Source of the DNA: Bryobacterales bacterium
GTDB lineage: Bacteria; Acidobacteriota; Terriglobia; Bryobacterales; UBA6623
Assembly: GCA_022823865.1 (NCBI GenBank)
Contig: JAJEHF010000208.1
Coordinates: 1-64,000, forward strand
Direction: 5' to 3'
Length of the DNA: 64,000 bases
The notes beneath the pieces are model-generated. The model saw only the letters and a list, made by a program, of their open reading frames with translations. It did not search any database and was not told the origin of the DNA. Every line of letters begins with the position of its first letter. Positions within the stretch are counted from its first letter, which is position 1. Positions 1 through 64,000 of the stretch are shown piece after piece. A program made the translations under genes and the position numbers.

Positions 1-132
1 CAGTCCATGCAAGCGCTCGGCTACAATCCTCTGGTCGCCATTCAAATCGCGCTCGCCGGCAACGCTGTCGCCACGCTCGAACAAGACTATGGCCCGACAC
101 CAACTCCCGCCTCGACACCAACCGAGGTGTGA
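1..132 (+). CDS. C-terminal end of an unidentified protein (5' truncated by window edge)
   Basis: Frame 1 is open from the first base to a TGA at 130-132 and encodes 43 residues. They include an alanine/leucine-rich, helix-like stretch (GYNPLVAIQIALAGNAVATL) followed by a Thr/Pro-rich tail ending in PTEV. The Pro/Thr tail looks like a disordered C-terminus. Nothing here identifies a family. The next gene is convergent (a sulfatase ending at 219), which leaves about 86 bp between the two stops. The gene could equally be a short in-frame opening without coding meaning. Confidence 0.45.
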   Translation, partial: QSMQALGYNPLVAIQIALAGNAVATLEQDYGPTPTPASTPTEV

Positions 133-218
133 GTAGTTACGATACAAGTAGGGAGAATGACCACTCTTATAGAGATACAACTGCGCATTCTCTGCACTTG
201 ATTGGCGATGCACCCTGC

Positions 219-1577
219 CTAGTGGACCGTGTCATGTTGCCGCTTCGGACTCGGAGTGGGCATCTGCGCTCCCACGCGAGCGCGCCAAGCCTCGAGGTCA
301 GCTCTCAGCTGCTCTGCGATCTCCGGGTGAGAACTAGTCAAATCGCGGTTCTCCGAGATGTCCTCGGCTAGGTCGAAGAGTTCGTATTCGTGGCCGGAAC
401 CCGCAACGGTCCCCTCGAACCACTCGATCAGCTTGTAGCGCCCGCGCCGAACGGCGCCTGCCGGGACCATGCCCGATCCCACGTGGTAATGGGGGTAGTG
501 CCAGTAAAGCGTCCGTTCCGTCCGAGACGCTTGTCCCTCGAGCACATCCAAGAAGCTCTCGCCATCGAGATCGTCAGGAGCATCCCCGTCACTGAGGAGT
601 TCAAGGAACGTTGGAAAGAAGTCCACCGTCGTCATCAGGTGGTCGGTTGTAGAGCCGGGATCGGTGTGTCCCGGCCAGCGGATTACCAACGGCACGCGAA
701 TGCCGCCCTCATAGAGCCATCCCTTGCCCGAGCGCAGCGGGTCTTGGCGGGCGAAGGTCTCCTTGCCGCCATTGTCCGAGTAGAAGATGACCATCGTGTT
801 GTCACGCAGGCCGAGTTGGTCGAGCTTGGACACCACCTGGCCGACGCCATCGTCTAGGCGCTCAGTGATCGCCGCGATAGTCGGCATGATCTTCAGGCGC
901 TCCAGCAAAGGGTCTCCGATATACGGAGCAATGCGCACACGGCTCTCTATCACCGGCTCGTGGATCGAATTGTGAGGCAGGTAGAGGAAGAACGGCTCCG
1001 AGCCGTGGCTCTCCAGGAATCGCAAGGCATGGTCGGTGATGGATTGCACGTTGTGCGGATCCACCTCCGGGTCGCTTTCGCCGATGATCGGCTTATAGGT
1101 CACCAAGACATCGTCAAAGCCCTGCTTGTCAGGGTTATAGGGCAGGCTGGCTGGCGGCCGCTTGTCTTGGCTCAGGTGCCACTTGCCGAAATGCGCGGTT
1201 CGATAGCCGTTGCGCCGAAAGACCTCTGCGATCGTCGTGACCTCGAGGTCAAGGCGCTTGTGCCACTCGGGCTGCAGCAGAGGCTTTCCCTTTGGATTGG
1301 ATCCCTTGATGTGATCTGTCAGGTGCAGCCTGGCCGGGTACTGTCCGCTCATCAGCGACGCCCTTGTGGGCGAACAGACCGCCGCTGCCGAGTACGCGCT
1401 GGTGAAGCGCATGCCCTCGCTGGCGAGGCGATCAATGTTGGGTGTGCGGTACGCTTTACCGCCGTTGGCGCCGATCTGGCTCCAACCGAGATCATCAGCC
1501 AGGATCAGAACGACGTTTGGCGCTTGTCCTGCGACGGCCAGTGCCGTCGCCAAGAGCGTCAGCGCGACGATCCTCAT
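219..1577 (-). CDS. Family S1 sulfatase, exported (452 aa)
   Basis: Predicted type I sulfatase that hydrolyses sulfate esters, probably on polysaccharide fragments in the periplasm. An N-terminal signal peptide (residues 1-18) is followed by the metal-binding NVVLILADDLGW block (D28, D29). The formylglycine motif CSPTR carries C68, the residue normally converted to formylglycine, and FGKWHLS and SDNGG metal/substrate blocks follow. The C-terminus has the YWHYPHYH motif and ends in a RVGAQMP-type tail, both shared with the sulfatase at 31326-32729, so the two look like paralogs. The start is supported by a TATACT hexamer 7 nt upstream of the ATG. The exact substrate cannot be read from the sequence. 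Confidence 0.95.
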   Translation of the reverse strand: MRIVALTLLATALAVAGQAPNVVLILADDLGWSQIGANGGKAYRTPNIDRLASEGMRFTSAYSAAAVCSPTRASLMSGQYPARLHLTDHIKGSNPKGKPLLQPEWHKRLDLEVTTIAEVFRRNGYRTAHFGKWHLSQDKRPPASLPYNPDKQGFDDVLVTYKPIIGESDPEVDPHNVQSITDHALRFLESHGSEPFFLYLPHNSIHEPVIESRVRIAPYIGDPLLERLKIMPTIAAITERLDDGVGQVVSKLDQLGLRDNTMVIFYSDNGGKETFARQDPLRSGKGWLYEGGIRVPLVIRWPGHTDPGSTTDHLMTTVDFFPTFLELLSDGDAPDDLDGESFLDVLEGQASRTERTLYWHYPHYHVGSGMVPAGAVRRGRYKLIEWFEGTVAGSGHEYELFDLAEDISENRDLTSSHPEIAEQLRADLEAWRARVGAQMPTPSPKRQHDTVH

Positions 1578-1584
1578 GGCGTCG

Positions 1585-1590
1585 AGTATA
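1585..1590 (-). promoter_or_regulatory. -10-like hexamer TATACT, 7 nt before sulfatase start
   Basis: TATACT on the minus strand ends 7 nt before the ATG at 1577. A transcript initiated at the normal distance from a -10 element would start at or next to the A of the ATG, giving a leaderless mRNA. No convincing -35 element is visible. This is one of eight similar arrangements in the window. Confidence 0.55.
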
Positions 1591-1667
1591 GAACCTGGCG
1601 GCCGTTGCCGGCCAAGACGGCACCCTAGCGTGCGTCGAACCGGAGATTCGAGTAGAGACAGCGCGTG

Positions 1668-3389
1668 CTATTGACGGACGATTTCGACGTGCCAGACCCC
1701 GTGAGACTCGGACCCTTCTACCAATCTGGCCTCGAACGAGCCTTGGCCGGTGGACAGTGTGACCGCCTCGAAGCGTACGCTCTCCGCGCCGGCCGAAACT
1801 GCCACGGACTCTTCCATTCCTTGAAACGCGATCGTTGCTGTCGCGGCGGCTGGCGCTGGATTGGCGAATGTGACTGCCACGTCGTAAGGTCCTTCCGAGG
1901 CAACTTCGACTTCCCACTTGCCCAAGACCTTTTCACCCCGCCCCCAGCCGTCCGGGGTCTCCATGCGCCAGTCCTGGCGCGTCAGTGTCACGCGCTCTTG
2001 CTGGTCGCTGCCGATCGTGAACCGCACCGCTTCGAAGCCTCGGCCGGACGATACGTCGTCAAACCAGTTGTCATACCCGGCCTTGAGGCGCTCGACCACA
2101 TCGGGCATGTCCGCGGCCAGGTCGGTTTCTTCCCCCGGATCGACCAGCAGGTCATAGAGTTCGAGCGCAGCGTCTTCCGGCGGCGCATCCCGGAAACTCA
2201 GCGGCTGCACCAGCTTGTATTGCTGCTCGACCGCAGCGAATGCGCGGTAGCGTTGAGGCGCGTTGCCGCGGTGCGCTTGGACGAAATACGTCCGCTCCGG
2301 CAGTTGCGACACTGCGCCGTCCCACAACGGAAGCAGATTGATCCCGTCGAGCTCCACGCTGGACGGAGCGGCCACCCCAGCTGCTGCGAGCAAAGTGGGG
2401 GCGAGATCGATATGCGCTCCCAGTGATTCGACCTTGCGGGGCTCGAATCGGTCAGGCCAACGGACTAGGAACGGCACGCGGATTCCGCCCTCGTAAACGG
2501 TCGCTTTCTGCGCCCGGAGCCCGGCATGGTACAGGCGCGTCGTCGGGCCGTTATCGGTCATGAAGATGAAGATCGTATTGCCTGCAAGGCCCTGTGCCTC
2601 GAGATGGTCCAGCAGTCGTCCGACATTGTCGTCAATGTTGGTGATCATGCCGTAGATGCGGGCGTCCTTGTCGGACAGGCCCTGGGCAGCGTAGGGTTCG
2701 CGGTACGAGTCCGGGACCAAGTAAGGGGAGTGAGGCGCGTTGGTGGGGATATAGGCGAAGAACGGCTCGCCGCTCCCGTCACCGATCCAGCCAATCGCCT
2801 CGTCGAAATACACGTCGGTGCAGTAGCCTTCGAACGACTCCTGCTCGCCGTTGCGGAACAGGATGGGATCGAAGTAGTCCGATCCGGGAGGATCGGAGGG
2901 CTGTCCGATGCCGCCGCCCTTGTGGACCACGGATGCTTGGAAGCCTTGATCGATGGTGCGCTGCGGGTAGTTGTCCCCGAGGTGCCACTTGCCGAAGATC
3001 CCGGTGCGGTAGCCGGAATCTCCGAGCATCTCTGCGACGGTCACTTCGTCCGGCGCCATCATGGCGCGGCCCAAGTAGGTGTCGACCACACCTGTCCGGT
3101 AGTTGTAGCGGCCGGTCATCAGCGCGGCCCGAGTCGGAGCGCACACCGGCGATACGTAGAAGCGCGTCATTTCGACGCTCTCAGACGCCAGGGCGTCGAG
3201 CCGAGGTGTCTGCAGGACCGGGTCGCCGTGGGAACCGAGCTGAGCCCAGCCCTGATCGTCCGTCATGATCAGGACGATGTTGGGCCTGTCGGTGACCTCG
3301 CCGGCAGGCCCGCAGGCCGACGCCAGCAAGATCAACGGAATGAGAGCGAGAGCTCGAACTGACTCGCCGAGCCCGTGCCGGGCGATCAT
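1668..3389 (-). CDS. Family S1 sulfatase, probable lipoprotein, with C-terminal beta-rich extension
   Basis: Predicted arylsulfatase-type enzyme. I take the start at the ATG at 3389 because it opens directly into a charged and hydrophobic leader ending at C26 (LLASAC, a slightly weak lipobox). An in-frame start at 3488 would add 33 charged residues and overlap the upstream gene. The metal block is NIVLIMTDDQGW and the maturation motif is CAPTR with C83, followed by FGKWHLGD and TDNGP. After the sulfatase fold the last ~120 residues look like a separate beta-sandwich (YDVAVTFANPAPAAATATI and following). It is followed downstream by the sulfatase at 219-1577 on the same strand, and the lipoprotein gene at 3479 lies just upstream, so the three may be co-transcribed. 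Confidence 0.93.
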   Translation of the reverse strand: MIARHGLGESVRALALIPLILLASACGPAGEVTDRPNIVLIMTDDQGWAQLGSHGDPVLQTPRLDALASESVEMTRFYVSPVCAPTRAALMTGRYNYRTGVVDTYLGRAMMAPDEVTVAEMLGDSGYRTGIFGKWHLGDNYPQRTIDQGFQASVVHKGGGIGQPSDPPGSDYFDPILFRNGEQESFEGYCTDVYFDEAIGWIGDGSGEPFFAYIPTNAPHSPYLVPDSYREPYAAQGLSDKDARIYGMITNIDDNVGRLLDHLEAQGLAGNTIFIFMTDNGPTTRLYHAGLRAQKATVYEGGIRVPFLVRWPDRFEPRKVESLGAHIDLAPTLLAAAGVAAPSSVELDGINLLPLWDGAVSQLPERTYFVQAHRGNAPQRYRAFAAVEQQYKLVQPLSFRDAPPEDAALELYDLLVDPGEETDLAADMPDVVERLKAGYDNWFDDVSSGRGFEAVRFTIGSDQQERVTLTRQDWRMETPDGWGRGEKVLGKWEVEVASEGPYDVAVTFANPAPAAATATIAFQGMEESVAVSAGAESVRFEAVTLSTGQGSFEARLVEGSESHGVWHVEIVRQ

Positions 3390-3478
3390 CGCTGTCGGGG
3401 TAAAGCCCGGCGATCTCAAGCTGGAGGCCGTCGGCTGGTGATGGCGTCGATTCGTGAAAGTCAAGGCAGTTCGATTTC

Positions 3479-4324
3479 TCATTTCCAAGTCACTTCCATC
3501 GCGAAAAAGTGGTCAAAGACCTCGCGATTCGGATGATTGGCGTCGTTTGTTTCGGGACTGCGGATGTAGAAATCCAGCTGCTGCAGCGCCGGATTCACCG
3601 CGCCGGCCTCGGATGTCTTGCTGTCCAGCGGGTAGTGCGCCACCAGGTCGCGGTCGCGCATGCCCTGCGTGACCATGAAGTGGATCTCGTAGTCGCTATA
3701 GAGCGGCTCGCCATTGAGCGTGGCCGAGCCCATGCCCCAGCCAGCGACGTAGAGCAGGCTCTTGGGCCAGTTCGCATCCCCGCAGCCCGAATCGCCATGC
3801 TCGAACAGGAAGGCGGCGATCCCGCCGTCCTGGCAAGGCGAGAACTCCTTGATCTCCTCGAGGTCGATCACGTACTTTCCTTCCGGCAGTTCGAGCTCGG
3901 CGCGGAAGGTGCCCGTGTTGGCGATCTCGTCGACATCGATCTCGGCCGTTCCGCCGACAGGACGGAGCGTCGTGCCGTCGTTGCCCATGTGGTCCCACGG
4001 GCTGGGGTCATTCAGGGTTCCGACCTGGTAGATGCGTGCGCCGGAGATCACGAAATGCCCGTCGTAGAGGTCATGCTGTTCAGGCTCGTAAAGGCCCATC
4101 GCGGTGTCGGGCTGGGTGCGCGGCCCGCGCTCGGGCTCCTGCGCCGCCGTGGGATCCTCAGGGGCCCCGGCCGAGCAGCCGAGCAGCAGGGCAACAAGGA
4201 GAGCAGCACTGAAGGCCAGCGCGAGGCGTGCTGCGGGTCGTAAACGGCCTGGGACCGGAGCGGAATTGCTGCACGCGGATCGCAGGTGGTGTTCAGTCGG
4301 AGGCGGTTGGGTGATGCGCTGCAT
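3479..4324 (-). CDS. Lipoprotein of unknown function (281 aa)
   Basis: No recognised family. A long N-terminal leader of ~48 residues ends in a good lipobox (LLLGC), which predicts a lipid-anchored periplasmic or outer-membrane protein. The mature part is acidic with alternating hydrophobic residues (for example KYVIDLEEIKEF), suggesting a beta-sandwich, and contains conserved-looking Cys pairs (SPCQDGG, DSGCGD) that could form a disulfide. It lies 89 bp upstream of a sulfatase on the same strand and may be co-transcribed with it. The start is supported by a TAGGCT hexamer 7 nt upstream of the ATG. A carbohydrate-binding or substrate-presenting role is only a guess from the context. Confidence 0.75.
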   Translation of the reverse strand: MQRITQPPPTEHHLRSACSNSAPVPGRLRPAARLALAFSAALLVALLLGCSAGAPEDPTAAQEPERGPRTQPDTAMGLYEPEQHDLYDGHFVISGARIYQVGTLNDPSPWDHMGNDGTTLRPVGGTAEIDVDEIANTGTFRAELELPEGKYVIDLEEIKEFSPCQDGGIAAFLFEHGDSGCGDANWPKSLLYVAGWGMGSATLNGEPLYSDYEIHFMVTQGMRDRDLVAHYPLDSKTSEAGAVNPALQQLDFYIRSPETNDANHPNREVFDHFFAMEVTWK

Positions 4325-4331
4325 AAGTGGA

Positions 4332-4337
4332 AGCCTA
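4332..4337 (-). promoter_or_regulatory. -10-like hexamer TAGGCT, 7 nt before lipoprotein start
   Basis: TAGGCT fits the loose TANNNT pattern and sits exactly 7 nt upstream of the ATG at 4324, as at several other genes here. It would give a leaderless transcript. Taken alone the match is weak; the constant spacing is what makes it credible. Confidence 0.4.
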
Positions 4338-4539
4338 CCACGGCAAGCCTTGGACTAGGACCTGTGGCGTCAGATGGGGCTCGGCTCGCGAATGGCATGC
4401 GCGCTTAAGCCGAGACAAGCGCGACACAGGCTTCCGGCGAGGGCTGGTTCGATCGGTCTACCGGTTGGAGCCAGAGCGGGCAGCCGGCCGCGGGCTCGGT
4501 GTCCGGTGTGACTGCATCGCTGCCAATGCCGCGCTGGAA

Positions 4540-7293
4540 TCAGAAGGTGTCACGGAAACTGTAGTTGAGGCGCAGGTAGTAGTAGCCGCCATCGAATCCG
4601 AACGGGGAGAACTGGCTGTACAGGTTCCCAGGGCCTGCCGAGCCGAGCCGGCTCCGGTCGGTGTAGGTGTTGAAGACGTTCTGAGCACCCACGGCCAGTT
4701 TCACCCTGGGTGCCAGCAAGTAGGACAATTCCAAGTCAACGAGGTGCTTGCCGGTGTAATTCTGGTTGTCGTCGTCATCGAACCAGCCTCCGTAGTAGCT
4801 GATGCGCCCCAGCACGCTGACACGCCCCAGTGCTTGGTTCACCGAAGCGTTCCAGCGGGTCTTCGGCAGGCTCTCGTGGAGTTGCATGATGCGAAGCGCC
4901 GAGACAACCTCTGGATTGAACTGGACCACCTGAGTGTCGGTGTGGTTGAACAGGAAAGAGACTTCCGTCTTCGGTGCCGGTGCGATCGTGGCCGCGATAT
5001 CAACTCCGCGGGTCAACGTGTCGAAGTCATTGGTGAAAAAGCGGAATTCGTTCAAGTTCTGTGCGCTAGTGACCCCGTCGGCCAGCAGGTCCCGGACCTC
5101 GGTGTCCGTCAGCACGAAGTCGCTGGTGAGGGCCAGGCGGTCTTTGATCGCGACGCGGAAGTAGTCAGCCGTCAAAGATACCGGCCCGTTCTGCGCTACT
5201 GCTCCGACAGTGAAATTGATCGAGGTCTCCGGTGCGAGAGCCTTGCCACCCCGCAATGCCGCAACCGCAGTACTGGACGGAATGGTCCCGACGTTGACCA
5301 AGTCCATCAGGTCGGGGTCCCACTGTGACGACAAGTTGTACGCGTTCTGCTGGCCCGGCGTAGGCGCGCGGAATCCGGTGCTCCAACTGGAGCGCAGCGC
5401 GATCATCTTGTTGAGTTCTACTCGGCCCGCGACCTTGCCGTTGAGTGTTCCTCCGAAGCCGGCGAACCGCTCGGCTCGAATCGCCCCGTCTAGCGTGTAC
5501 TTGTTAAGCGGATCCGAGATTTCGATGTCCCCGTACACGGCGCCGTTCGGCCGGTCCCAGCTCCCGGCCGCCAGCGGGCTGAAGCCGGCAAACCCATTCG
5601 ACCCTGCGCTGAAGCCCTGCTGGAGGTACGGCCCGAGTTCCCAAGACGGCTGGTCACCCTGCGTGATGGAGAACCTCTCGTTTCGGAACTCTCCGCCAGT
5701 CGCAAGATGCACCATCTCGTTCACGGCATAAGCGAAGTCTAGGTTGAGGTTGACCTCCTCCTGGCGGTAGATGCCGGGCCTGAAAGATGTCGGCGACTCC
5801 GGTCCGAGGGACGCATTGACGGTGTCGAAAATGAAGAAATCCACCTCGCTCGCTCCCAATCCGACGCTGGCATCCCAAGTCACCCCGCTTGCGAACTGGC
5901 CACGCACTCCGCCGACGAGCGAGTTGTCGGTGTAGTAGCCGCCGAACTGAGGCGTGAACCCTCCGGGGTACAACTCTTGGAAGGTGAAGCAGTTCGGATC
6001 TGCGAATACGCGAGACAGCGCGTCTTGGTCAGGCTGGTGGTTGGTAATCGGAACGGCCGGACAATTCGCCGAGCCGTCTAGGACACCATCGCTCGCATCG
6101 AGTGCATCACCGACCAGCAGCGACTGTCCGCGGTCGATGCTGTAGACGCCAGCCCGCGTGTTGGGATTCCGGAAGAAGAAGCCGCCGGTCGCTTTCCGGC
6201 TCGCATAGTTGGCGTGTCCGTAGACCTGAGTCGAGTCGTTGACCAGCTTGCCGAAGTTGGCGAAGAACTTCGGGGTGTCACGCAGTTCCGGAGATCCCCA
6301 GATCTGCACCACGGGCGTGCGGACATGGCTGTTGCCGGCCGCAATCAGCGCGTTGGCGTCGTCGCGCTGGACGCTGCGACTGGTCGGCTCTGAACTGCCA
6401 TATTCCACGCTGAGGTTGACAAACCCGTCCTTGCCTAGGGGCAGGCCGACATTTCCCGCGACGATCAATCGTCTGCCGTCCCCGTGATAGAACCGGCCGG
6501 TGCGGACTTCGACCGAGCCCCCGCTGGGGCTGTCCTTCAGCGTGAAGTTCAAAACTCCAGCTATGGCGTCCGATCCGTACTGGGCCGAGGCGCCGTCGCG
6601 GAGGACCTCCACTTGTCGCAACGCGATGGACGGGATCGGGGACACGTCGGGACCCTGCGATCCGTCCGAGACGCCGTTTCCATGCCAGGCAATCAGCGCG
6701 GCGCGGTGGCGGCGCTTGCCGTTGACAAGCACCAAGATGTGGTCCGGGGCTAAGTTGCGCAGGTTCGCGGGACGGACGATCATGGCCCCTCCGCTAATCG
6801 GCTGCACGTTGACATTGAACGACGGCACGACGTTGCGCAGTTGGTTGAGGACGCCTGGGTCGCCCTGCTCCGCGAACGCTGAGGCCGGAACGAGATCGAC
6901 CGGCACGACAGAGTCTGTCACTGCCCTGGCCTCCGCCCGGCTCCCAACCACGACCAATTCCTGAGTGAGCGTCTCGATCTCCAAGGTCACTGTGACCTCG
7001 CCAGACGGCCCGGCCACGGTCAGCTCTCGGCTGTTGAAGCCAGCAGCCGTGACCACCACGGAATGCGGTCCACTGCCAAGTCCGCAAAGCGATGCGACTC
7101 CGTTGCTGTCAGCCGGAACATCGACGGTGCCCGCAGACACCGTCGCGTGCGCAAGCGGAGATGCGGCCGGGTCTAGCACGCGCACGTCAAGACATTGCGC
7201 CCCGAGGCTTGGAAGGCACGCTAGAACGGCCAGCATGGCGGCCAGGACTGCCAGATTGCATCCCTGTGTGCCTAGCGGCGGAAATAATTGCAT
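4540..7293 (-). CDS. TonB-dependent outer-membrane receptor with N-terminal carboxypeptidase-regulatory-like domain
   Basis: Outer-membrane active transporter. A signal peptide (about residues 1-32) is followed by a small beta-sandwich of the CarboxypepD_reg-like type (about 35-110, with VTAAGFNSRELTV). Next come the plug domain (about 120-240, with LRQVEVLRDGASAQYGSDAI) and a long 22-strand-type barrel. The protein ends in LRLNYSFRDTF with the C-terminal Phe expected of barrels inserted by BAM. The total of ~917 residues is usual for the family. ATG at 7293 is preceded directly by TTG at 7296, and either could start translation. With sulfatases next door it probably imports oligosaccharides, but iron or vitamin complexes cannot be excluded. 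Confidence 0.95.
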   Translation of the reverse strand: MQLFPPLGTQGCNLAVLAAMLAVLACLPSLGAQCLDVRVLDPAASPLAHATVSAGTVDVPADSNGVASLCGLGSGPHSVVVTAAGFNSRELTVAGPSGEVTVTLEIETLTQELVVVGSRAEARAVTDSVVPVDLVPASAFAEQGDPGVLNQLRNVVPSFNVNVQPISGGAMIVRPANLRNLAPDHILVLVNGKRRHRAALIAWHGNGVSDGSQGPDVSPIPSIALRQVEVLRDGASAQYGSDAIAGVLNFTLKDSPSGGSVEVRTGRFYHGDGRRLIVAGNVGLPLGKDGFVNLSVEYGSSEPTSRSVQRDDANALIAAGNSHVRTPVVQIWGSPELRDTPKFFANFGKLVNDSTQVYGHANYASRKATGGFFFRNPNTRAGVYSIDRGQSLLVGDALDASDGVLDGSANCPAVPITNHQPDQDALSRVFADPNCFTFQELYPGGFTPQFGGYYTDNSLVGGVRGQFASGVTWDASVGLGASEVDFFIFDTVNASLGPESPTSFRPGIYRQEEVNLNLDFAYAVNEMVHLATGGEFRNERFSITQGDQPSWELGPYLQQGFSAGSNGFAGFSPLAAGSWDRPNGAVYGDIEISDPLNKYTLDGAIRAERFAGFGGTLNGKVAGRVELNKMIALRSSWSTGFRAPTPGQQNAYNLSSQWDPDLMDLVNVGTIPSSTAVAALRGGKALAPETSINFTVGAVAQNGPVSLTADYFRVAIKDRLALTSDFVLTDTEVRDLLADGVTSAQNLNEFRFFTNDFDTLTRGVDIAATIAPAPKTEVSFLFNHTDTQVVQFNPEVVSALRIMQLHESLPKTRWNASVNQALGRVSVLGRISYYGGWFDDDDNQNYTGKHLVDLELSYLLAPRVKLAVGAQNVFNTYTDRSRLGSAGPGNLYSQFSPFGFDGGYYYLRLNYSFRDTF

Positions 7294-7606
7294 CAAATCG
7301 AATTAGGCGGGACTCCGGGCCACGCTAGGGCCATTCTCCGGAAAGCGCAAGTTTAGGGCGGACCGGAGATCGAAGGAGATTCCAACCGAACCTTCATTCT
7401 ATTCGGATGGCGCATTCCTCGTCGGAATTCACCGGGATCACCGCTCCAATCGGATCAAGCGTCTCAGAATCCGAAGCTCGGAAGAGGTCGGACCAGCGCG
7501 AGCGCTTCCGCCAACGGCGCAGCTGGCCAACCCGGAAAACTCTGGGATGCCAGGGAATTCGAACGCGACTGGAAGGGCGGCCTCAGTCCGACCACTAATC
7601 GGTCGG
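7294..7606. other. Intergenic stretch between two minus-strand genes; no gene seen
   Basis: This 313 bp region holds no convincing ORF, RNA or repeat. It should carry the promoter of the TonB receptor. Reading the minus strand, a TAATTC hexamer ends 6 nt before the ATG at 7293, resembling the leaderless arrangement seen elsewhere, but its last base departs from the pattern. I see no clear terminator for the gene ending at 7607. Confidence 0.4.
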
Positions 7607-8800
7607 CTAGGTCAGGATTGCGTCCACAGTGTGCATCGTGCGGTCCACGATTCCCTCGAGCCAGTCCTCCGCTTCCGCAGCGCAAGCGTCGGCTGTCTTT
7701 AGAGCCGCCAAATGACCTTGGCCCGACGCTCTAGCCTCCGCGTAGGCTTGTGTGAACCGCGTCGGCGGTAGCTGCGGCTTGACCGGTTGCTGCAGCGTGC
7801 TCCGCAGGTTGGGCCAGGCTTGGACAAGCTGTCGATGGTCGGCTTGGATCCAGGACGACGAGGCCCGTACCCCGGCCTCGAGCTTGGCAATGATCTTGGC
7901 TAGCCGGTCGATGCGCTCTTGGGCTTGGACACCGACCCTCTTCAAGGCGAATTCGTATAGATGCCCTTCACGGGGTGGCGCGTGGGGCAGCCGCACCAGT
8001 TCGTACCAAGCCTCCAACGCTCGGAGCGTGGCCACGAGCTTGACGGTGACCCTGAACTGCCGCCTGAGGCTGCCATATGAGGTTCGATCGAAGTTCGGGA
8101 TGCTAACGGCCCGATCAGCGGTCGACACCAATGTGTTCGCGGGCACGTCCCTGCGGATCGTGCAGTTCGCCGCCGTGACGGCTCCCAGGCCCACTTCCAG
8201 CGGACCGACCAGACCACATGTCCCGCCGATGAAGACTGGGTCGGAGCGCAACAACACGCCGCGGATACTGCCGAGCAAGCTGCCCCACTTGTCGCCGCGC
8301 GGGTCGAAGTTGTAGTGAATCGCCCCCGAGCCGATCTCGGTGTGGTCCTTGCGCGACGTCCCTCCGGTAAGAAAGAGGTCGCAGAAGTTGATCAGCGATC
8401 CCGCCACGCAGCAGGCCGTGAACGTGGTGTTCTTCAACGCGACCGAGTGGGCGACATCAACCTCCTCCTCCAGCAGGGTTTCGGGGCGTATCTCCGCGAA
8501 GCCGCGAACCTTGACACCGTTGAGCAGGGTCGCACCCTGGTACAGCCCGGCGCCCAATTCCGCATTCGGACCGATCTGGCAATCGCTCACTTCGGCATGG
8601 CCTGAAGTGCCGATCACGGCCCCGGCGGCAATGCTGAGATCCTTGCCGGACAGCGTGGCCTGTCGAATGACAGCCGTGGCCTCGATCGCGTCAAGGTTCA
8701 CGTCGGGGCTGACGTACACGCGTTCAGGCCCCCACACATCGACCCCTCTCCGCTGCAGGCTTGCTACCCGCGCGCGGTTGCCGCCATCGTCAAACGCCAT
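7607..8800 (-). CDS. Left-handed beta-helix (hexapeptide-repeat) protein, nucleotidyltransferase/acyltransferase-like
   Basis: Residues ~30-230 are imperfect hexapeptide repeats (for example IGPNAELGAGLYQGATLLNG), the signature of a left-handed parallel beta-helix. The HYNFDPRGDKWGS and IGGTCGLVGP blocks resemble the C-terminal sugar-acyltransferase half of GlmU-type proteins. The N-terminal pyrophosphorylase domain is absent, and the C-terminal ~160 residues are helical with unknown function. ATG at 8800 is preceded in frame by TTG at 8806. It is divergent from lpxA, another beta-helix acyltransferase, so a role in nucleotide-sugar or envelope-glycan metabolism is plausible. Substrate unknown. 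Confidence 0.75.
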   Translation of the reverse strand: MAFDDGGNRARVASLQRRGVDVWGPERVYVSPDVNLDAIEATAVIRQATLSGKDLSIAAGAVIGTSGHAEVSDCQIGPNAELGAGLYQGATLLNGVKVRGFAEIRPETLLEEEVDVAHSVALKNTTFTACCVAGSLINFCDLFLTGGTSRKDHTEIGSGAIHYNFDPRGDKWGSLLGSIRGVLLRSDPVFIGGTCGLVGPLEVGLGAVTAANCTIRRDVPANTLVSTADRAVSIPNFDRTSYGSLRRQFRVTVKLVATLRALEAWYELVRLPHAPPREGHLYEFALKRVGVQAQERIDRLAKIIAKLEAGVRASSSWIQADHRQLVQAWPNLRSTLQQPVKPQLPPTRFTQAYAEARASGQGHLAALKTADACAAEAEDWLEGIVDRTMHTVDAILT

Positions 8801-8972
8801 CTGCAAACTAGTGTGGCATGGCGCCCCAATTTTCCCCGGAGCAGGCGTGGCCGATCAAGCTCCGGTCGCGGACAGGCTGGGTAGACATACCCGCGTTGGC
8901 TGTGTGAAGATCGTCTTGCTGACAGGCCCGCATCCGAATATCCGGGCCTGTTGTGCCACCCTTAGAAAATCC

Positions 8973-9791
8973 ATGGCGGCGGTCCATCCCTCGGCCAAGA
9001 TCGCACCCACGGCGCGGATCGCTCCCAGCGCGGAAATTGGTGCCGAGAGCGTAATCGGCGAGTACTGCGTTGTCGAGGACGATGTGCAGATCGGCGCCCG
9101 CTGTCGAATCGATTCGCATGCGGTCGTGAAGCGCTGGACGACCGTGGGCGACGACAACGTCTTGTCGGCTGGCGTGGTGCTCGGTTCGGACCCGCTGGAC
9201 AAGGCCTTCACCGGAGAGCGTTCCTACTTGAGGATTGGCCACCGCAACACGATCCGAGAGCACTTCACCATTTCTCGCGGTACGGAGCCGGAATCCGAGA
9301 CTGTCGTCGGCGACGGCAATTTCATCATGACCTCGGGGCACATAGCCCACAACTGCAGGATCGGCAACGAGACCGTGATTGCCAGCACGACGCTGATCTC
9401 CGGATATGTTGAAATCGAAGACCGGGCCTTTGTGTCTGGGGGGATTGGTGTCCAGCAGCATGTGCGGATCGGCGAGCTGGCGATGGTCGGGGGCATGACC
9501 AGGGTCAATCAGGACGTGACGCCGTACCTGACGCATGTCGGCCCGACGATGGCCGTGCACGGGTTGAACCTAGTGGGCCTGCGGCGAGCGGGCCTAGCGG
9601 CCGAGGACATCGACCGGATCCGCGCGGCGTACCGGATTCTGTTTCGGTCCGCGCTGCCGCTGGAAGAGGCGCTGGGCAGGGTGGCGGTGGAGGTCGAGGG
9701 GCGGCATGCCCGCCACATGGTTGAGTTCATTCGCGCTTCCAAGCGCGGAGTCTGTCGCCGCAAGGGGCGGACAAAGGAAGAGGAATACTGA
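8973..9791 (+). CDS. lpxA: Acyl-ACP--UDP-N-acetylglucosamine O-acyltransferase LpxA
   Basis: First enzyme of lipid A biosynthesis: transfers a 3-hydroxyacyl chain from ACP to UDP-GlcNAc in the cytoplasm. The ATG at 8973 gives 272 residues, close to the usual ~260. Hexapeptide repeats start immediately (VHPSAKIAPTARIAPSAEIG). The catalytic histidine is H126 in SGHIAHNC, equivalent to H125 of E. coli LpxA, and the C-terminal helical domain follows (RRAGLAAEDIDRIRAAYRIL). An in-frame extension upstream exists but does not align with the family. The stop overlaps the next start by one base (TGATG), so the VOC gene is translationally coupled. Presence of lpxA indicates a lipopolysaccharide-bearing outer membrane. 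Confidence 0.96.
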   Translation: MAAVHPSAKIAPTARIAPSAEIGAESVIGEYCVVEDDVQIGARCRIDSHAVVKRWTTVGDDNVLSAGVVLGSDPLDKAFTGERSYLRIGHRNTIREHFTISRGTEPESETVVGDGNFIMTSGHIAHNCRIGNETVIASTTLISGYVEIEDRAFVSGGIGVQQHVRIGELAMVGGMTRVNQDVTPYLTHVGPTMAVHGLNLVGLRRAGLAAEDIDRIRAAYRILFRSALPLEEALGRVAVEVEGRHARHMVEFIRASKRGVCRRKGRTKEEEY

Positions 9792-10162
9792 TGTACAACG
9801 GAATCGAGCACACGGCCATTGCCACCAAGGATCCCGAAGCCTTGGCGGGCTGGTATGAGCAAAACTTGGAGATGCCGATCGTCCACCGCTATGGCGGCAA
9901 TGTCTTCGTGCGGGCGAACGACGGCACCATGCTGGAGATGATCCCGTCCGACGGGGTGGAGGTCGAGACCGGGATGCGGACGCCCGGAATCCGCCACTTG
10001 GCGATCAAGGCCGATGATTTTGACGAGGGCGTCAAGGACCTGGAAGGCAAGGGCATCGAGATCGTCCAGTTCGTCGAGGCCGGCCCCAACCGGCTGGCGT
10101 TCTTCTTGGATCCGGAAGGCAACATCCTTCACCTGATCGACCGCGGCGACACGCCGATCTAG
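9791..10162 (+). CDS. VOC-superfamily (glyoxalase/dioxygenase fold) protein
   Basis: Small metalloenzyme-fold protein (123 aa) with two beta-alpha-beta-beta-beta units. Candidate metal ligands are H8 in EHTAIATKDPE, a His in GIRHLAIKADDF, and Glu in the final FFLDPEGNILHLI strand, the arrangement seen in glyoxalase I and methylmalonyl-CoA epimerase relatives. Its start codon overlaps the lpxA stop, so the two genes form one transcription unit. The true substrate is not evident and no established link between this family and lipid A is known to me. Confidence 0.88.
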   Translation: MYNGIEHTAIATKDPEALAGWYEQNLEMPIVHRYGGNVFVRANDGTMLEMIPSDGVEVETGMRTPGIRHLAIKADDFDEGVKDLEGKGIEIVQFVEAGPNRLAFFLDPEGNILHLIDRGDTPI

Positions 10163-10300
10163 CGCCCGGGACGTTGGCGGCCCATAGCGCAGGCGTGATC
10201 CCAGTCGCTGATCGGCCGCACAGCGCGCGCCGTGCCGCGGCCGAATCCGCGCCCGGACTGCTGCCGCGCAGGGTGTCCGCTCGCACGGCCCTGGCCGGGT

Positions 10301-11518
10301 CTACCAATTCGTGATCGACCCGTCGGGCCGCTCCAATAAGCGGATCGGCCGCGAGTGCTCGGTAATATCGAGTTCGAGCTCCGCTTGGCTCGCATCGAAC
10401 TCCACGCCGAGTCCCCGTCGGCTGTTGGGCCACATCTTGCCGTTGCGGAAGTCGTAGTGGACCGGCAGGTGCGGGTGCACCTTGGCGTCTTTGCCCGTCA
10501 TTTCCATGATCACGGGGCCCGGCAGCGCGGCGCAGCAGTGTACGAGCGCGGCTTCGGAAACCGGTCCCGTGAAGTGCGGAATCAGTCCGACATAGTGGGT
10601 CTCGCACAGCGCCGCGAGCTTCATGAACTCGGTGATTCCGCCGCAGTTCGGGATCGTCACGCGCGAATAGTCGATCAGCCGATTCTCGATCAGCACGTTG
10701 GCATCCCAGCGATCCCCGAAGTGCTCCCCGACTGCGATCGGAACCTTGACCATCGGGCGCAGCGTGCGGTAGACCTCCGGGTTTTCCGAGCGCACCAGGT
10801 CTTCGCAGAAGATCGGGCGCAGCGGCTCGAGCAGGGACGACAGCCGCACCGCGTCCGGCAGGTCGAACCGGGTGTGGTAGTCGATGGCCCAGTCCCCGTC
10901 CTCGCCCACGCCCTCGCGGATCTCCCGGCACATCGCGAACGTGTCGTCGACCGCTTGGCGATGGCGGTACGGCCCTTCGCCGGCGGAGCCGGCCCCGCCG
11001 GTCCGAAAGGCGCGGAACCCCGCCTCGATGCAGGCCCGGGCGGTGTCGCGCAGCGAGCCGGCGCTCGGAAAGCCGGTCGAGTAGCATTCGATGTGCTCGC
11101 GCGTGAGCCCGCCGAGCAGGTGCCAGATCGGCACGTCCAGGGCCTTCCCCTTGATGTCCCACAAGGCCAGGTCGAGGGCTCCCAGCGCGTGGATCTTCTC
11201 GCGCCCCGGAGGATAGAAGTAGCCCCGGTACATCAACTGCCACAAGTGTTCGGTCCGGAACGGGTTCTCGCCGATCAGGAGGCCGGCCAGCTGTTCCACG
11301 CTGTCCGGGGAGCCGCCCTCGCCGATGCCGGTGATGCCAGCGTCCGTCTCGACGGTGACGATGTGACCGCTCTGGTTGAAGAGCGGTCGGGAGTCCGAGA
11401 CGCGGTAGAAACGGATCCGCGTGATCTTGGCACTTGGCAATGAAGCTTGGGCAGATGGCGGGAGGATCGGTGCCGCCAGGCCCAACAGAGAGTAACGGAG
11501 CAAGTCGCGGCGTCGCAT
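10301..11518 (-). CDS. Enolase-superfamily sugar-acid dehydratase (mandelate racemase/muconate lactonizing type), exported
   Basis: Predicted Mg2+-dependent acid-sugar dehydratase or racemase. It begins with a Tat-like leader (MRRRDLLRYSLLGLAAP). A capping domain ends near ALWDIKGKAL and is followed by the barrel with successive metal ligands around DYHTRFD, CEDLVRSE and AVGEHFGDRWD, and a catalytic His region (GLIPHFTGPVSE). The length of 405 fits the family. A perfect TATAAT lies 10 nt upstream of the ATG. It is divergent from an aldose-epimerase-like lipoprotein and close to a second enolase-superfamily gene. Galactonate- or mannonate-type substrates are likely but unproven. A Tat signal on a normally cytoplasmic enzyme class is unusual. 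Confidence 0.9.
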   Translation of the reverse strand: MRRRDLLRYSLLGLAAPILPPSAQASLPSAKITRIRFYRVSDSRPLFNQSGHIVTVETDAGITGIGEGGSPDSVEQLAGLLIGENPFRTEHLWQLMYRGYFYPPGREKIHALGALDLALWDIKGKALDVPIWHLLGGLTREHIECYSTGFPSAGSLRDTARACIEAGFRAFRTGGAGSAGEGPYRHRQAVDDTFAMCREIREGVGEDGDWAIDYHTRFDLPDAVRLSSLLEPLRPIFCEDLVRSENPEVYRTLRPMVKVPIAVGEHFGDRWDANVLIENRLIDYSRVTIPNCGGITEFMKLAALCETHYVGLIPHFTGPVSEAALVHCCAALPGPVIMEMTGKDAKVHPHLPVHYDFRNGKMWPNSRRGLGVEFDASQAELELDITEHSRPIRLLERPDGSITNW

Positions 11519-11528
11519 GGCGGATGGA

Positions 11529-11534
11529 ATTATA
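11529..11534 (-). promoter_or_regulatory. Consensus -10 hexamer TATAAT upstream of the dehydratase gene
   Basis: A perfect TATAAT on the minus strand ends 10 nt before the ATG at 11518, leaving a predicted 5' leader of only about 3 nt. No -35 match is visible at 16-18 bp. It resembles the 7-nt leaderless class but with slightly wider spacing. Confidence 0.5.
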
Positions 11535-11591
11535 CGAGACCGTGGCGGGAGTTTCGTTCCGGGGCGCCGGATCTGCGCCTCGCTGCTGCGC

Positions 11592-11597
11592 TAATCT
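11592..11597 (+). promoter_or_regulatory. -10-like hexamer TAATCT, 7 nt before a GTG start
   Basis: TAATCT is followed by GTTCGAA and then the GTG at 11605. The GTG had been chosen independently from the lipobox of the protein, so the exact 7-nt spacing is good support for a leaderless transcript. Confidence 0.55.
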
Positions 11598-11604
11598 GTT
11601 CGAA

Positions 11605-12678
11605 GTGCGGGCTGTTTGGGTCGGGCTGCTTCTGCTTTCGGGTTGCACCAAAGAGGCTCCCCCCGTTTCCTATGCCGTCGAGCGCGCTGCGAGCGTGGAC
11701 GCCTCCGCCGTCGAGCTGGTCGTCCTCAGGGACGAGGCGGGCGGCGTCGAGGCTGCGATCGCGCCTGCGAAGGGCGGGGAGCTGAGCGGGCTGAGACTCC
11801 GCCACGGCGGGCAATGGATCGAGACCCTGCAGCTTGCCCGGGACTACGCGCCGCGCGAAGGGTTTGCCGGCAAAGGGCCATTTCTCTGGCCAGCGACCGG
11901 CCGGAATTTCCCGCCCGATCTGGAAAAGCGACGCCAAGAGGGCGAGGCGTTCGACGCCGGCGCGTACGAGCACGGCGGCGTGCGCCGAAGCATGCCGATC
12001 CACGGGTTTGCGCGGGATCTGCCCTGGACGCTGGAGGAGACCTCCGCGACTGGAGAGTCGGCACGGGCTCTGTTGAGCCTCGGCGACAATCCGGCGACCC
12101 GCGAAATGTACCCGTTCGGATTCCAATGCTCGGTCGAGTATGTCGTGTCCGGCGGCACGCTGACCCTGCGGTACGCGGTGCGAGCGAGCCCGCAGAACTC
12201 GGAGCCGATGTTCTTTTCGCTCGGCAACCACATCACTTTCGTCGCACCGTTGCTGGAAGGCAGCGATCCGAACGAGATGGTGCTGGCGACGCCGGCGACG
12301 CTCGAATTGCTGAAGACCGACTACGGCATCCCGACTGGGGAGACCCAGCCGGCGGCGTTCGCCGGCGGCATGCGCCTTGGCGAATACCCGCCCTTGGTGC
12401 CGACATCCCTGAGCGGCTATCCCGACGGCGCAGACCCGTATATCGAGTACCGCGATCCGGCCGGCCTGACGATTCGGGTGTCCCACCGCGCCGACCGCAT
12501 CCCGGAGCAGCCGGTGATCCTGTTCAATCTGTGGGGCGATGTTCGCAGCGGCTTCTTTAGCCCCGAGCCCTGGGTCGGCCTGCAGAACTCCCTAGTGCAG
12601 CGCCAGGGCTTGGTATTCGTGGACCCGGGCGAGGAATTCGTGTGGACCGTACGGATCGAGCACGAATCGGGGTCCTAG
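11605..12678 (+). CDS. Aldose 1-epimerase-like lipoprotein
   Basis: Galactose-mutarotase-fold protein (357 aa). I start it at GTG 11605 because this gives a short leader with a textbook lipobox (LLLLSGC, lipid Cys about residue 14). In-frame starts as far up as 11434 would place ~57 unlikely residues in front. The beta-supersandwich shows family blocks GPFLWPATGRNF, MPIHGFARDLPW, FSLGNHITFVAP with a candidate catalytic His, and EPWVGLQN near the end. Localisation would be periplasmic, anchored to a membrane. It is divergent from one sugar-acid dehydratase and convergent with another, consistent with sugar processing outside the cytoplasm. The aldose epimerase call is by fold; activity may differ. 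Confidence 0.82.
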   Translation: MRAVWVGLLLLSGCTKEAPPVSYAVERAASVDASAVELVVLRDEAGGVEAAIAPAKGGELSGLRLRHGGQWIETLQLARDYAPREGFAGKGPFLWPATGRNFPPDLEKRRQEGEAFDAGAYEHGGVRRSMPIHGFARDLPWTLEETSATGESARALLSLGDNPATREMYPFGFQCSVEYVVSGGTLTLRYAVRASPQNSEPMFFSLGNHITFVAPLLEGSDPNEMVLATPATLELLKTDYGIPTGETQPAAFAGGMRLGEYPPLVPTSLSGYPDGADPYIEYRDPAGLTIRVSHRADRIPEQPVILFNLWGDVRSGFFSPEPWVGLQNSLVQRQGLVFVDPGEEFVWTVRIEHESGS

Positions 12679-12703
12679 CACCGCACCGCCCGGCGCCTCG
12701 GGC

Positions 12704-14044
12704 CTAGTATGCCCAAGGCGTGTCGTCGGCCCTGCGGATCGTGGGGCGAAGCCGGCGCTTGTACGGCCGCTTGCGGGCCTCGTCTTCATTCACGTCGATC
12801 CCGAGGCCCGGCTTGTCGTGGATGCTGATGTAGCCGTCGTCGAAAACGGGGCTTGCCGAGAACACCGCCCGTATTCCGTCCCCCCAGCCCACTGCGAATT
12901 CTTGGATCCCGAAATTCGGAACCGAGTAGCTGACATGGCAGTGCGCCATGTGCGAGACCGGCGAGATATTGCCCGGCCCGTGAAACGCAGTCTCGATGCC
13001 GTAGGGCTCGCAAAGCGCAGCGACCTTGCGCAGCGTCGAAATCCCGCCGACATGGGCGATATCGTGGCGGGCGTAGTCGATCAGGTGGTCGGTGATCAGT
13101 TGCAGGCCCTCCCAAGCGCCGGTGTAGACCTCGCCCATGGCGAGTGGCGTGCTGCATTGCTGGCGGATGATGGCGTAGGTGTCGAGGTGCTCGGGGCGCA
13201 GCACGTCCTCTAGGTAGAACAAGTCGTAGTCTTCCAAGGACTTGGCGAGCCGGATCGCTTGGCTGGGCGTGACGCGCTCGTGGACGTCGTGCAACAGGCC
13301 GACTTGATCTCCGACGGTCTTGCGCAGGTGGGCGAATAGCTTGGGCAGGATCCGGACGTACGGCTCGGGCTCCCAGAGCTGCGACGGCGGCACGCCGCGT
13401 TCGTACGCCGCCTGCGTTTCGGCCCGGACGCGCTCAGACGACGGCACGGCGTAGCCGGACTCCGCTCCGGGAGCGGCGACTTGTACCTTGACCACCTTGT
13501 AGCCTCGCTCCATCAGGGCCCGAGCGCCGTCCTCGACTTCCTCGATCGAAGCGCCGCCAGCGCTGCGATAGGTCAGCAGGCGCTCGCGCATCTTACCGCC
13601 CAGCAACTCGTACACCGGCAGGCCGGCGACCTTGCCCTTGATGTCCCACAGCGCCATGTCGATGCCGCTCATGGCCGACATGTGGACCGAGCCGGACCGG
13701 TAGTAGGGCAGGTGGTACAGGGTCTGCCAGAGGTTGCCGATGCGCATCGGGTCGCGGCCGACCAGAGCCGGGGCGAGATGCTCCTCCAGCATCGTCGCCA
13801 CAGCCATCTCGCTGCCCGAGCACGTGGCGTCCCCCCATCCGTACAAGCCGGGCTCGCTGGTCGTGATCTTGACGAGCACGTAGTTGCCGAGGGGCCGCTC
13901 GTCAGGGTTGGTGACCACGACGTCGACGGCCTCGATTCGAAGGTCCTTCGGCGTCCGGTTCGCGTCAAACTGTGCCGCCAAGGGGGTCGCCGCGAGGGCG
14001 GGCAACGCTAGGAAGCTGCGGCGGTCGAGAACGGATACTGACAT
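12704..14044 (-). CDS. Enolase-superfamily dehydratase, D-mannonate dehydratase (ManD/RspA)-like, exported
   Basis: Predicted Mg2+-dependent acid-sugar dehydratase (446 aa). A Tat-like leader (DRRSFLALPALAATPLAA) precedes the capping domain (MALWDIKGKVAGLPVYELLGG). Barrel motifs HDVHERVTPSQAIRLAKSLE, FYLEDVLRPEH, MGEVYTGAWEG, DIAHVGGISTLRKVAAL and HGPGNISPVSHMAH match the ManD/RspA branch better than galactonate dehydratases. A TAGCAT hexamer lies 18 nt upstream of the start. The gene end is 25 bp from the convergent aldose-epimerase-like gene. It would feed 2-keto-3-deoxy sugar acids to a lyase; the DapA-like gene at 25431 is one candidate in the window. Confidence 0.9.
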   Translation of the reverse strand: MSVSVLDRRSFLALPALAATPLAAQFDANRTPKDLRIEAVDVVVTNPDERPLGNYVLVKITTSEPGLYGWGDATCSGSEMAVATMLEEHLAPALVGRDPMRIGNLWQTLYHLPYYRSGSVHMSAMSGIDMALWDIKGKVAGLPVYELLGGKMRERLLTYRSAGGASIEEVEDGARALMERGYKVVKVQVAAPGAESGYAVPSSERVRAETQAAYERGVPPSQLWEPEPYVRILPKLFAHLRKTVGDQVGLLHDVHERVTPSQAIRLAKSLEDYDLFYLEDVLRPEHLDTYAIIRQQCSTPLAMGEVYTGAWEGLQLITDHLIDYARHDIAHVGGISTLRKVAALCEPYGIETAFHGPGNISPVSHMAHCHVSYSVPNFGIQEFAVGWGDGIRAVFSASPVFDDGYISIHDKPGLGIDVNEDEARKRPYKRRLRPTIRRADDTPWAY

Positions 14045-14148
14045 GGGAGCCCTCGCCGCCTCATGCTAGCGCAGGATGCCTCCCACCAAACGATCGAGTT
14101 CGACTTGAGGAGGCCTGTGTGGATTCAAGCCGCCGTGCGGGGCATTGG

Positions 14149-14154
14149 TAAAAT
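14149..14154 (+). promoter_or_regulatory. -10-like hexamer TAAAAT upstream of the ROK/PPGK gene
   Basis: TAAAAT lies 20 nt upstream of the chosen ATG at 14175, giving a leader of about 13 nt. A weak TTCAAG lies 19 bp further upstream. This is not the leaderless arrangement. Confidence 0.35.
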
Positions 14155-14174
14155 CGGTGCGAGCAACCGAGCCG

Positions 14175-14909
14175 ATGACGCGCGGTGAACTGCCATCCGC
14201 CCCGAGCACGCTGGCCATTGACATCGGTGGCTCGGGCCTCAAGATGATGGTTCTGGGCCCGGACGGGGTGCCGCTCAACGAGCGGCACCGCGAGCCCACG
14301 CCCAGCCTGCCCACGCCGGGCGAGATCATGCCCATATTGGAGCGCATGGTCGCGGCCCAGCCCCCGTTCGACCGAGTGGCGGCCGGTTTCCCGGGTGTTG
14401 TCTCGAACGGCGTCACCATGACCGCCGTCAACCTGCACGACGACTGGATCGGCTATGACTTTGCCGCCGCGTTGGAGCGCATAACCGGCACTCCGGCTCG
14501 CGTTGCGAACGACGCAGACGTGCAGGGCTTGGCAGTGATCGACGGGGTCGGTGTCGAGTTGGTGCTAACGCTAGGCACCGGCCTGGGGTCGGGGCTGTAC
14601 GTGGACTGCACGCTCGTGCCCAATCTCGAGATCGCGCATCACGTGTACCGCAAGGGAAAGACGTACGAGGATGTGCTCGGCAATGCTGCGTTCGAACAGC
14701 TGGGACGCGAGAAATGGACTCGTCACTTGGAGCGCGCCGTACGACAGCTCGAGGCGACGTTCAGCTACAGGCGGCTGTTCCTCGGCGGCGGCAACTCGCG
14801 CAGGGCGGAGCGGGCCGACCTGCCGGGAAACGTATGCATCGTGTCCAATCGGGCGGGGCTGCTCGGCTGCATTCATCTCTGGGACTCCGTCGACACCGTC
14901 TGCCGGTGA
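14175..14909 (+). CDS. ROK-family sugar kinase, polyphosphate glucokinase-like
   Basis: Predicted cytoplasmic hexose kinase of 244 residues. It has the N-terminal phosphate-binding loop AIDIGGSGLK, FPGVV, the catalytic-Asp block NDADVQGLAV and the phosphate-2 loop TLGTGLGSGL. These resemble polyphosphate/ATP glucokinases (PPGK) more than classical ROK repressors; no helix-turn-helix is present. The stretch after LVPNLEIAHH differs from the usual NTELGH of PPGKs, so substrate use may differ. ATG 14175 (MTRGELPSAP) is preferred over in-frame starts at 14145 and 14157, which overlap the likely promoter. The 3' end overlaps the convergent apbE gene by 37 bp. Confidence 0.85.
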   Translation: MTRGELPSAPSTLAIDIGGSGLKMMVLGPDGVPLNERHREPTPSLPTPGEIMPILERMVAAQPPFDRVAAGFPGVVSNGVTMTAVNLHDDWIGYDFAAALERITGTPARVANDADVQGLAVIDGVGVELVLTLGTGLGSGLYVDCTLVPNLEIAHHVYRKGKTYEDVLGNAAFEQLGREKWTRHLERAVRQLEATFSYRRLFLGGGNSRRAERADLPGNVCIVSNRAGLLGCIHLWDSVDTVCR

Positions 14910-15910
14910 AGCTGGCGCGCGGCCGATGGGCGTCGAGAGGCCCAATACACCCGCACATCCGGGTAGCGGGAAAGCAGGACATCCGAACGCTCGAGGCCTA
15001 GCGCCAGCAGAGCCGTGGCGAGCCCGTCCGCCTCGAGTCCGCTCGAAGCCACCACGCTGACGGCAGTTGACACATCTGCGCAGCTGGAGCGGTCTCGGGC
15101 GACGACGTGGGAACACATCTGGTCTCCCAACAGGAAATAGCGCTCCCGACTGCCGGAAGTTGACACCGCCTGGTGCCGCAGCAGCAGCCCGATCTCGGCG
15201 TCGCCGCGCTCTCCGACTTGGTCAATCGCAACCCTCCAGCCGCGCTTCCCCGGCGGCGGCGCCCCCGCCGCTATATCGCCGCCCACCGAGACCAGCGCTT
15301 GGAAGATGCCGTCCGATCGCAGTACCTCGAGTACTTCGTCTGCCACGAAGCCCTTGGCGATGCCCCCCAAGTCGATCTGCAGGCCGCGCTGCCGGAAAAA
15401 CACTGTCCGCGACTCGGGGTCCAGTTCGACATGCCGCCATCCTGTAAGTGTCCAAGCGCCTTCCAGGGCTGACGGCTCGGACAGAGCGCTCCCCCAACCC
15501 CCGGCGCGCACTAGCCTTGTCACGCGCCCCAGGGTCGGATCGAAGGCGCCGTCGGATTGCCGCGCCAATTCGACGGCGTGCCCGAGCACGCGCGCGAGGT
15601 CTGCAGAGATCCGAGTGTGTGACCGCCAGGCTTTGCGCTCGACCTGGCGCAATTCCGAGTCATCGCGATAGCTGGACAGCTTCCTCTCTAGGTCTCGCAC
15701 GCGGTCGAATGCTGCTCGAAACGCCCGCGCCGGGTTGACCCCCGCCGGCACGTATGCCTCGATCCGGGCCACCACGCCCATGTGAGGCTCCTCCGCCATC
15801 AGACGCAGCGGTTCGGTGCTTCCGCCCGGGGCGCATGTCAGCAGCGCAATCCCGATGGCCAGCGGCAGTCGCCGGCTACTTGGCGCCCGTGGCGGAGTTC
15901 CAGTAGACAT
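14873..15910 (-). CDS. apbE: FAD:protein FMN transferase ApbE
   Basis: Flavin transferase that covalently attaches FMN to Thr/Ser of target proteins such as Na+-pumping redox subunits, acting in the periplasm. An N-terminal hydrophobic leader (LPLAIGIALLTCAPGG) predicts export. Family motifs are DRVRDLERKLSSYRDDSEL, the central DLGGIAKGFVADE, the VSVGGDIAAG Mg/FAD site and the C-terminal EADGLATALLALGLE. The length of 345 is normal. Its start overlaps the end of the SUMF1-domain gene by 35 bp in another frame, so translation is probably coupled. The 3' end runs 37 bp into the convergent kinase gene. No Nqr/Rnf target is present in the window. Confidence 0.94.
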   Translation of the reverse strand: MSTGTPPRAPSSRRLPLAIGIALLTCAPGGSTEPLRLMAEEPHMGVVARIEAYVPAGVNPARAFRAAFDRVRDLERKLSSYRDDSELRQVERKAWRSHTRISADLARVLGHAVELARQSDGAFDPTLGRVTRLVRAGGWGSALSEPSALEGAWTLTGWRHVELDPESRTVFFRQRGLQIDLGGIAKGFVADEVLEVLRSDGIFQALVSVGGDIAAGAPPPGKRGWRVAIDQVGERGDAEIGLLLRHQAVSTSGSRERYFLLGDQMCSHVVARDRSSCADVSTAVSVVASSGLEADGLATALLALGLERSDVLLSRYPDVRVYWASRRPSAARQLHRQTVSTESQR

Positions 15911-17225
15911 GCATCATCTCTGCGGTCGGCACCTGCCTCGGGCGGACTAGGCGAAACCCCAGCCACTGGGCATCGGTGTGGTACCAGATGCTCTTCGGCA
16001 GTTGCGGGTCCTGCATTTTCCAGTCTTCCGACGAAGCCCTGCGCGCGCCGCAGCGCAGCGCCGGAGCGTCGTCCATCCACGATCCGCCGCGAACGACCCG
16101 AGGGTATAGGCGCTGCGCCTGTGCCCACGGGTTATCGAGCGGTTGCGCGCTCGCGGCGTAGTTCGGCTCGTAGCGATCGAGTGTCCACTCCCAGACGTTT
16201 CCGTGCATGTCGTGCAGGCCCCACGGGTTGGGCGCCTTGGAGCCGATCGGGCGGTACTGCCCGTCGCTGTTGTCCCAATACCAGCCGTGCTCGTCGAGCC
16301 CGTCCGCGTCGTTTCCAAAGGAGTACGCCGTGGCGCTGCCGGCCCGGCAAGCGTATTCCCATTCCGCCTCCGTCGGCAAACGGTAGAAGCGGCCGGTCTT
16401 GGCGCTGAGCCACTGGGCGTACTTGCTGGCCGCGTGCTGGGTCATGCTGATCGCCGGATAGCCGGTGATCCCCATGCCGAAGCTCATTTCGACATAGGGC
16501 GGCGTCGGGCTCGAAACTGCCGCCGCGACCCGGTCGGGATCGACGTAGGCATCAGCCTCGCGCAACATGAAGCGCCGGAAGGCGTCCCAGCTCACCTCGT
16601 GGGCTGCCATCCAGAAACCGTCGAGCGCGACCCGCACCTGGGGGCCTTCGTCGTCGCCGCGGCCAGCCTCCTCCGGCGCCGTTCCGAGCATGAACTCGCC
16701 GGCCGGGATGGGCATCATCTCGAGTGATGCATCGGCGCCGGGAACAGCTTCGCGGTAGGGTTCGAAGCTCTCGTCCGACTCGGTCCTGGCGCGAGCTGCG
16801 ATCAGCGCATGAATGCTCCGCGCCAAAGCCATCTCGGAGTCATCGGCGGGCGTGGGGGACTCGTTGCCCGCTACCCTCACGGGAACGGCCCACGGCGCGC
16901 CCTCGGCGATCCACGAGCGCACCGCCGCCAGATCCGCGGCTGACGCTCGCGGCCCGGCGGGAGGCATCGTTCCAGCGGCGTCTGCCGGAAGCATCATGCG
17001 AGTCAGCAGCGGGCTCCGGTCAGGCTCGCCGGGCACGACGGACGGCCCGTTCTCGCCGCCTCGGAGCGCGTCTTGGAGCGATTCTAGGCTCAAGCCTCCC
17101 AGCTTGTTCGACTCTTGGTGGCAGCTCAGGCACTTGGCGCGAATCAGCGGGCGGACTTCGTTGTCGAAGTCCGCGGCCGCCAGCGCAGTCGCCGCAGCTA
17201 GCAAAGACAGGAGCAGGCGGCGCAC
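15876..17225 (-). CDS. Cytochrome c (planctomycete type)-SUMF1 domain fusion, exported
   Basis: The start is GTG 17225, 2 bp after the stop of the upstream oxidoreductase; it opens straight into a signal peptide (residues 1-18), whereas longer in-frame starts lie inside that gene. Domain 1 (about 20-115) is a small haem c domain with CLSCH at 32-36 and a distal Met near TMPP. Domain 2 (about 165-430) is a formylglycine-generating-enzyme (SUMF1) fold with RLPTEAEWEYACRAG at 282-296 and GLHDMHGNVWEW at 336-347. In true FGE two active-site cysteines follow RVVRGGS; here only the second position is Cys (C392) and the first is replaced. It is therefore probably not the sulfatase-maturing enzyme. 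Function unknown; 449 aa. Confidence 0.85.
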   Translation of the reverse strand: MRRLLLSLLAAATALAAADFDNEVRPLIRAKCLSCHQESNKLGGLSLESLQDALRGGENGPSVVPGEPDRSPLLTRMMLPADAAGTMPPAGPRASAADLAAVRSWIAEGAPWAVPVRVAGNESPTPADDSEMALARSIHALIAARARTESDESFEPYREAVPGADASLEMMPIPAGEFMLGTAPEEAGRGDDEGPQVRVALDGFWMAAHEVSWDAFRRFMLREADAYVDPDRVAAAVSSPTPPYVEMSFGMGITGYPAISMTQHAASKYAQWLSAKTGRFYRLPTEAEWEYACRAGSATAYSFGNDADGLDEHGWYWDNSDGQYRPIGSKAPNPWGLHDMHGNVWEWTLDRYEPNYAASAQPLDNPWAQAQRLYPRVVRGGSWMDDAPALRCGARRASSEDWKMQDPQLPKSIWYHTDAQWLGFRLVRPRQVPTAEMMHVYWNSATGAK

Positions 17226-17227
17226 GA

Positions 17228-18523
17228 CTAGACGAACTTCGTCACCCCTGGGCGTGCCAGCGGAGGCACGTCCAGCGCCATGTCCCACTGCAGGTTCTCG
17301 GGGAATCGCCTCTCTTGGGACTCCATGCCCTGTTCCCATGTAAGTTCTTGGCCGGTGTAGGCCGCTGTGCGGCCGAGGATGGCCAATTGCGTGCTGGTGG
17401 CCATGCGCACGCCATCGTTGACCGGCTCGCCGCGCCGGATGGCGCGGAACAGCACATCGTGCTCCTCTTGGTACATGTTGCGCTGCTGGCCGCGAAAGAC
17501 CCACGGATTCTCGCCCTCGATGCGGGGCATCAGGCCGCGCCCGATCGTCAGTCGGCCCTTGGTTCCGAGGATGTAGTCGGCGTTCTCGCGGTGGCAGCCG
17601 GTGATCTGACGGCAACCCATAAAGGCGCGCACGCCGCCGGGGTACAGGTAGTTGATCTCGAAGTGGTCGAAGATGTTCCCGTCGTGCGCGGGGATCTGCC
17701 TGCCGCCGACCGCCACGCAGCTCTCGGGCGGCTCGTCGCCGAAGGCCCAGGCGATCTTGTCAACGCTGTGGACGGCCTGCTCGACCAAGCCATCGCCGCA
17801 TAGCCAGACGAAGTTGTACCAGTTTCGGATCTGCCACTCGACATCACTCATGCCTAGCGGCCGCTCGTAGGCCGGAGGCATCGGCTTGACAGGGTTGGTG
17901 TAGTAGGTCGCATAGTAGGCCAAGATATCGCCGATCTCGCCCGAACGCACCCTGTCCATGGCCTCGATGATCATGTTGTTGTAGCGCCAGCAGAACCCAG
18001 CTACCAGCGACAGGCGCTTGCTGCTCGCCAGCTTGGCGGTTTCCAGCACCGAGCGCACGCCGGGCACGTCAACGGCCATGGGTTTCTCGCAGAACACGTG
18101 CTTGCCCGCCTCGATGCAGGCCTTGAGATGCTGCGGGCGAAATCCCGGCGGCGTGGCCAGCAACACGACATCGACATCGCTGTCGATTACCGCCTGGAAT
18201 GCGTCCAGCCCCAGGAATTGATGCCGTTTTCCCACGCGCACCTTGCCCTTGCGCTCGTGGCGGCCCTCGACCTGCTCCAAGCAGCGATCGATCCGCTCCT
18301 GCTCGACGTCCGCTACTGCTGTCAGCACGGCGAAGTCATCGGCTTGCAATGCCTGCGCGGCCGCTCCGGTGCCGCGTCCGCCGCAGCCCACCAAGCCGAC
18401 CTTGATCTCTTGGCTGCCCTCGGCCGCAGCTAGCAGCGACGCCGTGCCGGCGGCGGTCGCGGCATCTGTCATGAATCTGCGTCGTGATCGAGCTTGACGC
18501 TTCACGGTAGGGGAATCTGGCAT
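17228..18523 (-). CDS. Gfo/Idh/MocA-family NAD(P)-dependent oxidoreductase, Tat-exported
   Basis: Predicted sugar oxidoreductase or glycosidase-like member of the family. The Tat signal is RSRRRFMTDAATAAG, followed by the Rossmann dinucleotide loop VGLVGCGGRGTGAA and the family signature HVFCEKPMAVD. The C-terminal alpha/beta domain holds the substrate pocket (GLVEQAVHSVDKIAW with the candidate catalytic His). I prefer ATG 18523 over the GTG at 18544 because a GACAAT hexamer ends 9 nt before it and the GTG lies upstream of that element. The gene leads a four-step minus-strand run: oxidoreductase, cytochrome-SUMF1 protein, ApbE. Close relatives act on carbohydrate derivatives; the substrate is unknown. 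Confidence 0.9.
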   Translation of the reverse strand: MPDSPTVKRQARSRRRFMTDAATAAGTASLLAAAEGSQEIKVGLVGCGGRGTGAAAQALQADDFAVLTAVADVEQERIDRCLEQVEGRHERKGKVRVGKRHQFLGLDAFQAVIDSDVDVVLLATPPGFRPQHLKACIEAGKHVFCEKPMAVDVPGVRSVLETAKLASSKRLSLVAGFCWRYNNMIIEAMDRVRSGEIGDILAYYATYYTNPVKPMPPAYERPLGMSDVEWQIRNWYNFVWLCGDGLVEQAVHSVDKIAWAFGDEPPESCVAVGGRQIPAHDGNIFDHFEINYLYPGGVRAFMGCRQITGCHRENADYILGTKGRLTIGRGLMPRIEGENPWVFRGQQRNMYQEEHDVLFRAIRRGEPVNDGVRMATSTQLAILGRTAAYTGQELTWEQGMESQERRFPENLQWDMALDVPPLARPGVTKFV

Positions 18524-18614
18524 GCTTCTCGCATTGTCGCCCACCGCTGGCCGAATTGCATGTGGCGGCGCGGCTCGGACCCCGTCCAGCGCAGTGGGGC
18601 CGGCGGCCCGGACG

Positions 18615-18620
18615 TACCAT
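18615..18620 (+). promoter_or_regulatory. -10-like hexamer TACCAT, 8 nt before a GTG start
   Basis: TACCAT ends 8 nt upstream of the GTG at 18629, consistent with a leaderless or near-leaderless transcript. It fits TANNNT but has only four matches to TATAAT. Confidence 0.35.
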
Positions 18621-18628
18621 GAGAACAG

Positions 18629-19549
18629 GTGCGAGGGCTGATCGCGAGTCTGGTCGCTGGCGCGGGCTTGGTCCGGCGCGGTCGCACCCCTCTGTCAGTG
18701 CTTGCGGCGCTTGCGCTGGCTCTGGCCCAGGCCGCGCCTTCAGCGGCGCAACCGTCCGACCCTGCCGCCGAAGCTGAACAAGGTTTGGCGCTGGTCAACT
18801 TGGACCTGCTGGACAGACGAGACGGCTATGCGATCCCCGCCGACAGCCGATTCCTCCCGGGAGAGACGATCCACGTCTATTTCCAGATTGGCGGCTATCA
18901 GGTTGGCCCGGAATTCCGCATCTCGCTCAGCTATGAGATGAGAGCCTTGGACCCGGAGGGGCGGTCGTTCTTCGCGGCCGAGGGAGGCGAGATCGACGTC
19001 GAACTCGCCCCGCAGGACGAGAATTGGATGCCGGTCGTGCGGTATTCTCCCCGCATCCCCGATCATGCCGGCGGCGGCACGTATTCGATCCAGATCACCG
19101 TGCGCGACGAACTGGCCGACAGTGGTGTGTCGGTGCGACTGCCCATCGCCGTTGATGGCAGCCGCGTGCAGAGCGCGGATCAGTTGCTGGTCCGAAACTT
19201 CGGCTTCTCCCGCGCTGAGGGCGGCGACCTGTTGGAGGCCCCAGTCTTCGACGCGGGAGAGGAGATTTGGGCCGATTTCTTCATCACCGGCTACAAGACT
19301 AGGGAGGACAACACCTACCAAGTCGAATCCGATGCCTGGGTGCAGGATGCCGAGGGAGAGAAGTTGTTCGACTTCAAGCCCGCCGGCGAGGCGGGCAGCC
19401 CGTTCTACCCCAGGTTGTGGCTGCCTGCCAGGCTTCGGCTGCAGCTCGACGAGTCGATTCCGCCCGGCCGCTATGCGGTGGTGCTGCGCCTGCGGGACAT
19501 GGTCGGCGGAGTCGATGCCGTCGAACACTACGACTTCAGGATTCGCTGA
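18629..19549 (+). CDS. Exported beta-rich protein of unknown function (306 aa)
   Basis: No recognised family. It starts with GTG and has an N-terminal signal sequence (residues ~1-40, ending ALAQAAPSAAQ). The mature protein reads as two related immunoglobulin-like beta-sandwich halves. Each half has a phrase of the form FLPGETIHVYFQIGGY / FDAGEEIWADFFITGY followed by a Y-or-N-rich strand and a PGRY/GGTYSI-like closing turn, so an internal duplication is likely. The next gene, a redoxin, begins 28 bp downstream, but a TATAAT between them suggests it also has its own promoter. A structural or ligand-binding periplasmic role is a guess. Confidence 0.75.
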   Translation: MRGLIASLVAGAGLVRRGRTPLSVLAALALALAQAAPSAAQPSDPAAEAEQGLALVNLDLLDRRDGYAIPADSRFLPGETIHVYFQIGGYQVGPEFRISLSYEMRALDPEGRSFFAAEGGEIDVELAPQDENWMPVVRYSPRIPDHAGGGTYSIQITVRDELADSGVSVRLPIAVDGSRVQSADQLLVRNFGFSRAEGGDLLEAPVFDAGEEIWADFFITGYKTREDNTYQVESDAWVQDAEGEKLFDFKPAGEAGSPFYPRLWLPARLRLQLDESIPPGRYAVVLRLRDMVGGVDAVEHYDFRIR

Positions 19550-19564
19550 CAGGTTCGGCGGCGG

Positions 19565-19570
19565 TATAAT
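19565..19570 (+). promoter_or_regulatory. Consensus -10 hexamer TATAAT, 6 nt before a GTG start
   Basis: A perfect TATAAT in strongly GC-rich surroundings, followed by CGCCTC and the GTG at 19577. A transcript would begin on or within a base of the start codon. No good -35 is seen (TTCGCT at 17 bp). Confidence 0.6.
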
Positions 19571-19576
19571 CGCCTC

Positions 19577-20164
19577 GTGTCTCTCACAGAATCCACGATG
19601 CTGCCGCTCGGTACGGCGGCGCCCGACTTTTCGCTCCCTGATGTGGTTTCCGGCCGGACCGTTTCGCTAGCGGATGTGTCCGAGGGCCGGGACGGCCTGT
19701 TGGTGATGTTTATCTGCGCACACTGCCCATTCGTGCTGCATGTCGAAGACGAACTCGCTCGGCTGGGCAGGGACTACGCCGGTTCGGCCGGGCTCGGCAT
19801 CGTCGCGATCTCTTCCAACAGCGTCGAAACGCATCCGGAGGACGCACCCGACAAGCTGAGTGCCATGGCCGCCAGGCTCGGCTTCAACTTCCCCTACCTG
19901 TACGACGAATCCCAACAGGCAGCGAAGGACTACACCGCCGCATGCACACCTGACTTTTTCCTCTTCGACGGCACGGGCCAGCTTGTCTATCGCGGCCGGC
20001 TCGATGGTAGCCGCCCCGGCAACGGCGTGCCGCTGGACGGCGGTGACCTGCGCGGTGCCATCAATGCCCTGCTCGCTGGCGAGTCGGCGCCGCGGGAGCA
20101 GGTGCCGAGTGCAGGCTGCAACATCAAGTGGGCGCCGGGCAACGCTCCCGCGTATTTCGGATAG
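19577..20164 (+). CDS. Redoxin/thioredoxin-like protein (AhpC/TSA fold)
   Basis: Thioredoxin-fold protein of 195 residues with no signal peptide. It has the peroxiredoxin/redoxin opening APDFSLPDVVSG and a CAHC active site (C47, C50) in VMFICAHCPFV, then ISSNSVETHPEDAP and the cis-Pro region TPDFFLFD. The CxHCPFV variant is typical of a distinct subgroup of cytosolic redoxins. Start GTG 19577 is set by the adjacent TATAAT. The PQQ dehydrogenase gene starts 8 bp downstream, so the two are probably co-transcribed. Likely role: thiol-disulfide or peroxide chemistry. Confidence 0.88.
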   Translation: MSLTESTMLPLGTAAPDFSLPDVVSGRTVSLADVSEGRDGLLVMFICAHCPFVLHVEDELARLGRDYAGSAGLGIVAISSNSVETHPEDAPDKLSAMAARLGFNFPYLYDESQQAAKDYTAACTPDFFLFDGTGQLVYRGRLDGSRPGNGVPLDGGDLRGAINALLAGESAPREQVPSAGCNIKWAPGNAPAYFG

Positions 20165-20172
20165 TCCGCTCG

Positions 20173-22563
20173 ATGGTGCTGCCGCACCTTGAATCCATCT
20201 CGGTGATCCCTTGGGGTGCCGCGGCACGCCCGAAACACCGCGGGGCGATCGCCCTGGCGATCTCGCTCGTTTGCGCCAGCGTCGCCGTAGGGCAGGGCAC
20301 CGCCGACCTAGAGGCCGGGCGGGCAGCGTTCGAGACCTACTGCGGTAGCTGCCACGGCGGCGACGGCCGGGGCGGCGAGTACGCGCCGGACATCATCACG
20401 CCCGGCGTTGCCGTCGGTCGCAGTGACCAGCAGATCAAGGAAATCATCCAGGAGGGCTTGCCAGAACGTGGCATGCCCTCCATCAACGTTCCGGAGCCGG
20501 AGCTCGGGCACCTCTTGAGCTTCTATGGCTCGCTGACGAAGCCAGCCTCGCGCAGCATTGCCGCGGGAAACGCCGAATCCGGTGCGCGGATCTTCCGACA
20601 GCGCGGCTGCGCCGACTGTCACGTGCCCGGCCCCGCGGCACGCATCCGCGGTCCGGGTCTGGCCACTATCGGGGCGGAGCAGACCTTGGAGCAGATCCGG
20701 CTATCCATCACCGATCCGTCCTCGCGCATCGCTGCCGGGTATGCCGCCGTTCGGGTGCGCTTGGGCAGCGGCGAATCGATCGAAGGCTTCGCCAGGAATC
20801 GAAGCGCCCTAGACCTGCAACTGCAGACCTTCGGTGGAGAGTTCCGCTTCCTCGCGCTTGACGAAGTGGCCGCAATTGACGAGCGCCCGGGTTCTCTGAT
20901 GCCGGAAATCGAACTGGACCCGGACGAGCGGGCGGACTTGGTGGCGTTCTTGAGCCGCCAGGACGGCAGCGGAGCGCTGGCCGACGCGTTAGCGGCTCAC
21001 GCTTCGGACTCGGGCCTGCCATTCGCGCGCATCCTCCATTCAAGGCCCGGAGAGTGGCCCACCTACAACGGCCGGCTCGACGGCAACCGCCACAGCCAGC
21101 TGGACCAGATTCACCAGCGCAACGTGAATCGGCTGGAGCTGGCTTGGATGTATCCCCTGGACTCGCCGAACCTGCTCGAAACCACCCCCGTGGTTGTGGA
21201 CGGAGTGATGTACGTCACGTTCTCGAACGAGATCCATGCCTTGGACGCGCTGCACGGACGTCGCATCTGGAGCTATAGCCAGCCCCGCACGCCCGACATT
21301 CTCGGGGCCGCGGCTCGCGCCGCCAACCGCGGCGTGGCGGTGCTCGGAGAGCGGGTCTTCATGGTGACCGATCATGCCCATTTGCTGGCTTTCGACAGAG
21401 TGAGCGGACGCAAGCTCTGGGATGTCGAAATGGCCGACCACCGGGAGAACTACAACGCAACGATGGCTCCCCTGGTTGTCCGGGATATGGTGGTTTCCGG
21501 TATCTCGGGAGGCGATCAGGGCGTGCGCGGCTTCCTGGCCGCTTACGATCCCGAGACCGGCCAGCGGCTCTGGCGCTTCTGGACGATCCCGTTGCCGGGC
21601 GAGCCGCTTTCCGAGACTTGGCAGGGCTCGGTGCTGCCGCACGGTTGTGGCACGACTTGGCTGACCGGGAGTTACGACGCGGACCTGGACTTGCTCTACT
21701 GGCCGACCGGCAATCCCTGCCCCGACATGAACGGCGACGAGCGGCTCGGAGACAATCTCTATTCCAACTCGATCCTCGCGTTGCGCCCGGAGACTGGAAC
21801 GCTGGTGTGGCACTTCCAGTACACCCCGCACGACGAGCACGACTGGGACTCGGTGCAGACTCCGGTCCTGGCGGACATCGAGTGGCACGGCGAGCGCCGC
21901 AAGGTGCTGTTGCACGCCAACCGCAATGGGTTCTTCTACGTCTTGGACCGCGAAGACGGCGAGCTGCTGCTGGCCGAGCCCTTCGTGCGCAAGCTGACCT
22001 GGGCCGAGCGCGTCGGCGCGGACGGCCGCCCGGTGCTGATCCCGGGCAAGCGGCCCACCCGTGGCGGGAACCTGGTCTGCCCGGGGTTGCAAGGCGCGAC
22101 CAACTGGCCTTCCAAGTCGTTCGATCCCGCGACCGGGCTGTTCTACACGATGGCGTCAGAGTTCTGCCATGTCTTCACGAAGCGAGACGAGACGTGGCAG
22201 GCCGGCAAGACCTACTACGGAGGCTCGGCCCGCGAGCCGAGCGGCGAGCCGGGAGAACGCTACCTGCGCGCAATCGACGTGCTGACTGGCGACATCGCTT
22301 GGGAGCGCAAGCTCGGCGACTCGATCCGCGCCAATTGGTCGGGCCTGGTTTCCACGGCAGCCGGGCTCGTGTTCTTCGCCGACAATTCCGGGACGTTCTC
22401 CGCCGCCCGTGCCGCCGACGGAGAGCTGCTTTGGAGCCGCCACCTCAACGCCCAGGTGCGCGCTTCTCCTATGACTTATATGCTCGGCGGCAGGCAATTC
22501 GTGACCATCGCCGCCGGCAAGAATATTCTGGCATTCGCGCTGCCCCCTGCCGAGCTCCCGTGA
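20173..22563 (+). CDS. PQQ-dependent dehydrogenase with two N-terminal cytochrome c domains
   Basis: Predicted periplasmic quinohaemoprotein alcohol/sugar dehydrogenase (796 aa). After a leader (KHRGAIALAISLVCASVAVG) come two haem c motifs, CGSCH at 57-61 and CADCH at 146-150. The rest is an eight-bladed PQQ propeller with W-motif-like repeats (for example GRRIWSYSQP, GRKLWDVEMADH, GTLVWHFQYTPHDEHDWDS, GDIAWERKLG). The PHDEHDWD block is the expected PQQ/Ca2+ site region. The start could be ATG 20173 or a later GTG before the hydrophobic segment. It lies 8 bp after the redoxin gene. Most quinohaemoproteins carry the cytochrome at the C-terminus, so the order here is notable. Confidence 0.92.
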   Translation: MVLPHLESISVIPWGAAARPKHRGAIALAISLVCASVAVGQGTADLEAGRAAFETYCGSCHGGDGRGGEYAPDIITPGVAVGRSDQQIKEIIQEGLPERGMPSINVPEPELGHLLSFYGSLTKPASRSIAAGNAESGARIFRQRGCADCHVPGPAARIRGPGLATIGAEQTLEQIRLSITDPSSRIAAGYAAVRVRLGSGESIEGFARNRSALDLQLQTFGGEFRFLALDEVAAIDERPGSLMPEIELDPDERADLVAFLSRQDGSGALADALAAHASDSGLPFARILHSRPGEWPTYNGRLDGNRHSQLDQIHQRNVNRLELAWMYPLDSPNLLETTPVVVDGVMYVTFSNEIHALDALHGRRIWSYSQPRTPDILGAAARAANRGVAVLGERVFMVTDHAHLLAFDRVSGRKLWDVEMADHRENYNATMAPLVVRDMVVSGISGGDQGVRGFLAAYDPETGQRLWRFWTIPLPGEPLSETWQGSVLPHGCGTTWLTGSYDADLDLLYWPTGNPCPDMNGDERLGDNLYSNSILALRPETGTLVWHFQYTPHDEHDWDSVQTPVLADIEWHGERRKVLLHANRNGFFYVLDREDGELLLAEPFVRKLTWAERVGADGRPVLIPGKRPTRGGNLVCPGLQGATNWPSKSFDPATGLFYTMASEFCHVFTKRDETWQAGKTYYGGSAREPSGEPGERYLRAIDVLTGDIAWERKLGDSIRANWSGLVSTAAGLVFFADNSGTFSAARAADGELLWSRHLNAQVRASPMTYMLGGRQFVTIAAGKNILAFALPPAELP

Positions 22564-22570
22564 CGGGAGC
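22554..22570 (+). terminator. Stem-loop spanning the stop codon of the PQQ dehydrogenase gene
   Basis: GCTCCCG - TGA - CGGGAGC forms a perfect 7-bp GC-rich stem whose 3-nt loop is the stop codon. No U-tract follows, so it is at best a factor-dependent or RNA-stabilising 3' end. A second hairpin, AGCGGT-GCG-ACCGCT, lies at 22624-22638 before the convergent zinc-protein gene. Confidence 0.4.
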
Positions 22571-22674
22571 GGACCGAGGGCAGCGCATCGGTTTGTCTGT
22601 AGCTGGGAATCAGCTCCCGCAGGAGCGGTGCGACCGCTATGCGGCCTGTTGTCGCGCAGGTCCTCTTACGCAGC

Positions 22675-23046
22675 TTACGCAGCGCGCACGAAGTCGCCCG
22701 ATTGGTGGGAGACGCCGGAGCAGTCGTACTCGTCTTGGCAGTAGACGCACAGCGTAGTCCACGGGATGGCCTCGAGACGCTGCGGGTTGATCTCCGCGCC
22801 GCAGTCCTGGCAGATACCGTACTCGTCTTCGTCAAGCAGCCTGAGTGCGGTCTGGACAGCCTTGCGGGTCTCGAAGTCGTTGTTGATCACGCTGATGGTG
22901 AGGTCCATCTCGAACCGAGTCTGCATCTGGTCCATGGGATCGTTGCAGCGGTCGCGGATCAATTCGTCCCGGTTATTGCGCCGGGTCAGCGCGTCGAGTT
23001 TTGCCAGCAGCTGCTGGCGCACAACTTCTTTTTCTAGAGTGACCAT
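22675..23046 (-). CDS. DksA/TraR-family zinc-finger protein
   Basis: Transcription-factor-like protein of 123 residues. A coiled-coil N-terminal part (about 1-70) is followed by a four-cysteine zinc finger (C79, C82, C100, C103; CQDC and CVYC). DksA-family proteins bind the RNA polymerase secondary channel and alter initiation. The coiled-coil tip here (RNNRDELIRDRCNDPMDQ) lacks an obvious DxxDxA motif of classical DksA, so ppGpp-type action is uncertain. It has a strong Shine-Dalgarno AAGGAG 10 nt upstream of the ATG, unlike many genes in the window, and an AT-rich upstream region. Confidence 0.88.
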   Translation of the reverse strand: MVTLEKEVVRQQLLAKLDALTRRNNRDELIRDRCNDPMDQMQTRFEMDLTISVINNDFETRKAVQTALRLLDEDEYGICQDCGAEINPQRLEAIPWTTLCVYCQDEYDCSGVSHQSGDFVRAA

Positions 23047-23146
23047 GATTGCGTTTCTCCTTGCAAGAAGATCTGGAGCAGGGTTGCTGACACCGGCCCG
23101 CCTGCAATAACGGTCCGGCTATGTGCTCGGATCGATCTCCTTAACT

Positions 23147-23175
23147 AGTAGAGTATAGATGAAAACCACCGTCAA
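23147..23175 (-). promoter_or_regulatory. Sigma70-like promoter for the DksA/TraR-type gene, overlapping an inverted repeat
   Basis: On the minus strand TTGACG (23170-23175) is followed after 17 bp by TCTACT (23147-23152); a better -10 match, TATACT (23152-23157), sits only 12 bp away. TTGACG is also the loop of the inverted repeat AACCAC...GTGGTT (23164-23181). The region is markedly AT-rich compared with its surroundings. It could be an operator, or the weak terminator of the upstream glycosylase gene. Confidence 0.45.
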
Positions 23176-23226
23176 GTGGTTGCACCTTGTAAAGAATATT
23201 TTTTTCCGTGGACAATATGCAAGCCT

Positions 23227-23934
23227 CTAAACATCGGAAAAGATCCCCTTGGCTGTTCGTAAAACATTGACCAACATAGACTTAGTAAGGCGGCCAGTCT
23301 GTGTATTCTGGCGGCTGGGGTGATAACTGCACAGCAGATCGGGCCCGTTCGCGGGACGAAAAAAATGGCGACCGTGCGCGAACGGGTAGTCGCGAGCGCG
23401 CAGCGAGGGGTGGCGAGCGCGCAAAACGGCCAGCCACGAGTCATGCGCGAGACGCCCGAGAGTGACCACCGCGCGGAGCCCCTGAAGCATGCTGGCCTCG
23501 CGCTCGAGGAACGGGCGACAAGCCGCAAACTCTCCCGGAAGGGGCCTGTTCTGGGGCGGCGCGCAGCGCACTGCGGAGGCGATGTAGCAGTCGCGCAAGA
23601 CCAATCCGTCGTCCCTGGACGTGGCCGTCGGCTGCGACGCGAATCCCGTCTGAAACAAGGCGTCGTAGAGGAAATCGCCCGAACTGTCGCCGGTGAACAC
23701 CCTGCCTGTCCGGTTGGCGCCGTGAGCGCCCGGCGCCAGCCCGACCAGCAGCAGGCGTGCGCCTGGGTCCCCGAACGAAGGCACGGGCCGGCCCCAGTAA
23801 TCCCAGTTGAGATAGGCGCGGCGCTTGACGCGGGCAACGCTCTGGCAGTGCTCTACCAGGCGCGCGCAACGGCGGCAGGCCACGATTTCGGTTTGCAAAG
23901 CCGCCAAGTGGCGGTGGGTGGCACCGCGGCCCAT
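23227..23934 (-). CDS. Uracil-DNA glycosylase, family 5-like (Fe-S)
   Basis: DNA repair enzyme that removes uracil and possibly other deaminated bases. The ATG at 23934 gives 235 residues. Motif 1 is GLAPGAHGANRTGRVFTGD and motif 2 is HPSRQNTQTGRLT, the pattern of family 5 (UDGb), in which the usual catalytic Asp/Asn of motif 1 is absent. Four cysteines (C20, C23, C124, C139) are placed as the 4Fe-4S ligands. A longer in-frame TTG start at 24003 is possible but adds residues not typical of the family. It lies upstream of the zinc-finger gene on the same strand, with a 180-bp gap. Confidence 0.93.
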   Translation of the reverse strand: MGRGATHRHLAALQTEIVACRRCARLVEHCQSVARVKRRAYLNWDYWGRPVPSFGDPGARLLLVGLAPGAHGANRTGRVFTGDSSGDFLYDALFQTGFASQPTATSRDDGLVLRDCYIASAVRCAPPQNRPLPGEFAACRPFLEREASMLQGLRAVVTLGRLAHDSWLAVLRARHPSLRARDYPFAHGRHFFRPANGPDLLCSYHPSRQNTQTGRLTKSMLVNVLRTAKGIFSDV

Positions 23935-24102
23935 GTTGTGTCGAAGTCTAGCAGGCCCTTGGAAGTCAGCATTGCGCGGCGTCAGCCCCGCGCCGCTTGC
24001 CAACGCTTGACTGATCTGTTATAAATTCGCACACGCTTGACGCGGGTTGGCTTGGCACTCCCGCCGAGACGCTGCCCGCTGCGTCTGGCGACGCGATGGC
24101 AT

Positions 24103-24702
24103 ATGCCAAGCAAGGCCCAGACCGGAAAGGGGGCTGAGACTTCGCCGAGCAGTGGTCCGATAGCTCCAAGACCTGCGGTCCACTCACGCAGCGCAAAGCG
24201 CCCCGTCAGCAAGGAGCGCCTTGCGGAGGAGCGGCAGCAGGAGCACTTCACTCTGGGAACGGAACTGTTCCAGTCGCGCAAGTTCGGCGCGGCGCGGCGG
24301 ATGTTGGAGAAGGTACGGGCGGGCCCCAACGTCGGGCTGAGCCACCGGGCCGGTGTCTTCATCGAGATCTGTCGCAAGCACTCCGAGCGCAAGCGCCCGT
24401 TGCTCGAGACCGTGGAGGACTACTACAACCACGGCGTTCAACTGGTCAACAACGGCCAGTTCGCGGACGCCGTGCGAGTGCTAAACCGCGGCTTGGCCAA
24501 GGATGCCGAGGCTGCGCACTTGCACTACGTCAAGGGTGTCGCCAAAGTCCTCGCAGGGGACCACAATTCCGCAAGCAAGTCGATTCGCAAGGCAATCGAG
24601 CTGGACTCCGAGATTCGAATTCTGGCGCGGCGCGACCCCGACTTGCGCTCGGTAATCCGGTCGGCGCCGTTCGCCGACTTGGTCGCAGACAAGCCCGCCT
24701 GA
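24103..24702 (+). CDS. TPR-containing protein (199 aa)
   Basis: A basic, Ser/Pro-rich N-terminus (residues 1-40) is followed by tetratricopeptide-type helical repeats: HFTLGTELFQSRKFGAARRM, YYNHGVQLVNNGQFADAVRV and LHYVKGVAKVLAGDHNSASK. The repeats resemble short bacterial TPR scaffold proteins. I choose ATG 24103 because upstream residues from an in-frame TTG at 24037 look non-native. A TATAAA lies at 24020-24025 and could promote either start. It is cytoplasmic with no catalytic motif, so a protein-protein adaptor is the likely role. Confidence 0.8.
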   Translation: MPSKAQTGKGAETSPSSGPIAPRPAVHSRSAKRPVSKERLAEERQQEHFTLGTELFQSRKFGAARRMLEKVRAGPNVGLSHRAGVFIEICRKHSERKRPLLETVEDYYNHGVQLVNNGQFADAVRVLNRGLAKDAEAAHLHYVKGVAKVLAGDHNSASKSIRKAIELDSEIRILARRDPDLRSVIRSAPFADLVADKPA

Positions 24703-24715
24703 GCGCCCCGCCCGG

Positions 24716-25450
24716 TCAGCTGCTGGCAGGCGTGAAGATGATCACGTGCTGGGAGGGCAGGAACTCCAGCACTTCCACGAGATCGAATCCGGCGGGTTCG
24801 ATCTCTGATCGGACTTCGGCAACGCTCATCTTGTGGAGCGGGTGGATTGGCACCCCCGGTTGTTCCTTGCGGTACTCGACGACGACGAGCCGGCCCGCTG
24901 GCTTGAGCGACCGCCGGATGTGGGCGAGCGTGAGAGCGGGGTGGGCAAGTTCGTGGTACACGTCCACCAGAAGGACGAGGTCAACCGCGGATTCTGGCAG
25001 GCTCGGGTCCCGGGGAGTTGCGAGAACCATCTCAACGTTCTCGATGCCGCGCTCGCGCAAGTTCACTGCGAGCATGTCTAGCATTTCCTGCTGGATATCG
25101 ACCGCGATCACCTTGCCTGCGCTTCCAACCCTCCTTGCCAGCCGCCAGGTGAAGTAGCCCACTCCGGCGCCGAGATCAACCACCGTGGCGCCGGGCTCGA
25201 TATCGAGCGCGTTGACGAGTCTGTCGGGCTGCTCTTCTTGCTCGCGCTCCGGGCGGGTCAGCCAGTCGGCATAGACCCAGCTCATCGCCGGGGCGATCTG
25301 CCTTGGCCTCTGTGCGTCAGGGCTGCGTTCTTGTTGAGCCCCTAGCCGTTGCCACGGGCTGGCGGAGACCAGGCCAATGAATACAGCTGCGAGAACGCCT
25401 GCTAGGCGGGCGGTCTGGATCCGGCTTGTGCTACGCAGCGAGCAGGCCAT
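24716..25450 (-). CDS. Class I SAM-dependent methyltransferase with N-terminal signal peptide
   Basis: Rossmann methyltransferase of 244 residues. The SAM-binding motif I is VVDLGAGVGYFTWRL, motif II AVDIQQEML and the post-motif region DLVLLVDVYHEL. The unusual point is a clear N-terminal export signal (basic start, then RLAGVLAAVFIGLVSASPW), since SAM is not expected in the periplasm. It overlaps the end of the DapA-like gene by 20 bp, indicating one transcript. Similar exported methyltransferases are recurrent in Acidobacteria-like genomes as far as I recall, with unknown substrate. Confidence 0.85.
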   Translation of the reverse strand: MACSLRSTSRIQTARLAGVLAAVFIGLVSASPWQRLGAQQERSPDAQRPRQIAPAMSWVYADWLTRPEREQEEQPDRLVNALDIEPGATVVDLGAGVGYFTWRLARRVGSAGKVIAVDIQQEMLDMLAVNLRERGIENVEMVLATPRDPSLPESAVDLVLLVDVYHELAHPALTLAHIRRSLKPAGRLVVVEYRKEQPGVPIHPLHKMSVAEVRSEIEPAGFDLVEVLEFLPSQHVIIFTPASS

Positions 25451-26333
25451 GGCGTTCCATGAGGGAGCGCAAGTCTTCCCTGTCAGCTGCGTCCATGGCC
25501 ACCAACGGCGGCCGCACGCTCCCGGCCGGGATGCCGGCCAGGGACATCGCAGTCTTGATCATCGAGACCTTGTAGCCGGGTCGGCGATTGCGCAACTCGT
25601 ACATCGGCAGCACCAGATCGTCCAAGATGCCGTTCACATCGGTGAAATTGCCTTCGCGCGCCAGTTCGCGGATGCGCAGCGCGGTTTCCGGCATAAAGCA
25701 CGCGAGGCCCGAGGTGAACGTCTCGACCCCCAGCTTCCAATAGCTAGGCACGAACGGCTCGGCCATGCCGTTGATCCAATGGAAGCGGTCGCCGAAGTGG
25801 CGGCGGACCTGGAGGTAGTGGGACAAGTCGCCGTTCTCGTCCTTGACCATGCAGATGTTCTCCACCCGGCCCAGCCTCTCTAGCAGGGAAAGAGGCAGCG
25901 TGCCGCTCCACTTTGTCTGGTACAGGATGACGCTGATGCCGGCGGCTTCAGCCACCGAGCGATAGTAGTCGGCAAGGCCGCCTTCGTTGGGGTCGGCCAT
26001 GTAGGGTGCGATGCAGAGCACGGCCTTCGCCCCGGCGCGTCGGGCGTAGACGGCCTGTGTGCGCGCCGTCCGCCAGCTCTGGCCAACGCCGAGGATCAGG
26101 TATGCGCGCTGCGGCACCAGTTCCCCGGCGATCTCACAAATCCGCTCGTACTCTGGCAGGCCGAGGGCGTGTAGTTCCCCGTTACTGCCGCAGAACGAGA
26201 GCGCATCGAGCCCGGCCACAAGCATGCGTTCGGCGTGGGCCCGCAATGCCGGCTCGTCGAGTTGCAGGTCTGCGTCCCACGGCGTGACGGGGAACCCGAT
26301 CGTGCCTTGGGGGAATTGGTTTGCTTGCGACAT
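25431..26333 (-). CDS. DapA/NAL-family Schiff-base lyase or dehydratase, KdgD-like
   Basis: TIM-barrel class I aldolase family protein (300 aa from ATG 26333; an in-frame TTG at 26366 is an alternative). The pyruvate-carboxylate loop is CGSNGEL (48-54), the catalytic Tyr is Y138 in ILYQTKW, and the Schiff-base Lys is K164 in VKDENGD. The GSNGEL and KDENGD variants are closer to 5-keto-4-deoxy-glucarate dehydratase (KdgD) and related sugar-acid lyases than to dihydrodipicolinate synthase. It fits as a step after the enolase-superfamily dehydratases in the window. It is transcribed with the exported methyltransferase, whose start it overlaps. Confidence 0.88.
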   Translation of the reverse strand: MSQANQFPQGTIGFPVTPWDADLQLDEPALRAHAERMLVAGLDALSFCGSNGELHALGLPEYERICEIAGELVPQRAYLILGVGQSWRTARTQAVYARRAGAKAVLCIAPYMADPNEGGLADYYRSVAEAAGISVILYQTKWSGTLPLSLLERLGRVENICMVKDENGDLSHYLQVRRHFGDRFHWINGMAEPFVPSYWKLGVETFTSGLACFMPETALRIRELAREGNFTDVNGILDDLVLPMYELRNRRPGYKVSMIKTAMSLAGIPAGSVRPPLVAMDAADREDLRSLMERHGLLAA

Positions 26334-26696
26334 CTGTCTTTGCAGCCCGAGCCTGATGCGTTCCAAGATAACAGCACCGGCGCCGGCACGCGCCCAAGCC
26401 CATCCGGTGCAGCTCTCACACTCAAGCTAGGGGAAAATGGGCACTCGTTCCGGTTCAGTGTGAACGCCCGCTCCACAATGAGGTGAGTGCCCATTCTGCG
26501 CACTCCCGCGCCGGGAACAGAGCTGCGTGCGGCGGGAACCCGGCAACTGCGTGCGGGCTTTCTGCGGGGGGTGCCGCCTATGGTAGATTGGAACCTTGAG
26601 AGGAACGGGCGGCGCTGCCGCTGCCAGCCCTCCCATCCAACCGTCCCCAGCAGCGCCCGGGCGTGCCGACGCTTGCGGCTCTCACGTGCGGCTCCC
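26334..26696. other. Divergent intergenic region upstream of atpH
   Basis: This 363-bp space separates the DapA-like gene (minus) from atpH (plus). It contains an 11-bp perfect inverted repeat (listed separately) and a possible -10 element TAGATT at 26584-26589. No tRNA, no small ORF with coding character and no atpF or F0 gene is present. Confidence 0.5.
26436..26495. repeat. 11-bp perfect inverted repeat between the DapA-like gene and atpH
   Basis: AATGGGCACTC (26436-26446) and GAGTGCCCATT (26485-26495) are exact reverse complements separated by 38 bp. The arms lie in the divergent promoter region. Possible roles are a two-site operator, a large stem-loop leader, or ends of a very small element. 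No flanking direct repeat was seen. Confidence 0.6.
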
Positions 26697-27251
26697 ATGG
26701 ACCAAGCAGTAGCCAATCGTTACGTTTCAGCCTTGGCTGAGGTCGTCGCACAGCAAGACTCGGAGCTATCGCCCGAGGCGGCGTTGGAACAATTGGAGGC
26801 CTTTGGCGAACTGCTGGAAGGGTCTGAGGACTTGGCTGCCGTGCTGCGCTCGCCCTCGATCCAACCCGGCGACAAGCGCCGCTTGATCGAGCAGGTCGGC
26901 GGCCGCCTCGGCCTTGCTCCGCTCATTGTCAACTTTCTATTCGTCGTCACGGACCACCGCCGTATGCGGCACTTCTCCCTGATTGCCGATGGATTCCGCA
27001 CGTGGCTTGACAGCCACCGTGGCAGAATCGAGGTCCAAGTGCGCACCGCCGGCCCGCTCGGTCCCGACCAGAGGGCCGACCTCGAGGGCCGCTTCCGCGA
27101 GCTGACCGGCAAGGACATCCGGGCGAGCTACGCGGAGGATCCCGGCCTGCTCGGCGGCGGCGCGGTGCAGGTGGGCTCGACCCTGTACGACGGATCGCTG
27201 CGGGCGGCCTTGGGGTCGCTGGCGGCCAGGCTGGCGGCTGGTGACCGCTAG
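26697..27251 (+). CDS. atpH: F1 ATP synthase subunit delta (AtpH)
   Basis: Peripheral-stalk subunit that ties F1 to the b subunits. The ATG at 26697 ([13 protein letters not shown]) gives 184 residues, the normal length. Family blocks are [15 protein letters not shown] at the start, [30 protein letters not shown] and the C-terminal [21 protein letters not shown]. It is the first gene of an F1-only operon, with atpA 26 bp downstream. No atpF precedes it, so the F0 genes must lie elsewhere. Confidence 0.96.
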
Positions 27252-27277
27252 TCGCTCTTGGTAGAGGAACGATTCGA

Positions 27278-28816
27278 ATGGCCAAGATGAACGCATCGGA
27301 AATCACGCAGTTGATCCGCGACCGGATCCAGAACTACGAATCTGCCGTGGAAGTGGCAGAAGTGGGATCGGTGATCTCGCTCGGCGACGGCATCGCTCGC
27401 CTGCACGGCTTGGAGAGCGTGATGGCGGGCGAGCTGCTCGACTTTCGCAACGGCATCTCCGGCATCGCGATGAACCTCGAGGAGGACCAGGTCGGGGCGG
27501 TGCTGCTAGGTGACTACACCAGCCTCAAGGAAGGCGACGAGGTGCGCCGCACGGGGCGGATCATCTCGATTCCCGTGTCCGACGCAATGCTGGGGCGCGT
27601 GGTCAACGCTCTCGGCGAGCCGCTGGACGGCAAGGGCCCCATCGAGGCGACCCAGTACAACCCGATCGAGCGGCTGGCGCCGGGCGTGATCGACCGCGAG
27701 CCGGTCAAGGAGCCGATGCAGACCGGCCTCAAGGCCATCGACGCCATGATCCCGATCGGTCGCGGGCAGCGCGAGCTGATCATCGGGGATCGCCAGACAG
27801 GCAAGACCGCCATTGCCATCGACACCATCCTGAACCAGAAGGGCGGCGATGTGATCTGCATCTATGTCGCCATCGGCCAGAAGCGCTCGACCGTCGCGCA
27901 GGTGCTCAAGACCTTGGAGCAGCAAGGGGCGATGGACTACAGCATCGTCGTCGTGGCTTCCGCGTCGGACCCCGCGCCGATGCAGTACCTGGCGCCTTTC
28001 ACCGGCGCCGCTATCGGGGAGTACTTCCGGGACTCGTCGCGTCACGCGCTGTGCGTCTACGACGATCTTTCCAAGCATGCCGCCGCCTATCGTGAGATCT
28101 CGCTGCTGCTGCGGCGACCGCCCGGGCGCGAGGCCTATCCGGGCGACGTGTTCTACCTGCATTCGCGCCTGCTGGAGCGCGCGGCCAAGTTGAGCGAGCA
28201 GCTCGGGGGCGGGTCGCTGACGGCACTGCCGTTCATCGAGACCCAAGCCGGCGACGTGTCGGCCTACATCCCGACAAACGTGATCTCGATCACCGATGGC
28301 CAGATCTATCTCCAGGCCGACCTATTCAACGCAAACGTCCGCCCGGCCGTGGACGTCGGCATCTCGGTCAGCCGTGTCGGCGGCAACGCCCAGATCAAGG
28401 CCATGAAGTCGGTGGCGGGCACGCTGCGGCTGGATCTGGCTCAATACCGCGCCCTGTCGGCGTTCGCGCAGTTTGGCTCTGACCTAGACAAGGCCTCGCA
28501 GCAGCAGTTGCACCGCGGTGACCGCTTGGTCGAGGTGCTGAAGCAGAAACAGTACGATCCGCTTCCGGTCGAGAAGCAGATCGCGATCATCTTCGCCGGA
28601 ACGAAGGGCCATCTCGATGACTTGGAACTGTCCCAGATCGCCGACTTCGAGGCCGGGTTGTACGACTACCTTGACCGCCAGGGTGACGACGGCGCGCTGG
28701 CTCTGATCCGGGGTCGGCGCGTGCTCGACGACGACGTCGCCAATGCGCTTCAAGACGCCATCGGCGCTTACAAGGAGCAGTTCGCGGCGCTCCATCCGGT
28801 GGCGAAGGCAAGCTAG
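27278..28816 (+). CDS. atpA: F1 ATP synthase subunit alpha (AtpA)
   Basis: Non-catalytic nucleotide-binding subunit of the F1 hexamer, 512 residues. An N-terminal beta-barrel domain is followed by the Walker A loop GDRQTGKT at 170-177, the Walker B region around [10 protein letters not shown], and the arginine-finger stretch [15 protein letters not shown]. It is preceded by a GAGG ribosome-binding site. It is followed 2 bp later by atpG. The sequence looks intact with no deviation from the family. Confidence 0.98.
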
Positions 28817-28818
28817 AG

Positions 28819-31150
<2,332 letters not shown>

Positions 31151-31325
31151 GTTCGCTGGCAGTCCTTGCAAGCAAGTTCGGCTAGCGGCGGATGGCTGGG
31201 CGAGGCTTTCGGGCTCGGTTGTTCGCCGTCAATCCGTAGACCAACCGTTCGAAGCGCCGGGCGCCGACGGTTCGCCAGATTGCCAGTTGCCCAGTGCTGA
31301 ATGATGGGTTCGGCCCCCCGCTCTG

Positions 31326-32729
31326 TCACTCCGTGAAGAATCTCCACTCATTCAGCCGGTCGGGATCGTAATTGGGATTGAGGGTAGGCATCTGCGCGCC
31401 GACCTCATGCCGCCATTGGCGAAGCTCGTTCAACAGTTGCTCTGACTCTTCTGGCATCGAGTAGATCAGGTTCACCGTCTCGCCGATATCGTTCTCGATG
31501 TCATAGAGTTCCGCCTGCGTTCCGTCGAAGTGTTCGATCAGACGGAATCGCCCCTTGCGTATGACTCCGTGGGGCGACGCTCCTCCGCGATGATAGTGCG
31601 GGTAATGCCAATAGAGGGCCTCCCGTCCGAGCGGTTGTTGCTGCAGCAGCAGGGGGAGGAGATTGACGCCATCAAGATCCTGCTCCTCCGTCGGTTCCTG
31701 CCCGGTCACCGCCTGTAGCGTAGGGAAGAAATCGACGCTACTAACTGGCTCGCTCGTCTCGATTCCTCCCGGGACCTTTCCGGGCCACCGGATAATGAGA
31801 GGCACACGATAGGCGCCTTCGTACGCGGAACCCTTTCCGCCCCGCAATGGGGCGTTGTTGGTCTTCTGCGGCCTGTCTGCATAGTGGTTGCCGCCGTTGT
31901 CCGAAGCAAATATGAACAGCGTCTTGTCCGCCAGTTCCAGGTCGTCGAGAGACTGCATGATCCGCCCGACATTCTCGTCTAGGCTGTGAATCATCCCGGC
32001 GTTGACCGGATTGCGCTGGACATGTTCCGAGGTAAGCTTCGCTGCGTATTTCCGCGTGAGTTCTTCCTTGGCCTGGGTTGGACGGTGAGGTGTTGAATAC
32101 GCTACGTACATGAAGAACGGGCGATCATGGGACCGCTCTAGCCTCCGTATCACTTCATCGGTCAATCGGTCGGTGAAGTAGTCGCCATCTTCGCCGGACA
32201 TGTTCTTGACGTTCGGCCAGGGATAGAAATACCCGCCTGGTCCCCAGGCCGATTCCGCGATGCTGTGATCGAATCCCTGCGTGACCGGAAAGTGCTCTTG
32301 GCGTCCCAAGTGCCATTTGCCGAAATGGTATGTCTCGTAACCGACCCGTTTCAGCATCTCCGCAAGCGTGACTTCTTCGTGCGACAGATACCGCGGCCAA
32401 TCCGGCGGTGTCAGGGCGGCATAGGGGCAGTCTAGACCGCGAATGAAATCGGTCAGATGCAGCCGTGCCGGCGTCTTGCCCGTGAGGATAGCCGCGCGGG
32501 TGGGCGAGCAGACGGTCGCTGCGGCGTAGGCGTCGGTGAAACGCAGACCTTGGGATGCCAGGCGGTCGATGCTCGGTGTTTCGTAGAACGTACTGCCGTA
32601 ACAGCTCAGATCCCGCCAGCCGAGGTCATCGGTAAGGACGAGCAGGATATTAGGGGGCGAGGCCCGCATCGACGCGGGAATAAGCAAGCCGGACAGTCCA
32701 AGGACGAGGAATGCGGCGACGCGTGGCAT
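31326..32729 (-). CDS. Family S1 sulfatase, exported
   Basis: Sulfate-ester hydrolase of 467 residues. ATG 32729 is chosen because GGAGG lies 9 nt upstream and a signal peptide (MPRVAAFLVLGLSGLLIPAS) follows; an in-frame start at 32873 adds 48 residues. Metal block NILLVLTDDLGW, maturation motif CSPTR with C74, then HFGKWHLG and SDNGGNH. It is closely related to the sulfatase at 219-1577 through the whole length, including YWHYPHYHRGG and the C-terminal EVGAQMP. It is convergent with atpD, and the cassette at 33.0-35.0 kb lies upstream on the same strand. Confidence 0.95.
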   Translation of the reverse strand: MPRVAAFLVLGLSGLLIPASMRASPPNILLVLTDDLGWRDLSCYGSTFYETPSIDRLASQGLRFTDAYAAATVCSPTRAAILTGKTPARLHLTDFIRGLDCPYAALTPPDWPRYLSHEEVTLAEMLKRVGYETYHFGKWHLGRQEHFPVTQGFDHSIAESAWGPGGYFYPWPNVKNMSGEDGDYFTDRLTDEVIRRLERSHDRPFFMYVAYSTPHRPTQAKEELTRKYAAKLTSEHVQRNPVNAGMIHSLDENVGRIMQSLDDLELADKTLFIFASDNGGNHYADRPQKTNNAPLRGGKGSAYEGAYRVPLIIRWPGKVPGGIETSEPVSSVDFFPTLQAVTGQEPTEEQDLDGVNLLPLLLQQQPLGREALYWHYPHYHRGGASPHGVIRKGRFRLIEHFDGTQAELYDIENDIGETVNLIYSMPEESEQLLNELRQWRHEVGAQMPTLNPNYDPDRLNEWRFFTE

Positions 32730-33007
32730 TCGTGAATCCCTCCAGGCTCTCTCAGTGCCAGGCAGGTCTCTATTCTCGCCTTGATTGAGGCTCGCTCGCA
32801 CGCTGGCGTGTCGGCCGAAATCGAAGGGGGCGACCATCATCCGACTCAGGGCTCGGTGGTGGTGCGCGCTCATGCGTCACGGCGGCTCGGGGAATGGAAC
32901 CCAAGCGCCTGGTCTGTCTCGGGACTCATATCCATCCTGTATGCCCTCCGGTCTATCGATTTGGTTCCGAAGCCCGTGAAGTCATGGCCGATGGGTGATA
33001 CCACTGG
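32730..33007. other. Intergenic region; no gene seen
   Basis: The space between the sulfatase start and the cassette carries the sulfatase promoter and Shine-Dalgarno. Open frames on the plus strand here have no coding character. It contains nothing else I can name. If the small ORF at 33008-33295 is not real, the gene-free stretch extends to 33291. Confidence 0.4.
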
Positions 33008-33295
33008 TCAGGATTCCCACGCCTCGATCGTATGCTCGACACGTACCTGCACGTAAGCGTCAGCGTGCCGGGCGAAGCGTTCAGCATCTACCTCGGTCAC
33101 AGGAAGATGCGCGTTGATTCCTTTCTCGTCCGATCCTTGCCTTCCGCCGAATGCGTGTCTGCCGCCGAGGCGGTCCGCGGCCTCGGTTCCGCCACGACTT
33201 GGGAACTGGGATCGACCGGGACGGACGGCAATGACGAGGACTTCGTTAGCTTGCACCGTGCATGGCGCACGGTCGTGGTCGGAACGGAAAGTCAC
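33008..33295 (-). CDS. Possible small third gene of the cassette (95 aa, unknown)
   Basis: A GTG start at 33295 overlaps the stop of the upstream 437-residue gene in a GTGA arrangement, the usual sign of translational coupling. The product is basic in its middle and ends with an amphipathic stretch (TEVDAERFARHADAYVQVRV). Third-codon GC content looks moderate and similar to the upstream gene. Against it, a plus-strand frame (33032-33394) has higher third-position GC. No family is recognised. I give it just under even odds. Confidence 0.4.
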   Translation of the reverse strand: MTFRSDHDRAPCTVQANEVLVIAVRPGRSQFPSRGGTEAADRLGGRHAFGGRQGSDEKGINAHLPVTEVDAERFARHADAYVQVRVEHTIEAWES

Positions 33296-34605
33296 GATGC
33301 GAGCGCGGCAGAACTCAGCACACCGTGGTTGAGCAGTGTAGATCTAATCAGCCAAGCCGACACATTGAAGTGCTGTGCCGCGTCCTCGATGTAATCGTCG
33401 TCCGGAACGTTGGATCCGAGGTGATCACGTAGCGCTTCGAACGGACACAGGAAAGCCTGTGCGAAGGCTCGCTGGAATTGCTGCCGCTCAGACCCCGTAT
33501 CCGTCACCGGAAGCAGCCTGTCACCGTCTGCCGCTAGCAGATGGTCTCCGATGATGCGTGCAAGGGCGAATCGGCGGCCAGTGGGATGGCGCTTCTTTAG
33601 CGAGGCCACGAGACAGTCTTTGTCTGGGCAGCTGCGGAACCCGGCGGGAATTGGAACGTTTTCCTCGAATCCAAGATGGATCCATTCCACCGAGACTTTA
33701 CACAGTTCCGCCAGCGTGTGGTTATCTACCGTGTCTCGGTCAATCGACCACTCGCGGCGCACTAGCTCGGCTAGCGCTGCCCCCTTTCTCCAAGGCTTCT
33801 GGTTGCGGATCTTAAGGCTTGCAGCTTCGGCCTTCATTTTTGGTGTTATGTCAAGCCGCATAAGGCACGATCTCTGACGAACATCGCGCCAGAGTGCCTC
33901 GAAGTCTTCCAGCGCCCGGCTCTTCGAGGACGCTGCCAGTTCCCCGACGGGATCGCGACCAACCTCATCCGCGGCGTGGCGAAGGCCGGCGAGTACAGCC
34001 GGTTCCGCCTCTTCCGGGTCGAATCCCATCCTAGCCTCGATCACCCGGTCAAAGCTCAATACTGGATCTTCGATTTCCTGGCCGAGATCGCGCCAAGCAG
34101 ACAACAATTCCTGCGGCCCGTCCGCGTCTTGACTGGCCCAAGATTGCAACCGTGAGGCTACCGTTTCTACGAAGTCTCGCACCGCATTCTCGAATTCGTC
34201 CGCCGGCACATGAATATTCACTTCGCTCAAGAACCGCAAGGGCGATGTCGTACCCAAGCTGATGGGGTTGGACCGAATCTGCACGGTTGCATCACCGCCC
34301 ACGAACTCCAAGTCTGGCCACAAGTAGCCGTTCCCGGCAGCACCGACTCGGTGGCTCATGTTCCAAGACACCCCTTCTCCTTGCATCTCCCAGCGCAATC
34401 GCCACCAGTTCGCGATGAACCACGAGGCGAGATCGTAAGCAGACACCCGTATTCCTGACCGGTAGGCGCGGGCGTGAGTGTCTACTAGCGCAGTCACGGG
34501 CACGCCATCGGCCTCAATCCCTACTTCAGCTAGGAAATGGCGATTCGCCGCGCCGCCGGAGGCGGGCTCCACCCATCGGCAATCGATCCTAAACTTACCG
34601 CTCAT
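33292..34605 (-). CDS. Large unknown protein with a C-terminal ImmA/IrrE-like (M78) domain lacking HExxH
   Basis: A 437-residue protein. Residues ~1-150 read as a beta-rich domain with a Trp-rich core (WFIANWWRLRWE, 62-73). Residues ~265-310 are helical, with a short helix-turn-helix-like run (AALAELVRREWSIDRDTVDN). Residues ~340-430 have the layout of ImmA/IrrE metallopeptidases: RRFALARIIGDHLL where RRFTLAHELGH is usual, then ERQQFQRAFAQAFLCPFEALRDHL and a C-terminal AAQHFNVSAWLIRSTLLNHG. The zinc-binding HExxH is replaced by ARIIG, so proteolysis is unlikely. The upstream gene overlaps its start by 11 bp. It may be a regulator or a sensor; function unknown. Confidence 0.7.
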   Translation of the reverse strand: MSGKFRIDCRWVEPASGGAANRHFLAEVGIEADGVPVTALVDTHARAYRSGIRVSAYDLASWFIANWWRLRWEMQGEGVSWNMSHRVGAAGNGYLWPDLEFVGGDATVQIRSNPISLGTTSPLRFLSEVNIHVPADEFENAVRDFVETVASRLQSWASQDADGPQELLSAWRDLGQEIEDPVLSFDRVIEARMGFDPEEAEPAVLAGLRHAADEVGRDPVGELAASSKSRALEDFEALWRDVRQRSCLMRLDITPKMKAEAASLKIRNQKPWRKGAALAELVRREWSIDRDTVDNHTLAELCKVSVEWIHLGFEENVPIPAGFRSCPDKDCLVASLKKRHPTGRRFALARIIGDHLLAADGDRLLPVTDTGSERQQFQRAFAQAFLCPFEALRDHLGSNVPDDDYIEDAAQHFNVSAWLIRSTLLNHGVLSSAALAS

Positions 34606-35017
34606 GCTGGCCCCACAGGCTGATTATGACCTCTCTAAACGGATCTGTCTTGGGCATCGGATATCCGTGATACGTGCCCGCGCTCTCATTCTCCAATTGC
34701 GCCTCGACGGGATCACCGCCTTCAGTCACCGCCCAGATGTTCTGGGGGAAGCCCGCGCGGACCTGGCGACTGACGAGGCCTCGACGGGCGCCTTCCTTCA
34801 AGAGCCGCAGTGCAGTCGCCCGGTCCAGGACCTCTATCCAGTCGCACTTTGACTTATCCGGACGCGGTTGGACGGGCGGCGTCAGTCCGAAATCGCCGGG
34901 CCTCTCCTTGTGCTCTGGGTTCCCCGTGTAGCTTACTCGATCAGCTAGCTTCTTGAGCTCCTCAATGTCCCAGCCGTGAGCGACTCTTCGCTTCGGATTG
35001 AATCTGCGGCGTGGCAT
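34595..35017 (-). CDS. Small basic protein of unknown function, first gene of the cassette (140 aa)
   Basis: ATG 35017 (MPRRRFNPKRRVAHGWDIEE) is chosen over an in-frame start at 35122, whose extra 35 residues look non-coding. The protein has a basic N-terminus, a mid segment YTGNPEHKERPGDFGLTPP, a helical part (ATALRLLKEGARRGLVS) and a C-terminal beta-rich part with FPQNIWAVTEGG, EAQLEN and GTYHGYPMPKTDPFR. The density of Gly, Pro and aromatic residues suggests a conserved, folded family. Its last 11 bp overlap the start of the ImmA-like gene, so the two are coupled. No family name can be assigned. Confidence 0.65.
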   Translation of the reverse strand: MPRRRFNPKRRVAHGWDIEELKKLADRVSYTGNPEHKERPGDFGLTPPVQPRPDKSKCDWIEVLDRATALRLLKEGARRGLVSRQVRAGFPQNIWAVTEGGDPVEAQLENESAGTYHGYPMPKTDPFREVIISLWGQHER

Positions 35018-35431
35018 CGATCTGCCCGAGTTCTTGCTGAAACCCTTGGCGCTGAAGTGCAGAAATCGTCGGATCCGACTTCTCGCACTCCACATTTGAA
35101 TGTTACACGGAGAATCTTCCACTTCGCAGAGAATGCGGCTGGACGATTCTGGGATAGACGTGTCTGGGACACAGCCTCTCGGATAGGAAGAAGCATCGCA
35201 ATTGCGTCATCGTCATGGGAGGTTGCCCGTACTAACCGCACAGCAGACTACGAAACAACTAACCTCGGCAGCTCTGCGTAGCGCAATCTCTTGCCGTACG
35301 TCGGGCACGCAACGAGAGCCATCCAGCGGACCCTGTCGAACCCGAGTGTCCAGTGGCGATTCGCGAACTCGTTCACCGAGTGCGCTGGGCGCTCTTGTCT
35401 CCCTTGTCCTAGGCTCTGGCAGCCCGTGGCC
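35018..35431. other. Gene-free stretch upstream of the cassette
   Basis: About 414 bp between the cassette start and the end of the next sulfatase. It contains relatively AT-rich patches near 35090-35260. Short frames exist on both strands, but none has a plausible start, length or codon usage. It should hold the cassette promoter; I see no clear hexamers, repeats, att-like sequences or RNA gene. Confidence 0.4.
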
Positions 35432-36883
35432 TCACTCGTGCAGTAGCGCGGGCTGCGGATCCGCGACTTGGCCGCGCGGCCGTTGCCCCGAGCTAGGAAC
35501 GCCGCGGTCTCCCAGTTCTGTCCTGGCCCTGGCGGCGAGGCGCATCAGGCGTTCGACCACCTGCGGGCGCCGTGACGCAAGATTGCGCCGGCTTCCAATG
35601 TCTGTCTCCAGATCGAATAGCAGCGGGCTGCTCGATCCCGCGGTCCCAAAGTGCGGGTGCCTGGTGGTCGGTTCCGGCAGGGGGACAAACAGTTTCCATT
35701 TGCCGGAGCGCACGGCCTGGAGCTCGTCTTCGCGGAAGTAGTACAGCTCGTCTCGCGGCGAACGGGCGGTGCCTCTTCCGAGCAGCGCGTCGCCGACGTC
35801 CACCCCGTCGATGTCGCGATCTTCGGGCACTTCAGTGCCCGCCAGTGCGGCGAGCGTCGGGAGCAGATCGAGCATGCTCATCAGTTCGGCGGACTGGGTG
35901 CCCGCCGGGATCGTGCCCGGCCACCAGGCGATGGCTGGAACGCGGAATCCGCCCTCGGCAGTGGTGTAGCCGCGCCCGTGGAGCGGCAGGTTGCTGCCGC
36001 GGACGGGACTGCTCGGATCCGGTGCTAGCGGAGCGCCGTTGTCCGAAGTCCATAGAACAAGTGTGTTGGCGCTGAGTCCCCTCTCGACGAGTCTGTCAAG
36101 GATCTGGCCGGTCGACCAGTCGAGTTCCTCGACCGAATCGCCCCACGGGCCGTTGGAGCTCCTGCCGCGGAACCCCTCGCTGGCGAACGGCGCCGCGGTG
36201 CTGCCTGGCATGGCGTGCGCCAGATACAGGAAGAACGGGCGATTAGCGTGCTCGTCGATGTAGCGCAACGCTGCTTCGGTGTAGCGCTTGGTGAGCAGAT
36301 TGCGGTCCACCGGCGCCTCGATCACGGACTCGTCGCGCAGCAACGGCAGGGGCGGCCACTCGTCCCCGTCGAAGCGCTGGCGATTCCGATTGCCCAGCTG
36401 GCGCGTCATGTCGTCGCTGTAGGGAATGCCCAAGTACGAGTCGAAGCCATGCCTTGTCGGCAGGAATTCCGGTTGGTCGCCCAAGTGCCACTTGCCGATG
36501 ATGGCGGTGGCGTAACCCGCGGAGCGCAGCAGCTCGGCGACGGTGAGCTCGTCCGCGTGCAACCCATAGGGAGAGATCGGGCGCAAGACCAAGCCGTCGC
36601 GGGGGTTCGTGTGCAGGCCGATGCGCTGCGCATAGCAGCCCGTCATCAGGCTCGCCCGCGAGGGAGTGCATACCCCCGCGCTGGCATAGAAATGAGTCAG
36701 CTTGCGGCCCTCGCGGGCCATCCGGTTCAGGCTCGGCGTCCGGTGGTGCCGCGCGCCGAAGGGCTCCGTGTCGCCGTAGCCGAGGTTGTCGGCCAGCAGC
36801 AGGACTATGTTCGGCGGGCGCGCCTGCGTCGGCACCGGAAGCAGGGCGGCCAGCAAGACCGCAGCGCCCAGCAGCGCGATCAC
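35432..36883 (-). CDS. Family S1 sulfatase, third gene of the DUF1553-DUF1501 operon
   Basis: Arylsulfatase-type enzyme of 483 residues. GTG 36883 overlaps the TGA of the DUF1501 gene (GTGA) and opens into a signal peptide (residues 1-21), so translation is coupled. The maturation motif is CTPSR with C72. The first metal-binding block reads [11 protein letters not shown], with Asn where the second Asp of the usual ADD is found; this may alter Ca2+ coordination. Other blocks are IGKWHLGDQ and TSDNGAPL. The link with DUF1553 and DUF1501 genes suggests a shared polysaccharide-degradation role. Confidence 0.94.
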
Positions 36884-38322
36884 GCGAAGAGATCCTCGAT
36901 GACGGTCCCGCCGAAGTCGGTCAGCTTTTCGTGGCGGCCGTTGTGCAGGTACCAGAGTTGGTTCTGGTCCAAGCCGAGCGCGTGCAAGATGCTGGCGTGA
37001 AAATCGCGCATTATGGAAGGCCGGTCCACGGCGCGCAGTCCGAACTCGTCGGTGGCGCCGATAGCCTGGCCGCCCCGAACTCCGCCTCCGGCGAACCACA
37101 TGGTATAGCCGTGCGGGTTGTGGTCGCGGCCGTTGCCGGCTTCGGACGTGGGCAGGCGCCCGAACTCCGCGCCCCAGATCACGAGCGTCCGTTCCAGCAG
37201 CCCCCGCTGCTTAAGGTCCTGGAGCAATGCCGCGATCGGCACGTCGCTGTGTCCGGCCATCTTTTCGTGGTTCTGCTTCAGGTGCTTGTGCGCGTCCCAC
37301 TGCATGCTCAGCGGGCCGCCTCCGGAGTAGATCTGGATAAAGCGCACGCCGCGCTCGACCAGACGCCGGGCCAGCAGCAGGCGCGTGCCGAACTCCCGGG
37401 TGTGGTCCTGCTCCAGCCCGTACGAGCGCTTGGTCGCGGCCGTCTCCTTGGTCAGGTCGACAGCTTCCGGTGCGTGCGACTGCATCCGGAAAGCCAGTTC
37501 GTAGGCGGCGATTCGAGCCTGCATCTCGCTGTCCAGCGGACCGCTGTCGAACTCGTTCATCGCCTGCAGCAGGTCTAGCATGCCGCGCTGGCGGGCCTCC
37601 GTCATCCCGGCGGGACGCTTCAGGTGGAGGATCGGGTTAGGGCCGGGGCGGAGCAGCGTGCCCTGATAGACCGACGGCAGGAATCCCTGGCTCCAGCACG
37701 ACGTGCCGCCTTCCGGCGTGCCCTCGGGCTGGGGCATGACCACGTAGGCGGGCAGGTTCTCCGACTCCGATCCAAGGCCATACGTCACCCACGAGCCGAT
37801 GCTGGGGTGGGTGGCGAACAGGCGCCCGTTGTGAACCTCGTACATCGCCGGAGCGTGCACGACGCTGTGGGTGACGAACGATCTGACGAAACAGATGTCG
37901 TCGACATGCCGGGCGACGTTCGGGAACAGCTCCGAGACCGGCAGTCCGCTCTGGCCGTAGCGGCGGAATTGCCACGGCGTGCCCAAGATCGGGTTGGTGC
38001 CGTCCGTGAACTGGCCCCCGACCGAGCCGAAGCTCTCCGGCAGCGGCTCGCCCGCGTGCCGGCTGAGCATCGGCTTGGGGTCGAACGTGTCCATCGAACT
38101 GGGCGCGCCGACGTTGAAGATGAAGATGACCGCGTCGGCCGTGGCACTGAAGTGCGGCCGCTTGGCGCGGAGCGGATTCGCGGCGGACTCGGCCAGCGCG
38201 GTCCGGGCCAGCAGGTGCTGCAGCGCGAGCGCGCCGAATCCGTTGGCCGCGCGGAACAACAGGTCGCGTCGTGAAGTCGCGCCGCGCGTGGCTGCGTCGC
38301 TAGGGTCGGTAGACGAATTCAT
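36880..38322 (-). CDS. DUF1501 family protein, Tat-exported
   Basis: A 480-residue protein of the DUF1501 family, which has an alkaline-phosphatase/sulfatase-like fold but no established reaction. The Tat-type leader is [20 protein letters not shown]. Family blocks are [68 protein letters not shown] and [21 protein letters not shown]. It lies between the DUF1553 gene (23-bp overlap upstream) and a sulfatase (4-bp overlap downstream), the standard pairing in Planctomycetes and Acidobacteria. Confidence 0.95.
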
Positions 38323-40477
38323 TGCGGTTCAGCAAGGCGAGCGCGAAGTCGCGCAGCGCGTGGGATCCGGAGCGCAGAAAGCTGTCGGCCAGGGCGCGCT
38401 CGGCCGCGGTAGGCTGGCGGGCCAGCGTGAACTCGAACGCGCGCTGGACTTGGCAATCCGTGTCGGACCCGCCGCAGTGCTGCAGGATGCGCCCGGCTAG
38501 CCAGCGGGACTGATCCTGCATGAAGTCGCTGTTGAGCAGGCTCAGCGACTGCAGGGCATGAGTCGATGTTTGTCGCACGGAGCACGATGTCATCGTGTCG
38601 GGCTGGTCAAAGTTGGCGAGGAACGGCAGGCGCACCGTGCGCTTGTTCAGCAGGTACAGGCTGCGCCTGTCGTGCTCGTGCCGGTCGGGGGTGACGGGCC
38701 AGAGGTTGTCCGGCTCGGCTTCGGTGAAGATCAGGTCATAGACCTCCCTCTCGATCGGGATGCGCACCGGCCGGCCGGTCAGCGAGCGGTTGAGGCGGCC
38801 CGAGGCCGCCAACGCGCTGTCTCGTATCGCTTCGCCGGACAAGCGCCGGCGATGCGCCCGCCAGTACCAGCGGTTGTCAGGATCGATCGCGGCCTGCTGC
38901 GGGTCGATCTCGGAGGACTGCCGATAGGCACTGGAGAGGACGATCAAGCGGTCCATGGCCTTGACGCTCCAGCCCTCGCCCGCAAAGCGCAGCGCCAATG
39001 CGTCGAGTAGCTGCGGGTGTGTCGGCATGCCGCCCAGCAGCCCAAAATTGTTCGGATCCTGCATCAGGCCCCGGCCCATGCGAAACTCCCAGATGCGGTT
39101 GACCATCACGCGCGCTACCAGGGGATTCTGCTCCGAAGTCAGCCACTGCGCCAGTGCGGACCTTCGTCCGGACCCGGCGGACGGCGCTTCCAGGCCGAGC
39201 GCTCCGACCGCTTGAGGGAACCCGGGCGTGACGGCCTTGCCCCTTCGGCGGTAGTCACCGCCTGCCAACACATGGCTGGGCGGCACTTCTTCAAGGTTGG
39301 CCACTGCGAAGGCCGCTGCGGGAGGAGCGGGCCGATGCAGTTCCAGAGCGTGCAGCTGCTGCCTCAGGGCCGCCCGACGCTTCCGGGTGTCTGGGGGCAT
39401 GAGCGGAACGATCTCGTACCAGACCGGGCTGATCTGCGACTTGGCTTCCTTGGCCAGACGCGCCTGCTCTTCGGTGCGGTCGTCTTCGGCAATTTCGAGC
39501 GCCGCGGCAAAGGCGGGCTCGAGGGCTGCCCGCTTGCGTTCCCGGACCTGGGTGTTGAAAGGCTCTTCGATCTCCTTGAGCTGGGCCTTGAGCGGTTCAA
39601 CACGGGCTTCGTGCTCGGCAATGGCCTTTTCCTGGGCGGCGATCTGCTCCTCGCTCGCGATGGGCAGGTCCTTGAGTTCGGTCGCCCCGAAGAAGGACTC
39701 CAGGCGGTAGTAGTCCTCTTGGCTGATCGGGTCGAACTTGTGGTCATGGCAGCGCGCGCACTGCACCGTCAGCCCCAGCAGGCCCTGTCCCACGCCAAGC
39801 GCCATTTCTGTCAGCACCTCTTGGCGAGCCTCTTCCTTGTCCTGGTTGCCGGAAGTGACATGGCGCGGCCCCGCGCCGTGAAATCCGGTCGCTACCAGAG
39901 ACTCGGAGCTGGCCGGGAAGAGTTCGTCTCCGGCCACCTGCTCCTGCACGAAGCGGTCGTAGGGCTTGTCTGAGTTGAACGCGCGGACCACATAGTCGCG
40001 GTAACGCCAGCCATGCTCCCTGTAGCCGTCGCGCTCGAAGCCGTCCGTGTCGGCGAAGCGGACCACGTCGAGCCACTTTTGCGCCCAGCGCTCGCCGTAG
40101 TGCGGTGACGCCAGGAGCGAGTCGACCAGCCGCTCGTAGGCGTGTGGCGACGGATCGGACAGAAATGACGCCGCCTGTTCGGGCGTTGGCGGCAGGCCCG
40201 TCAAGTCGAGGCAGACCCGGCGCAGCAATCGTTCCTTGCTCGCTTCAGGCGATGGCTCCAAGCTTTGCTCGCGCAGCGCTTGCCGGATAAAGGAGTCGAT
40301 CAGATTGCTGGCCCAAGCAGTCTCGGCTACGGGCGGCTCGGGCCGTGCCGGCGGGCGGAACGACCAATACCCGCTGGGTGGCTCCGAGCCGCCGGCTGCA
40401 ACCAGCGGGGCAACCCCTAGCGATGCGCCTAGACACATCGCCGCAGCGGCCAGCGATCCGGTCAACGCCCGGCCCAC
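38300..40477 (-). CDS. DUF1549/DUF1553 domain protein (Planctomycete-type), exported
   Basis: The start is placed at GTG 40477, since a perfect TATAAT ends 7 nt before it and overlaps the ATG at 40486; this gives 725 residues. A signal peptide is followed by DUF1549 (about 50-260) with [36 protein letters not shown] and the single haem-like or metal motif [13 protein letters not shown] coiled-coil insert (about 275-340, Glu/Lys/Ala-rich) comes next, then DUF1553 with [15 protein letters not shown] and [13 protein letters not shown]. The role is unknown, but the genes always travel with DUF1501 proteins and often with sulfatases. Confidence 0.95.
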
Positions 40478-40484
40478 GAGACCC

Positions 40485-40490
40485 ATTATA
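40485..40490 (-). promoter_or_regulatory. Consensus -10 hexamer TATAAT, 7 nt before a GTG start
   Basis: TATAAT on the minus strand is followed by GGGTCTC and GTG 40477. The hexamer includes the A and T of the in-frame ATG at 40486, so that ATG cannot be inside a transcript driven by it. It defines the head of the DUF1553-DUF1501-sulfatase operon. Confidence 0.6.
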
Positions 40491-40501
40491 TGGACATCCC
40501 G

Positions 40502-41956
40502 CTATTGCTTATGGGTATCTCTTCCGGGAGCCATCGATTCCCGCTGCCGCTGGATCGCCGCTTCGATTTCCGCCACTGCCTCCGGATAGCGGTCGGCGAC
40601 GTTCCATCGTTCGCCGATATCGGTGCTGAGATCGAACAGCTGCGGCGAACGGTGCTCCTTGTGGTTGGCGTAGCCTCTCCAGCCGATCTGCTTCTCCGTG
40701 CCGAGGGAATCCCAGGACTCTAGGACCAGCTTGAAGTGGTCCACGCGGGCCGCCCACAGATTGCCGGGCTGGCCATAGTAGAACCACTCGTGTCGCGGGC
40801 TCGGCTCGCCCCGCAGCAGCGCGCCCGACAGATCGATCGAGTCGAACTCCCTCCCGTCTGGAAGGCTTGTGCCCGTCAACGTGGCGACCGTGGCCATCAA
40901 GTCGACGTTGACGCCGATCCCCTCGACCACGGCGGGTCGGATCGTCCCCGGCCAGTAGAAGATACCGGGCACGCGCAACCCGCCATCCCAGCCGGTGAGT
41001 TTTCCGTCGCGCAGCCCGCCCGGCGAGCCGCCGAGGTCGAAGTACGTGAGCCAGGGACCGTTGTCGCTGCTGAACCAGATCAGAGTGTCGTCGGCCACTC
41101 CGGCGCGCTCCAGCGCGCCGACCACCTCGCCGACCGACCAGTCGAGCTCTTCGATCACATCGCCGTAGAGTCCGGCGTTGCTGTGCCCCTCGAAGCCGGG
41201 CGAGCGGAAGATGGGCACGTGCGGCATGCTGTGGCCGATGAAGAGCATGAAGGGCTGGTCGGCCTGCTCGCCGATCCAGCGTACTGCTTCCTCGGTGTAT
41301 CGCTTCGTCAGCGTGGGCTGGTAGGCCGGCGTCTCGACAGCCTCCTTCTGGCGGTACAGCGAGATGGGGAAGTCCTCGCTCGTGGCGTTCTTGATGTTCT
41401 CGTAGGTCCGCTCGAAGCCTTCCCGCAGCGGAGCGTCGTTGCTGCCGACGAGCCCGAAGAATGCGTCGAAGCCCTGGTCGTTGGGATGCGAGCCTTGGTA
41501 GTTGAAGCGTCCGGTCAGGCCCCACTTTCCGATATAAGAGGTCGCGTAGCCGCGCTGCTTGAGCATTTCCGCCATGGTGACCTCGTCGTCGGGCAGATCA
41601 GCCCACAGATTCTTGCCGTTGCGGTGGATCCGGATCGGCATCCGTCCGGTCACCAGCGCGACGCGGCTGGGATTGCACATCGGCGCGGAGGCGTAGAACG
41701 AGGTCCAGCGCTGGCCCTCCCGGGCAATGCGGTCGATGTTCGGAGTCCGAATCAGAGGGTGGCCTTGAATCGAAATGTCCCCGTACCCGAGGTCGTCGGC
41801 GAGGATGAGCACGATGTTCGGGGGCCGCGCATCGGTTGGCGCGCCCGCATCGCAGGCCGCGAACGCCGCGGCTAGCAGGATGGCTCCGATCGTTGCAAGG
41901 AGAGTGCTCCGCGCGGGCCGGGATGTATCCGTTCGGGTGGATCGCCACTGTGGCAT
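40502..41956 (-). CDS. Family S1 arylsulfatase, probable lipoprotein
   Basis: Sulfatase of 484 residues from ATG 41956; in-frame starts further up add residues without character. The leader ends at C35 (AAFAAC, a plausible but imperfect lipobox). Metal block NIVLILADDLGYGD, maturation motif CNPSR with C94, then IGKWGLTG and SSDNGP. The later RHEWFYYGQPGNLWAAR and SPQLFDLSTDIGE are typical of arylsulfatase A-like enzymes. A TAGGCT hexamer lies 10 nt upstream of the start. It lies just upstream of the DUF1553 operon on the same strand but with its own promoter-like region between them. Confidence 0.94.
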   Translation of the reverse strand: MPQWRSTRTDTSRPARSTLLATIGAILLAAAFAACDAGAPTDARPPNIVLILADDLGYGDISIQGHPLIRTPNIDRIAREGQRWTSFYASAPMCNPSRVALVTGRMPIRIHRNGKNLWADLPDDEVTMAEMLKQRGYATSYIGKWGLTGRFNYQGSHPNDQGFDAFFGLVGSNDAPLREGFERTYENIKNATSEDFPISLYRQKEAVETPAYQPTLTKRYTEEAVRWIGEQADQPFMLFIGHSMPHVPIFRSPGFEGHSNAGLYGDVIEELDWSVGEVVGALERAGVADDTLIWFSSDNGPWLTYFDLGGSPGGLRDGKLTGWDGGLRVPGIFYWPGTIRPAVVEGIGVNVDLMATVATLTGTSLPDGREFDSIDLSGALLRGEPSPRHEWFYYGQPGNLWAARVDHFKLVLESWDSLGTEKQIGWRGYANHKEHRSPQLFDLSTDIGERWNVADRYPEAVAEIEAAIQRQRESMAPGRDTHKQ

Positions 41957-42123
41957 GAACTCGCTAAGCCTACCATCGTCTCCACTGGGCAAGCCGACCG
42001 CGCCGTTGGCGAGATGGGGAGCGGTCGCGGTCTGCTCTTGGCGTTGCGCGCCGGGATGATGTAAATTTGAATCTCTAGTCCGGGTCGCAGGCACCAAATC
42101 GCGCCGAGGCCGGATTTCTGGCC

Positions 42124-44481
42124 ATGCCTGCACTTGGCGTTCCGACGGAAAGAGTGCCCGCTCTACTGCGGGCATCGATAGCGCTGCCTGCCGCCCTATT
42201 CGCTTGGTTCTGTTCGCTTGTGCCGCGCGTCTCGTCCGGCGAGACGCTCCATTGGGAGATCGGCTGGATCCCGCAGCAAGGCATCGCGCTGAGCTTCTTC
42301 ATCGACGGGTTGAGCCTGCTTTTTGCCCTAGTCATCACCGGAATCGGCACGCTGATCGTGCACTACGCGAGCGAGTACATGCGGGGCCTCCCGCAGTTGC
42401 CGCGCTTCACTGCGTTTCTCCTGGCGTTCATGCTGTCGATGCTCGGACTGGTGCTGGCGGACAACCTGATCGCCCTGTTCATCTTCTGGGAGCTGACGGG
42501 CCTCACATCGTTCCTGTTGATCGGCTACAAGCACGAGGATCCGGCCGCGCGGCGCGCAGCACTGCAGGCCCTGCTGGTGACCGGAGTAGGCGCCTTGGCG
42601 ATGCTTGCAGGCTTCGTTCTGCTGGGCGAGACGGCCGGAACGTACAGCTTGCGGGAATTGTTGGCCGGGGATGCGAGTCTGGCCGAAGCTTCGCATTATC
42701 CGTGGATCTTGGGGCTGGTCTTGGCTGGTGCCTTCACCAAGTCCGCGCAGTTCCCTCTTCATTTCTGGCTGCCCAACGCGATGGTGGCGCCGACCCCTGT
42801 GTCGGCCTATCTTCACTCGGCCACGATGGTCAAGGCCGGTGTGTTCCTGCTGGCCCGGATGTCGCCCGTGCTCGGCGGAACCGAGGCGTGGAGCGTGACG
42901 CTGGTTGGCTTTGGCGCGGTGACCGCCGTCTATTCGGCGTTGGCTTCAGTGACGCGCACGGATCTCAAGCAGGTCTTGGCCTACACCACTGTGATGGCCC
43001 TGGGCACATGTGTGATGTTTCTGGGTCTGCCCGGCGAAGCGGCAGGCGCGGCGCATTCCACTTCCGCTGTCGCGGCCATGGCCTTCATCCTCGTGCATGC
43101 CTTGTACAAGGCCGCATTGTTCATGGCTGTCGGTACGATCGAACACTCAACAGGCACTCGAGACATTGCCCGCCACGGCGGTTTGCGCCACGTGCTCGGC
43201 CCGACGTTCGTGGGCACGGCGCTCGCAGCTGTTTCCATGGCCGGCTTGCCACCGTTCATCGGCTTCGTCGGCAAGGAACTGCTGTATTCGAGCGCGTATG
43301 AATCAGCATTCGGCGGGTTTGCCCTATTCGCCATCGTCGCCGCTAGCGTACTCATCGTGACAGCCGCCATGCTGGTGGCCGTGGTGCCGTTCTTCGGAAC
43401 GATGAAGCAATCCGCTCGGGACGCTCACCCCGTTACGTGGCAACTGTGGATCGGTTCGTTGCTGCTCGGACTGCTCGGCTTGGTCGCAGGAGTTGCGACC
43501 ACTCCAGTGTTTCAGGGTCTGGTGTTGCCCGCTGCTGCGGCGATCGCACCCGTGCCGGAGCACTTTGAGCCCGGGCTCTGGCACGGCTTCAACTCCTTGT
43601 TGCTGCTGTCGCTCGCTACTTGGGCCACTGGGGCATTCTTCTTCTGGCTGCGACCTTACATACTGTCGGTGCCGGGGGCGCTGCTCGATCGTTTGCCAGT
43701 CAGCGGCGACCGGGCCTATGACGCGACCATGGATGGCATCGCGCGGTTCTCCACTGCGCTGACCCGCCATATGCAGTCCGGCATCCAGAGCCGCTATATC
43801 CGGGCGGTCTTTGCCACCCTGGCTCTGAGCGTCGGCGCAACCCTGGTGGCCAAGGACGCAATTCACCTGCCTTCTCAGATCCCGAGTGTGACTTTCGGGG
43901 AGTGGACCTTGGTGGCCGTGATTTCAGCGTCCGTTCTCACCGTGATCTTGTCTAGGTCCCGCTTGCTGGCGATCTGTGCGCTGGGTGTAGTCGGCACGGC
44001 CGTCAGCCTCATCTTCCTGCTGCGCGGGGCACCAGACGTGGCCATGACCCAGCTGATTGTCGAGACTCTGGTGGTTGTGATCGTTGCTATCGTCTTGCTC
44101 AAGCTCCCTGATTTCCGGAACGAGATCCGCCAGCCGCTCTCGGAACGCTGGCGTGACGCGGCTATCGCGGTCGCGGTCGGCAGTGTGACCAGCCTTGTCC
44201 TGCTCGCGGTGACCGCCCAGCCACCCCAGCTGGAGTTGACCGAGTATTTCGAGTCCATGGCGGTTCCAGGCGCCCACGGGCACAACGTTGTTAACGACAT
44301 ACTGGTTGATTTCCGCGCCATGGACACGCTGGGCGAGATCTCGGTCTTGGTACTTGCCGCCGCTGCGGTCTGCGCCCTGCTCCGACGCCGGACGCGCTAC
44401 CGCGTTGATCGCTTCCATCGGCTCCAGCGCAGGTATGCGGCCGGCCCGGACCGGGCTCGGGCATCGGAGGAGGATGCATGA
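42124..44481 (+). CDS. mrpA: Mrp Na+/H+ antiporter subunit A (MrpA/MnhA)
   Basis: Largest membrane subunit of the multisubunit Mrp cation/proton antiporter, related to NuoL, 785 residues. Family blocks are LSFFIDGLSLLFALVITGIG, FWELTGLTSFLLIGYKH, FPLHFWLPNAMVAPTPVSAYLHSATMVKAG split by its conserved Lys, and VHALYKAALFMAVG. The C-terminal part (LRGAPDVAMTQLIVETL and VVNDILVDFRAMDTLGE) is the fused NuoJ/MbhE-like segment. The N-terminus seems ~25 residues short of the family: an in-frame TAG at 42076 rules out a longer product unless there is a frameshift. The first transmembrane helix is therefore missing. Overlaps mrpB by 4 bp. Confidence 0.95.
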   Translation: MPALGVPTERVPALLRASIALPAALFAWFCSLVPRVSSGETLHWEIGWIPQQGIALSFFIDGLSLLFALVITGIGTLIVHYASEYMRGLPQLPRFTAFLLAFMLSMLGLVLADNLIALFIFWELTGLTSFLLIGYKHEDPAARRAALQALLVTGVGALAMLAGFVLLGETAGTYSLRELLAGDASLAEASHYPWILGLVLAGAFTKSAQFPLHFWLPNAMVAPTPVSAYLHSATMVKAGVFLLARMSPVLGGTEAWSVTLVGFGAVTAVYSALASVTRTDLKQVLAYTTVMALGTCVMFLGLPGEAAGAAHSTSAVAAMAFILVHALYKAALFMAVGTIEHSTGTRDIARHGGLRHVLGPTFVGTALAAVSMAGLPPFIGFVGKELLYSSAYESAFGGFALFAIVAASVLIVTAAMLVAVVPFFGTMKQSARDAHPVTWQLWIGSLLLGLLGLVAGVATTPVFQGLVLPAAAAIAPVPEHFEPGLWHGFNSLLLLSLATWATGAFFFWLRPYILSVPGALLDRLPVSGDRAYDATMDGIARFSTALTRHMQSGIQSRYIRAVFATLALSVGATLVAKDAIHLPSQIPSVTFGEWTLVAVISASVLTVILSRSRLLAICALGVVGTAVSLIFLLRGAPDVAMTQLIVETLVVVIVAIVLLKLPDFRNEIRQPLSERWRDAAIAVAVGSVTSLVLLAVTAQPPQLELTEYFESMAVPGAHGHNVVNDILVDFRAMDTLGEISVLVLAAAAVCALLRRRTRYRVDRFHRLQRRYAAGPDRARASEEDA

Positions 44482-44909
44482 ATACGCTGATCCTGCGCGA
44501 GACCACGCGGGTGCTCTTCACGTTGATTCTCGTTTTCTCGGTCGCAACGCTCTTGCGCGGTCACGACGCCCCGGGCGGCGGCTTCGTCGGTGGGCTGATC
44601 GCGTCGACCGCGTTCAGTCTTTATATCTTCGTGGCCGATCCAAAGGACGTGCGCCGCTTGGTTCGCGCCGATCCGCTCAAGACTGCGGCTGCGGGGCTCG
44701 CGCTTGCAATCCTGTCGGGATTGATCGGACCCATCCTGGGAGGCCGTCCGTTCCTGTCTGGGGAGTGGGTGGAAATCGGTGCTGTCGAGCTCGGCACGCC
44801 CCTCCTATTCGATTTTGGGGTCTACTTGGTGGTTGTGGGGGCAGTTCTCACCTTCGCACTTGAGATCAAGGAGCCAGGCGCTGCTCCTGCGGCCGACAGC
44901 GAGGAATGA
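44478..44909 (+). CDS. mrpB: Mrp antiporter subunit B (MrpB/MnhB)
   Basis: Small membrane subunit of 143 residues with four predicted helices. It has the family signature RGHDAPGGGFVGGLI and the closing FDFGVYLVVVGAVLT. Its ATG overlaps the mrpA stop (ATGA), so translation is coupled. The C-terminus is acidic (AADSEE). The next gene follows after 13 bp. Confidence 0.95.
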   Translation: MNTLILRETTRVLFTLILVFSVATLLRGHDAPGGGFVGGLIASTAFSLYIFVADPKDVRRLVRADPLKTAAAGLALAILSGLIGPILGGRPFLSGEWVEIGAVELGTPLLFDFGVYLVVVGAVLTFALEIKEPGAAPAADSEE

Positions 44910-44922
44910 TCAGAGCGGTCTG

Positions 44923-45318
44923 ATGGAAACGGTTGTCGCAGTCTTGGTTGGGGTCTTGATGGCCTCGAGCGTGTATCTGATGCTGCGCCGAAACTTGGTG
45001 CGCTTCGTCTTGGGCTTGGCTCTCATCTCGCACACGGCGAACCTGTTGATCTTCTCCTCCGGCGGCCTGCACGGTACATTTCCGCCGCTCGTCCCTCCCG
45101 GAGAGTTGGTCCCGGGGGACGGTGCCGCGAATGCCCTGCCACAAGCGTTGATTCTCACGGCGATTGTGATTTCCTTTAGCGTCTTCGCCTTCCTGCTGGT
45201 GCTAGCCTTCCGGACTTACCAGCGTTTGGAAACCGCAGACCCCGACTCGATGCGCTCCGCCGAGCCGGTGATTGCCGCGGGCCGAATCGACGGCTCGGCA
45301 TCGGGAGGTCGCCAGTGA
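44923..45318 (+). CDS. mrpC: Mrp antiporter subunit C (MrpC/MnhC, NuoK-like)
   Basis: A 131-residue NuoK-like membrane subunit with three helices (METVVAVLVGVLMASSVYLM; VRFVLGLALISHTANLLIF; ALILTAIVISFSVFAFLLVL). The PQALILTAIVIS signature is diagnostic. ATG 44923 is chosen because earlier in-frame starts lie inside mrpB. The stop overlaps the mrpD start (GTGA). Confidence 0.95.
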   Translation: METVVAVLVGVLMASSVYLMLRRNLVRFVLGLALISHTANLLIFSSGGLHGTFPPLVPPGELVPGDGAANALPQALILTAIVISFSVFAFLLVLAFRTYQRLETADPDSMRSAEPVIAAGRIDGSASGGRQ

Positions 45319-46850
45319 GCTGGCTGCTCGCGAGTGCCATCGTACTGCCGCTTGCCAGCGGAGTTGTGGGGCTGTCTCTGCGTCCGCGCCGCGCCGTGCA
45401 ACAGTGCGTCAGCCTTCTGGCGGCTATAGGGCATCTTGGAATCGCGATAGCCCTGTTGGTGAAGGTATGGAGGGAGGGAATCTTGGTGGCGCAGGTCGGT
45501 GAGTGGCCGGCTCCGTTCGGGATCACGCTTGTCGCCGACCACCTCAGCTCCGCCATGGTGCTGATCACTGCCGTCTTGGGCATGGCGACGATTGTCTATG
45601 CACTCTGCGATATCGACGAGAACGCACTCGTCAAGGACTTCCACCCACCCCTGCAAGCTCTGATCGGGGCGGTCTGCGGGGCCTTTCTCACCGGTGACAT
45701 CTTCAACCTGTACGTCTGGTACGAGGTGATGCTGATTGCGTCCTTGGCGCTGCTGATTTCCGGGGGGCGTAAGGCGCAGTTGGACGGAGCGGTTCGCTAT
45801 GCCGCGCTGAGCTTGGTCGCTACAACCATGCTCCTCAGTGGAATCGGCCTGCTCTACGGCATGACCGGCACGCTCAACATGGCCGACCTGCACTTGCGCG
45901 TACAGCAGGTCGAAAACCAAGGGCTGCTTTCGGTGGTGGCGATTCTCTTCGTCTTCGCGTTCGGCATCAAGGCGGCGGTGTTTCCTTTGTTCTTCTGGTT
46001 GCCTGCCAGTTACCACACGCCGAAAGTGGCGGTGTCGGCCATCTTCGCGGGGCTCCTGACCAAGGTGGGCGTGTATTCGATGATCCGGGTGTTCACTCTG
46101 ATCTTCACCCACGATGTCGGCTATACGCACGGCATATTGCTTTGGACTGCCGGCCTGACGATGGTCACCGGTGTGCTGGGTGCCGCCTCGCACAATGAGC
46201 TCAGGCGCATTCTCTCGTTCCATATCATCAGCCAGATCGGATACATGGTCTTGGGACTGGCCCTGTTCACTCCGCTGGCCTTGGTGGGCGCGGTGTTCTA
46301 CATTTTGCATCACATCATCGTCAAGGCCAATCTGTTCTTTGTGGCGGGAGCGACCGAGCGGCTGTCAGGATCGAGCGACCTGAAGACCCTAGGGGGAGTG
46401 TATCGCGAGCAGCCGTTGCTGGCGGCGTTGTTCTTCGTGCCAGCCTTTTCACTGGCCGGCTTTCCGCCTCTGTCCGGGTTCTGGGCGAAGCTACTCGTGA
46501 TCAAGGCATCGTTGGCGAGCCAGCAGTACTGGATCGCTGCGGTGGCGTTGGGCGTGGGGCTGCTAACGCTGTATTCGATGACCAAGATCTGGGTCAACGG
46601 GTTCTGGAAGGCGCGGCCAGCCTCCGCTGAGGAGCCTCCGCCGCTGACAAGGCCCAATCGCTTGCTATTGCTAAGCCCCATCATCTGCTTGGCAGCCATC
46701 ACGCTCGCGATCGGCCTTTGGCCTGGGCCGCTCTATGATCTGGCAGAGCGTGCCGGGCACGAACTCATGGATCCGTCCAAGTATGTCGAAGCGGTCCTGG
46801 GACCGAGCCAGACCGCCTCCATTGACGCTGGCACGGGGGTAGCCAAGTGA
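45315..46850 (+). CDS. mrpD: Mrp antiporter subunit D (MrpD/MnhD)
   Basis: A 511-residue NuoN/NuoM-like antiporter subunit with about 14 transmembrane helices. Key blocks are GDIFNLYVWYEVMLIASLAL with the conserved Glu, FGIKAAVFPLFFWLPASYHT with the Lys of the proton path, LSFHIISQIGYMVLGLALF and LHHIIVKANLFF. It starts with GTG overlapping the mrpC stop, and its stop overlaps the mrpE start in the same way. Confidence 0.96.
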   Translation: MSWLLASAIVLPLASGVVGLSLRPRRAVQQCVSLLAAIGHLGIAIALLVKVWREGILVAQVGEWPAPFGITLVADHLSSAMVLITAVLGMATIVYALCDIDENALVKDFHPPLQALIGAVCGAFLTGDIFNLYVWYEVMLIASLALLISGGRKAQLDGAVRYAALSLVATTMLLSGIGLLYGMTGTLNMADLHLRVQQVENQGLLSVVAILFVFAFGIKAAVFPLFFWLPASYHTPKVAVSAIFAGLLTKVGVYSMIRVFTLIFTHDVGYTHGILLWTAGLTMVTGVLGAASHNELRRILSFHIISQIGYMVLGLALFTPLALVGAVFYILHHIIVKANLFFVAGATERLSGSSDLKTLGGVYREQPLLAALFFVPAFSLAGFPPLSGFWAKLLVIKASLASQQYWIAAVALGVGLLTLYSMTKIWVNGFWKARPASAEEPPPLTRPNRLLLLSPIICLAAITLAIGLWPGPLYDLAERAGHELMDPSKYVEAVLGPSQTASIDAGTGVAK

Positions 46851-47323
46851 GGAATCCGTTCCATTACAATCTCCTGCTGGCGGTGGGCTGGTGCGCGCTA
46901 ATGGGTCGGCTCACAGTGGCCGATCTAGCAGTGGGCTTCGTGATTGGGGGCATTGCGCTCAGCATTTCCAGCCCGATGTTCGGACGCATGCGCTACTACG
47001 ATCGGGTCTACGATCTCACGCGCTTGCTGTTCTATTTCATGCGTGTGTTTATCGCTTCCTGCGTTCGAGTCGCATGGGATGTCCTAAGGCCCGTCCACAA
47101 GGCGCGGCCCGCGATCGTGGCGATCCCGCTGTCCGTTACGGACCCGATACAGATCGTCACCCTCGCGAACCTGATCTCGCTCACCCCTGGCTCGCTGAGC
47201 CTTGACGTGAGCCCGGATCACAAGACGCTGTACGTGCATGTCATGTTCGTCGATGATCCGGACGAGGTCCGCCGGGAGGTCAAGTCGGGGCTGGAGCGGC
47301 GTGTGATGGAGGCGCTTCAATGA
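46847..47323 (+). CDS. mrpE: Mrp antiporter subunit E (MrpE/MnhE)
   Basis: A 158-residue subunit with N-terminal hydrophobic helices and a soluble C-terminal domain (VTLANLISLTPGSLSLDVSP and LYVHVMFVDDPDEVRRE), both hallmarks of the family. It starts with GTG in a 4-bp overlap with mrpD and ends in a 4-bp overlap with mrpF. Confidence 0.94.
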   Translation: MRNPFHYNLLLAVGWCALMGRLTVADLAVGFVIGGIALSISSPMFGRMRYYDRVYDLTRLLFYFMRVFIASCVRVAWDVLRPVHKARPAIVAIPLSVTDPIQIVTLANLISLTPGSLSLDVSPDHKTLYVHVMFVDDPDEVRREVKSGLERRVMEALQ

Positions 47324-47655
47324 GCGGAATGGGGGAACATTCGGTGATCCTTGCGTGGGGGATCGATGTCTGCGCCGCGCTGGCGCTGTTGGCGATCTTG
47401 ATCGCCTTCGTGCGCATGGTGAAGGGGCCGACTCTGGTCGATCGGGTGGTGTCGGTGGACCTGATCACGGTGTTGGCAGTGGCGGTGGCAGGATTGTTTG
47501 GTATTGCCAGCGGCCACTCGGCAATTCTCGATGTCGCGGTTGCCACGGCCTTGGTCGCGTTCTTGGCCACGGTGGCGTTCGCTTGGTTCGCGAACCGGCG
47601 CGCCGACCAGATTGAGTCCAACACGACGCCGGGGAGGTCTAAGGAGAGCGGATGA
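47320..47655 (+). CDS. mrpF: Mrp antiporter subunit F (MrpF/MnhF)
   Basis: A 111-residue subunit with three helices. The signature FVRMVKGPTLVDRVVSVDLI is clear, and a basic C-terminal tail follows the last helix (ATVAFAWFANRR). ATG overlaps the mrpE stop and its own stop overlaps mrpG. Confidence 0.94.
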   Translation: MSGMGEHSVILAWGIDVCAALALLAILIAFVRMVKGPTLVDRVVSVDLITVLAVAVAGLFGIASGHSAILDVAVATALVAFLATVAFAWFANRRADQIESNTTPGRSKESG

Positions 47656-48029
47656 TGGCGGAGATGGGTTCGTTGCGGGACTGGATCACGGCGATGGTCT
47701 TGGTGTCGGGCGGCTTCTTCCTGTTCGTGGCCAGTCTTGGCGTCCTGCGCCTGCCGGATGTGATTGTCCGCATGCATGCCCTCACCAAGGCCGGTGCCCT
47801 CGGCGCCGGATTAGTGTTTGTTGCGGCTGCGGTTCATTTCCGGGACCCGGCCAGCGTCACTGTATCGTTGCTGGCGATTGTTTTCCTCTTGTCTACGGCA
47901 CCAGTCGCCGCGCATGCGATTGCCCGTGCGGCGTACCGCTTGGGTGTCCCGCTCTGGGAGAGGACACACCTCGACGAGTGGCAGGGCAAGTATGCTCCCA
48001 TGAACAAGTCTGCCGAGGACTCGGACTAG
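47652..48029 (+). CDS. mrpG: Mrp antiporter subunit G (MrpG/MnhG)
   Basis: A 125-residue subunit with three helices and the family block LGVLRLPDVIVRMHALTKAGALG. It closes the seven-gene operon mrpABCDEFG, in which nearly every junction is a 4-bp overlap. The operon exchanges Na+ (or K+/Li+) for protons and is typical of marine, alkaliphilic or Na+-stressed bacteria. A 222-bp gap with only weak hairpins follows before a convergent gene. Confidence 0.95.
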   Translation: MMAEMGSLRDWITAMVLVSGGFFLFVASLGVLRLPDVIVRMHALTKAGALGAGLVFVAAAVHFRDPASVTVSLLAIVFLLSTAPVAAHAIARAAYRLGVPLWERTHLDEWQGKYAPMNKSAEDSD

Positions 48030-48251
48030 GCGTGTTCTGAACGTTGCGTGGTACCGGGTCCGCACAAGACTGCGGTGCCGGTGCGAAGGCACGGCTCCCC
48101 GGGCCGGATTCGGGCCGACAGTACCGGGGCAGCTAGAGCGGCTATCGTCCCCAAGGGCGACAGCTCAGGCACAGGCGGCTCTCGAACCATAAGTTGTCAC
48201 CACCTGGCCGGCCGAGCTGGTGTCCACGGTCACCCAGCGCCATGATCGCAA

Positions 48252-48893
48252 TCACTCCAAGCGCCGGATTCGTATGTTGCGAAACCAGACCCGGCTGGCG
48301 TGGTCTTGCAACACGATCCTGCCAGATCTGGCTTGGGCGAAGGCTTCGTCCCTGCCGGCCGCCCGGGCCCTTGCGGCGAAGTCCGGACTGCCAATGTCGA
48401 ACTCCACCACCTTCTGCCCGTTGAGCCAATGCTCCACACGGTTGCCGCGTGCTACCACCCGGAGAGTGTTCCACTCGCCGGGCGCAGGCGACCGATCACC
48501 CCGCGGCGCGTACAGCCCGTAGGCCGATCCCGCCCTGCGGTTGGCATGCTGTTGCGAAGCTGGGCGCGCGTTGTCGGCGAGCTGGTACTCGATGGCGGCT
48601 CCGTTCGGGTTTCCGGTGCCCGCAAACCTGTAGAAGACCCCGCTGTTGCCGAACTCCCCCAGCTTCCATTCGAGGCGCAGGTCGAAGTCCCCGTATTCTT
48701 CAGAAGTGGCTAGGTTTCCGGGCCGGCCCTCGACCAGCAACACGTCGTTCTCGACCCGCCACCCGCCGCTCGTCTCCGCTCGGGGGTGCACGGTCCACCC
48801 CGAGAGGGTCGAGCCGTCCAAGAGCGGCTCGAAGCCGGGTTCGTCAGCGAGTGCGACGCCGTGGAGCGCCAGCAGGGCAAGTGCGAGCCTCAT
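48252..48893 (-). CDS. DUF1080 (3-keto-disaccharide hydrolase-like) exported protein
   Basis: A 213-residue protein of the DUF1080 family, a concanavalin/laminarinase-like beta-sandwich; some members hydrolyse 3-keto-glycosides. ATG 48893 overlaps the stop of the Gfo/Idh gene (ATGA), and a signal peptide (MRLALALLALHGVALA) follows directly. Family blocks are LLDGSTLSGWTVHPR, ENDVLLVEGRPGNLATSEEY, DLRLEWKLGEFGNSGVFYR and GEWNTLRVVARGNRVEHWLN. Coupled to an oxidoreductase that could generate the 3-keto sugar. Confidence 0.93.
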   Translation of the reverse strand: MRLALALLALHGVALADEPGFEPLLDGSTLSGWTVHPRAETSGGWRVENDVLLVEGRPGNLATSEEYGDFDLRLEWKLGEFGNSGVFYRFAGTGNPNGAAIEYQLADNARPASQQHANRRAGSAYGLYAPRGDRSPAPGEWNTLRVVARGNRVEHWLNGQKVVEFDIGSPDFAARARAAGRDEAFAQARSGRIVLQDHASRVWFRNIRIRRLE

Positions 48894-50362
48894 AGCTCGA
48901 GCACCTGCTCGCTCTCGAGATCGAAGCCCATCGCCTTGTTGCGGCGATGGGCCTCCACGCCCAGGCTCACCGCGACTTGGGAGCGGTAGCCGAGCTCGCC
49001 ATCGAGCGGGGCGGGCTTGCGCGTCCGGATCGACTCCAGGAAGTGCTGCCGGAACGACTTCGACGGCGGGGCTTCTATCTGTAGCGACGGCATCACCGAA
49101 AGCGCCTCGGCCCGCTCTTCGAACACCGCTTGGAAGTAGCTGTCGCGCTCCTCGCCAGGAGACCCGATCTGAGGCCGAGACCGCGAGTCCTCGTCGTAGC
49201 GCTGCTTCCAGCGCGGCTCTGCCAGCAGCGAGGACAGCACTTGGCGCTTGCGTCTCTCGGACAGGCCCGGGAAGTTGGTGGGCCGCACGGGGCGGCGCTC
49301 TTCGCTCCACGTTCCCATGGCGTCCAAGCCGGCGCTCGCGACCCGCTCCTTGAATCCGTCGATGAAGGGCTCCTCCGGCACCAGGCGGATGCTTCGCGGG
49401 CGCAGGTGGTTGCCTTCGAAGTGGATGTTGGCCTCGTGGCCGCGCACGACGATAGGGAGCTCTACCGAGTTCTGGAGGGAGCCGGAGCACACGATGGTGT
49501 GCTTGCTGGGAAAATCCAGCGCTACGACGAGCGTGTCCGGCACCTCCATCACGGACTTGGGAGTGCCGTAGTTCCCGCCGGCAGAGACAGCCCGAATCGG
49601 GAACTCCCGGCCGAGGACTTGGATCAGCGGCGTGACGTGGTGGTAGTACAGGTCGGTGGCAATCCCGCCGGAGTAGTCGCGGTAGCGCCTCCAGCGGAAG
49701 AACCTCTCGCGTGAGAACGGCCTCTTCGGAGCGCTGCCGAGGAAGGCTTCCCAGTCCAAGTTCTCGGGACTGGCCGACTCGTCGATGGGGTAGCTGAACG
49801 GGGGCTCCCGGGTGTTGCGGCTACGGCTCGTCTGGCTCCACAGGATCTTCCCCAGCAGGCCTGCCGAGACCAGCTTCCGAGCAGGCTCCCAGATCCCGTG
49901 GGCGATGTGTTCGCTGTCCACCGCGAGGATGCGACCGGTCTGCTTGGCGGTTTCTACCATCTGCTTGGCCTCGGCAATGGTCAAGCTCATCGGCTTTTCC
50001 ACGTCCACGTCCTTGCCGGCCCGCATCGCTGCGATCGCCATCGGTGCGTGCCAGTGGTCGGGGGTGCAGACGATTACCGCGTCCACGCTCGGATCGTGGA
50101 TGAGGTCTTCGTAGCGCCGGTATCCCTTCGCCGATGTCTGCGTAACGCCTTGGTCTAGCCGCGGAGCGTAGATGTCGCAGACGGCGGCGACTCTTGAATC
50201 CGGGCTATTGCTGAATTCGTTTAGGTGTCCTCGGGAAATATTGCCCAAGCCGATCACCCCGATACCGATGACGTCGTTTGCGCCTCGTATCCTCGAGTAC
50301 GAGGCAGCTGTTGCTGCGATGGCGGCCCGACCTGCAAAGCCCCGGCGGGTAAGTGGCGTCAT
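48890..50362 (-). CDS. Gfo/Idh/MocA-family oxidoreductase, Tat-exported
   Basis: NAD(P)-dependent sugar oxidoreductase family protein of 490 residues. ATG 50362 is preferred over ATG 50371 because TACAAT ends exactly 7 nt before it and overlaps the other ATG. The Tat leader is TRRGFAGRAAIAATAAS. The Rossmann loop is IGVIGLGNISRGHL, the signature DVEKPMSLTI has Asp-Val in place of the usual Cys/Tyr-X before EKP, and GGIATDLYYHHVTPLIQVLG carries the active-site His pair. Translationally coupled to the DUF1080 gene, supporting joint action on a keto-sugar. Confidence 0.92.
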   Translation of the reverse strand: MTPLTRRGFAGRAAIAATAASYSRIRGANDVIGIGVIGLGNISRGHLNEFSNSPDSRVAAVCDIYAPRLDQGVTQTSAKGYRRYEDLIHDPSVDAVIVCTPDHWHAPMAIAAMRAGKDVDVEKPMSLTIAEAKQMVETAKQTGRILAVDSEHIAHGIWEPARKLVSAGLLGKILWSQTSRSRNTREPPFSYPIDESASPENLDWEAFLGSAPKRPFSRERFFRWRRYRDYSGGIATDLYYHHVTPLIQVLGREFPIRAVSAGGNYGTPKSVMEVPDTLVVALDFPSKHTIVCSGSLQNSVELPIVVRGHEANIHFEGNHLRPRSIRLVPEEPFIDGFKERVASAGLDAMGTWSEERRPVRPTNFPGLSERRKRQVLSSLLAEPRWKQRYDEDSRSRPQIGSPGEERDSYFQAVFEERAEALSVMPSLQIEAPPSKSFRQHFLESIRTRKPAPLDGELGYRSQVAVSLGVEAHRRNKAMGFDLESEQVLEL

Positions 50363-50687
50363 TGAAGGCATTGTAGTCGTAATGGACTTCGCCGGGAGCT
50401 TGGTCTTGTGGTTGACTTGGCTCGACTTCCCGCGACTATGGCGTCGACCCTTCGATCTCTATGCCGAACGGAGAACTCGCGCGCTAGCTCTATCGGGGAC
50501 TCGGAATTCACGGGCACTTGCCAATTCCGCGTCCCGCCCTTCCAGTCGGCGGGTGTCAGCGACCGAGCGCAATGTAGATCGCTTCACAGCATCGTCGCCC
50601 CCGCCCCCGGGCATTGCGGGTGCTTAGCCTTCCGATGTCGTTCGGATCCGTGAGGTCGGCCATCGGCGGCACCTACTTGAATCCCAA
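50363..50687. other. Intergenic stretch between the helicase 3' end and the oxidoreductase promoter
   Basis: A 325-bp gap with the oxidoreductase -10 element (50370-50375) at one end. Short plus-strand frames here show no coding features. No RNA gene, repeat or terminator with a U-tract was found. Confidence 0.4.
50370..50375 (-). promoter_or_regulatory. -10-like hexamer TACAAT, 7 nt before the Gfo/Idh start
   Basis: TACAAT (five of six matches to TATAAT) on the minus strand is followed by GCCTTCA and ATG 50362. It overlaps the alternative ATG at 50371, which argues for the downstream start and a leaderless message. Confidence 0.6.
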
Positions 50688-53180
50688 TCAGGCACCACCG
50701 GAGAGCATCCGCGCTAGCCCGCCCAGTGCCTGCTCGATACGTGCTGCGTCGATGTTCTCCGGTAGCGGGACTGTGAGGACCGGACGGTTGGTTTGCGGGT
50801 CTGTCCGAACGAGTTGCGAGATGCCAGCCTGTGCGGTCGTGGGTGGCCCCCCTGGGGCCTGCTGCGCGGCTTGGCCAGCGGGTTGGGCTGTCGGTCCGGC
50901 CAGCGCTTCGAGAAATCTAGCCCCGGCTTCGAAGAGCCCCGTCAGCGCCACCTCGATGCCGGGTGCGGCCGGAGGACGGTCGGCACCCCCGCCGGGCGGT
51001 GGCCCTGGCGTGTTGACCGGCGACGGAGTGGGTTTTGGCGGCGCCGGGGTGTCGGGCTGCGCGCCGGAGGCTTGATCGGGGACTCCGGGCTCCTCGCGCT
51101 CGCGCGCGTGTGGTCCCGGATCCGCGGCCGGGGGGACAGGGTCTGCCTGGCGCTCGCCACTATCCGCAGGCCCGGAGTCTTCATCCATCATCTCCTTGAC
51201 CACTTTGAGAAATGTCGAGCGTCCCAGCTTCTCGAAGCTCACTTCGTCGGCCGTTGAATCGAAGAGCCCTGAAAACAGGGCTCTCTTCAGTTGCATCGTC
51301 TCCCAGACCCGCACTTCGATGCTCCCTTCCGTCAGCATGTGAATCACTTGCACGGGCTGGGCCTGGCCCATGCGGTGCACCCTTCCGATGCGCTGCTCCA
51401 ACCGTGCCGGATTCCAGGGCGGCTCGAAGTTGATCACGGCCGATGCAGACTGGAGGTTGAGGCCCACCCCGCCCGCATCCGTCGACAGAAAGACCATGCA
51501 GCTGGGATCCTCGCGGAAGCGCTCCATCAGTGCGCCGCGCTTGGGCGAGGGAACGCCTCCGTGCAGGGAAACGAAGTCGATCCCTAGCTCGGCCAGTTCC
51601 TGTCCGGCGAGGCGGGTCATCCGCTCGTACTCGCTGAAGACAACGACCTTCCGTCCCTCCTCGACCGCGAGTTCGCGGATGATCTCTTTGAATTCCTCGA
51701 GCTTGGGAGAGTGGTTCGTCTCCTTGTCGAACAGGAATGTCGAATTGCAGAGCATCCGCATGTTCTGGATCGCACAAGTGATGCGGCGCAGGTCCACTTC
51801 CGACAGCCAGCCCTGTCTCTTCCATTTGCTCATCAGCCTGCCGAGAATCTCGTACTGCTCCGCGTAAGGGCCAGCTTGCTGCTTGGTTAGGGGAACGGAG
51901 AATACCTGGTCGGTTCGCTCCGGCAGCTGCTTCAGCACCTCGTCGCGCCTCCTGCGTAGCAAGAGAGGCTCCAACTGCCTGTGGATCTGATTCAATCCGC
52001 GATAGCCGATCAGCTTGCCGGTCTCTGTGGTCTCGACGTGGTCGTGCAGGAAGCGGAAGGCGGGTCCCAGTGCGCGACCGTCCACGAACTCAACGACCGA
52101 GTAGAGTTCTTCGACTTTATTCTCCAGTGGCGTCCCAGTCAGCACGAACGCGTAACGGCTCTTGAGCTGCTTGACCGTTCGCGCCGTCTTGGTGGCCCAA
52201 TTCCGGATGCGCTGCGCTTCGTCGAGAATGATCAGGTCGGGCGCGAGGGCTTGGATCGCCTCCATGTCCCACCGCACCAGTTCGTAATTGATGAGGTTGA
52301 AGAACTTCGCGTCCTCGTAGCGCTTGATCCTTCGTCGCCTGTCGCCGTCGACGACCTGCACGGACAGGTCGGAGAATTTCTCGATTTCGGTCTTCCACTG
52401 GTACTTTACGGAGGCAGGCGAGATCACCAAGACGCGCTCTATTCCCCGCCGACGCTTCAGGAGCGCGGCTGCCGCGACGGCTTGGACGGTTTTCCCCAGT
52501 CCCATGTCGTCGGCCAGCACAACGCGGCCGCGGCTGGCCGCAAACAGGACACCGCGCATCTGGTACGGAAACAGCGAGACCTTCACCAGTCCGGGAAGGA
52601 TCGATTGGCCCGCCTCGATCTTCCTGAGCTGCTCGCTCTCCCACGCGAGGCCTTCGGCCCGCTCGTTCACGCGGTCTACGTAGTCGATGACGTCGCTGTA
52701 GACAACGGCCGTCCCGTCGGCACGCCGCAGTTCCCCAAGAATGGAGGCGAAGCGGGAATACTGTGCCTTGGGCAGGAGCCCTGATTCGTCGAAGTAAGCG
52801 GCTGCGACCGCCCCGAGCATCGGATCGGGCCTGTCGGGAAGCTTCAACTGCACTTCAAGGCTCTCCCCGTACAGGAGGGAGAGGGAGGCGCGCTCGCGCT
52901 CGTAACGCTTGTGCTCCAGCTTCGAGCGGTACCGGCGACGCAAACGTGCAAGCAGGCTCTCGATGTGCTTGCATGTTCCCAAGGTGTTGCGGGCGAAATC
53001 GGGACAGGAGCAGTAGTTGTCGAAGAGGCCCGGGCCGCGCATTGCGATCCTGTACTCGGAGCCGCTGGCTGAGAGCACCTGGTAATCGCCGAACGGCTGG
53101 CCCTTGGGCTGCGAGAGGATCTGCTTGATTGCTTCGCTCGCGCGTTTCTGGCGTGCTTGGATCTGTTCTTCGACTAGCAT
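50688..53180 (-). CDS. SNF2-family helicase with N-terminal SWIM zinc finger
   Basis: DNA-dependent ATPase/translocase of 830 residues. A SWIM finger (CSC at 57-59, C70, H72) precedes the SNF2 core: Walker A DDMGLGKT (226-230 GLGKT), motif II DEAQ at 319-322, LTGTPLENKVEELYSVVEF and the C-terminal lobe with SLHGGVPSPKRG, FLSTDAGGVGLNLQSA and RIGRVHRMGQ. After ~670 comes a long Pro/Ala/Gly-rich linker and a ~100-residue tail ending LGGLARMLSGGA, which is not part of the usual family. Bacterial SWIM-SNF2 proteins are poorly characterised; DNA repair or transcription recycling roles are suggested. Confidence 0.94.
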   Translation of the reverse strand: MLVEEQIQARQKRASEAIKQILSQPKGQPFGDYQVLSASGSEYRIAMRGPGLFDNYCSCPDFARNTLGTCKHIESLLARLRRRYRSKLEHKRYERERASLSLLYGESLEVQLKLPDRPDPMLGAVAAAYFDESGLLPKAQYSRFASILGELRRADGTAVVYSDVIDYVDRVNERAEGLAWESEQLRKIEAGQSILPGLVKVSLFPYQMRGVLFAASRGRVVLADDMGLGKTVQAVAAAALLKRRRGIERVLVISPASVKYQWKTEIEKFSDLSVQVVDGDRRRRIKRYEDAKFFNLINYELVRWDMEAIQALAPDLIILDEAQRIRNWATKTARTVKQLKSRYAFVLTGTPLENKVEELYSVVEFVDGRALGPAFRFLHDHVETTETGKLIGYRGLNQIHRQLEPLLLRRRRDEVLKQLPERTDQVFSVPLTKQQAGPYAEQYEILGRLMSKWKRQGWLSEVDLRRITCAIQNMRMLCNSTFLFDKETNHSPKLEEFKEIIRELAVEEGRKVVVFSEYERMTRLAGQELAELGIDFVSLHGGVPSPKRGALMERFREDPSCMVFLSTDAGGVGLNLQSASAVINFEPPWNPARLEQRIGRVHRMGQAQPVQVIHMLTEGSIEVRVWETMQLKRALFSGLFDSTADEVSFEKLGRSTFLKVVKEMMDEDSGPADSGERQADPVPPAADPGPHAREREEPGVPDQASGAQPDTPAPPKPTPSPVNTPGPPPGGGADRPPAAPGIEVALTGLFEAGARFLEALAGPTAQPAGQAAQQAPGGPPTTAQAGISQLVRTDPQTNRPVLTVPLPENIDAARIEQALGGLARMLSGGA

Positions 53181-53435
53181 GACTCGCTTCTTTGCCTACC
53201 CGCGGCGGCACCCGGCCGCGCATGGCTTCCAACTATCGTAGCGATCCCTGACCAGACTTCCGCTGCGGCTGAGGCGAGAACGCGCGTTGCCTTGCCGCTA
53301 AGTTCTGCGAGGCCCGTTGCCTCCGGCTGAAGCGGGGGGGGCAGGGAGGCGTGCCAGCCGTCCTGGGGAGACTTGAGAGTGGACTGTCGCAGGCCGCTAC
53401 GATTCCCGGCCGCGGAGCGGTCGTCACTATTCGAG

Positions 53436-54914
53436 GTGTGCGAGAATCACGTCTTGAAGCCAGCGGTGGCGTCCATATTGCTGATCGCTTGCTGCCTCGC
53501 GGCGGCCACGCGATTCGAGGATCCCAAGCCGCCCGAGCCGGCCTCTATCGAAGAGCGCGCCGCGGTCGAGCCGACAGCCCATCCCGGCGTAACGCTCCAC
53601 GCACGGCCCGCACCGCTCGCGCCCGGGGCGGTGACCGAAGACTGGCCGGCTTTTCTCGGTCGCAGCGGACAGCCGGCCTCCGGCGAGACCAGCCTCTTGC
53701 GCGCGTTCGGACAGGACGGGCCGAAGCTCTTGTGGGAGCTGTCCAAGGGCACCGGCTACAGCTCGCCATCGATCCAGGGCGACTACCTCGTATACCTCCA
53801 CCGCTCGGGGAACGAAGAGGCTATCGAGTGCCTGCGGCCCGAAACAGGGGAGCGCTACTGGAGCTATCGGTACCCGACAGACTTCAGCGACCGCTACGGC
53901 TACAACAACGGCCCGCGCTCGAGTCCGGTCATCGATGGCGACCATGTGTACACCTACGGTGCGCAGGGGAAGCTGCACTGCCTCCGTCTCAAGACGGGAC
54001 AGGTTGTCTGGCGCCGCGACGTCGCCACCGAGTTCAGGGTTCCCCAGGACTTCTTCGGAATCGCCACCACGCCGTTGATCGAAGGGGACCTGCTGATCTT
54101 GAACGTCGGCGCTCCGGGTGGTCCCGAGGTGGTCGCCTTCGACAAGTTGACTGGACGCATGGTCTGGGGTGTCGGCGACCAGTGGGGGGCCAGCTATGCA
54201 ACGCCGGTCATCGCCCGCGTCCATGGCAAGCGGCGGCTGTTCGTGCTCGGCGGCGGTGAGAGCAGGCCTCCGACCGGCGGGCTGCTGTCAATCAACCCGC
54301 TCGACGGCGGGCTGGACTTCAGATTCCCCTGGCGCAGCCGCAGTTTCGAGTCCGTCAATGCGTCGTGTCCGGTCGTGACCGGCAATCGGGTGCTTGTCTC
54401 GGCCACTTACCGTACCGGAGCGGCGCTGATCGAAGTGAAGTCCGACTGGACATTCGCCAAGCTCTGGGAGAACTCCGATTTTGATCTGCACTGGACGACC
54501 GCCGTCTACGATCAAGGCCACTACTACGCGTTCTCGGGCCGCAACGAGCCAGACGCGAAGCTGACCTGCGTGAATGCCGGCAGCGGGGAGACGGTTTGGA
54601 GCGAGTCTCTGGAGTGGCAGGAAACTGTGCAGGTGCAGGGAGAGGCGCGGGCCTTCCACGCCAGTCCCTTGCGGGGCAACTTGCTGAAGGTAGACGGCAG
54701 GTTCCTCGCACTCGGCGAGCACGGGCACCTGATGTGGCTGGATCTCTCTCCGGCGGGCCCGAAAATCTTGGACCGCGCCAGGCTGTTCTTGGCCCGCGAG
54801 ACGTGGGCCCCGCCGGTCATCAGTCGCGGGCTCCTCTACGTGAGCCAGAACTCGCGTTCCATCGACCCGCCCGCCGGCCCGCGCTTGCTCTGCTTTGACT
54901 TGCGGGGCCGGTAA
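53436..54914 (+). CDS. PQQ-like beta-propeller protein (BamB-like fold), probable lipoprotein
   Basis: A propeller protein of about 490 residues. The repeats read GERYWSYRYP, GQVVWRRDVA, GRMVWGVGDQW and ETVWSESLEW, each ending a blade with the W-motif. The start is uncertain: GTG 53436, TTG 53454 and TTG 53373 are all in frame. From any of them a hydrophobic run with a LIAC lipobox follows. Unlike the dehydrogenase at 20173 it has no haem motif and no PQQ-site cluster, so it is probably a non-catalytic scaffold or sugar-binding propeller common in Planctomycetes-like genomes. Confidence 0.82.
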   Translation: MCENHVLKPAVASILLIACCLAAATRFEDPKPPEPASIEERAAVEPTAHPGVTLHARPAPLAPGAVTEDWPAFLGRSGQPASGETSLLRAFGQDGPKLLWELSKGTGYSSPSIQGDYLVYLHRSGNEEAIECLRPETGERYWSYRYPTDFSDRYGYNNGPRSSPVIDGDHVYTYGAQGKLHCLRLKTGQVVWRRDVATEFRVPQDFFGIATTPLIEGDLLILNVGAPGGPEVVAFDKLTGRMVWGVGDQWGASYATPVIARVHGKRRLFVLGGGESRPPTGGLLSINPLDGGLDFRFPWRSRSFESVNASCPVVTGNRVLVSATYRTGAALIEVKSDWTFAKLWENSDFDLHWTTAVYDQGHYYAFSGRNEPDAKLTCVNAGSGETVWSESLEWQETVQVQGEARAFHASPLRGNLLKVDGRFLALGEHGHLMWLDLSPAGPKILDRARLFLARETWAPPVISRGLLYVSQNSRSIDPPAGPRLLCFDLRGR

Positions 54915-54979
54915 CGGCAGCGGCGGCGAACCGTCCTGCAGATGCCATCGGTTCCGCCCGCACGGCCTGAGCGCGGTTG

Positions 54980-57304
54980 TCACGGTTGCTCCGGTAACAC
55001 CTCGAACAGCATTGCCGTGCGGTCGACGAACACCTTGCGCAGGCCCCAGCGACCAGGCTGGCTCGCCACGGCTCGGGCCTGCGGGAAGTAAGGGTCGCGG
55101 GGGTCCACGTTGAAGACCACGTAGTCGATACCGTGCTGTCGCAGCAGCGCCGCCGCAGATGTGTGCGCGGCGCCCGGGGAAACCTCGATTCCGACGAATT
55201 CAAAGGACTCCGGGCGCACCCGCTCCCAGCCGCCTGCGGGGGCAAGCACCGCGAACTCCAGAGTGGCCTGCGTAGCCGCCGCTCTTCCGGGATGCACCAG
55301 CTCGATTCCGTCCACGACCAAGCTCCGGTCGAAGCGGATCTCGAGTTCCATCCCCGATGCTGCCGGTTGGCGCGATGTCCACCTGGTGAACGGATTCCCG
55401 TCAATCATCCGATCTGCGTGCCACGGCAGAGGCTGCGCTCGCGGGATCCACTGCGGACTCGCGGGTACGGGGCGGCCGTTGCTAAGCACGCGAAACTCGG
55501 AGGCCGACCAAGAAGTGGCGTTGTGGTCGCGAGCCTGCTCCACGCGCACCCCTCGGACGGGGCGCGGCGGCCACGCTGCGCGGACCGCGCTGTCAGGAGA
55601 ATGGGAGGGCTTCAGGGGAGCTAGCACCGCATCGGACAGGTCTTGGTTCTCCAGCCCTTGGTAGGAAACAAGCAGTTCTGCATCGAAGTACGCTTCCGGC
55701 AGGTCGGTGAAGGACAGCACGCGCATCTCGTTGCCGCCGAGCTGGCCGATCCGGTCAGCCAGCAAGAAGAACTTCACGTTTCTGGCTAGGTGCCATTTCT
55801 GAGGCTCCAGGCGGAGCGCCGCCCGCCACGGCAAGCCTTCCACGCTCCACAGGTCGGGATGGTACCAGCGCGAGCGCTGGGCGGGCCATGACGTGACGCA
55901 CTGGCCGGCCAGCAAGAGCGCGACGAAACCGTGGCGCAGCCGGAGCGGTGCCATCTCCAATGCCATGCCGATGGCTAGCAGGGCGAACGGCAGGCTGGGG
56001 ATCAGGAATCTCGCTCCGGCGTTGGAGAACCAAGGTGTCGCGCTGACCACGGCCGCAGCCAGCAGGGCGCGGGTCAGCGGTCTCTTCCAAGCGAGCAGGG
56101 CGATTGGCAGCAGGAGGATCATCCAGCCCAGCGAGCCGGCGTAGCGCTCTCCGAAGACCAGGTCGAACGGTGCTGCGAGCAGCTGTTCCCAGCGATCGAA
56201 CGGGCCCTGGCGATAAGAGCGCATCGCGAACTTGTAGGCCGTTTCCCACTCAACGCTGAAATACGGATTGGGGAACCAGCTGTTGAAGAATGGCGCGAGC
56301 GGGTTGCCCGTGAAAATCGCGTTCTTGACCAGCCAGGGCAGGCCGACAATAGCTGCCGGGACTCCGGTCCGTGCGAGCAGTCCCGCCGCCGATCGCGCCG
56401 AGCCTCCCTGGAACAGGCGGTAAAGCGCCGCTGCGAAGGCAGCGCTGACAGCGATCACGCCCGTGTACTTGATGGCGAACGAGAATCCGATCAGAACGCC
56501 GAGGACCACCAGCCATTGCCGCTCTCCGTCACGCCACCACAGCAGCAGCACGCAAAAGACTGCGAACAGCGCAAAGGCGAGGGCGCAGTCGTTGTAGGCG
56601 GAGGTCGCGTCCGGGATGACGACCGGGCACGTGAAGTAGACAACCGTGGCGAACGCGCCTGCAAGCTCGGCCCGAAATCTCTTGGCAAGGCACAGGATCC
56701 CGCCCGCCGTGGCGACCAGGAAAGACAGGTGGACGAGCTTTGCCGCTGACTCGCGCCCGATCGCGTAGGCGAACAGGTACAGCATCTCGGCCCCCTGCGA
56801 GAGTTGGGCGTAAACGTTGGTGGTGATCGCTTCGAAGCCGTGTGACCGGTAGTAGCGGTGCACGAGGCCGAGGTGATAGCCCATCGCATCCGTTCTGGTT
56901 TCCGGCGCAAGCGTGTGGACGACGTACAGAATGCCGTAGACAGCGGCCGGCACGTAGAGGAGCAGTCGCGCGAAGCGTGGCGCAGAGCTAGGCTCCAAAG
57001 CCAACGTCGGCCACTTCCAACGGCCCCACCAGTGCCAGGCCAGCGCGATTGCCGCGAACACTCCCAGTGCAGTGGCGTCGTAGAACCATCCGGCGGCGCA
57101 GAGAGCGAACACCAACGTGCTCAGCACTGCAGATCCGCAGCCGAAGGCGAGCAGCCAGCCCTCCGCCGGCGTTAGCTTTCCCCGCAAGCTGCGCAGCTGG
57201 CCGATCGCTGTCCGGCCTGCGAGGCAGGCCGCGACAACAGCAAGCGTGCCTCCGGCCAGCACGCTTGCCAGTCGATCCAAGGCTTCGAAGAGCGTGGCTT
57301 CCAT
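54980..57304 (-). CDS. GT-C-type membrane glycosyltransferase with a discoidin-like C-terminal domain
   Basis: A polytopic membrane protein of 774 residues with about 12 hydrophobic segments in the first 530. The acidic loop after the first helices contains DAMGYHLGLVHRYYRSHGFE, positioned like the lipid-donor loop of GT-C enzymes such as PMT/ArnT. The last ~240 residues are soluble. Within them (about 590-700) lies a block MIDGNPFTRWTSRQPAASGM followed by LEIRFDRSLVVDGIELVHPG, which looks like an F5/8-type C (discoidin) domain. ATG 57304 is preferred to an upstream TTG. The GT2 gene at 57982 could supply its polyprenyl-phosphate sugar. Confidence 0.8.
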   Translation of the reverse strand: MEATLFEALDRLASVLAGGTLAVVAACLAGRTAIGQLRSLRGKLTPAEGWLLAFGCGSAVLSTLVFALCAAGWFYDATALGVFAAIALAWHWWGRWKWPTLALEPSSAPRFARLLLYVPAAVYGILYVVHTLAPETRTDAMGYHLGLVHRYYRSHGFEAITTNVYAQLSQGAEMLYLFAYAIGRESAAKLVHLSFLVATAGGILCLAKRFRAELAGAFATVVYFTCPVVIPDATSAYNDCALAFALFAVFCVLLLWWRDGERQWLVVLGVLIGFSFAIKYTGVIAVSAAFAAALYRLFQGGSARSAAGLLARTGVPAAIVGLPWLVKNAIFTGNPLAPFFNSWFPNPYFSVEWETAYKFAMRSYRQGPFDRWEQLLAAPFDLVFGERYAGSLGWMILLLPIALLAWKRPLTRALLAAAVVSATPWFSNAGARFLIPSLPFALLAIGMALEMAPLRLRHGFVALLLAGQCVTSWPAQRSRWYHPDLWSVEGLPWRAALRLEPQKWHLARNVKFFLLADRIGQLGGNEMRVLSFTDLPEAYFDAELLVSYQGLENQDLSDAVLAPLKPSHSPDSAVRAAWPPRPVRGVRVEQARDHNATSWSASEFRVLSNGRPVPASPQWIPRAQPLPWHADRMIDGNPFTRWTSRQPAASGMELEIRFDRSLVVDGIELVHPGRAAATQATLEFAVLAPAGGWERVRPESFEFVGIEVSPGAAHTSAAALLRQHGIDYVVFNVDPRDPYFPQARAVASQPGRWGLRKVFVDRTAMLFEVLPEQP

Positions 57305-57462
57305 GTGGGTCTGCGACCAGCGCTTGACCAAGCATACGGACTTCGGCCAGAGCCCGCACGCCGAACCGCACGCAGCGTTCCATCACCGCCCGAGTCGGGC
57401 GCGACGAATTCCAGTGGCCGCTTCGCAGCGCACGGGACGATCGCATGCCGGCGCGACAGCGA

Positions 57463-57711
57463 TCAGCGGGACCGTCGCCCCTCGTAGATCAACTCGCGCG
57501 CCTCGGGCCAGGTCTGCCCCTCGAGCGGGTCAGGGCTGTTCGGGTCGCCGACTCTCAGATCGGGGAGAGTGTACTGGTTCGGGATTGAAGGATCATCTAG
57601 CACGCGCCGTAGCCCATCCTCGACGACGGCGCGAAGTGAACGTCCCGTCTTCTGGGCGTGGCGCTTGGCTCGAATGAGGAGCTCATCGTGAATCTCGATC
57701 GTCGTCTTCAT
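57463..57711 (-). CDS. vapB: VapB-family antitoxin without a partner toxin
   Basis: An 82-residue DNA-binding antitoxin of the VapB (DUF2191) type. The N-terminal ribbon-helix-helix-like part reads [20 protein letters not shown] and continues [17 protein letters not shown]; the C-terminal half would bind a PIN-domain toxin. No VapC follows: the 158 bp downstream have no PIN motif and the next gene is the membrane glycosyltransferase. ATG 57711 is supported by TTTAAT 7 nt upstream. It may be an orphan that now regulates other genes, or the remnant of a lost toxin-antitoxin pair. Confidence 0.88.
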
Positions 57712-57718
57712 GGCCCAT

Positions 57719-57724
57719 ATTAAA
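57719..57724 (-). promoter_or_regulatory. -10-like hexamer TTTAAT, 7 nt before vapB
   Basis: TTTAAT (five of six matches to TATAAT) is followed by ATGGGCC and the ATG at 57711, giving a leaderless transcript. The region around it (57715-57735) is AT-rich. Confidence 0.5.
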
Positions 57725-57981
57725 CATAGAAGGTGACATGGGGGCATCACTTCAGTGCAGCGCGAATGCTGCTACGGCGGAACGCCAGAGTGTCCACCCG
57801 AGCGGGAAAGCGCCATCCGCTGCGTTTCCGGGATCCGAGGACAGGGCAGCATCTGCTGACGTTCGAAGAGTTGCGCGGAATCTGCGGGAGCCGCAGGCGA
57901 GACCGCGGAGGGAAACGCCATCCTGCGCGGGACCGCACGCGCACACCGTCGCGTCCGTGTCACGGCCGGCCTTCATCGTGC

Positions 57982-58689
57982 CTACCTTCGTCTCAGCGGC
58001 TTGGCGGCGTACTTGAGAATGCACCACAGAGCCCAGACCCCGTCTCTGGGGCGGATCTTCTTGCCTTGCTCGTAGGTCCTGCCGTGGTACGAAATCCCTA
58101 CCTCGTAAACGCGCGCCCCGGCCTTGGCGATCTTCGCGGTGATCTCCGGCTCGAAGCCGAACCGATCCTCCTCCAAGACGATGGACTGCAGCAGCTCCCG
58201 ACGAAAGACCTTGTAGCACGACTCCATATCGGTCAGGTTCAGGTCCGTTGCCAAGTTCGACAGCAGGGTCAGCAGGCGGTTTCCCAGATAGTGCCGGAAG
58301 TACAGGACGCGGTGCTCGCTGGAGGTCAGGAAGCGCGAGCCGTACACGGCGTCCGCCCTGCCTTCCAACAGCGGGTTGAGCAGTTTGGAGTAGTCGGCGG
58401 GGTCGTATTCCAAGTCCGCGTCTTGGACGAGTACGAAGTCCCCCGTGGCTGCCTCGAATCCTGTTCGCACGGCCCGGCCCTTGCCGCGATTGCGATCATG
58501 CCGGAGCAAGGTGACGTTCTCAGCGCTGGCAGCGATCCTCGCCGCAACGTCCGCCGAGCCGTCCGTCGACGCGTCGTCGACGATGATGATCTCGGTCGGA
58601 ACATCCACGGCCTGGACGCGAGCGACGACCTCTTGCAAGGTGCCGGCTTCGTTATACGTGGGGATGACCACCGTCAGCGTTGCAGGCAA
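57982..58689 (-). CDS. Family 2 glycosyltransferase, polyprenyl-phosphate sugar synthase type
   Basis: A 235-residue GT-A enzyme like dolichyl/polyprenyl-phosphate mannosyltransferase. The nucleotide-binding start is VVIPTYNEAGTLQEVV, with DDASTDGSADV, the DxD-equivalent VQDADLEYDP, and the acceptor region ITAKIAKAGARVYEVGISYHGR. No membrane anchor is present. The start is TTG 58689, supported by AAGGAG 10 nt upstream. It lies two genes from a GT-C transferase that could use its product. Confidence 0.9.
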   Translation of the reverse strand: MPATLTVVIPTYNEAGTLQEVVARVQAVDVPTEIIIVDDASTDGSADVAARIAASAENVTLLRHDRNRGKGRAVRTGFEAATGDFVLVQDADLEYDPADYSKLLNPLLEGRADAVYGSRFLTSSEHRVLYFRHYLGNRLLTLLSNLATDLNLTDMESCYKVFRRELLQSIVLEEDRFGFEPEITAKIAKAGARVYEVGISYHGRTYEQGKKIRPRDGVWALWCILKYAAKPLRRR

Positions 58690-58855
58690 GCTGGGTCGAC
58701 TCCTTGGCGGGCGACGCGAGCGTTCCGGCCCGCGATCGCCTCAGACGCCAAGTATGCAACAGTCTGGAAAATCGCCGGTCTGCCGGGAACTAGCGGATCG
58801 GCGGCTGCGCGGGTCGAGACCCACCGCAGCCTGGGCGAATGGGGCGTAGCGTAGG

Positions 58856-60391
58856 ATGGATTCGTTGTCGGACGAACCCAAGCGTGCGCCAAATCCGAGC
58901 GGCCGAGTGTATCTGGTGGGCGCCGGGCCGGGCGATCCGGACCTGCTCACGCTTCGCGCGCATGAGCTCCTGCGGGCAGCCGACCTAGTCCTGTACGACA
59001 ATCTCGCCTCGCCCGAGGTGCTGGAACACGCATCTCCTTCAGCGCAGCGCCGCTACGTGGGCAAGAAGCGTGCCGAGCACGCCTGTACCCAAGCCGAGAT
59101 TAACGGCTTGATGGTCGCCGCAGCTCGCGAAGGCAAGGTCGTGGTTCGGCTCAAGGGCGGCGATCCGTATGTGTTCGGCCGCGGCGGGGAAGAGGCCCTC
59201 GGCCTGGCGCGTGCCGGGATTCCGTTCGAAGTCGTTCCCGGAGTGACTTCTGCGCTCGGAGCGGCGGCCTACGCCGGCATGCCGCTGACGCACCGGGACC
59301 ACACGCAGGCAGTCACGCTGGTGACGGGGCACGACGTCGACCAGATCGATTGGCCGTCTCTGGCAGGCCGCCAGACGCTGGTGGTTTTCATGGGCCTGAC
59401 GTCCGTTCCCGCGATCGCCAAGCGGCTGATTGGTGGGGGGATGCCCCCGGACACTCCGGCTGCGGCGATCCGCTGGGTGACGCGCGGAGACCAGAGGGTG
59501 GTGACGGCCTCGATCGCCGACCTGCCGATGGCGATCCGGCGGGAGGGCCTGCGTCCGCCCGCCCTCGTGGTCATTGGCGACATTGTTGGCCTGCGCGACG
59601 AAATCGACTGGTTCGACAAACTGCCGCTCCGGGGCAAGTCGGTGGTCGTCACCAGAGCTGCATCCCAGGCTGCGTCTTTCTGCGGTGCCTTGCGCCGGCT
59701 GGGGGCGCGGGTGATTCCGATTCCCGCGATCGCCTTCGAGCGGCCTTCTAGCTGGGCTCCGGCCGACGCTGCGATTGACGGGCTCGAACGCTACGACTGG
59801 GCGATTTTCACCAGCGTTAACGGCGTCAATCACTTCTTGGAGCGCCTCGACGCAAGCCCGCGGGATCTCCGCCAGTTGCCGAAGCGAATCGCCGCGATCG
59901 GCCCGGCCACGGCCGACCGCTTGCGGGAGTTGCATCTCAAGGTCGAGCTCGTGCCGGACCAGTTCGTAGCGGAGGCCTTGGCAGAGGCGTTTCTCGAACG
60001 CGACATGCGGGGCAGCCGCGTGCTGCTGCCGCGAGCCGAGGACGCTCGCAGCGTGCTGCCGGAGCAACTGGCTGCGATGGGGGCGGAGATCGACGTGGTT
60101 CCCGTCTACCGCACGGTTGTGCCGGAGGCGTCGCGCCAATTGGCCGAGCGCGCTTGGTCTGCCGATCCCGTGCCGGACTGGGCCACGCTGACAAGCTCTT
60201 CGACGGCTCGCATGCTCGCGCAAATGGTGCCGCTAGATCGCCTGAAACGTTCCAAGCTGGCCTCCATCGGGCCGGTCACATCAGCCACTGTCCGGGAATT
60301 GGGCCTGCCGATCGCCGTCGAGGCGCAACGATTCACCACCGACGGCTTGGCCGAGGCGCTGTGCATCGCTGTCACAGGCGCGATACGGTGA
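58856..60391 (+). CDS. cobA-hemD: Uroporphyrinogen-III C-methyltransferase/uroporphyrinogen-III synthase fusion (CobA-HemD)
   Basis: A bifunctional tetrapyrrole enzyme of 511 residues. Domain 1 (about 15-260) is the SAM-dependent methyltransferase that makes precorrin-2: VYLVGAGPGDPDLLTLRA, VVRLKGGDPYVFGRGGEE, PGVTSALGAAAYAGMPLTHR. Domain 2 (about 262-510) is HemD, which closes and inverts ring D: GKSVVVTRAASQAASFC, AIFTSVNGVNHF, LPRAEDARSVLPEQL. Such fusions are known in several phyla. An in-frame TTG at 58865 lies 7 nt after a TAGGAT hexamer and is an alternative leaderless start. No CobA partner genes for cobalamin or sirohaem lie next to it. Confidence 0.95.
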   Translation: MDSLSDEPKRAPNPSGRVYLVGAGPGDPDLLTLRAHELLRAADLVLYDNLASPEVLEHASPSAQRRYVGKKRAEHACTQAEINGLMVAAAREGKVVVRLKGGDPYVFGRGGEEALGLARAGIPFEVVPGVTSALGAAAYAGMPLTHRDHTQAVTLVTGHDVDQIDWPSLAGRQTLVVFMGLTSVPAIAKRLIGGGMPPDTPAAAIRWVTRGDQRVVTASIADLPMAIRREGLRPPALVVIGDIVGLRDEIDWFDKLPLRGKSVVVTRAASQAASFCGALRRLGARVIPIPAIAFERPSSWAPADAAIDGLERYDWAIFTSVNGVNHFLERLDASPRDLRQLPKRIAAIGPATADRLRELHLKVELVPDQFVAEALAEAFLERDMRGSRVLLPRAEDARSVLPEQLAAMGAEIDVVPVYRTVVPEASRQLAERAWSADPVPDWATLTSSSTARMLAQMVPLDRLKRSKLASIGPVTSATVRELGLPIAVEAQRFTTDGLAEALCIAVTGAIR

Positions 60392-60409
60392 TAATATGCG
60401 TAGGTCGCC

Positions 60410-60937
60410 ATGAGGTACGTGCAGGCAGGCGAGCAGCAGCTGGTCGTGTTAGAGCCAGAGCACGACACGCTCCGGCAACTGGTGCAGCAGGTCGGCTTCT
60501 CGGCCAACATCACCAAAGAGGCGCGTCGCGTGACAATCGAAGTCAGCGCCCTCGAACCGTCAGGCCCGCTGCTGTTGTTCGACGCCGGCGACCCCGCCAA
60601 CCTAGGATGGTTCTCGCGCTGCCAGTTCTATGTCGATTCCCTGTCGGGCGTGGTCCTGCAGACGCCGTTGGTCATTTCCAATTGCCATAGCGGCAGCGAG
60701 GTCGATCGCGAGCGCCTGCGCATTTCCATGGCCACCGAGGTCCCGGCCGGCTTCAGGCTGGCCGGCAAGAAGAGCCTGAGCGAGCAGGTGGTCTACGCGT
60801 TGTTGTTCAACCTGCTGACGGCTCTGCGGGACACGGGCGTCGCGCTTTGCGGCAGCGCGGGCCTGCAGCCGCTCGCAGGCGCCGCCCGCCGCGCGCGGCC
60901 GGCCAAGGATCGGGCTACCAGGGCCACCAAGCGCTGA
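60410..60937 (+). CDS. Small protein of unknown function (175 aa)
   Basis: Starts 18 bp after the tetrapyrrole gene, with a GATAAT hexamer (60390-60395) upstream that could give it its own promoter. The sequence is a mixed alpha/beta domain: VVLEPEHDTLRQLVQQVGF, VTIEVSALEPSGPLLLFDAG, FSRCQFYVDSLSGVV, then a helix (SLSEQVVYALLFNLLTALRD) and a basic Arg/Lys/Ala tail. It has no signal peptide and no recognised motif; the final 23 bp overlap the convergent sulfatase gene. Coding is likely because of length, codon bias and position, but no function can be given. Confidence 0.65.
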   Translation: MRYVQAGEQQLVVLEPEHDTLRQLVQQVGFSANITKEARRVTIEVSALEPSGPLLLFDAGDPANLGWFSRCQFYVDSLSGVVLQTPLVISNCHSGSEVDRERLRISMATEVPAGFRLAGKKSLSEQVVYALLFNLLTALRDTGVALCGSAGLQPLAGAARRARPAKDRATRATKR

Positions 60938-62357
60938 GCTGCTGCTCGAGCGTTCTCCGGATCTCGGCGTGCTCGCTGGAGTCGGCTAGGTTTGCTCGCT
61001 CGCGCGGGCGGGCATCGGCCAGCCGGTACAGCTCCGGCGGCTCGGTTTCGTTCTGGATGTACTTCCACTCCTGAGTTCGCACCATCTTGGTCCGATAGCT
61101 CGGCTCCATGGTCGGTCGCAGGACTTGGGTGTGGCGCGGAACCCCGTCTTCGTCGTCCGGGGCGAGATTCGGCGGCAGCACGTCCGGGGCAAGGTCCCCG
61201 TAGGCCGCCGATGTGAACAGCGCCGGGCGGCCTTGTGCCGCCCCCAGCACGGATTCCGCGACAGATTCGCCGGAGGCATCCTCGGGGCGCTCGCCGCCGG
61301 TCAGCTCGGCCAGGGTAGGGAACAGGTCGGCGGACTGAGCCAGGGCGTCCGTCCGCGCCCCCGCCGGAATGCGGCCCGGCGCCCACCACAGCAGCGGCAC
61401 GTGCAGCAGGGCGTCGTACAGGAACATGCCCTTGCGGACCATTCCGTAGTCCCCCATGAAGTCGCCGTGGTCGGCGGTCAGAATGACGATCGTGTTTTCG
61501 GCGAGCCCCTTGGCCTCCAACGCTCCCAGCAACCGACCGAGCGGGCGGTCCACGCCCCACTCGACCTGCGCGTAGTAGTAGCGCATCGTCTCGGCCAGGT
61601 CCTCGCGGTCCAGCTCGCCGAACCCCATGGCCCGGGCGTAGCGGCCGAGGCGGGCACTCACCACCGCCGGGTCGGCACGTTCCGGCATGACCATGTCGCT
61701 GGAGTCGTATCTGGCGGCGTAGCGCGCCGGGGCCATGTAGGGCGGGTGCGGATCGAAGTAGCTCACGTGCAGGAAGAACGGATCGCCGCCCGCCTGTCCC
61801 AAGAACTTGATGGCCGACTCGGTGTTGATGTGCGGGTAGCAGTCCTCCTCCGGCCAGTACACGGCCGAGTGCCAGTGGGGCGGCACGAAGCCGTTGTAGG
61901 CGCGGAACGGCTCCCGGTCGCGGATATCGGCGTAGTCGAGTTCGGCGAGGGCTTCGTCCGTCAACGTGTGGTTCTTGCCCACCCAGGCCGTTTGGTAGCC
62001 GCGCCGGGCGAAGTGCTCGAGCATCGACCCCTTCCAGGCCAACTTGTCCCCATCCCGATTCGTCAGCGAGCCGTGCTCGTGGGGGTGCTGGCCGGAAAAG
62101 CAAGACTTCCGCGTCGGAACGCACACCGGTCCGCTGGCAAAGCCGTTGCGGAACAGCATGCCCTCCCGTGCCATGCGGTCGAGATTCGGGGTTCGCACGT
62201 TCGGATGGCCCACCGTGCCCATGCAGTCGCCGCGCATTTGGTCCACCGTGACAAAGAGCACGTTGGTTGGAGCGTCGGCGGCCCGGCCGGCGTGAAAGGC
62301 GGTGGATCCGGCGGACAACAGCAGGGACTGGGCGAATCTGCGGCGGCTAATGCTCAT
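60915..62357 (-). CDS. Family S1 sulfatase/arylsulfatase-like hydrolase, Tat-exported
   Basis: A 480-residue sulfatase with a Tat leader (SRRRFAQSLLLSAGSTAF). Start ATG 62357; a CATACT hexamer lies 9 nt upstream. The metal block is NVLFVTVDQMRGD and the maturation motif CVPTR with C79, followed by WVGKNHTLTDEA and TADHGDFMGDYG. The TVDQMRGD and DHGD variants place it with the choline-sulfatase/heparan-type branch rather than with the other five sulfatases here. It is divergent from metH. Confidence 0.94.
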   Translation of the reverse strand: MSISRRRFAQSLLLSAGSTAFHAGRAADAPTNVLFVTVDQMRGDCMGTVGHPNVRTPNLDRMAREGMLFRNGFASGPVCVPTRKSCFSGQHPHEHGSLTNRDGDKLAWKGSMLEHFARRGYQTAWVGKNHTLTDEALAELDYADIRDREPFRAYNGFVPPHWHSAVYWPEEDCYPHINTESAIKFLGQAGGDPFFLHVSYFDPHPPYMAPARYAARYDSSDMVMPERADPAVVSARLGRYARAMGFGELDREDLAETMRYYYAQVEWGVDRPLGRLLGALEAKGLAENTIVILTADHGDFMGDYGMVRKGMFLYDALLHVPLLWWAPGRIPAGARTDALAQSADLFPTLAELTGGERPEDASGESVAESVLGAAQGRPALFTSAAYGDLAPDVLPPNLAPDDEDGVPRHTQVLRPTMEPSYRTKMVRTQEWKYIQNETEPPELYRLADARPRERANLADSSEHAEIRRTLEQQLSAWWPW

Positions 62358-62479
62358 GGCGGGGCCAGTATGACAAATCGCGAAGTGCCTTCTCGGCCGC
62401 GGCCGACCGCGCCGGTCCGCCGAGGCTCTCGCATAATGGAACTTGGGGCGAAGCCGCCCGTAGCTTCCGCGCCTGCGCA

Positions 62480-64000
62480 ATGCAGTCCCGCTTCGATCGC
62501 ATACGCCTGCTCAACGAGTGCTTGGCAGAGCGCATCCTCGTGCTTGACGGGGCGATGGGCACTGGGCTTCAGGAAGCGAGGCTCACCGCGGAGGACTTTG
62601 GCGGCGCCGCCCTGGAGGGCTGCAACGAGAACCTCGTGCTGACCCGGCCGGACGTTGTGCGGAAGATCCACAGGGGCTATTGCGAGGCCGGCGCGGACAT
62701 CATCGAAACCAATACGTTCGGCGCGATGGATATCGTGCTTGCCGAGTACGGGCTCCAAGACGACGTTGCTCGCATCAACGCGGAGGCCGGCCGCTTGGCT
62801 CGGGAAGTGGCCGATGCTTTCTCCACAAGCGGCAGGCCGCGCTTCGTCGCGGGGGCCATGGGGCCCTCGACCAAGTCGATCACTGTCACGGGCGGGGTGA
62901 CCTTCGCCGAACTCGTGTCTGCCTACCGCGACCAGTCACTCGCTCTGGCCGACTATGCGGACCTGCTCATCCTCGAGACCTGCCAGGATACCCGCAACGT
63001 CAAGGCCGCGCTCGTCGGCATCGGACAGGCTCTGCGCCAGTACGGCCTGCGGCTGCCAGTGATCGTTTCGGGCACCATCGAGCCCATGGGATCGATGCTG
63101 GCCGGACAGGGCGCCGAAGCCCTGGCCGTGTCGCTGGAGTATGCGGAGCTGCTCGGCATCGGTCTCAACTGCGCCACGGGTCCGGAATACATGACGGACC
63201 ACATCCGAACGATCCACGAGACGGCGACTCCCCTCGTGTCGTGCTACCCCAACGCGGGCCTGCCCGACGAAGACGGCCTGTACGGCGAGACGCCCGATTC
63301 GCTGGCCTCGGTGCTGGACCGCTTCGCGCGGAACGGCTGGCTGAACATCGTCGGCGGCTGCTGTGGCACGACTCCCGCGCACATCCGCTCGATTGCGCAG
63401 ATGGCGCAGGGACATGCCCCGCGCCGCCACAGCCCGGACCGGGGCACGAAGTTCACCGGCATCGAGGTGGTGGAAGCATGCGAGGACAACCGTCCCCTGC
63501 TGGTGGGCGAGCGGACCAACATCGTGGGATCGCGCCGCTTCAAGCGGCTCATATCCGAAGAGCGCTTCGAGCAGGCCTCCGAGATCGCTCGCGCGCAAGT
63601 GCGCGGCGGTGCCCAGATCATTGATGTCAACCTCGAGAATCCAGACCGCGACGAGTTGTCTGACATCGATTCCTTCTACGGGCTGCTGGTTAAGAAGGTC
63701 AAGGCTCCGATCATGATCGACAGCACCGATCCGGCCGCGGTGGAACGCGCCCTGACGTATTGCCAAGGCAAGGCCATCGTGAACTCGATCAACTTCGAGA
63801 ACGGGGAGGAGCGCTTCGACCAGGTCGTGCCCCTGCTCCGCCGCTACGGCGCTGCCGTGGTCGTGGGCACTATCGACGAGGATCCCGAGCAGGCCCAGGC
63901 GATCACCCGTGAGCGCAAGCTGGCCATCGTCGAGCGCGCCCACGGCTTGCTCACTGGGAAATGGCAGCTCGCCGAAGAGGATCTGGTATTCGACCCGCTG
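62480..64000 (+). CDS. metH: Methionine synthase, cobalamin-dependent (MetH), 3' truncated by window edge
   Basis: The first 507 residues of MetH, open to the window end. Module 1 (about 15-310) binds homocysteine through Zn: C231 in GLNCATG and C294/C295 in VGGCCGTTPAH, spaced as in E. coli MetH. Module 2, the methyltetrahydrofolate-binding barrel, starts near VGERTNIVGSRRFKRLI with DVNLENPDRDE and IMIDSTDPAAV. The full protein would add cobalamin and activation domains beyond the window. A CATAAT hexamer lies at 62432-62437, giving a leader of ~36 nt. I see no cobalamin or SAM/SAH riboswitch there. Confidence 0.96.
   Translation, partial: MQSRFDRIRLLNECLAERILVLDGAMGTGLQEARLTAEDFGGAALEGCNENLVLTRPDVVRKIHRGYCEAGADIIETNTFGAMDIVLAEYGLQDDVARINAEAGRLAREVADAFSTSGRPRFVAGAMGPSTKSITVTGGVTFAELVSAYRDQSLALADYADLLILETCQDTRNVKAALVGIGQALRQYGLRLPVIVSGTIEPMGSMLAGQGAEALAVSLEYAELLGIGLNCATGPEYMTDHIRTIHETATPLVSCYPNAGLPDEDGLYGETPDSLASVLDRFARNGWLNIVGGCCGTTPAHIRSIAQMAQGHAPRRHSPDRGTKFTGIEVVEACEDNRPLLVGERTNIVGSRRFKRLISEERFEQASEIARAQVRGGAQIIDVNLENPDRDELSDIDSFYGLLVKKVKAPIMIDSTDPAAVERALTYCQGKAIVNSINFENGEERFDQVVPLLRRYGAAVVVGTIDEDPEQAQAITRERKLAIVERAHGLLTGKWQLAEEDLVFDPL

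What the first reader, a model, noticed from the sequence alone, without database searches (positions are those of the whole stretch)
33008..35017. Compact cassette: small basic protein, ImmA/IrrE-like protein without HExxH, and a possible third coupled ORF
Three minus-strand frames overlap end-to-start (11 bp, then GTGA). The central 437-aa protein keeps the ImmA/IrrE scaffold (RRFALARIIGDHLL, ERQQFQRAFAQAFLCPFEALR) but lacks the zinc site. ImmA-type proteins usually cleave repressors in mobile-element or stress switches; a catalytically dead version fused to a Trp-rich beta domain, with a conserved-looking small partner, suggests a sensor or regulatory complex, perhaps defence-related. It sits between sulfatase genes with ~400 bp of gene-free DNA upstream and has lower third-position GC than its neighbours.
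Basis: partly seen in the sequence, partly recalled or inferred. Interest (0 to 1): 0.75.

Follow-up and report, generated by a model that had tools for sequence, protein, structure and literature searches.

The report
Toxin-antitoxin-like pair with dead protease
Two overlapping bacterial genes, found together in many phyla, look like a toxin and its guard, where the guard descends from a protein-cutting enzyme that has lost its cutting site across the sampled family.

Summary
A 140-aa protein (P1, 34595-35017, minus) and a 437-aa ImmA/IrrE-like protein without HExxH (P2, 33292-34605, minus) overlap by 11 bp. The third frame has no relative outside this locus among the loci held. P1 and P2 form a module: 80 of 80 P1 loci fetched (of 170 found) and 4 of 4 plasmid loci carry P2, whole or in part, directly downstream. 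None of 82 P2 proteins has HExxH. Three congeneric genomes that keep both flanking sulfatases lack the pair at this site, so a bare ~2.4-kb cassette was probably gained here. A sister family pairs a P1-like small protein with a zinc-intact ImmA; a tree fits one zinc-site loss before the P2 family. Best reading: P1 is a toxin and P2 a non-proteolytic antitoxin, related to ImmA-type antitoxins of RosmerTA. Evidence: P1 is broken beside intact P2 in six loci and the reverse was not clearly seen; a P1-like domain ends one polymorphic-toxin-like protein; three of six sister loci lie near known toxin-antitoxin genes. New variant of a known kind.

The parts
34595..35017 (-). P1: 140-aa basic small protein, putative toxin; conserved Y30, H36, K37, R52, C58, W95, E105, Y116-H-G-Y-P120
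   Evidence: no Pfam, PADLOC or NCBIfam match for P0001 at E up to 1
33292..34605 (-). P2: 437-aa ImmA/IrrE-like protein without zinc site, putative antitoxin; its start overlaps the P1 end by 11 bp
33355..33588 (-). degenerate Peptidase_M78 domain of P2 (residues 340-417)
   Evidence: Pfam PF06114, 13.7 bits, below the cut-off of 22; 33 of 55 relatives scanned match M78 at E up to 1, best 9e-7
33544..33558 (-). place of the lost HExxH (residues 350-354, RIIGD here; most zinc-intact sisters have HELCH)
   Evidence: alignments
33856..34605 (-). N-terminal part of P2 (about residues 1-250) with conserved Trp and W67, E73, H85, G93, P97
   Evidence: residues from 20 on aligned with zinc-intact sister proteins by profile comparison
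32900..35265 (.). stretch present here and absent from three congeneric genomes; edges differ by relative (32900-35265, 32933-35320 or 32867-35361)
   Evidence: blastn of the window against L241/L253, L244/L255, L243/L254
35018..35431 (.). 414 bp between P1 and the upstream sulfatase, where a promoter would lie; one imperfect 11-nt inverted repeat (35111-35121 / 35140-35150)
   Evidence: no function shown
33008..33295 (-). third frame of the finding: judged not a gene
   Evidence: no relative outside this locus among the loci held

Best explanation
The locus is a two-gene toxin-antitoxin-type module. P1 is the toxic effector; its molecular target is unknown. P2 is its antitoxin, built on an ImmA/IrrE protease scaffold whose zinc site was lost before this family spread, so it must neutralise P1 by binding rather than by cutting. 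The genes overlap, so that P2 is probably made together with P1. The module moves between genomes as a bare two-gene cassette, also on plasmids, and by kinship with ImmA-type RosmerTA antitoxins would probably act in abortive defence or in stabilising mobile DNA. Shown here: pairing, absence of HExxH across the sampled family, homology to zinc-intact sister pairs, presence here and absence at the same site in three close relatives, one-sided breakage. Inferred: toxicity of P1, neutralisation by P2, loss of cutting, defence role.
For: Pairing: 80 of 80 genome loci and 4 of 4 plasmid loci; of 81 loci measured, the start aligned with that of P2 overlaps the P1 end by 8 bp in 26 and by 4 bp in 24. 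Zinc site: HExxH in 0 of 82 P2; in a 74-sequence tree of the C-terminal domain the 56 zinc-less P2-family proteins split, with local support 1.0, from 17 zinc-intact proteins and one ordinary M78 protein that lost HExxH separately (a first tree of 70 gave 0.996). Sister pairs: P1 family versus sister small proteins, hhalign probability 97.5, E 6.7e-12; P2 family versus zinc-intact ImmA proteins, 99.6, E 1.8e-23; negative control, P1 versus the ImmA profile, 0.1. The sister profile also finds four P1-family loci by HMM at E 2.5e-5 to 3.1e-4. Breakage: of 118 distinct loci, 96 intact pairs, 6 with P1 broken beside intact P2, none clearly with the reverse; probability 2.2e-4 if breaks fell by length. 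A 270-aa protein (L207) ends in a P1-like domain (93.7, E 1.8e-7 to the P1 family over 65 columns); its N-terminal part matches one RHS-repeat protein and four annotated HNH endonucleases. Three of six sister loci lie within about 2 kb of MazEF, VapC/Phd or a ParDE-like pair. ImmA domains are described as antitoxins of RosmerTA (PMC10440598, passages and section 6); PADLOC RmrA matches P2 at E 0.0017 and three zinc-intact sisters at best E 9.8e-12 to 1.5e-15.
Against: No toxicity or neutralisation data. P1 (P0001) matches no family in Pfam, NCBIfam or PADLOC at E up to 1, and no RmrT model was hit by it or by 59 family members. The polymorphic-toxin link rests on one protein that lacks the N-terminal half of P1, and Pfam finds no pretoxin domain in it. 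Breakage counts are small and partly from metagenome assemblies; L089 has an internal stop in P2 together with an out-of-frame P1 start, and counting it against gives 1.2e-3. The same asymmetry would arise if P2 merely had a second job. Two of three zinc-intact sisters scanned match PADLOC capP better than RmrA (E 1.5e-14 and 4.8e-14), which would fit a regulator. Three of six sister loci showed no toxin-antitoxin gene nearby. Enrichment of defence genes was not shown. P2 is about three times longer than P1, unlike many antitoxins.
Confidence: 0.65

Rival explanations
1. Two-part sensor or regulator: dead ImmA binds a ligand or nucleic acid, P1 is its structural or signalling partner, and no toxin is involved.
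For: Loss of catalysis while the scaffold is kept is typical of sensor pseudoenzymes (general knowledge); P2 keeps a conserved N-terminal part of unknown function; P2 persists intact without a detected P1 in L179 and L184; two zinc-intact sisters match PADLOC capP best; 4 of 55 P2-family members match Pfam HTH_17, best 4.6e-5, place in the protein not shown.
Against: No conserved regulated neighbour: the most widely shared neighbour family occurs in 6 of 84 loci; breakage is one-sided; a P1-like domain ends a polymorphic-toxin-like protein.
Confidence: 0.18
2. Dedicated anti-phage system in which P1 and P2 act as one complex triggered by infection (RosmerTA- or Menshen-like), rather than a general toxin-antitoxin pair.
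For: PADLOC RmrA match of P2 at E 0.0017; PADLOC NsnC matches of two sister small proteins (best E 7.1e-8) and of 5 of 59 P1-family members (best 0.0062); Massilia plasmid copy next to dptFGH; HerA, SIR2, PtuA, NucC and AriA models among the nearest neighbours.
Against: Control proteins also match many PADLOC models: 113 families from 120 proteins, against 207 from 147 near and 156 from 143 farther ones. No phage assay. Not exclusive of the best explanation.
Confidence: 0.12
3. Reversed polarity: P2 is the toxin and P1 the antitoxin.
For: Gene order alone does not decide; PMC10440598 gives 58% toxin-first for ImmA-type antitoxins.
Against: Intact P2 without intact P1 occurs (6 broken and 2 undetected P1); intact P1 without P2 was not seen; ImmA domains are reported as antitoxins in RosmerTA.
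Confidence: 0.05

Closest known systems
RosmerTA (RmrT/RmrA)
   Same: Two-gene module with an ImmA/IrrE-type protein as antitoxin and a variable partner; toxin-first order in 58% (PMC10440598, passages and section 6 read)
   Different: P2 lacks HExxH in all 82 members checked and matches RmrA only at E 0.0017; P1 and 59 family members match no RmrT model at E up to 1; no HTH match in P0002 itself at E up to 1, though 4 of 55 family members match HTH_17 somewhere
Sister pair: P1-like small protein plus zinc-intact ImmA (L091, L197, L200, L204, L205, L210); the large protein is annotated ImmA/IrrE family metallo-endopeptidase in the two plasmid records L204 and L205
   Same: Same gene order; both proteins homologous by profile comparison
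   Different: The sister keeps HExxH and its small proteins are diverged. I found no name for the small protein in Pfam; PADLOC gives NsnC for two of the three small proteins scanned
NsnC of the Menshen defence system (that NsnC belongs to Menshen is recalled, from no call)
   Same: The C-terminal stretch of the NsnC model matches two sister small proteins (E 7.1e-8 and 0.0055) and, weakly, 5 of 59 P1-family members
   Different: Menshen has a DUF262 gene and a predicted OLD nuclease (PMC10952713, passages); no neighbour family is constant here
ImmA/IrrE (Peptidase M78) antirepressor proteases
   Same: Scaffold of the C-terminal domain of P2
   Different: No HExxH; no partner repressor gene noticed

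Membership tests
Peptidase M78 (ImmA/IrrE) active protease | HExxH zinc motif | tested here: not met
   0 of 82 P2 proteins; three shorter P2 rows (L076, L089, L115) were left out of that alignment
Peptidase M78 (ImmA/IrrE) active protease | M78 domain by profile | tested here: inconclusive
   P0002 13.7 bits against a cut-off of 22; 33 of 55 relatives match at E up to 1, best 9e-7; strong profile match to zinc-intact sisters
RosmerTA | RmrA-type ImmA antitoxin gene | tested here: inconclusive
   PADLOC RmrA E 0.0017 for P2; best RmrA E 9.8e-12 to 1.5e-15 for three zinc-intact sisters, two of which match capP better
RosmerTA | RmrT toxin gene | tested here: not met
   No RmrT model among the matches of P0001 or of 59 P1-family members at E up to 1
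Type II toxin-antitoxin module | Two adjacent, co-directional, closely spaced genes that occur together | tested here: met
   80 of 80 genome loci and 4 of 4 plasmid loci; spacing
Type II toxin-antitoxin module | Intact toxin gene not found without an intact antitoxin gene | tested here: met
   118 distinct loci, no clear exception; L089 ambiguous, three P2 cut by contig ends
Type II toxin-antitoxin module | Toxicity of one product, neutralised by the other | not testable with these tools
   needs expression in a laboratory strain
Menshen | Operon with constant DUF262 and OLD-type partner genes | tested here: not met
   No neighbour family recurs in more than 6 of 84 loci; single DUF262 or OLD neighbours were not looked for

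The most novel reading that the evidence does not exclude
A cross-phylum toxin-antitoxin and defence family in which a protease antitoxin turned into a permanently dead, binding-only antitoxin, paired with an unnamed toxin superfamily (C, W, E, YHGYP signature) that also serves as the warhead of polymorphic toxins and as the C-terminal domain of a known defence protein (NsnC). That would link ImmA-type toxin-antitoxin modules, polymorphic toxins and Menshen through one effector domain.
Probability: 0.42. Interest if true: 0.75.

Novelty: new variant of a known kind. Interest (0 to 1): 0.58.

Why it matters
ImmA-type antitoxins are thought to work through proteolysis: PMC10440598 (section 6) suggests cleavage as with ImmA and ImmR. 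A natural, widespread branch without HExxH that still keeps its partner in 96 intact distinct pairs would show that cutting is dispensable for this kind of antitoxin, and offers zinc-intact and zinc-less relatives to test why. The P1 domain would be a new toxin superfamily shared by intracellular and, possibly, secreted toxins.

Tried and rejected
Third coupled gene: rejected, no relative in the loci held. Phage or virus carriage: P1 gave no match in phages and no confirmed relative in viral contigs (12 pattern hits, none confirmed; the patterns came from an alignment of P1 and four close relatives only). A sister small protein (P0006) gave no plasmid or phage match, and another (P0010) only one weak archaeal plasmid hit (E 0.6) with no ImmA gene annotated nearby. 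Solved structures: the P1 profile gave only chance-level matches (best E 0.69); the P2 profile matched apolipoprotein E (best E 8e-4), judged a helical-composition artefact. Apparent long P1 frames in L100 (759 aa) and L208 (251 aa) were judged open reading frame extensions, by eye, not fusions. Defence-island enrichment: counts of PADLOC families are not counts of genes, only 25 families per scan were shown, and a control set also scored, so I do not claim enrichment. The control came from 20 stretches in 20 of the 40 genomes with handles; 17 of 37 stretches asked for did not exist. NsnC in the window's own phylum: no match in 149 genomes and none in 14 control genomes, so uninformative; in 40 genomes that hold P1 loci it matched in 5. 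First tree: my motif filter had left out four ordinary M78 proteins of the window's genome, one of which (L006) lacks HExxH; they were added, where L006 groups with a zinc-intact protein (0.99), a separate loss. First small-protein comparison (96.5, E 1e-9) included the partner of a zinc-less protein (P0008); one search leaves it out. Literature: eight full-text searches turned up no paper on this pair in the listings; the library holds only openly licensed PMC papers, and of the listed papers I read passages of two and one section of one.

Full report
What is there. On the minus strand, between two sulfatase-type genes, lie P1 (140 aa, 34595-35017) and P2 (437 aa, 33292-34605), overlapping by 11 bp. 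A third frame (33008-33295) overlaps the P2 end by 4 bp but has no relative outside this locus in any locus held, so I leave it out. P1 matches nothing in Pfam, PADLOC or NCBIfam at E up to 1; P2 matches Peptidase_M78 below the cut-off (13.7 of 22 bits) and the PADLOC model RmrA at E 0.0017.

The pair is a module. In 200 related genomes, the own one included, P2 was found in 14 and P1 in 12. A scan of one genome per species found 170 relatives of P1, of which the best 80 were fetched. All 80 have P2 directly downstream (cut by the contig end in L076 and L115, in two pieces in L089), as do 4 of 4 plasmid records (Massilia, Sphingomonas, Allorhizobium, Rhizobium). Of 81 loci measured, 26 overlap by 8 bp and 24 by 4 bp at the start aligned with that of P2. 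Record titles span Pseudomonadota, Chlorobiota, Planctomycetota, Acidobacteriota, Verrucomicrobiota, Lentisphaerae, Spirochaetes, Armatimonadetes, Cyanobacteria, Bacteroidota and others (phyla recalled from the names). No third gene is constant: the most widely shared neighbour family appears in 6 of 84 loci. The genome of the window has three such pairs; the other two P2 are 32% and 29% identical to this one.

It was probably gained recently here. Of the ten other genomes of the genus searched, three (G001, G009, G010) hold both flanking sulfatase genes at 89-96% protein identity, and in all three the two genes are neighbours with 200-320 bp between the matches. DNA alignment places the extra stretch at window 32900-35265, 32933-35320 or 32867-35361, depending on the relative. 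No transposase frame was noticed in it; loss in the three relatives is possible but less economical.

The zinc site is absent in the sampled family. None of 82 P2 proteins has HExxH (three shorter rows left out); in its place stands a conserved RRFxxAR(x3)D with a downstream TxRQKxQRAFAxEFLCP. Scanned singly, 33 of 55 members match Peptidase_M78 at E up to 1, best 9e-7; 4 match HTH_17, best 4.6e-5. The P2 profile also finds ordinary M78 proteins in the same order, among them one of the window's genome (G000:C165, E 1.4e-7) that Pfam's model finds too.

There is a sister family with the zinc site intact. Beside its P1-P2 pair, Pseudomonas lopnurensis (L091) carries a 160-aa frame with a WHGYP motif overlapping a 462-aa protein with AHELCH. 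The same layout occurs in L197 and L200 (unnamed relatives of the window), in L210 (1507-1803, then an AHELCH protein) and on plasmids of Thiodictyon and Agrobacterium. Profile comparison joins both halves: small proteins 97.5%, E 6.7e-12 (this set includes the end of L207, see below; an earlier set that included one partner of a zinc-less protein gave 96.5%); large proteins 99.6%, E 1.8e-23 over 379 columns; unrelated control 0.1%. In a tree of the C-terminal domain, 56 zinc-less P2-family proteins separate from 17 zinc-intact ones with local support 1.0; an ordinary M78 protein without HExxH (L006) falls among the zinc-intact ones, a separate loss. Tistrella pTM2 carries a diverged zinc-less pair whose large protein still passes the Pfam M78 cut-off (29 bits). 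Azospirillum pairs a zinc-intact protein with a different 262-aa upstream protein that matches nothing in Pfam, a hint of partner exchange.

Why a toxin-antitoxin reading. First, breakage is one-sided. I took 122 places (84 chosen; a 52-aa P2 remnant, L030, and hits to ordinary M78 proteins were left out), of which 118 are distinct. 96 are intact pairs; in six P1 is interrupted by a stop or frameshift beside intact P2 (L011, L018, L072, L106, L107, L174); in two P2 is intact and no P1 was detected (L179, L184). The reverse was not clearly seen. Not counted as evidence: three P2 cut by contig ends (L015, L076, L115), L050 (unmatched P1 start), two with both genes damaged (L051, L159), L158 (at a contig start), five P2 fragments without P1 (L025, L027, L028, L186, L187), and L089, where P2 has an internal stop and the P1 start is in another frame. 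The one P1 without P2 (L036) itself lacks its last part. If breaks fell by gene length, six of six in P1 has probability 2.2e-4; counting L089 against, 1.2e-3. This fits a toxin that cannot be kept without its antitoxin, but also a P2 with a second job.

Second, a P1-like domain sits in the effector slot of another toxin type. In the Fuerstiella genome a 270-aa protein ends in LWGYKDGKAYRF...AWHGYPL (found by the NsnC model at E 4.5e-13). That end matches the P1 profile (93.7%, E 1.8e-7, 65 columns, the C-terminal half only) and the sister profile (97.0%, E 1e-10). Its N-terminal part matches, on plasmids, one RHS-repeat protein, four proteins annotated HNH endonuclease and two unannotated places, as pretoxin regions of polymorphic toxins do. 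Pfam finds no pretoxin domain in it, and this is one protein.

Third, company. Of six sister loci looked at, three lie near other toxin-antitoxin genes: MazEF about 2 kb away (L204), VapC/Phd about 0.6 kb away (L205), and a ParDE-like pair directly upstream (L091, recognised by eye); in L197, L200 and L206 I saw none. ImmA domains are described as the antitoxins of RosmerTA, with different toxins and often an N-terminal HTH (PMC10440598: passages and section 6 read). Three zinc-intact sisters match RmrA models at best E 9.8e-12 to 1.5e-15, but two of them match capP better (1.5e-14 and 4.8e-14).

Defence. The Massilia copy is next to dptFGH, and the nearest neighbours of 37 loci include matches to HerA, SIR2, PtuA, NucC and AriA models (25 of 207 families shown). 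But a control of 120 proteins from 20 stretches of genomes of the same set also matched 113 PADLOC families, against 207 for 147 near and 156 for 143 farther proteins. Families are not genes, and I make no claim of enrichment. Of three small partners of zinc-intact proteins scanned, two match the C-terminal part of PADLOC NsnC (7.1e-8 and 0.0055), and 5 of 59 P1-family members do so weakly, best 0.0062, the only family hit. That NsnC belongs to Menshen is recalled; PMC10952713 (passages) describes Menshen as having a DUF262 gene and a predicted OLD nuclease.

Mechanism. Most likely P1 is a toxin held inactive by P2, which binds it through the old protease scaffold and its N-terminal part; overlapping genes keep P2 in step, and loss or inactivation of P2 frees P1. 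That P2 does not cut is inferred from the missing motif. The target of P1 is unknown; I could not predict structures.

Verdict. A real, conserved module; a new variant of ImmA-type toxin-antitoxin pairs, with a family-wide dead protease and an unnamed small effector family. Eight full-text searches did not turn it up.

Noticed in passing
L091:10713-12573: A second, zinc-intact P1-like/ImmA pair about 1 kb downstream of the ordinary pair in Pseudomonas lopnurensis, with a ParDE-like pair just before it.
   Followed up: partly
L206:2975-5167: Azospirillum plasmid: zinc-intact ImmA-like protein preceded by a 262-aa protein without the HGYP motif, possibly an exchanged partner.
   Followed up: partly
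L207:1432-2244: 270-aa protein in a Fuerstiella genome with a polymorphic-toxin-like N-terminal part and a P1-like C-terminal domain.
   Followed up: partly
L072 and L107, P1 genes: In two unrelated genomes the P1 stop lies at the same invariant Trp position.
   Followed up: no
L006 (G000:C165): An ordinary M78 protein of the window's genome, over the Pfam cut-off, that also lacks HExxH; a separate loss by the tree.
   Followed up: partly
   Followed up: partly
window genome and its genus: Very many sulfatase-like genes: 47 to 72 matches per genome at E up to 1e-30 to one of the flanking sulfatases.
   Followed up: no
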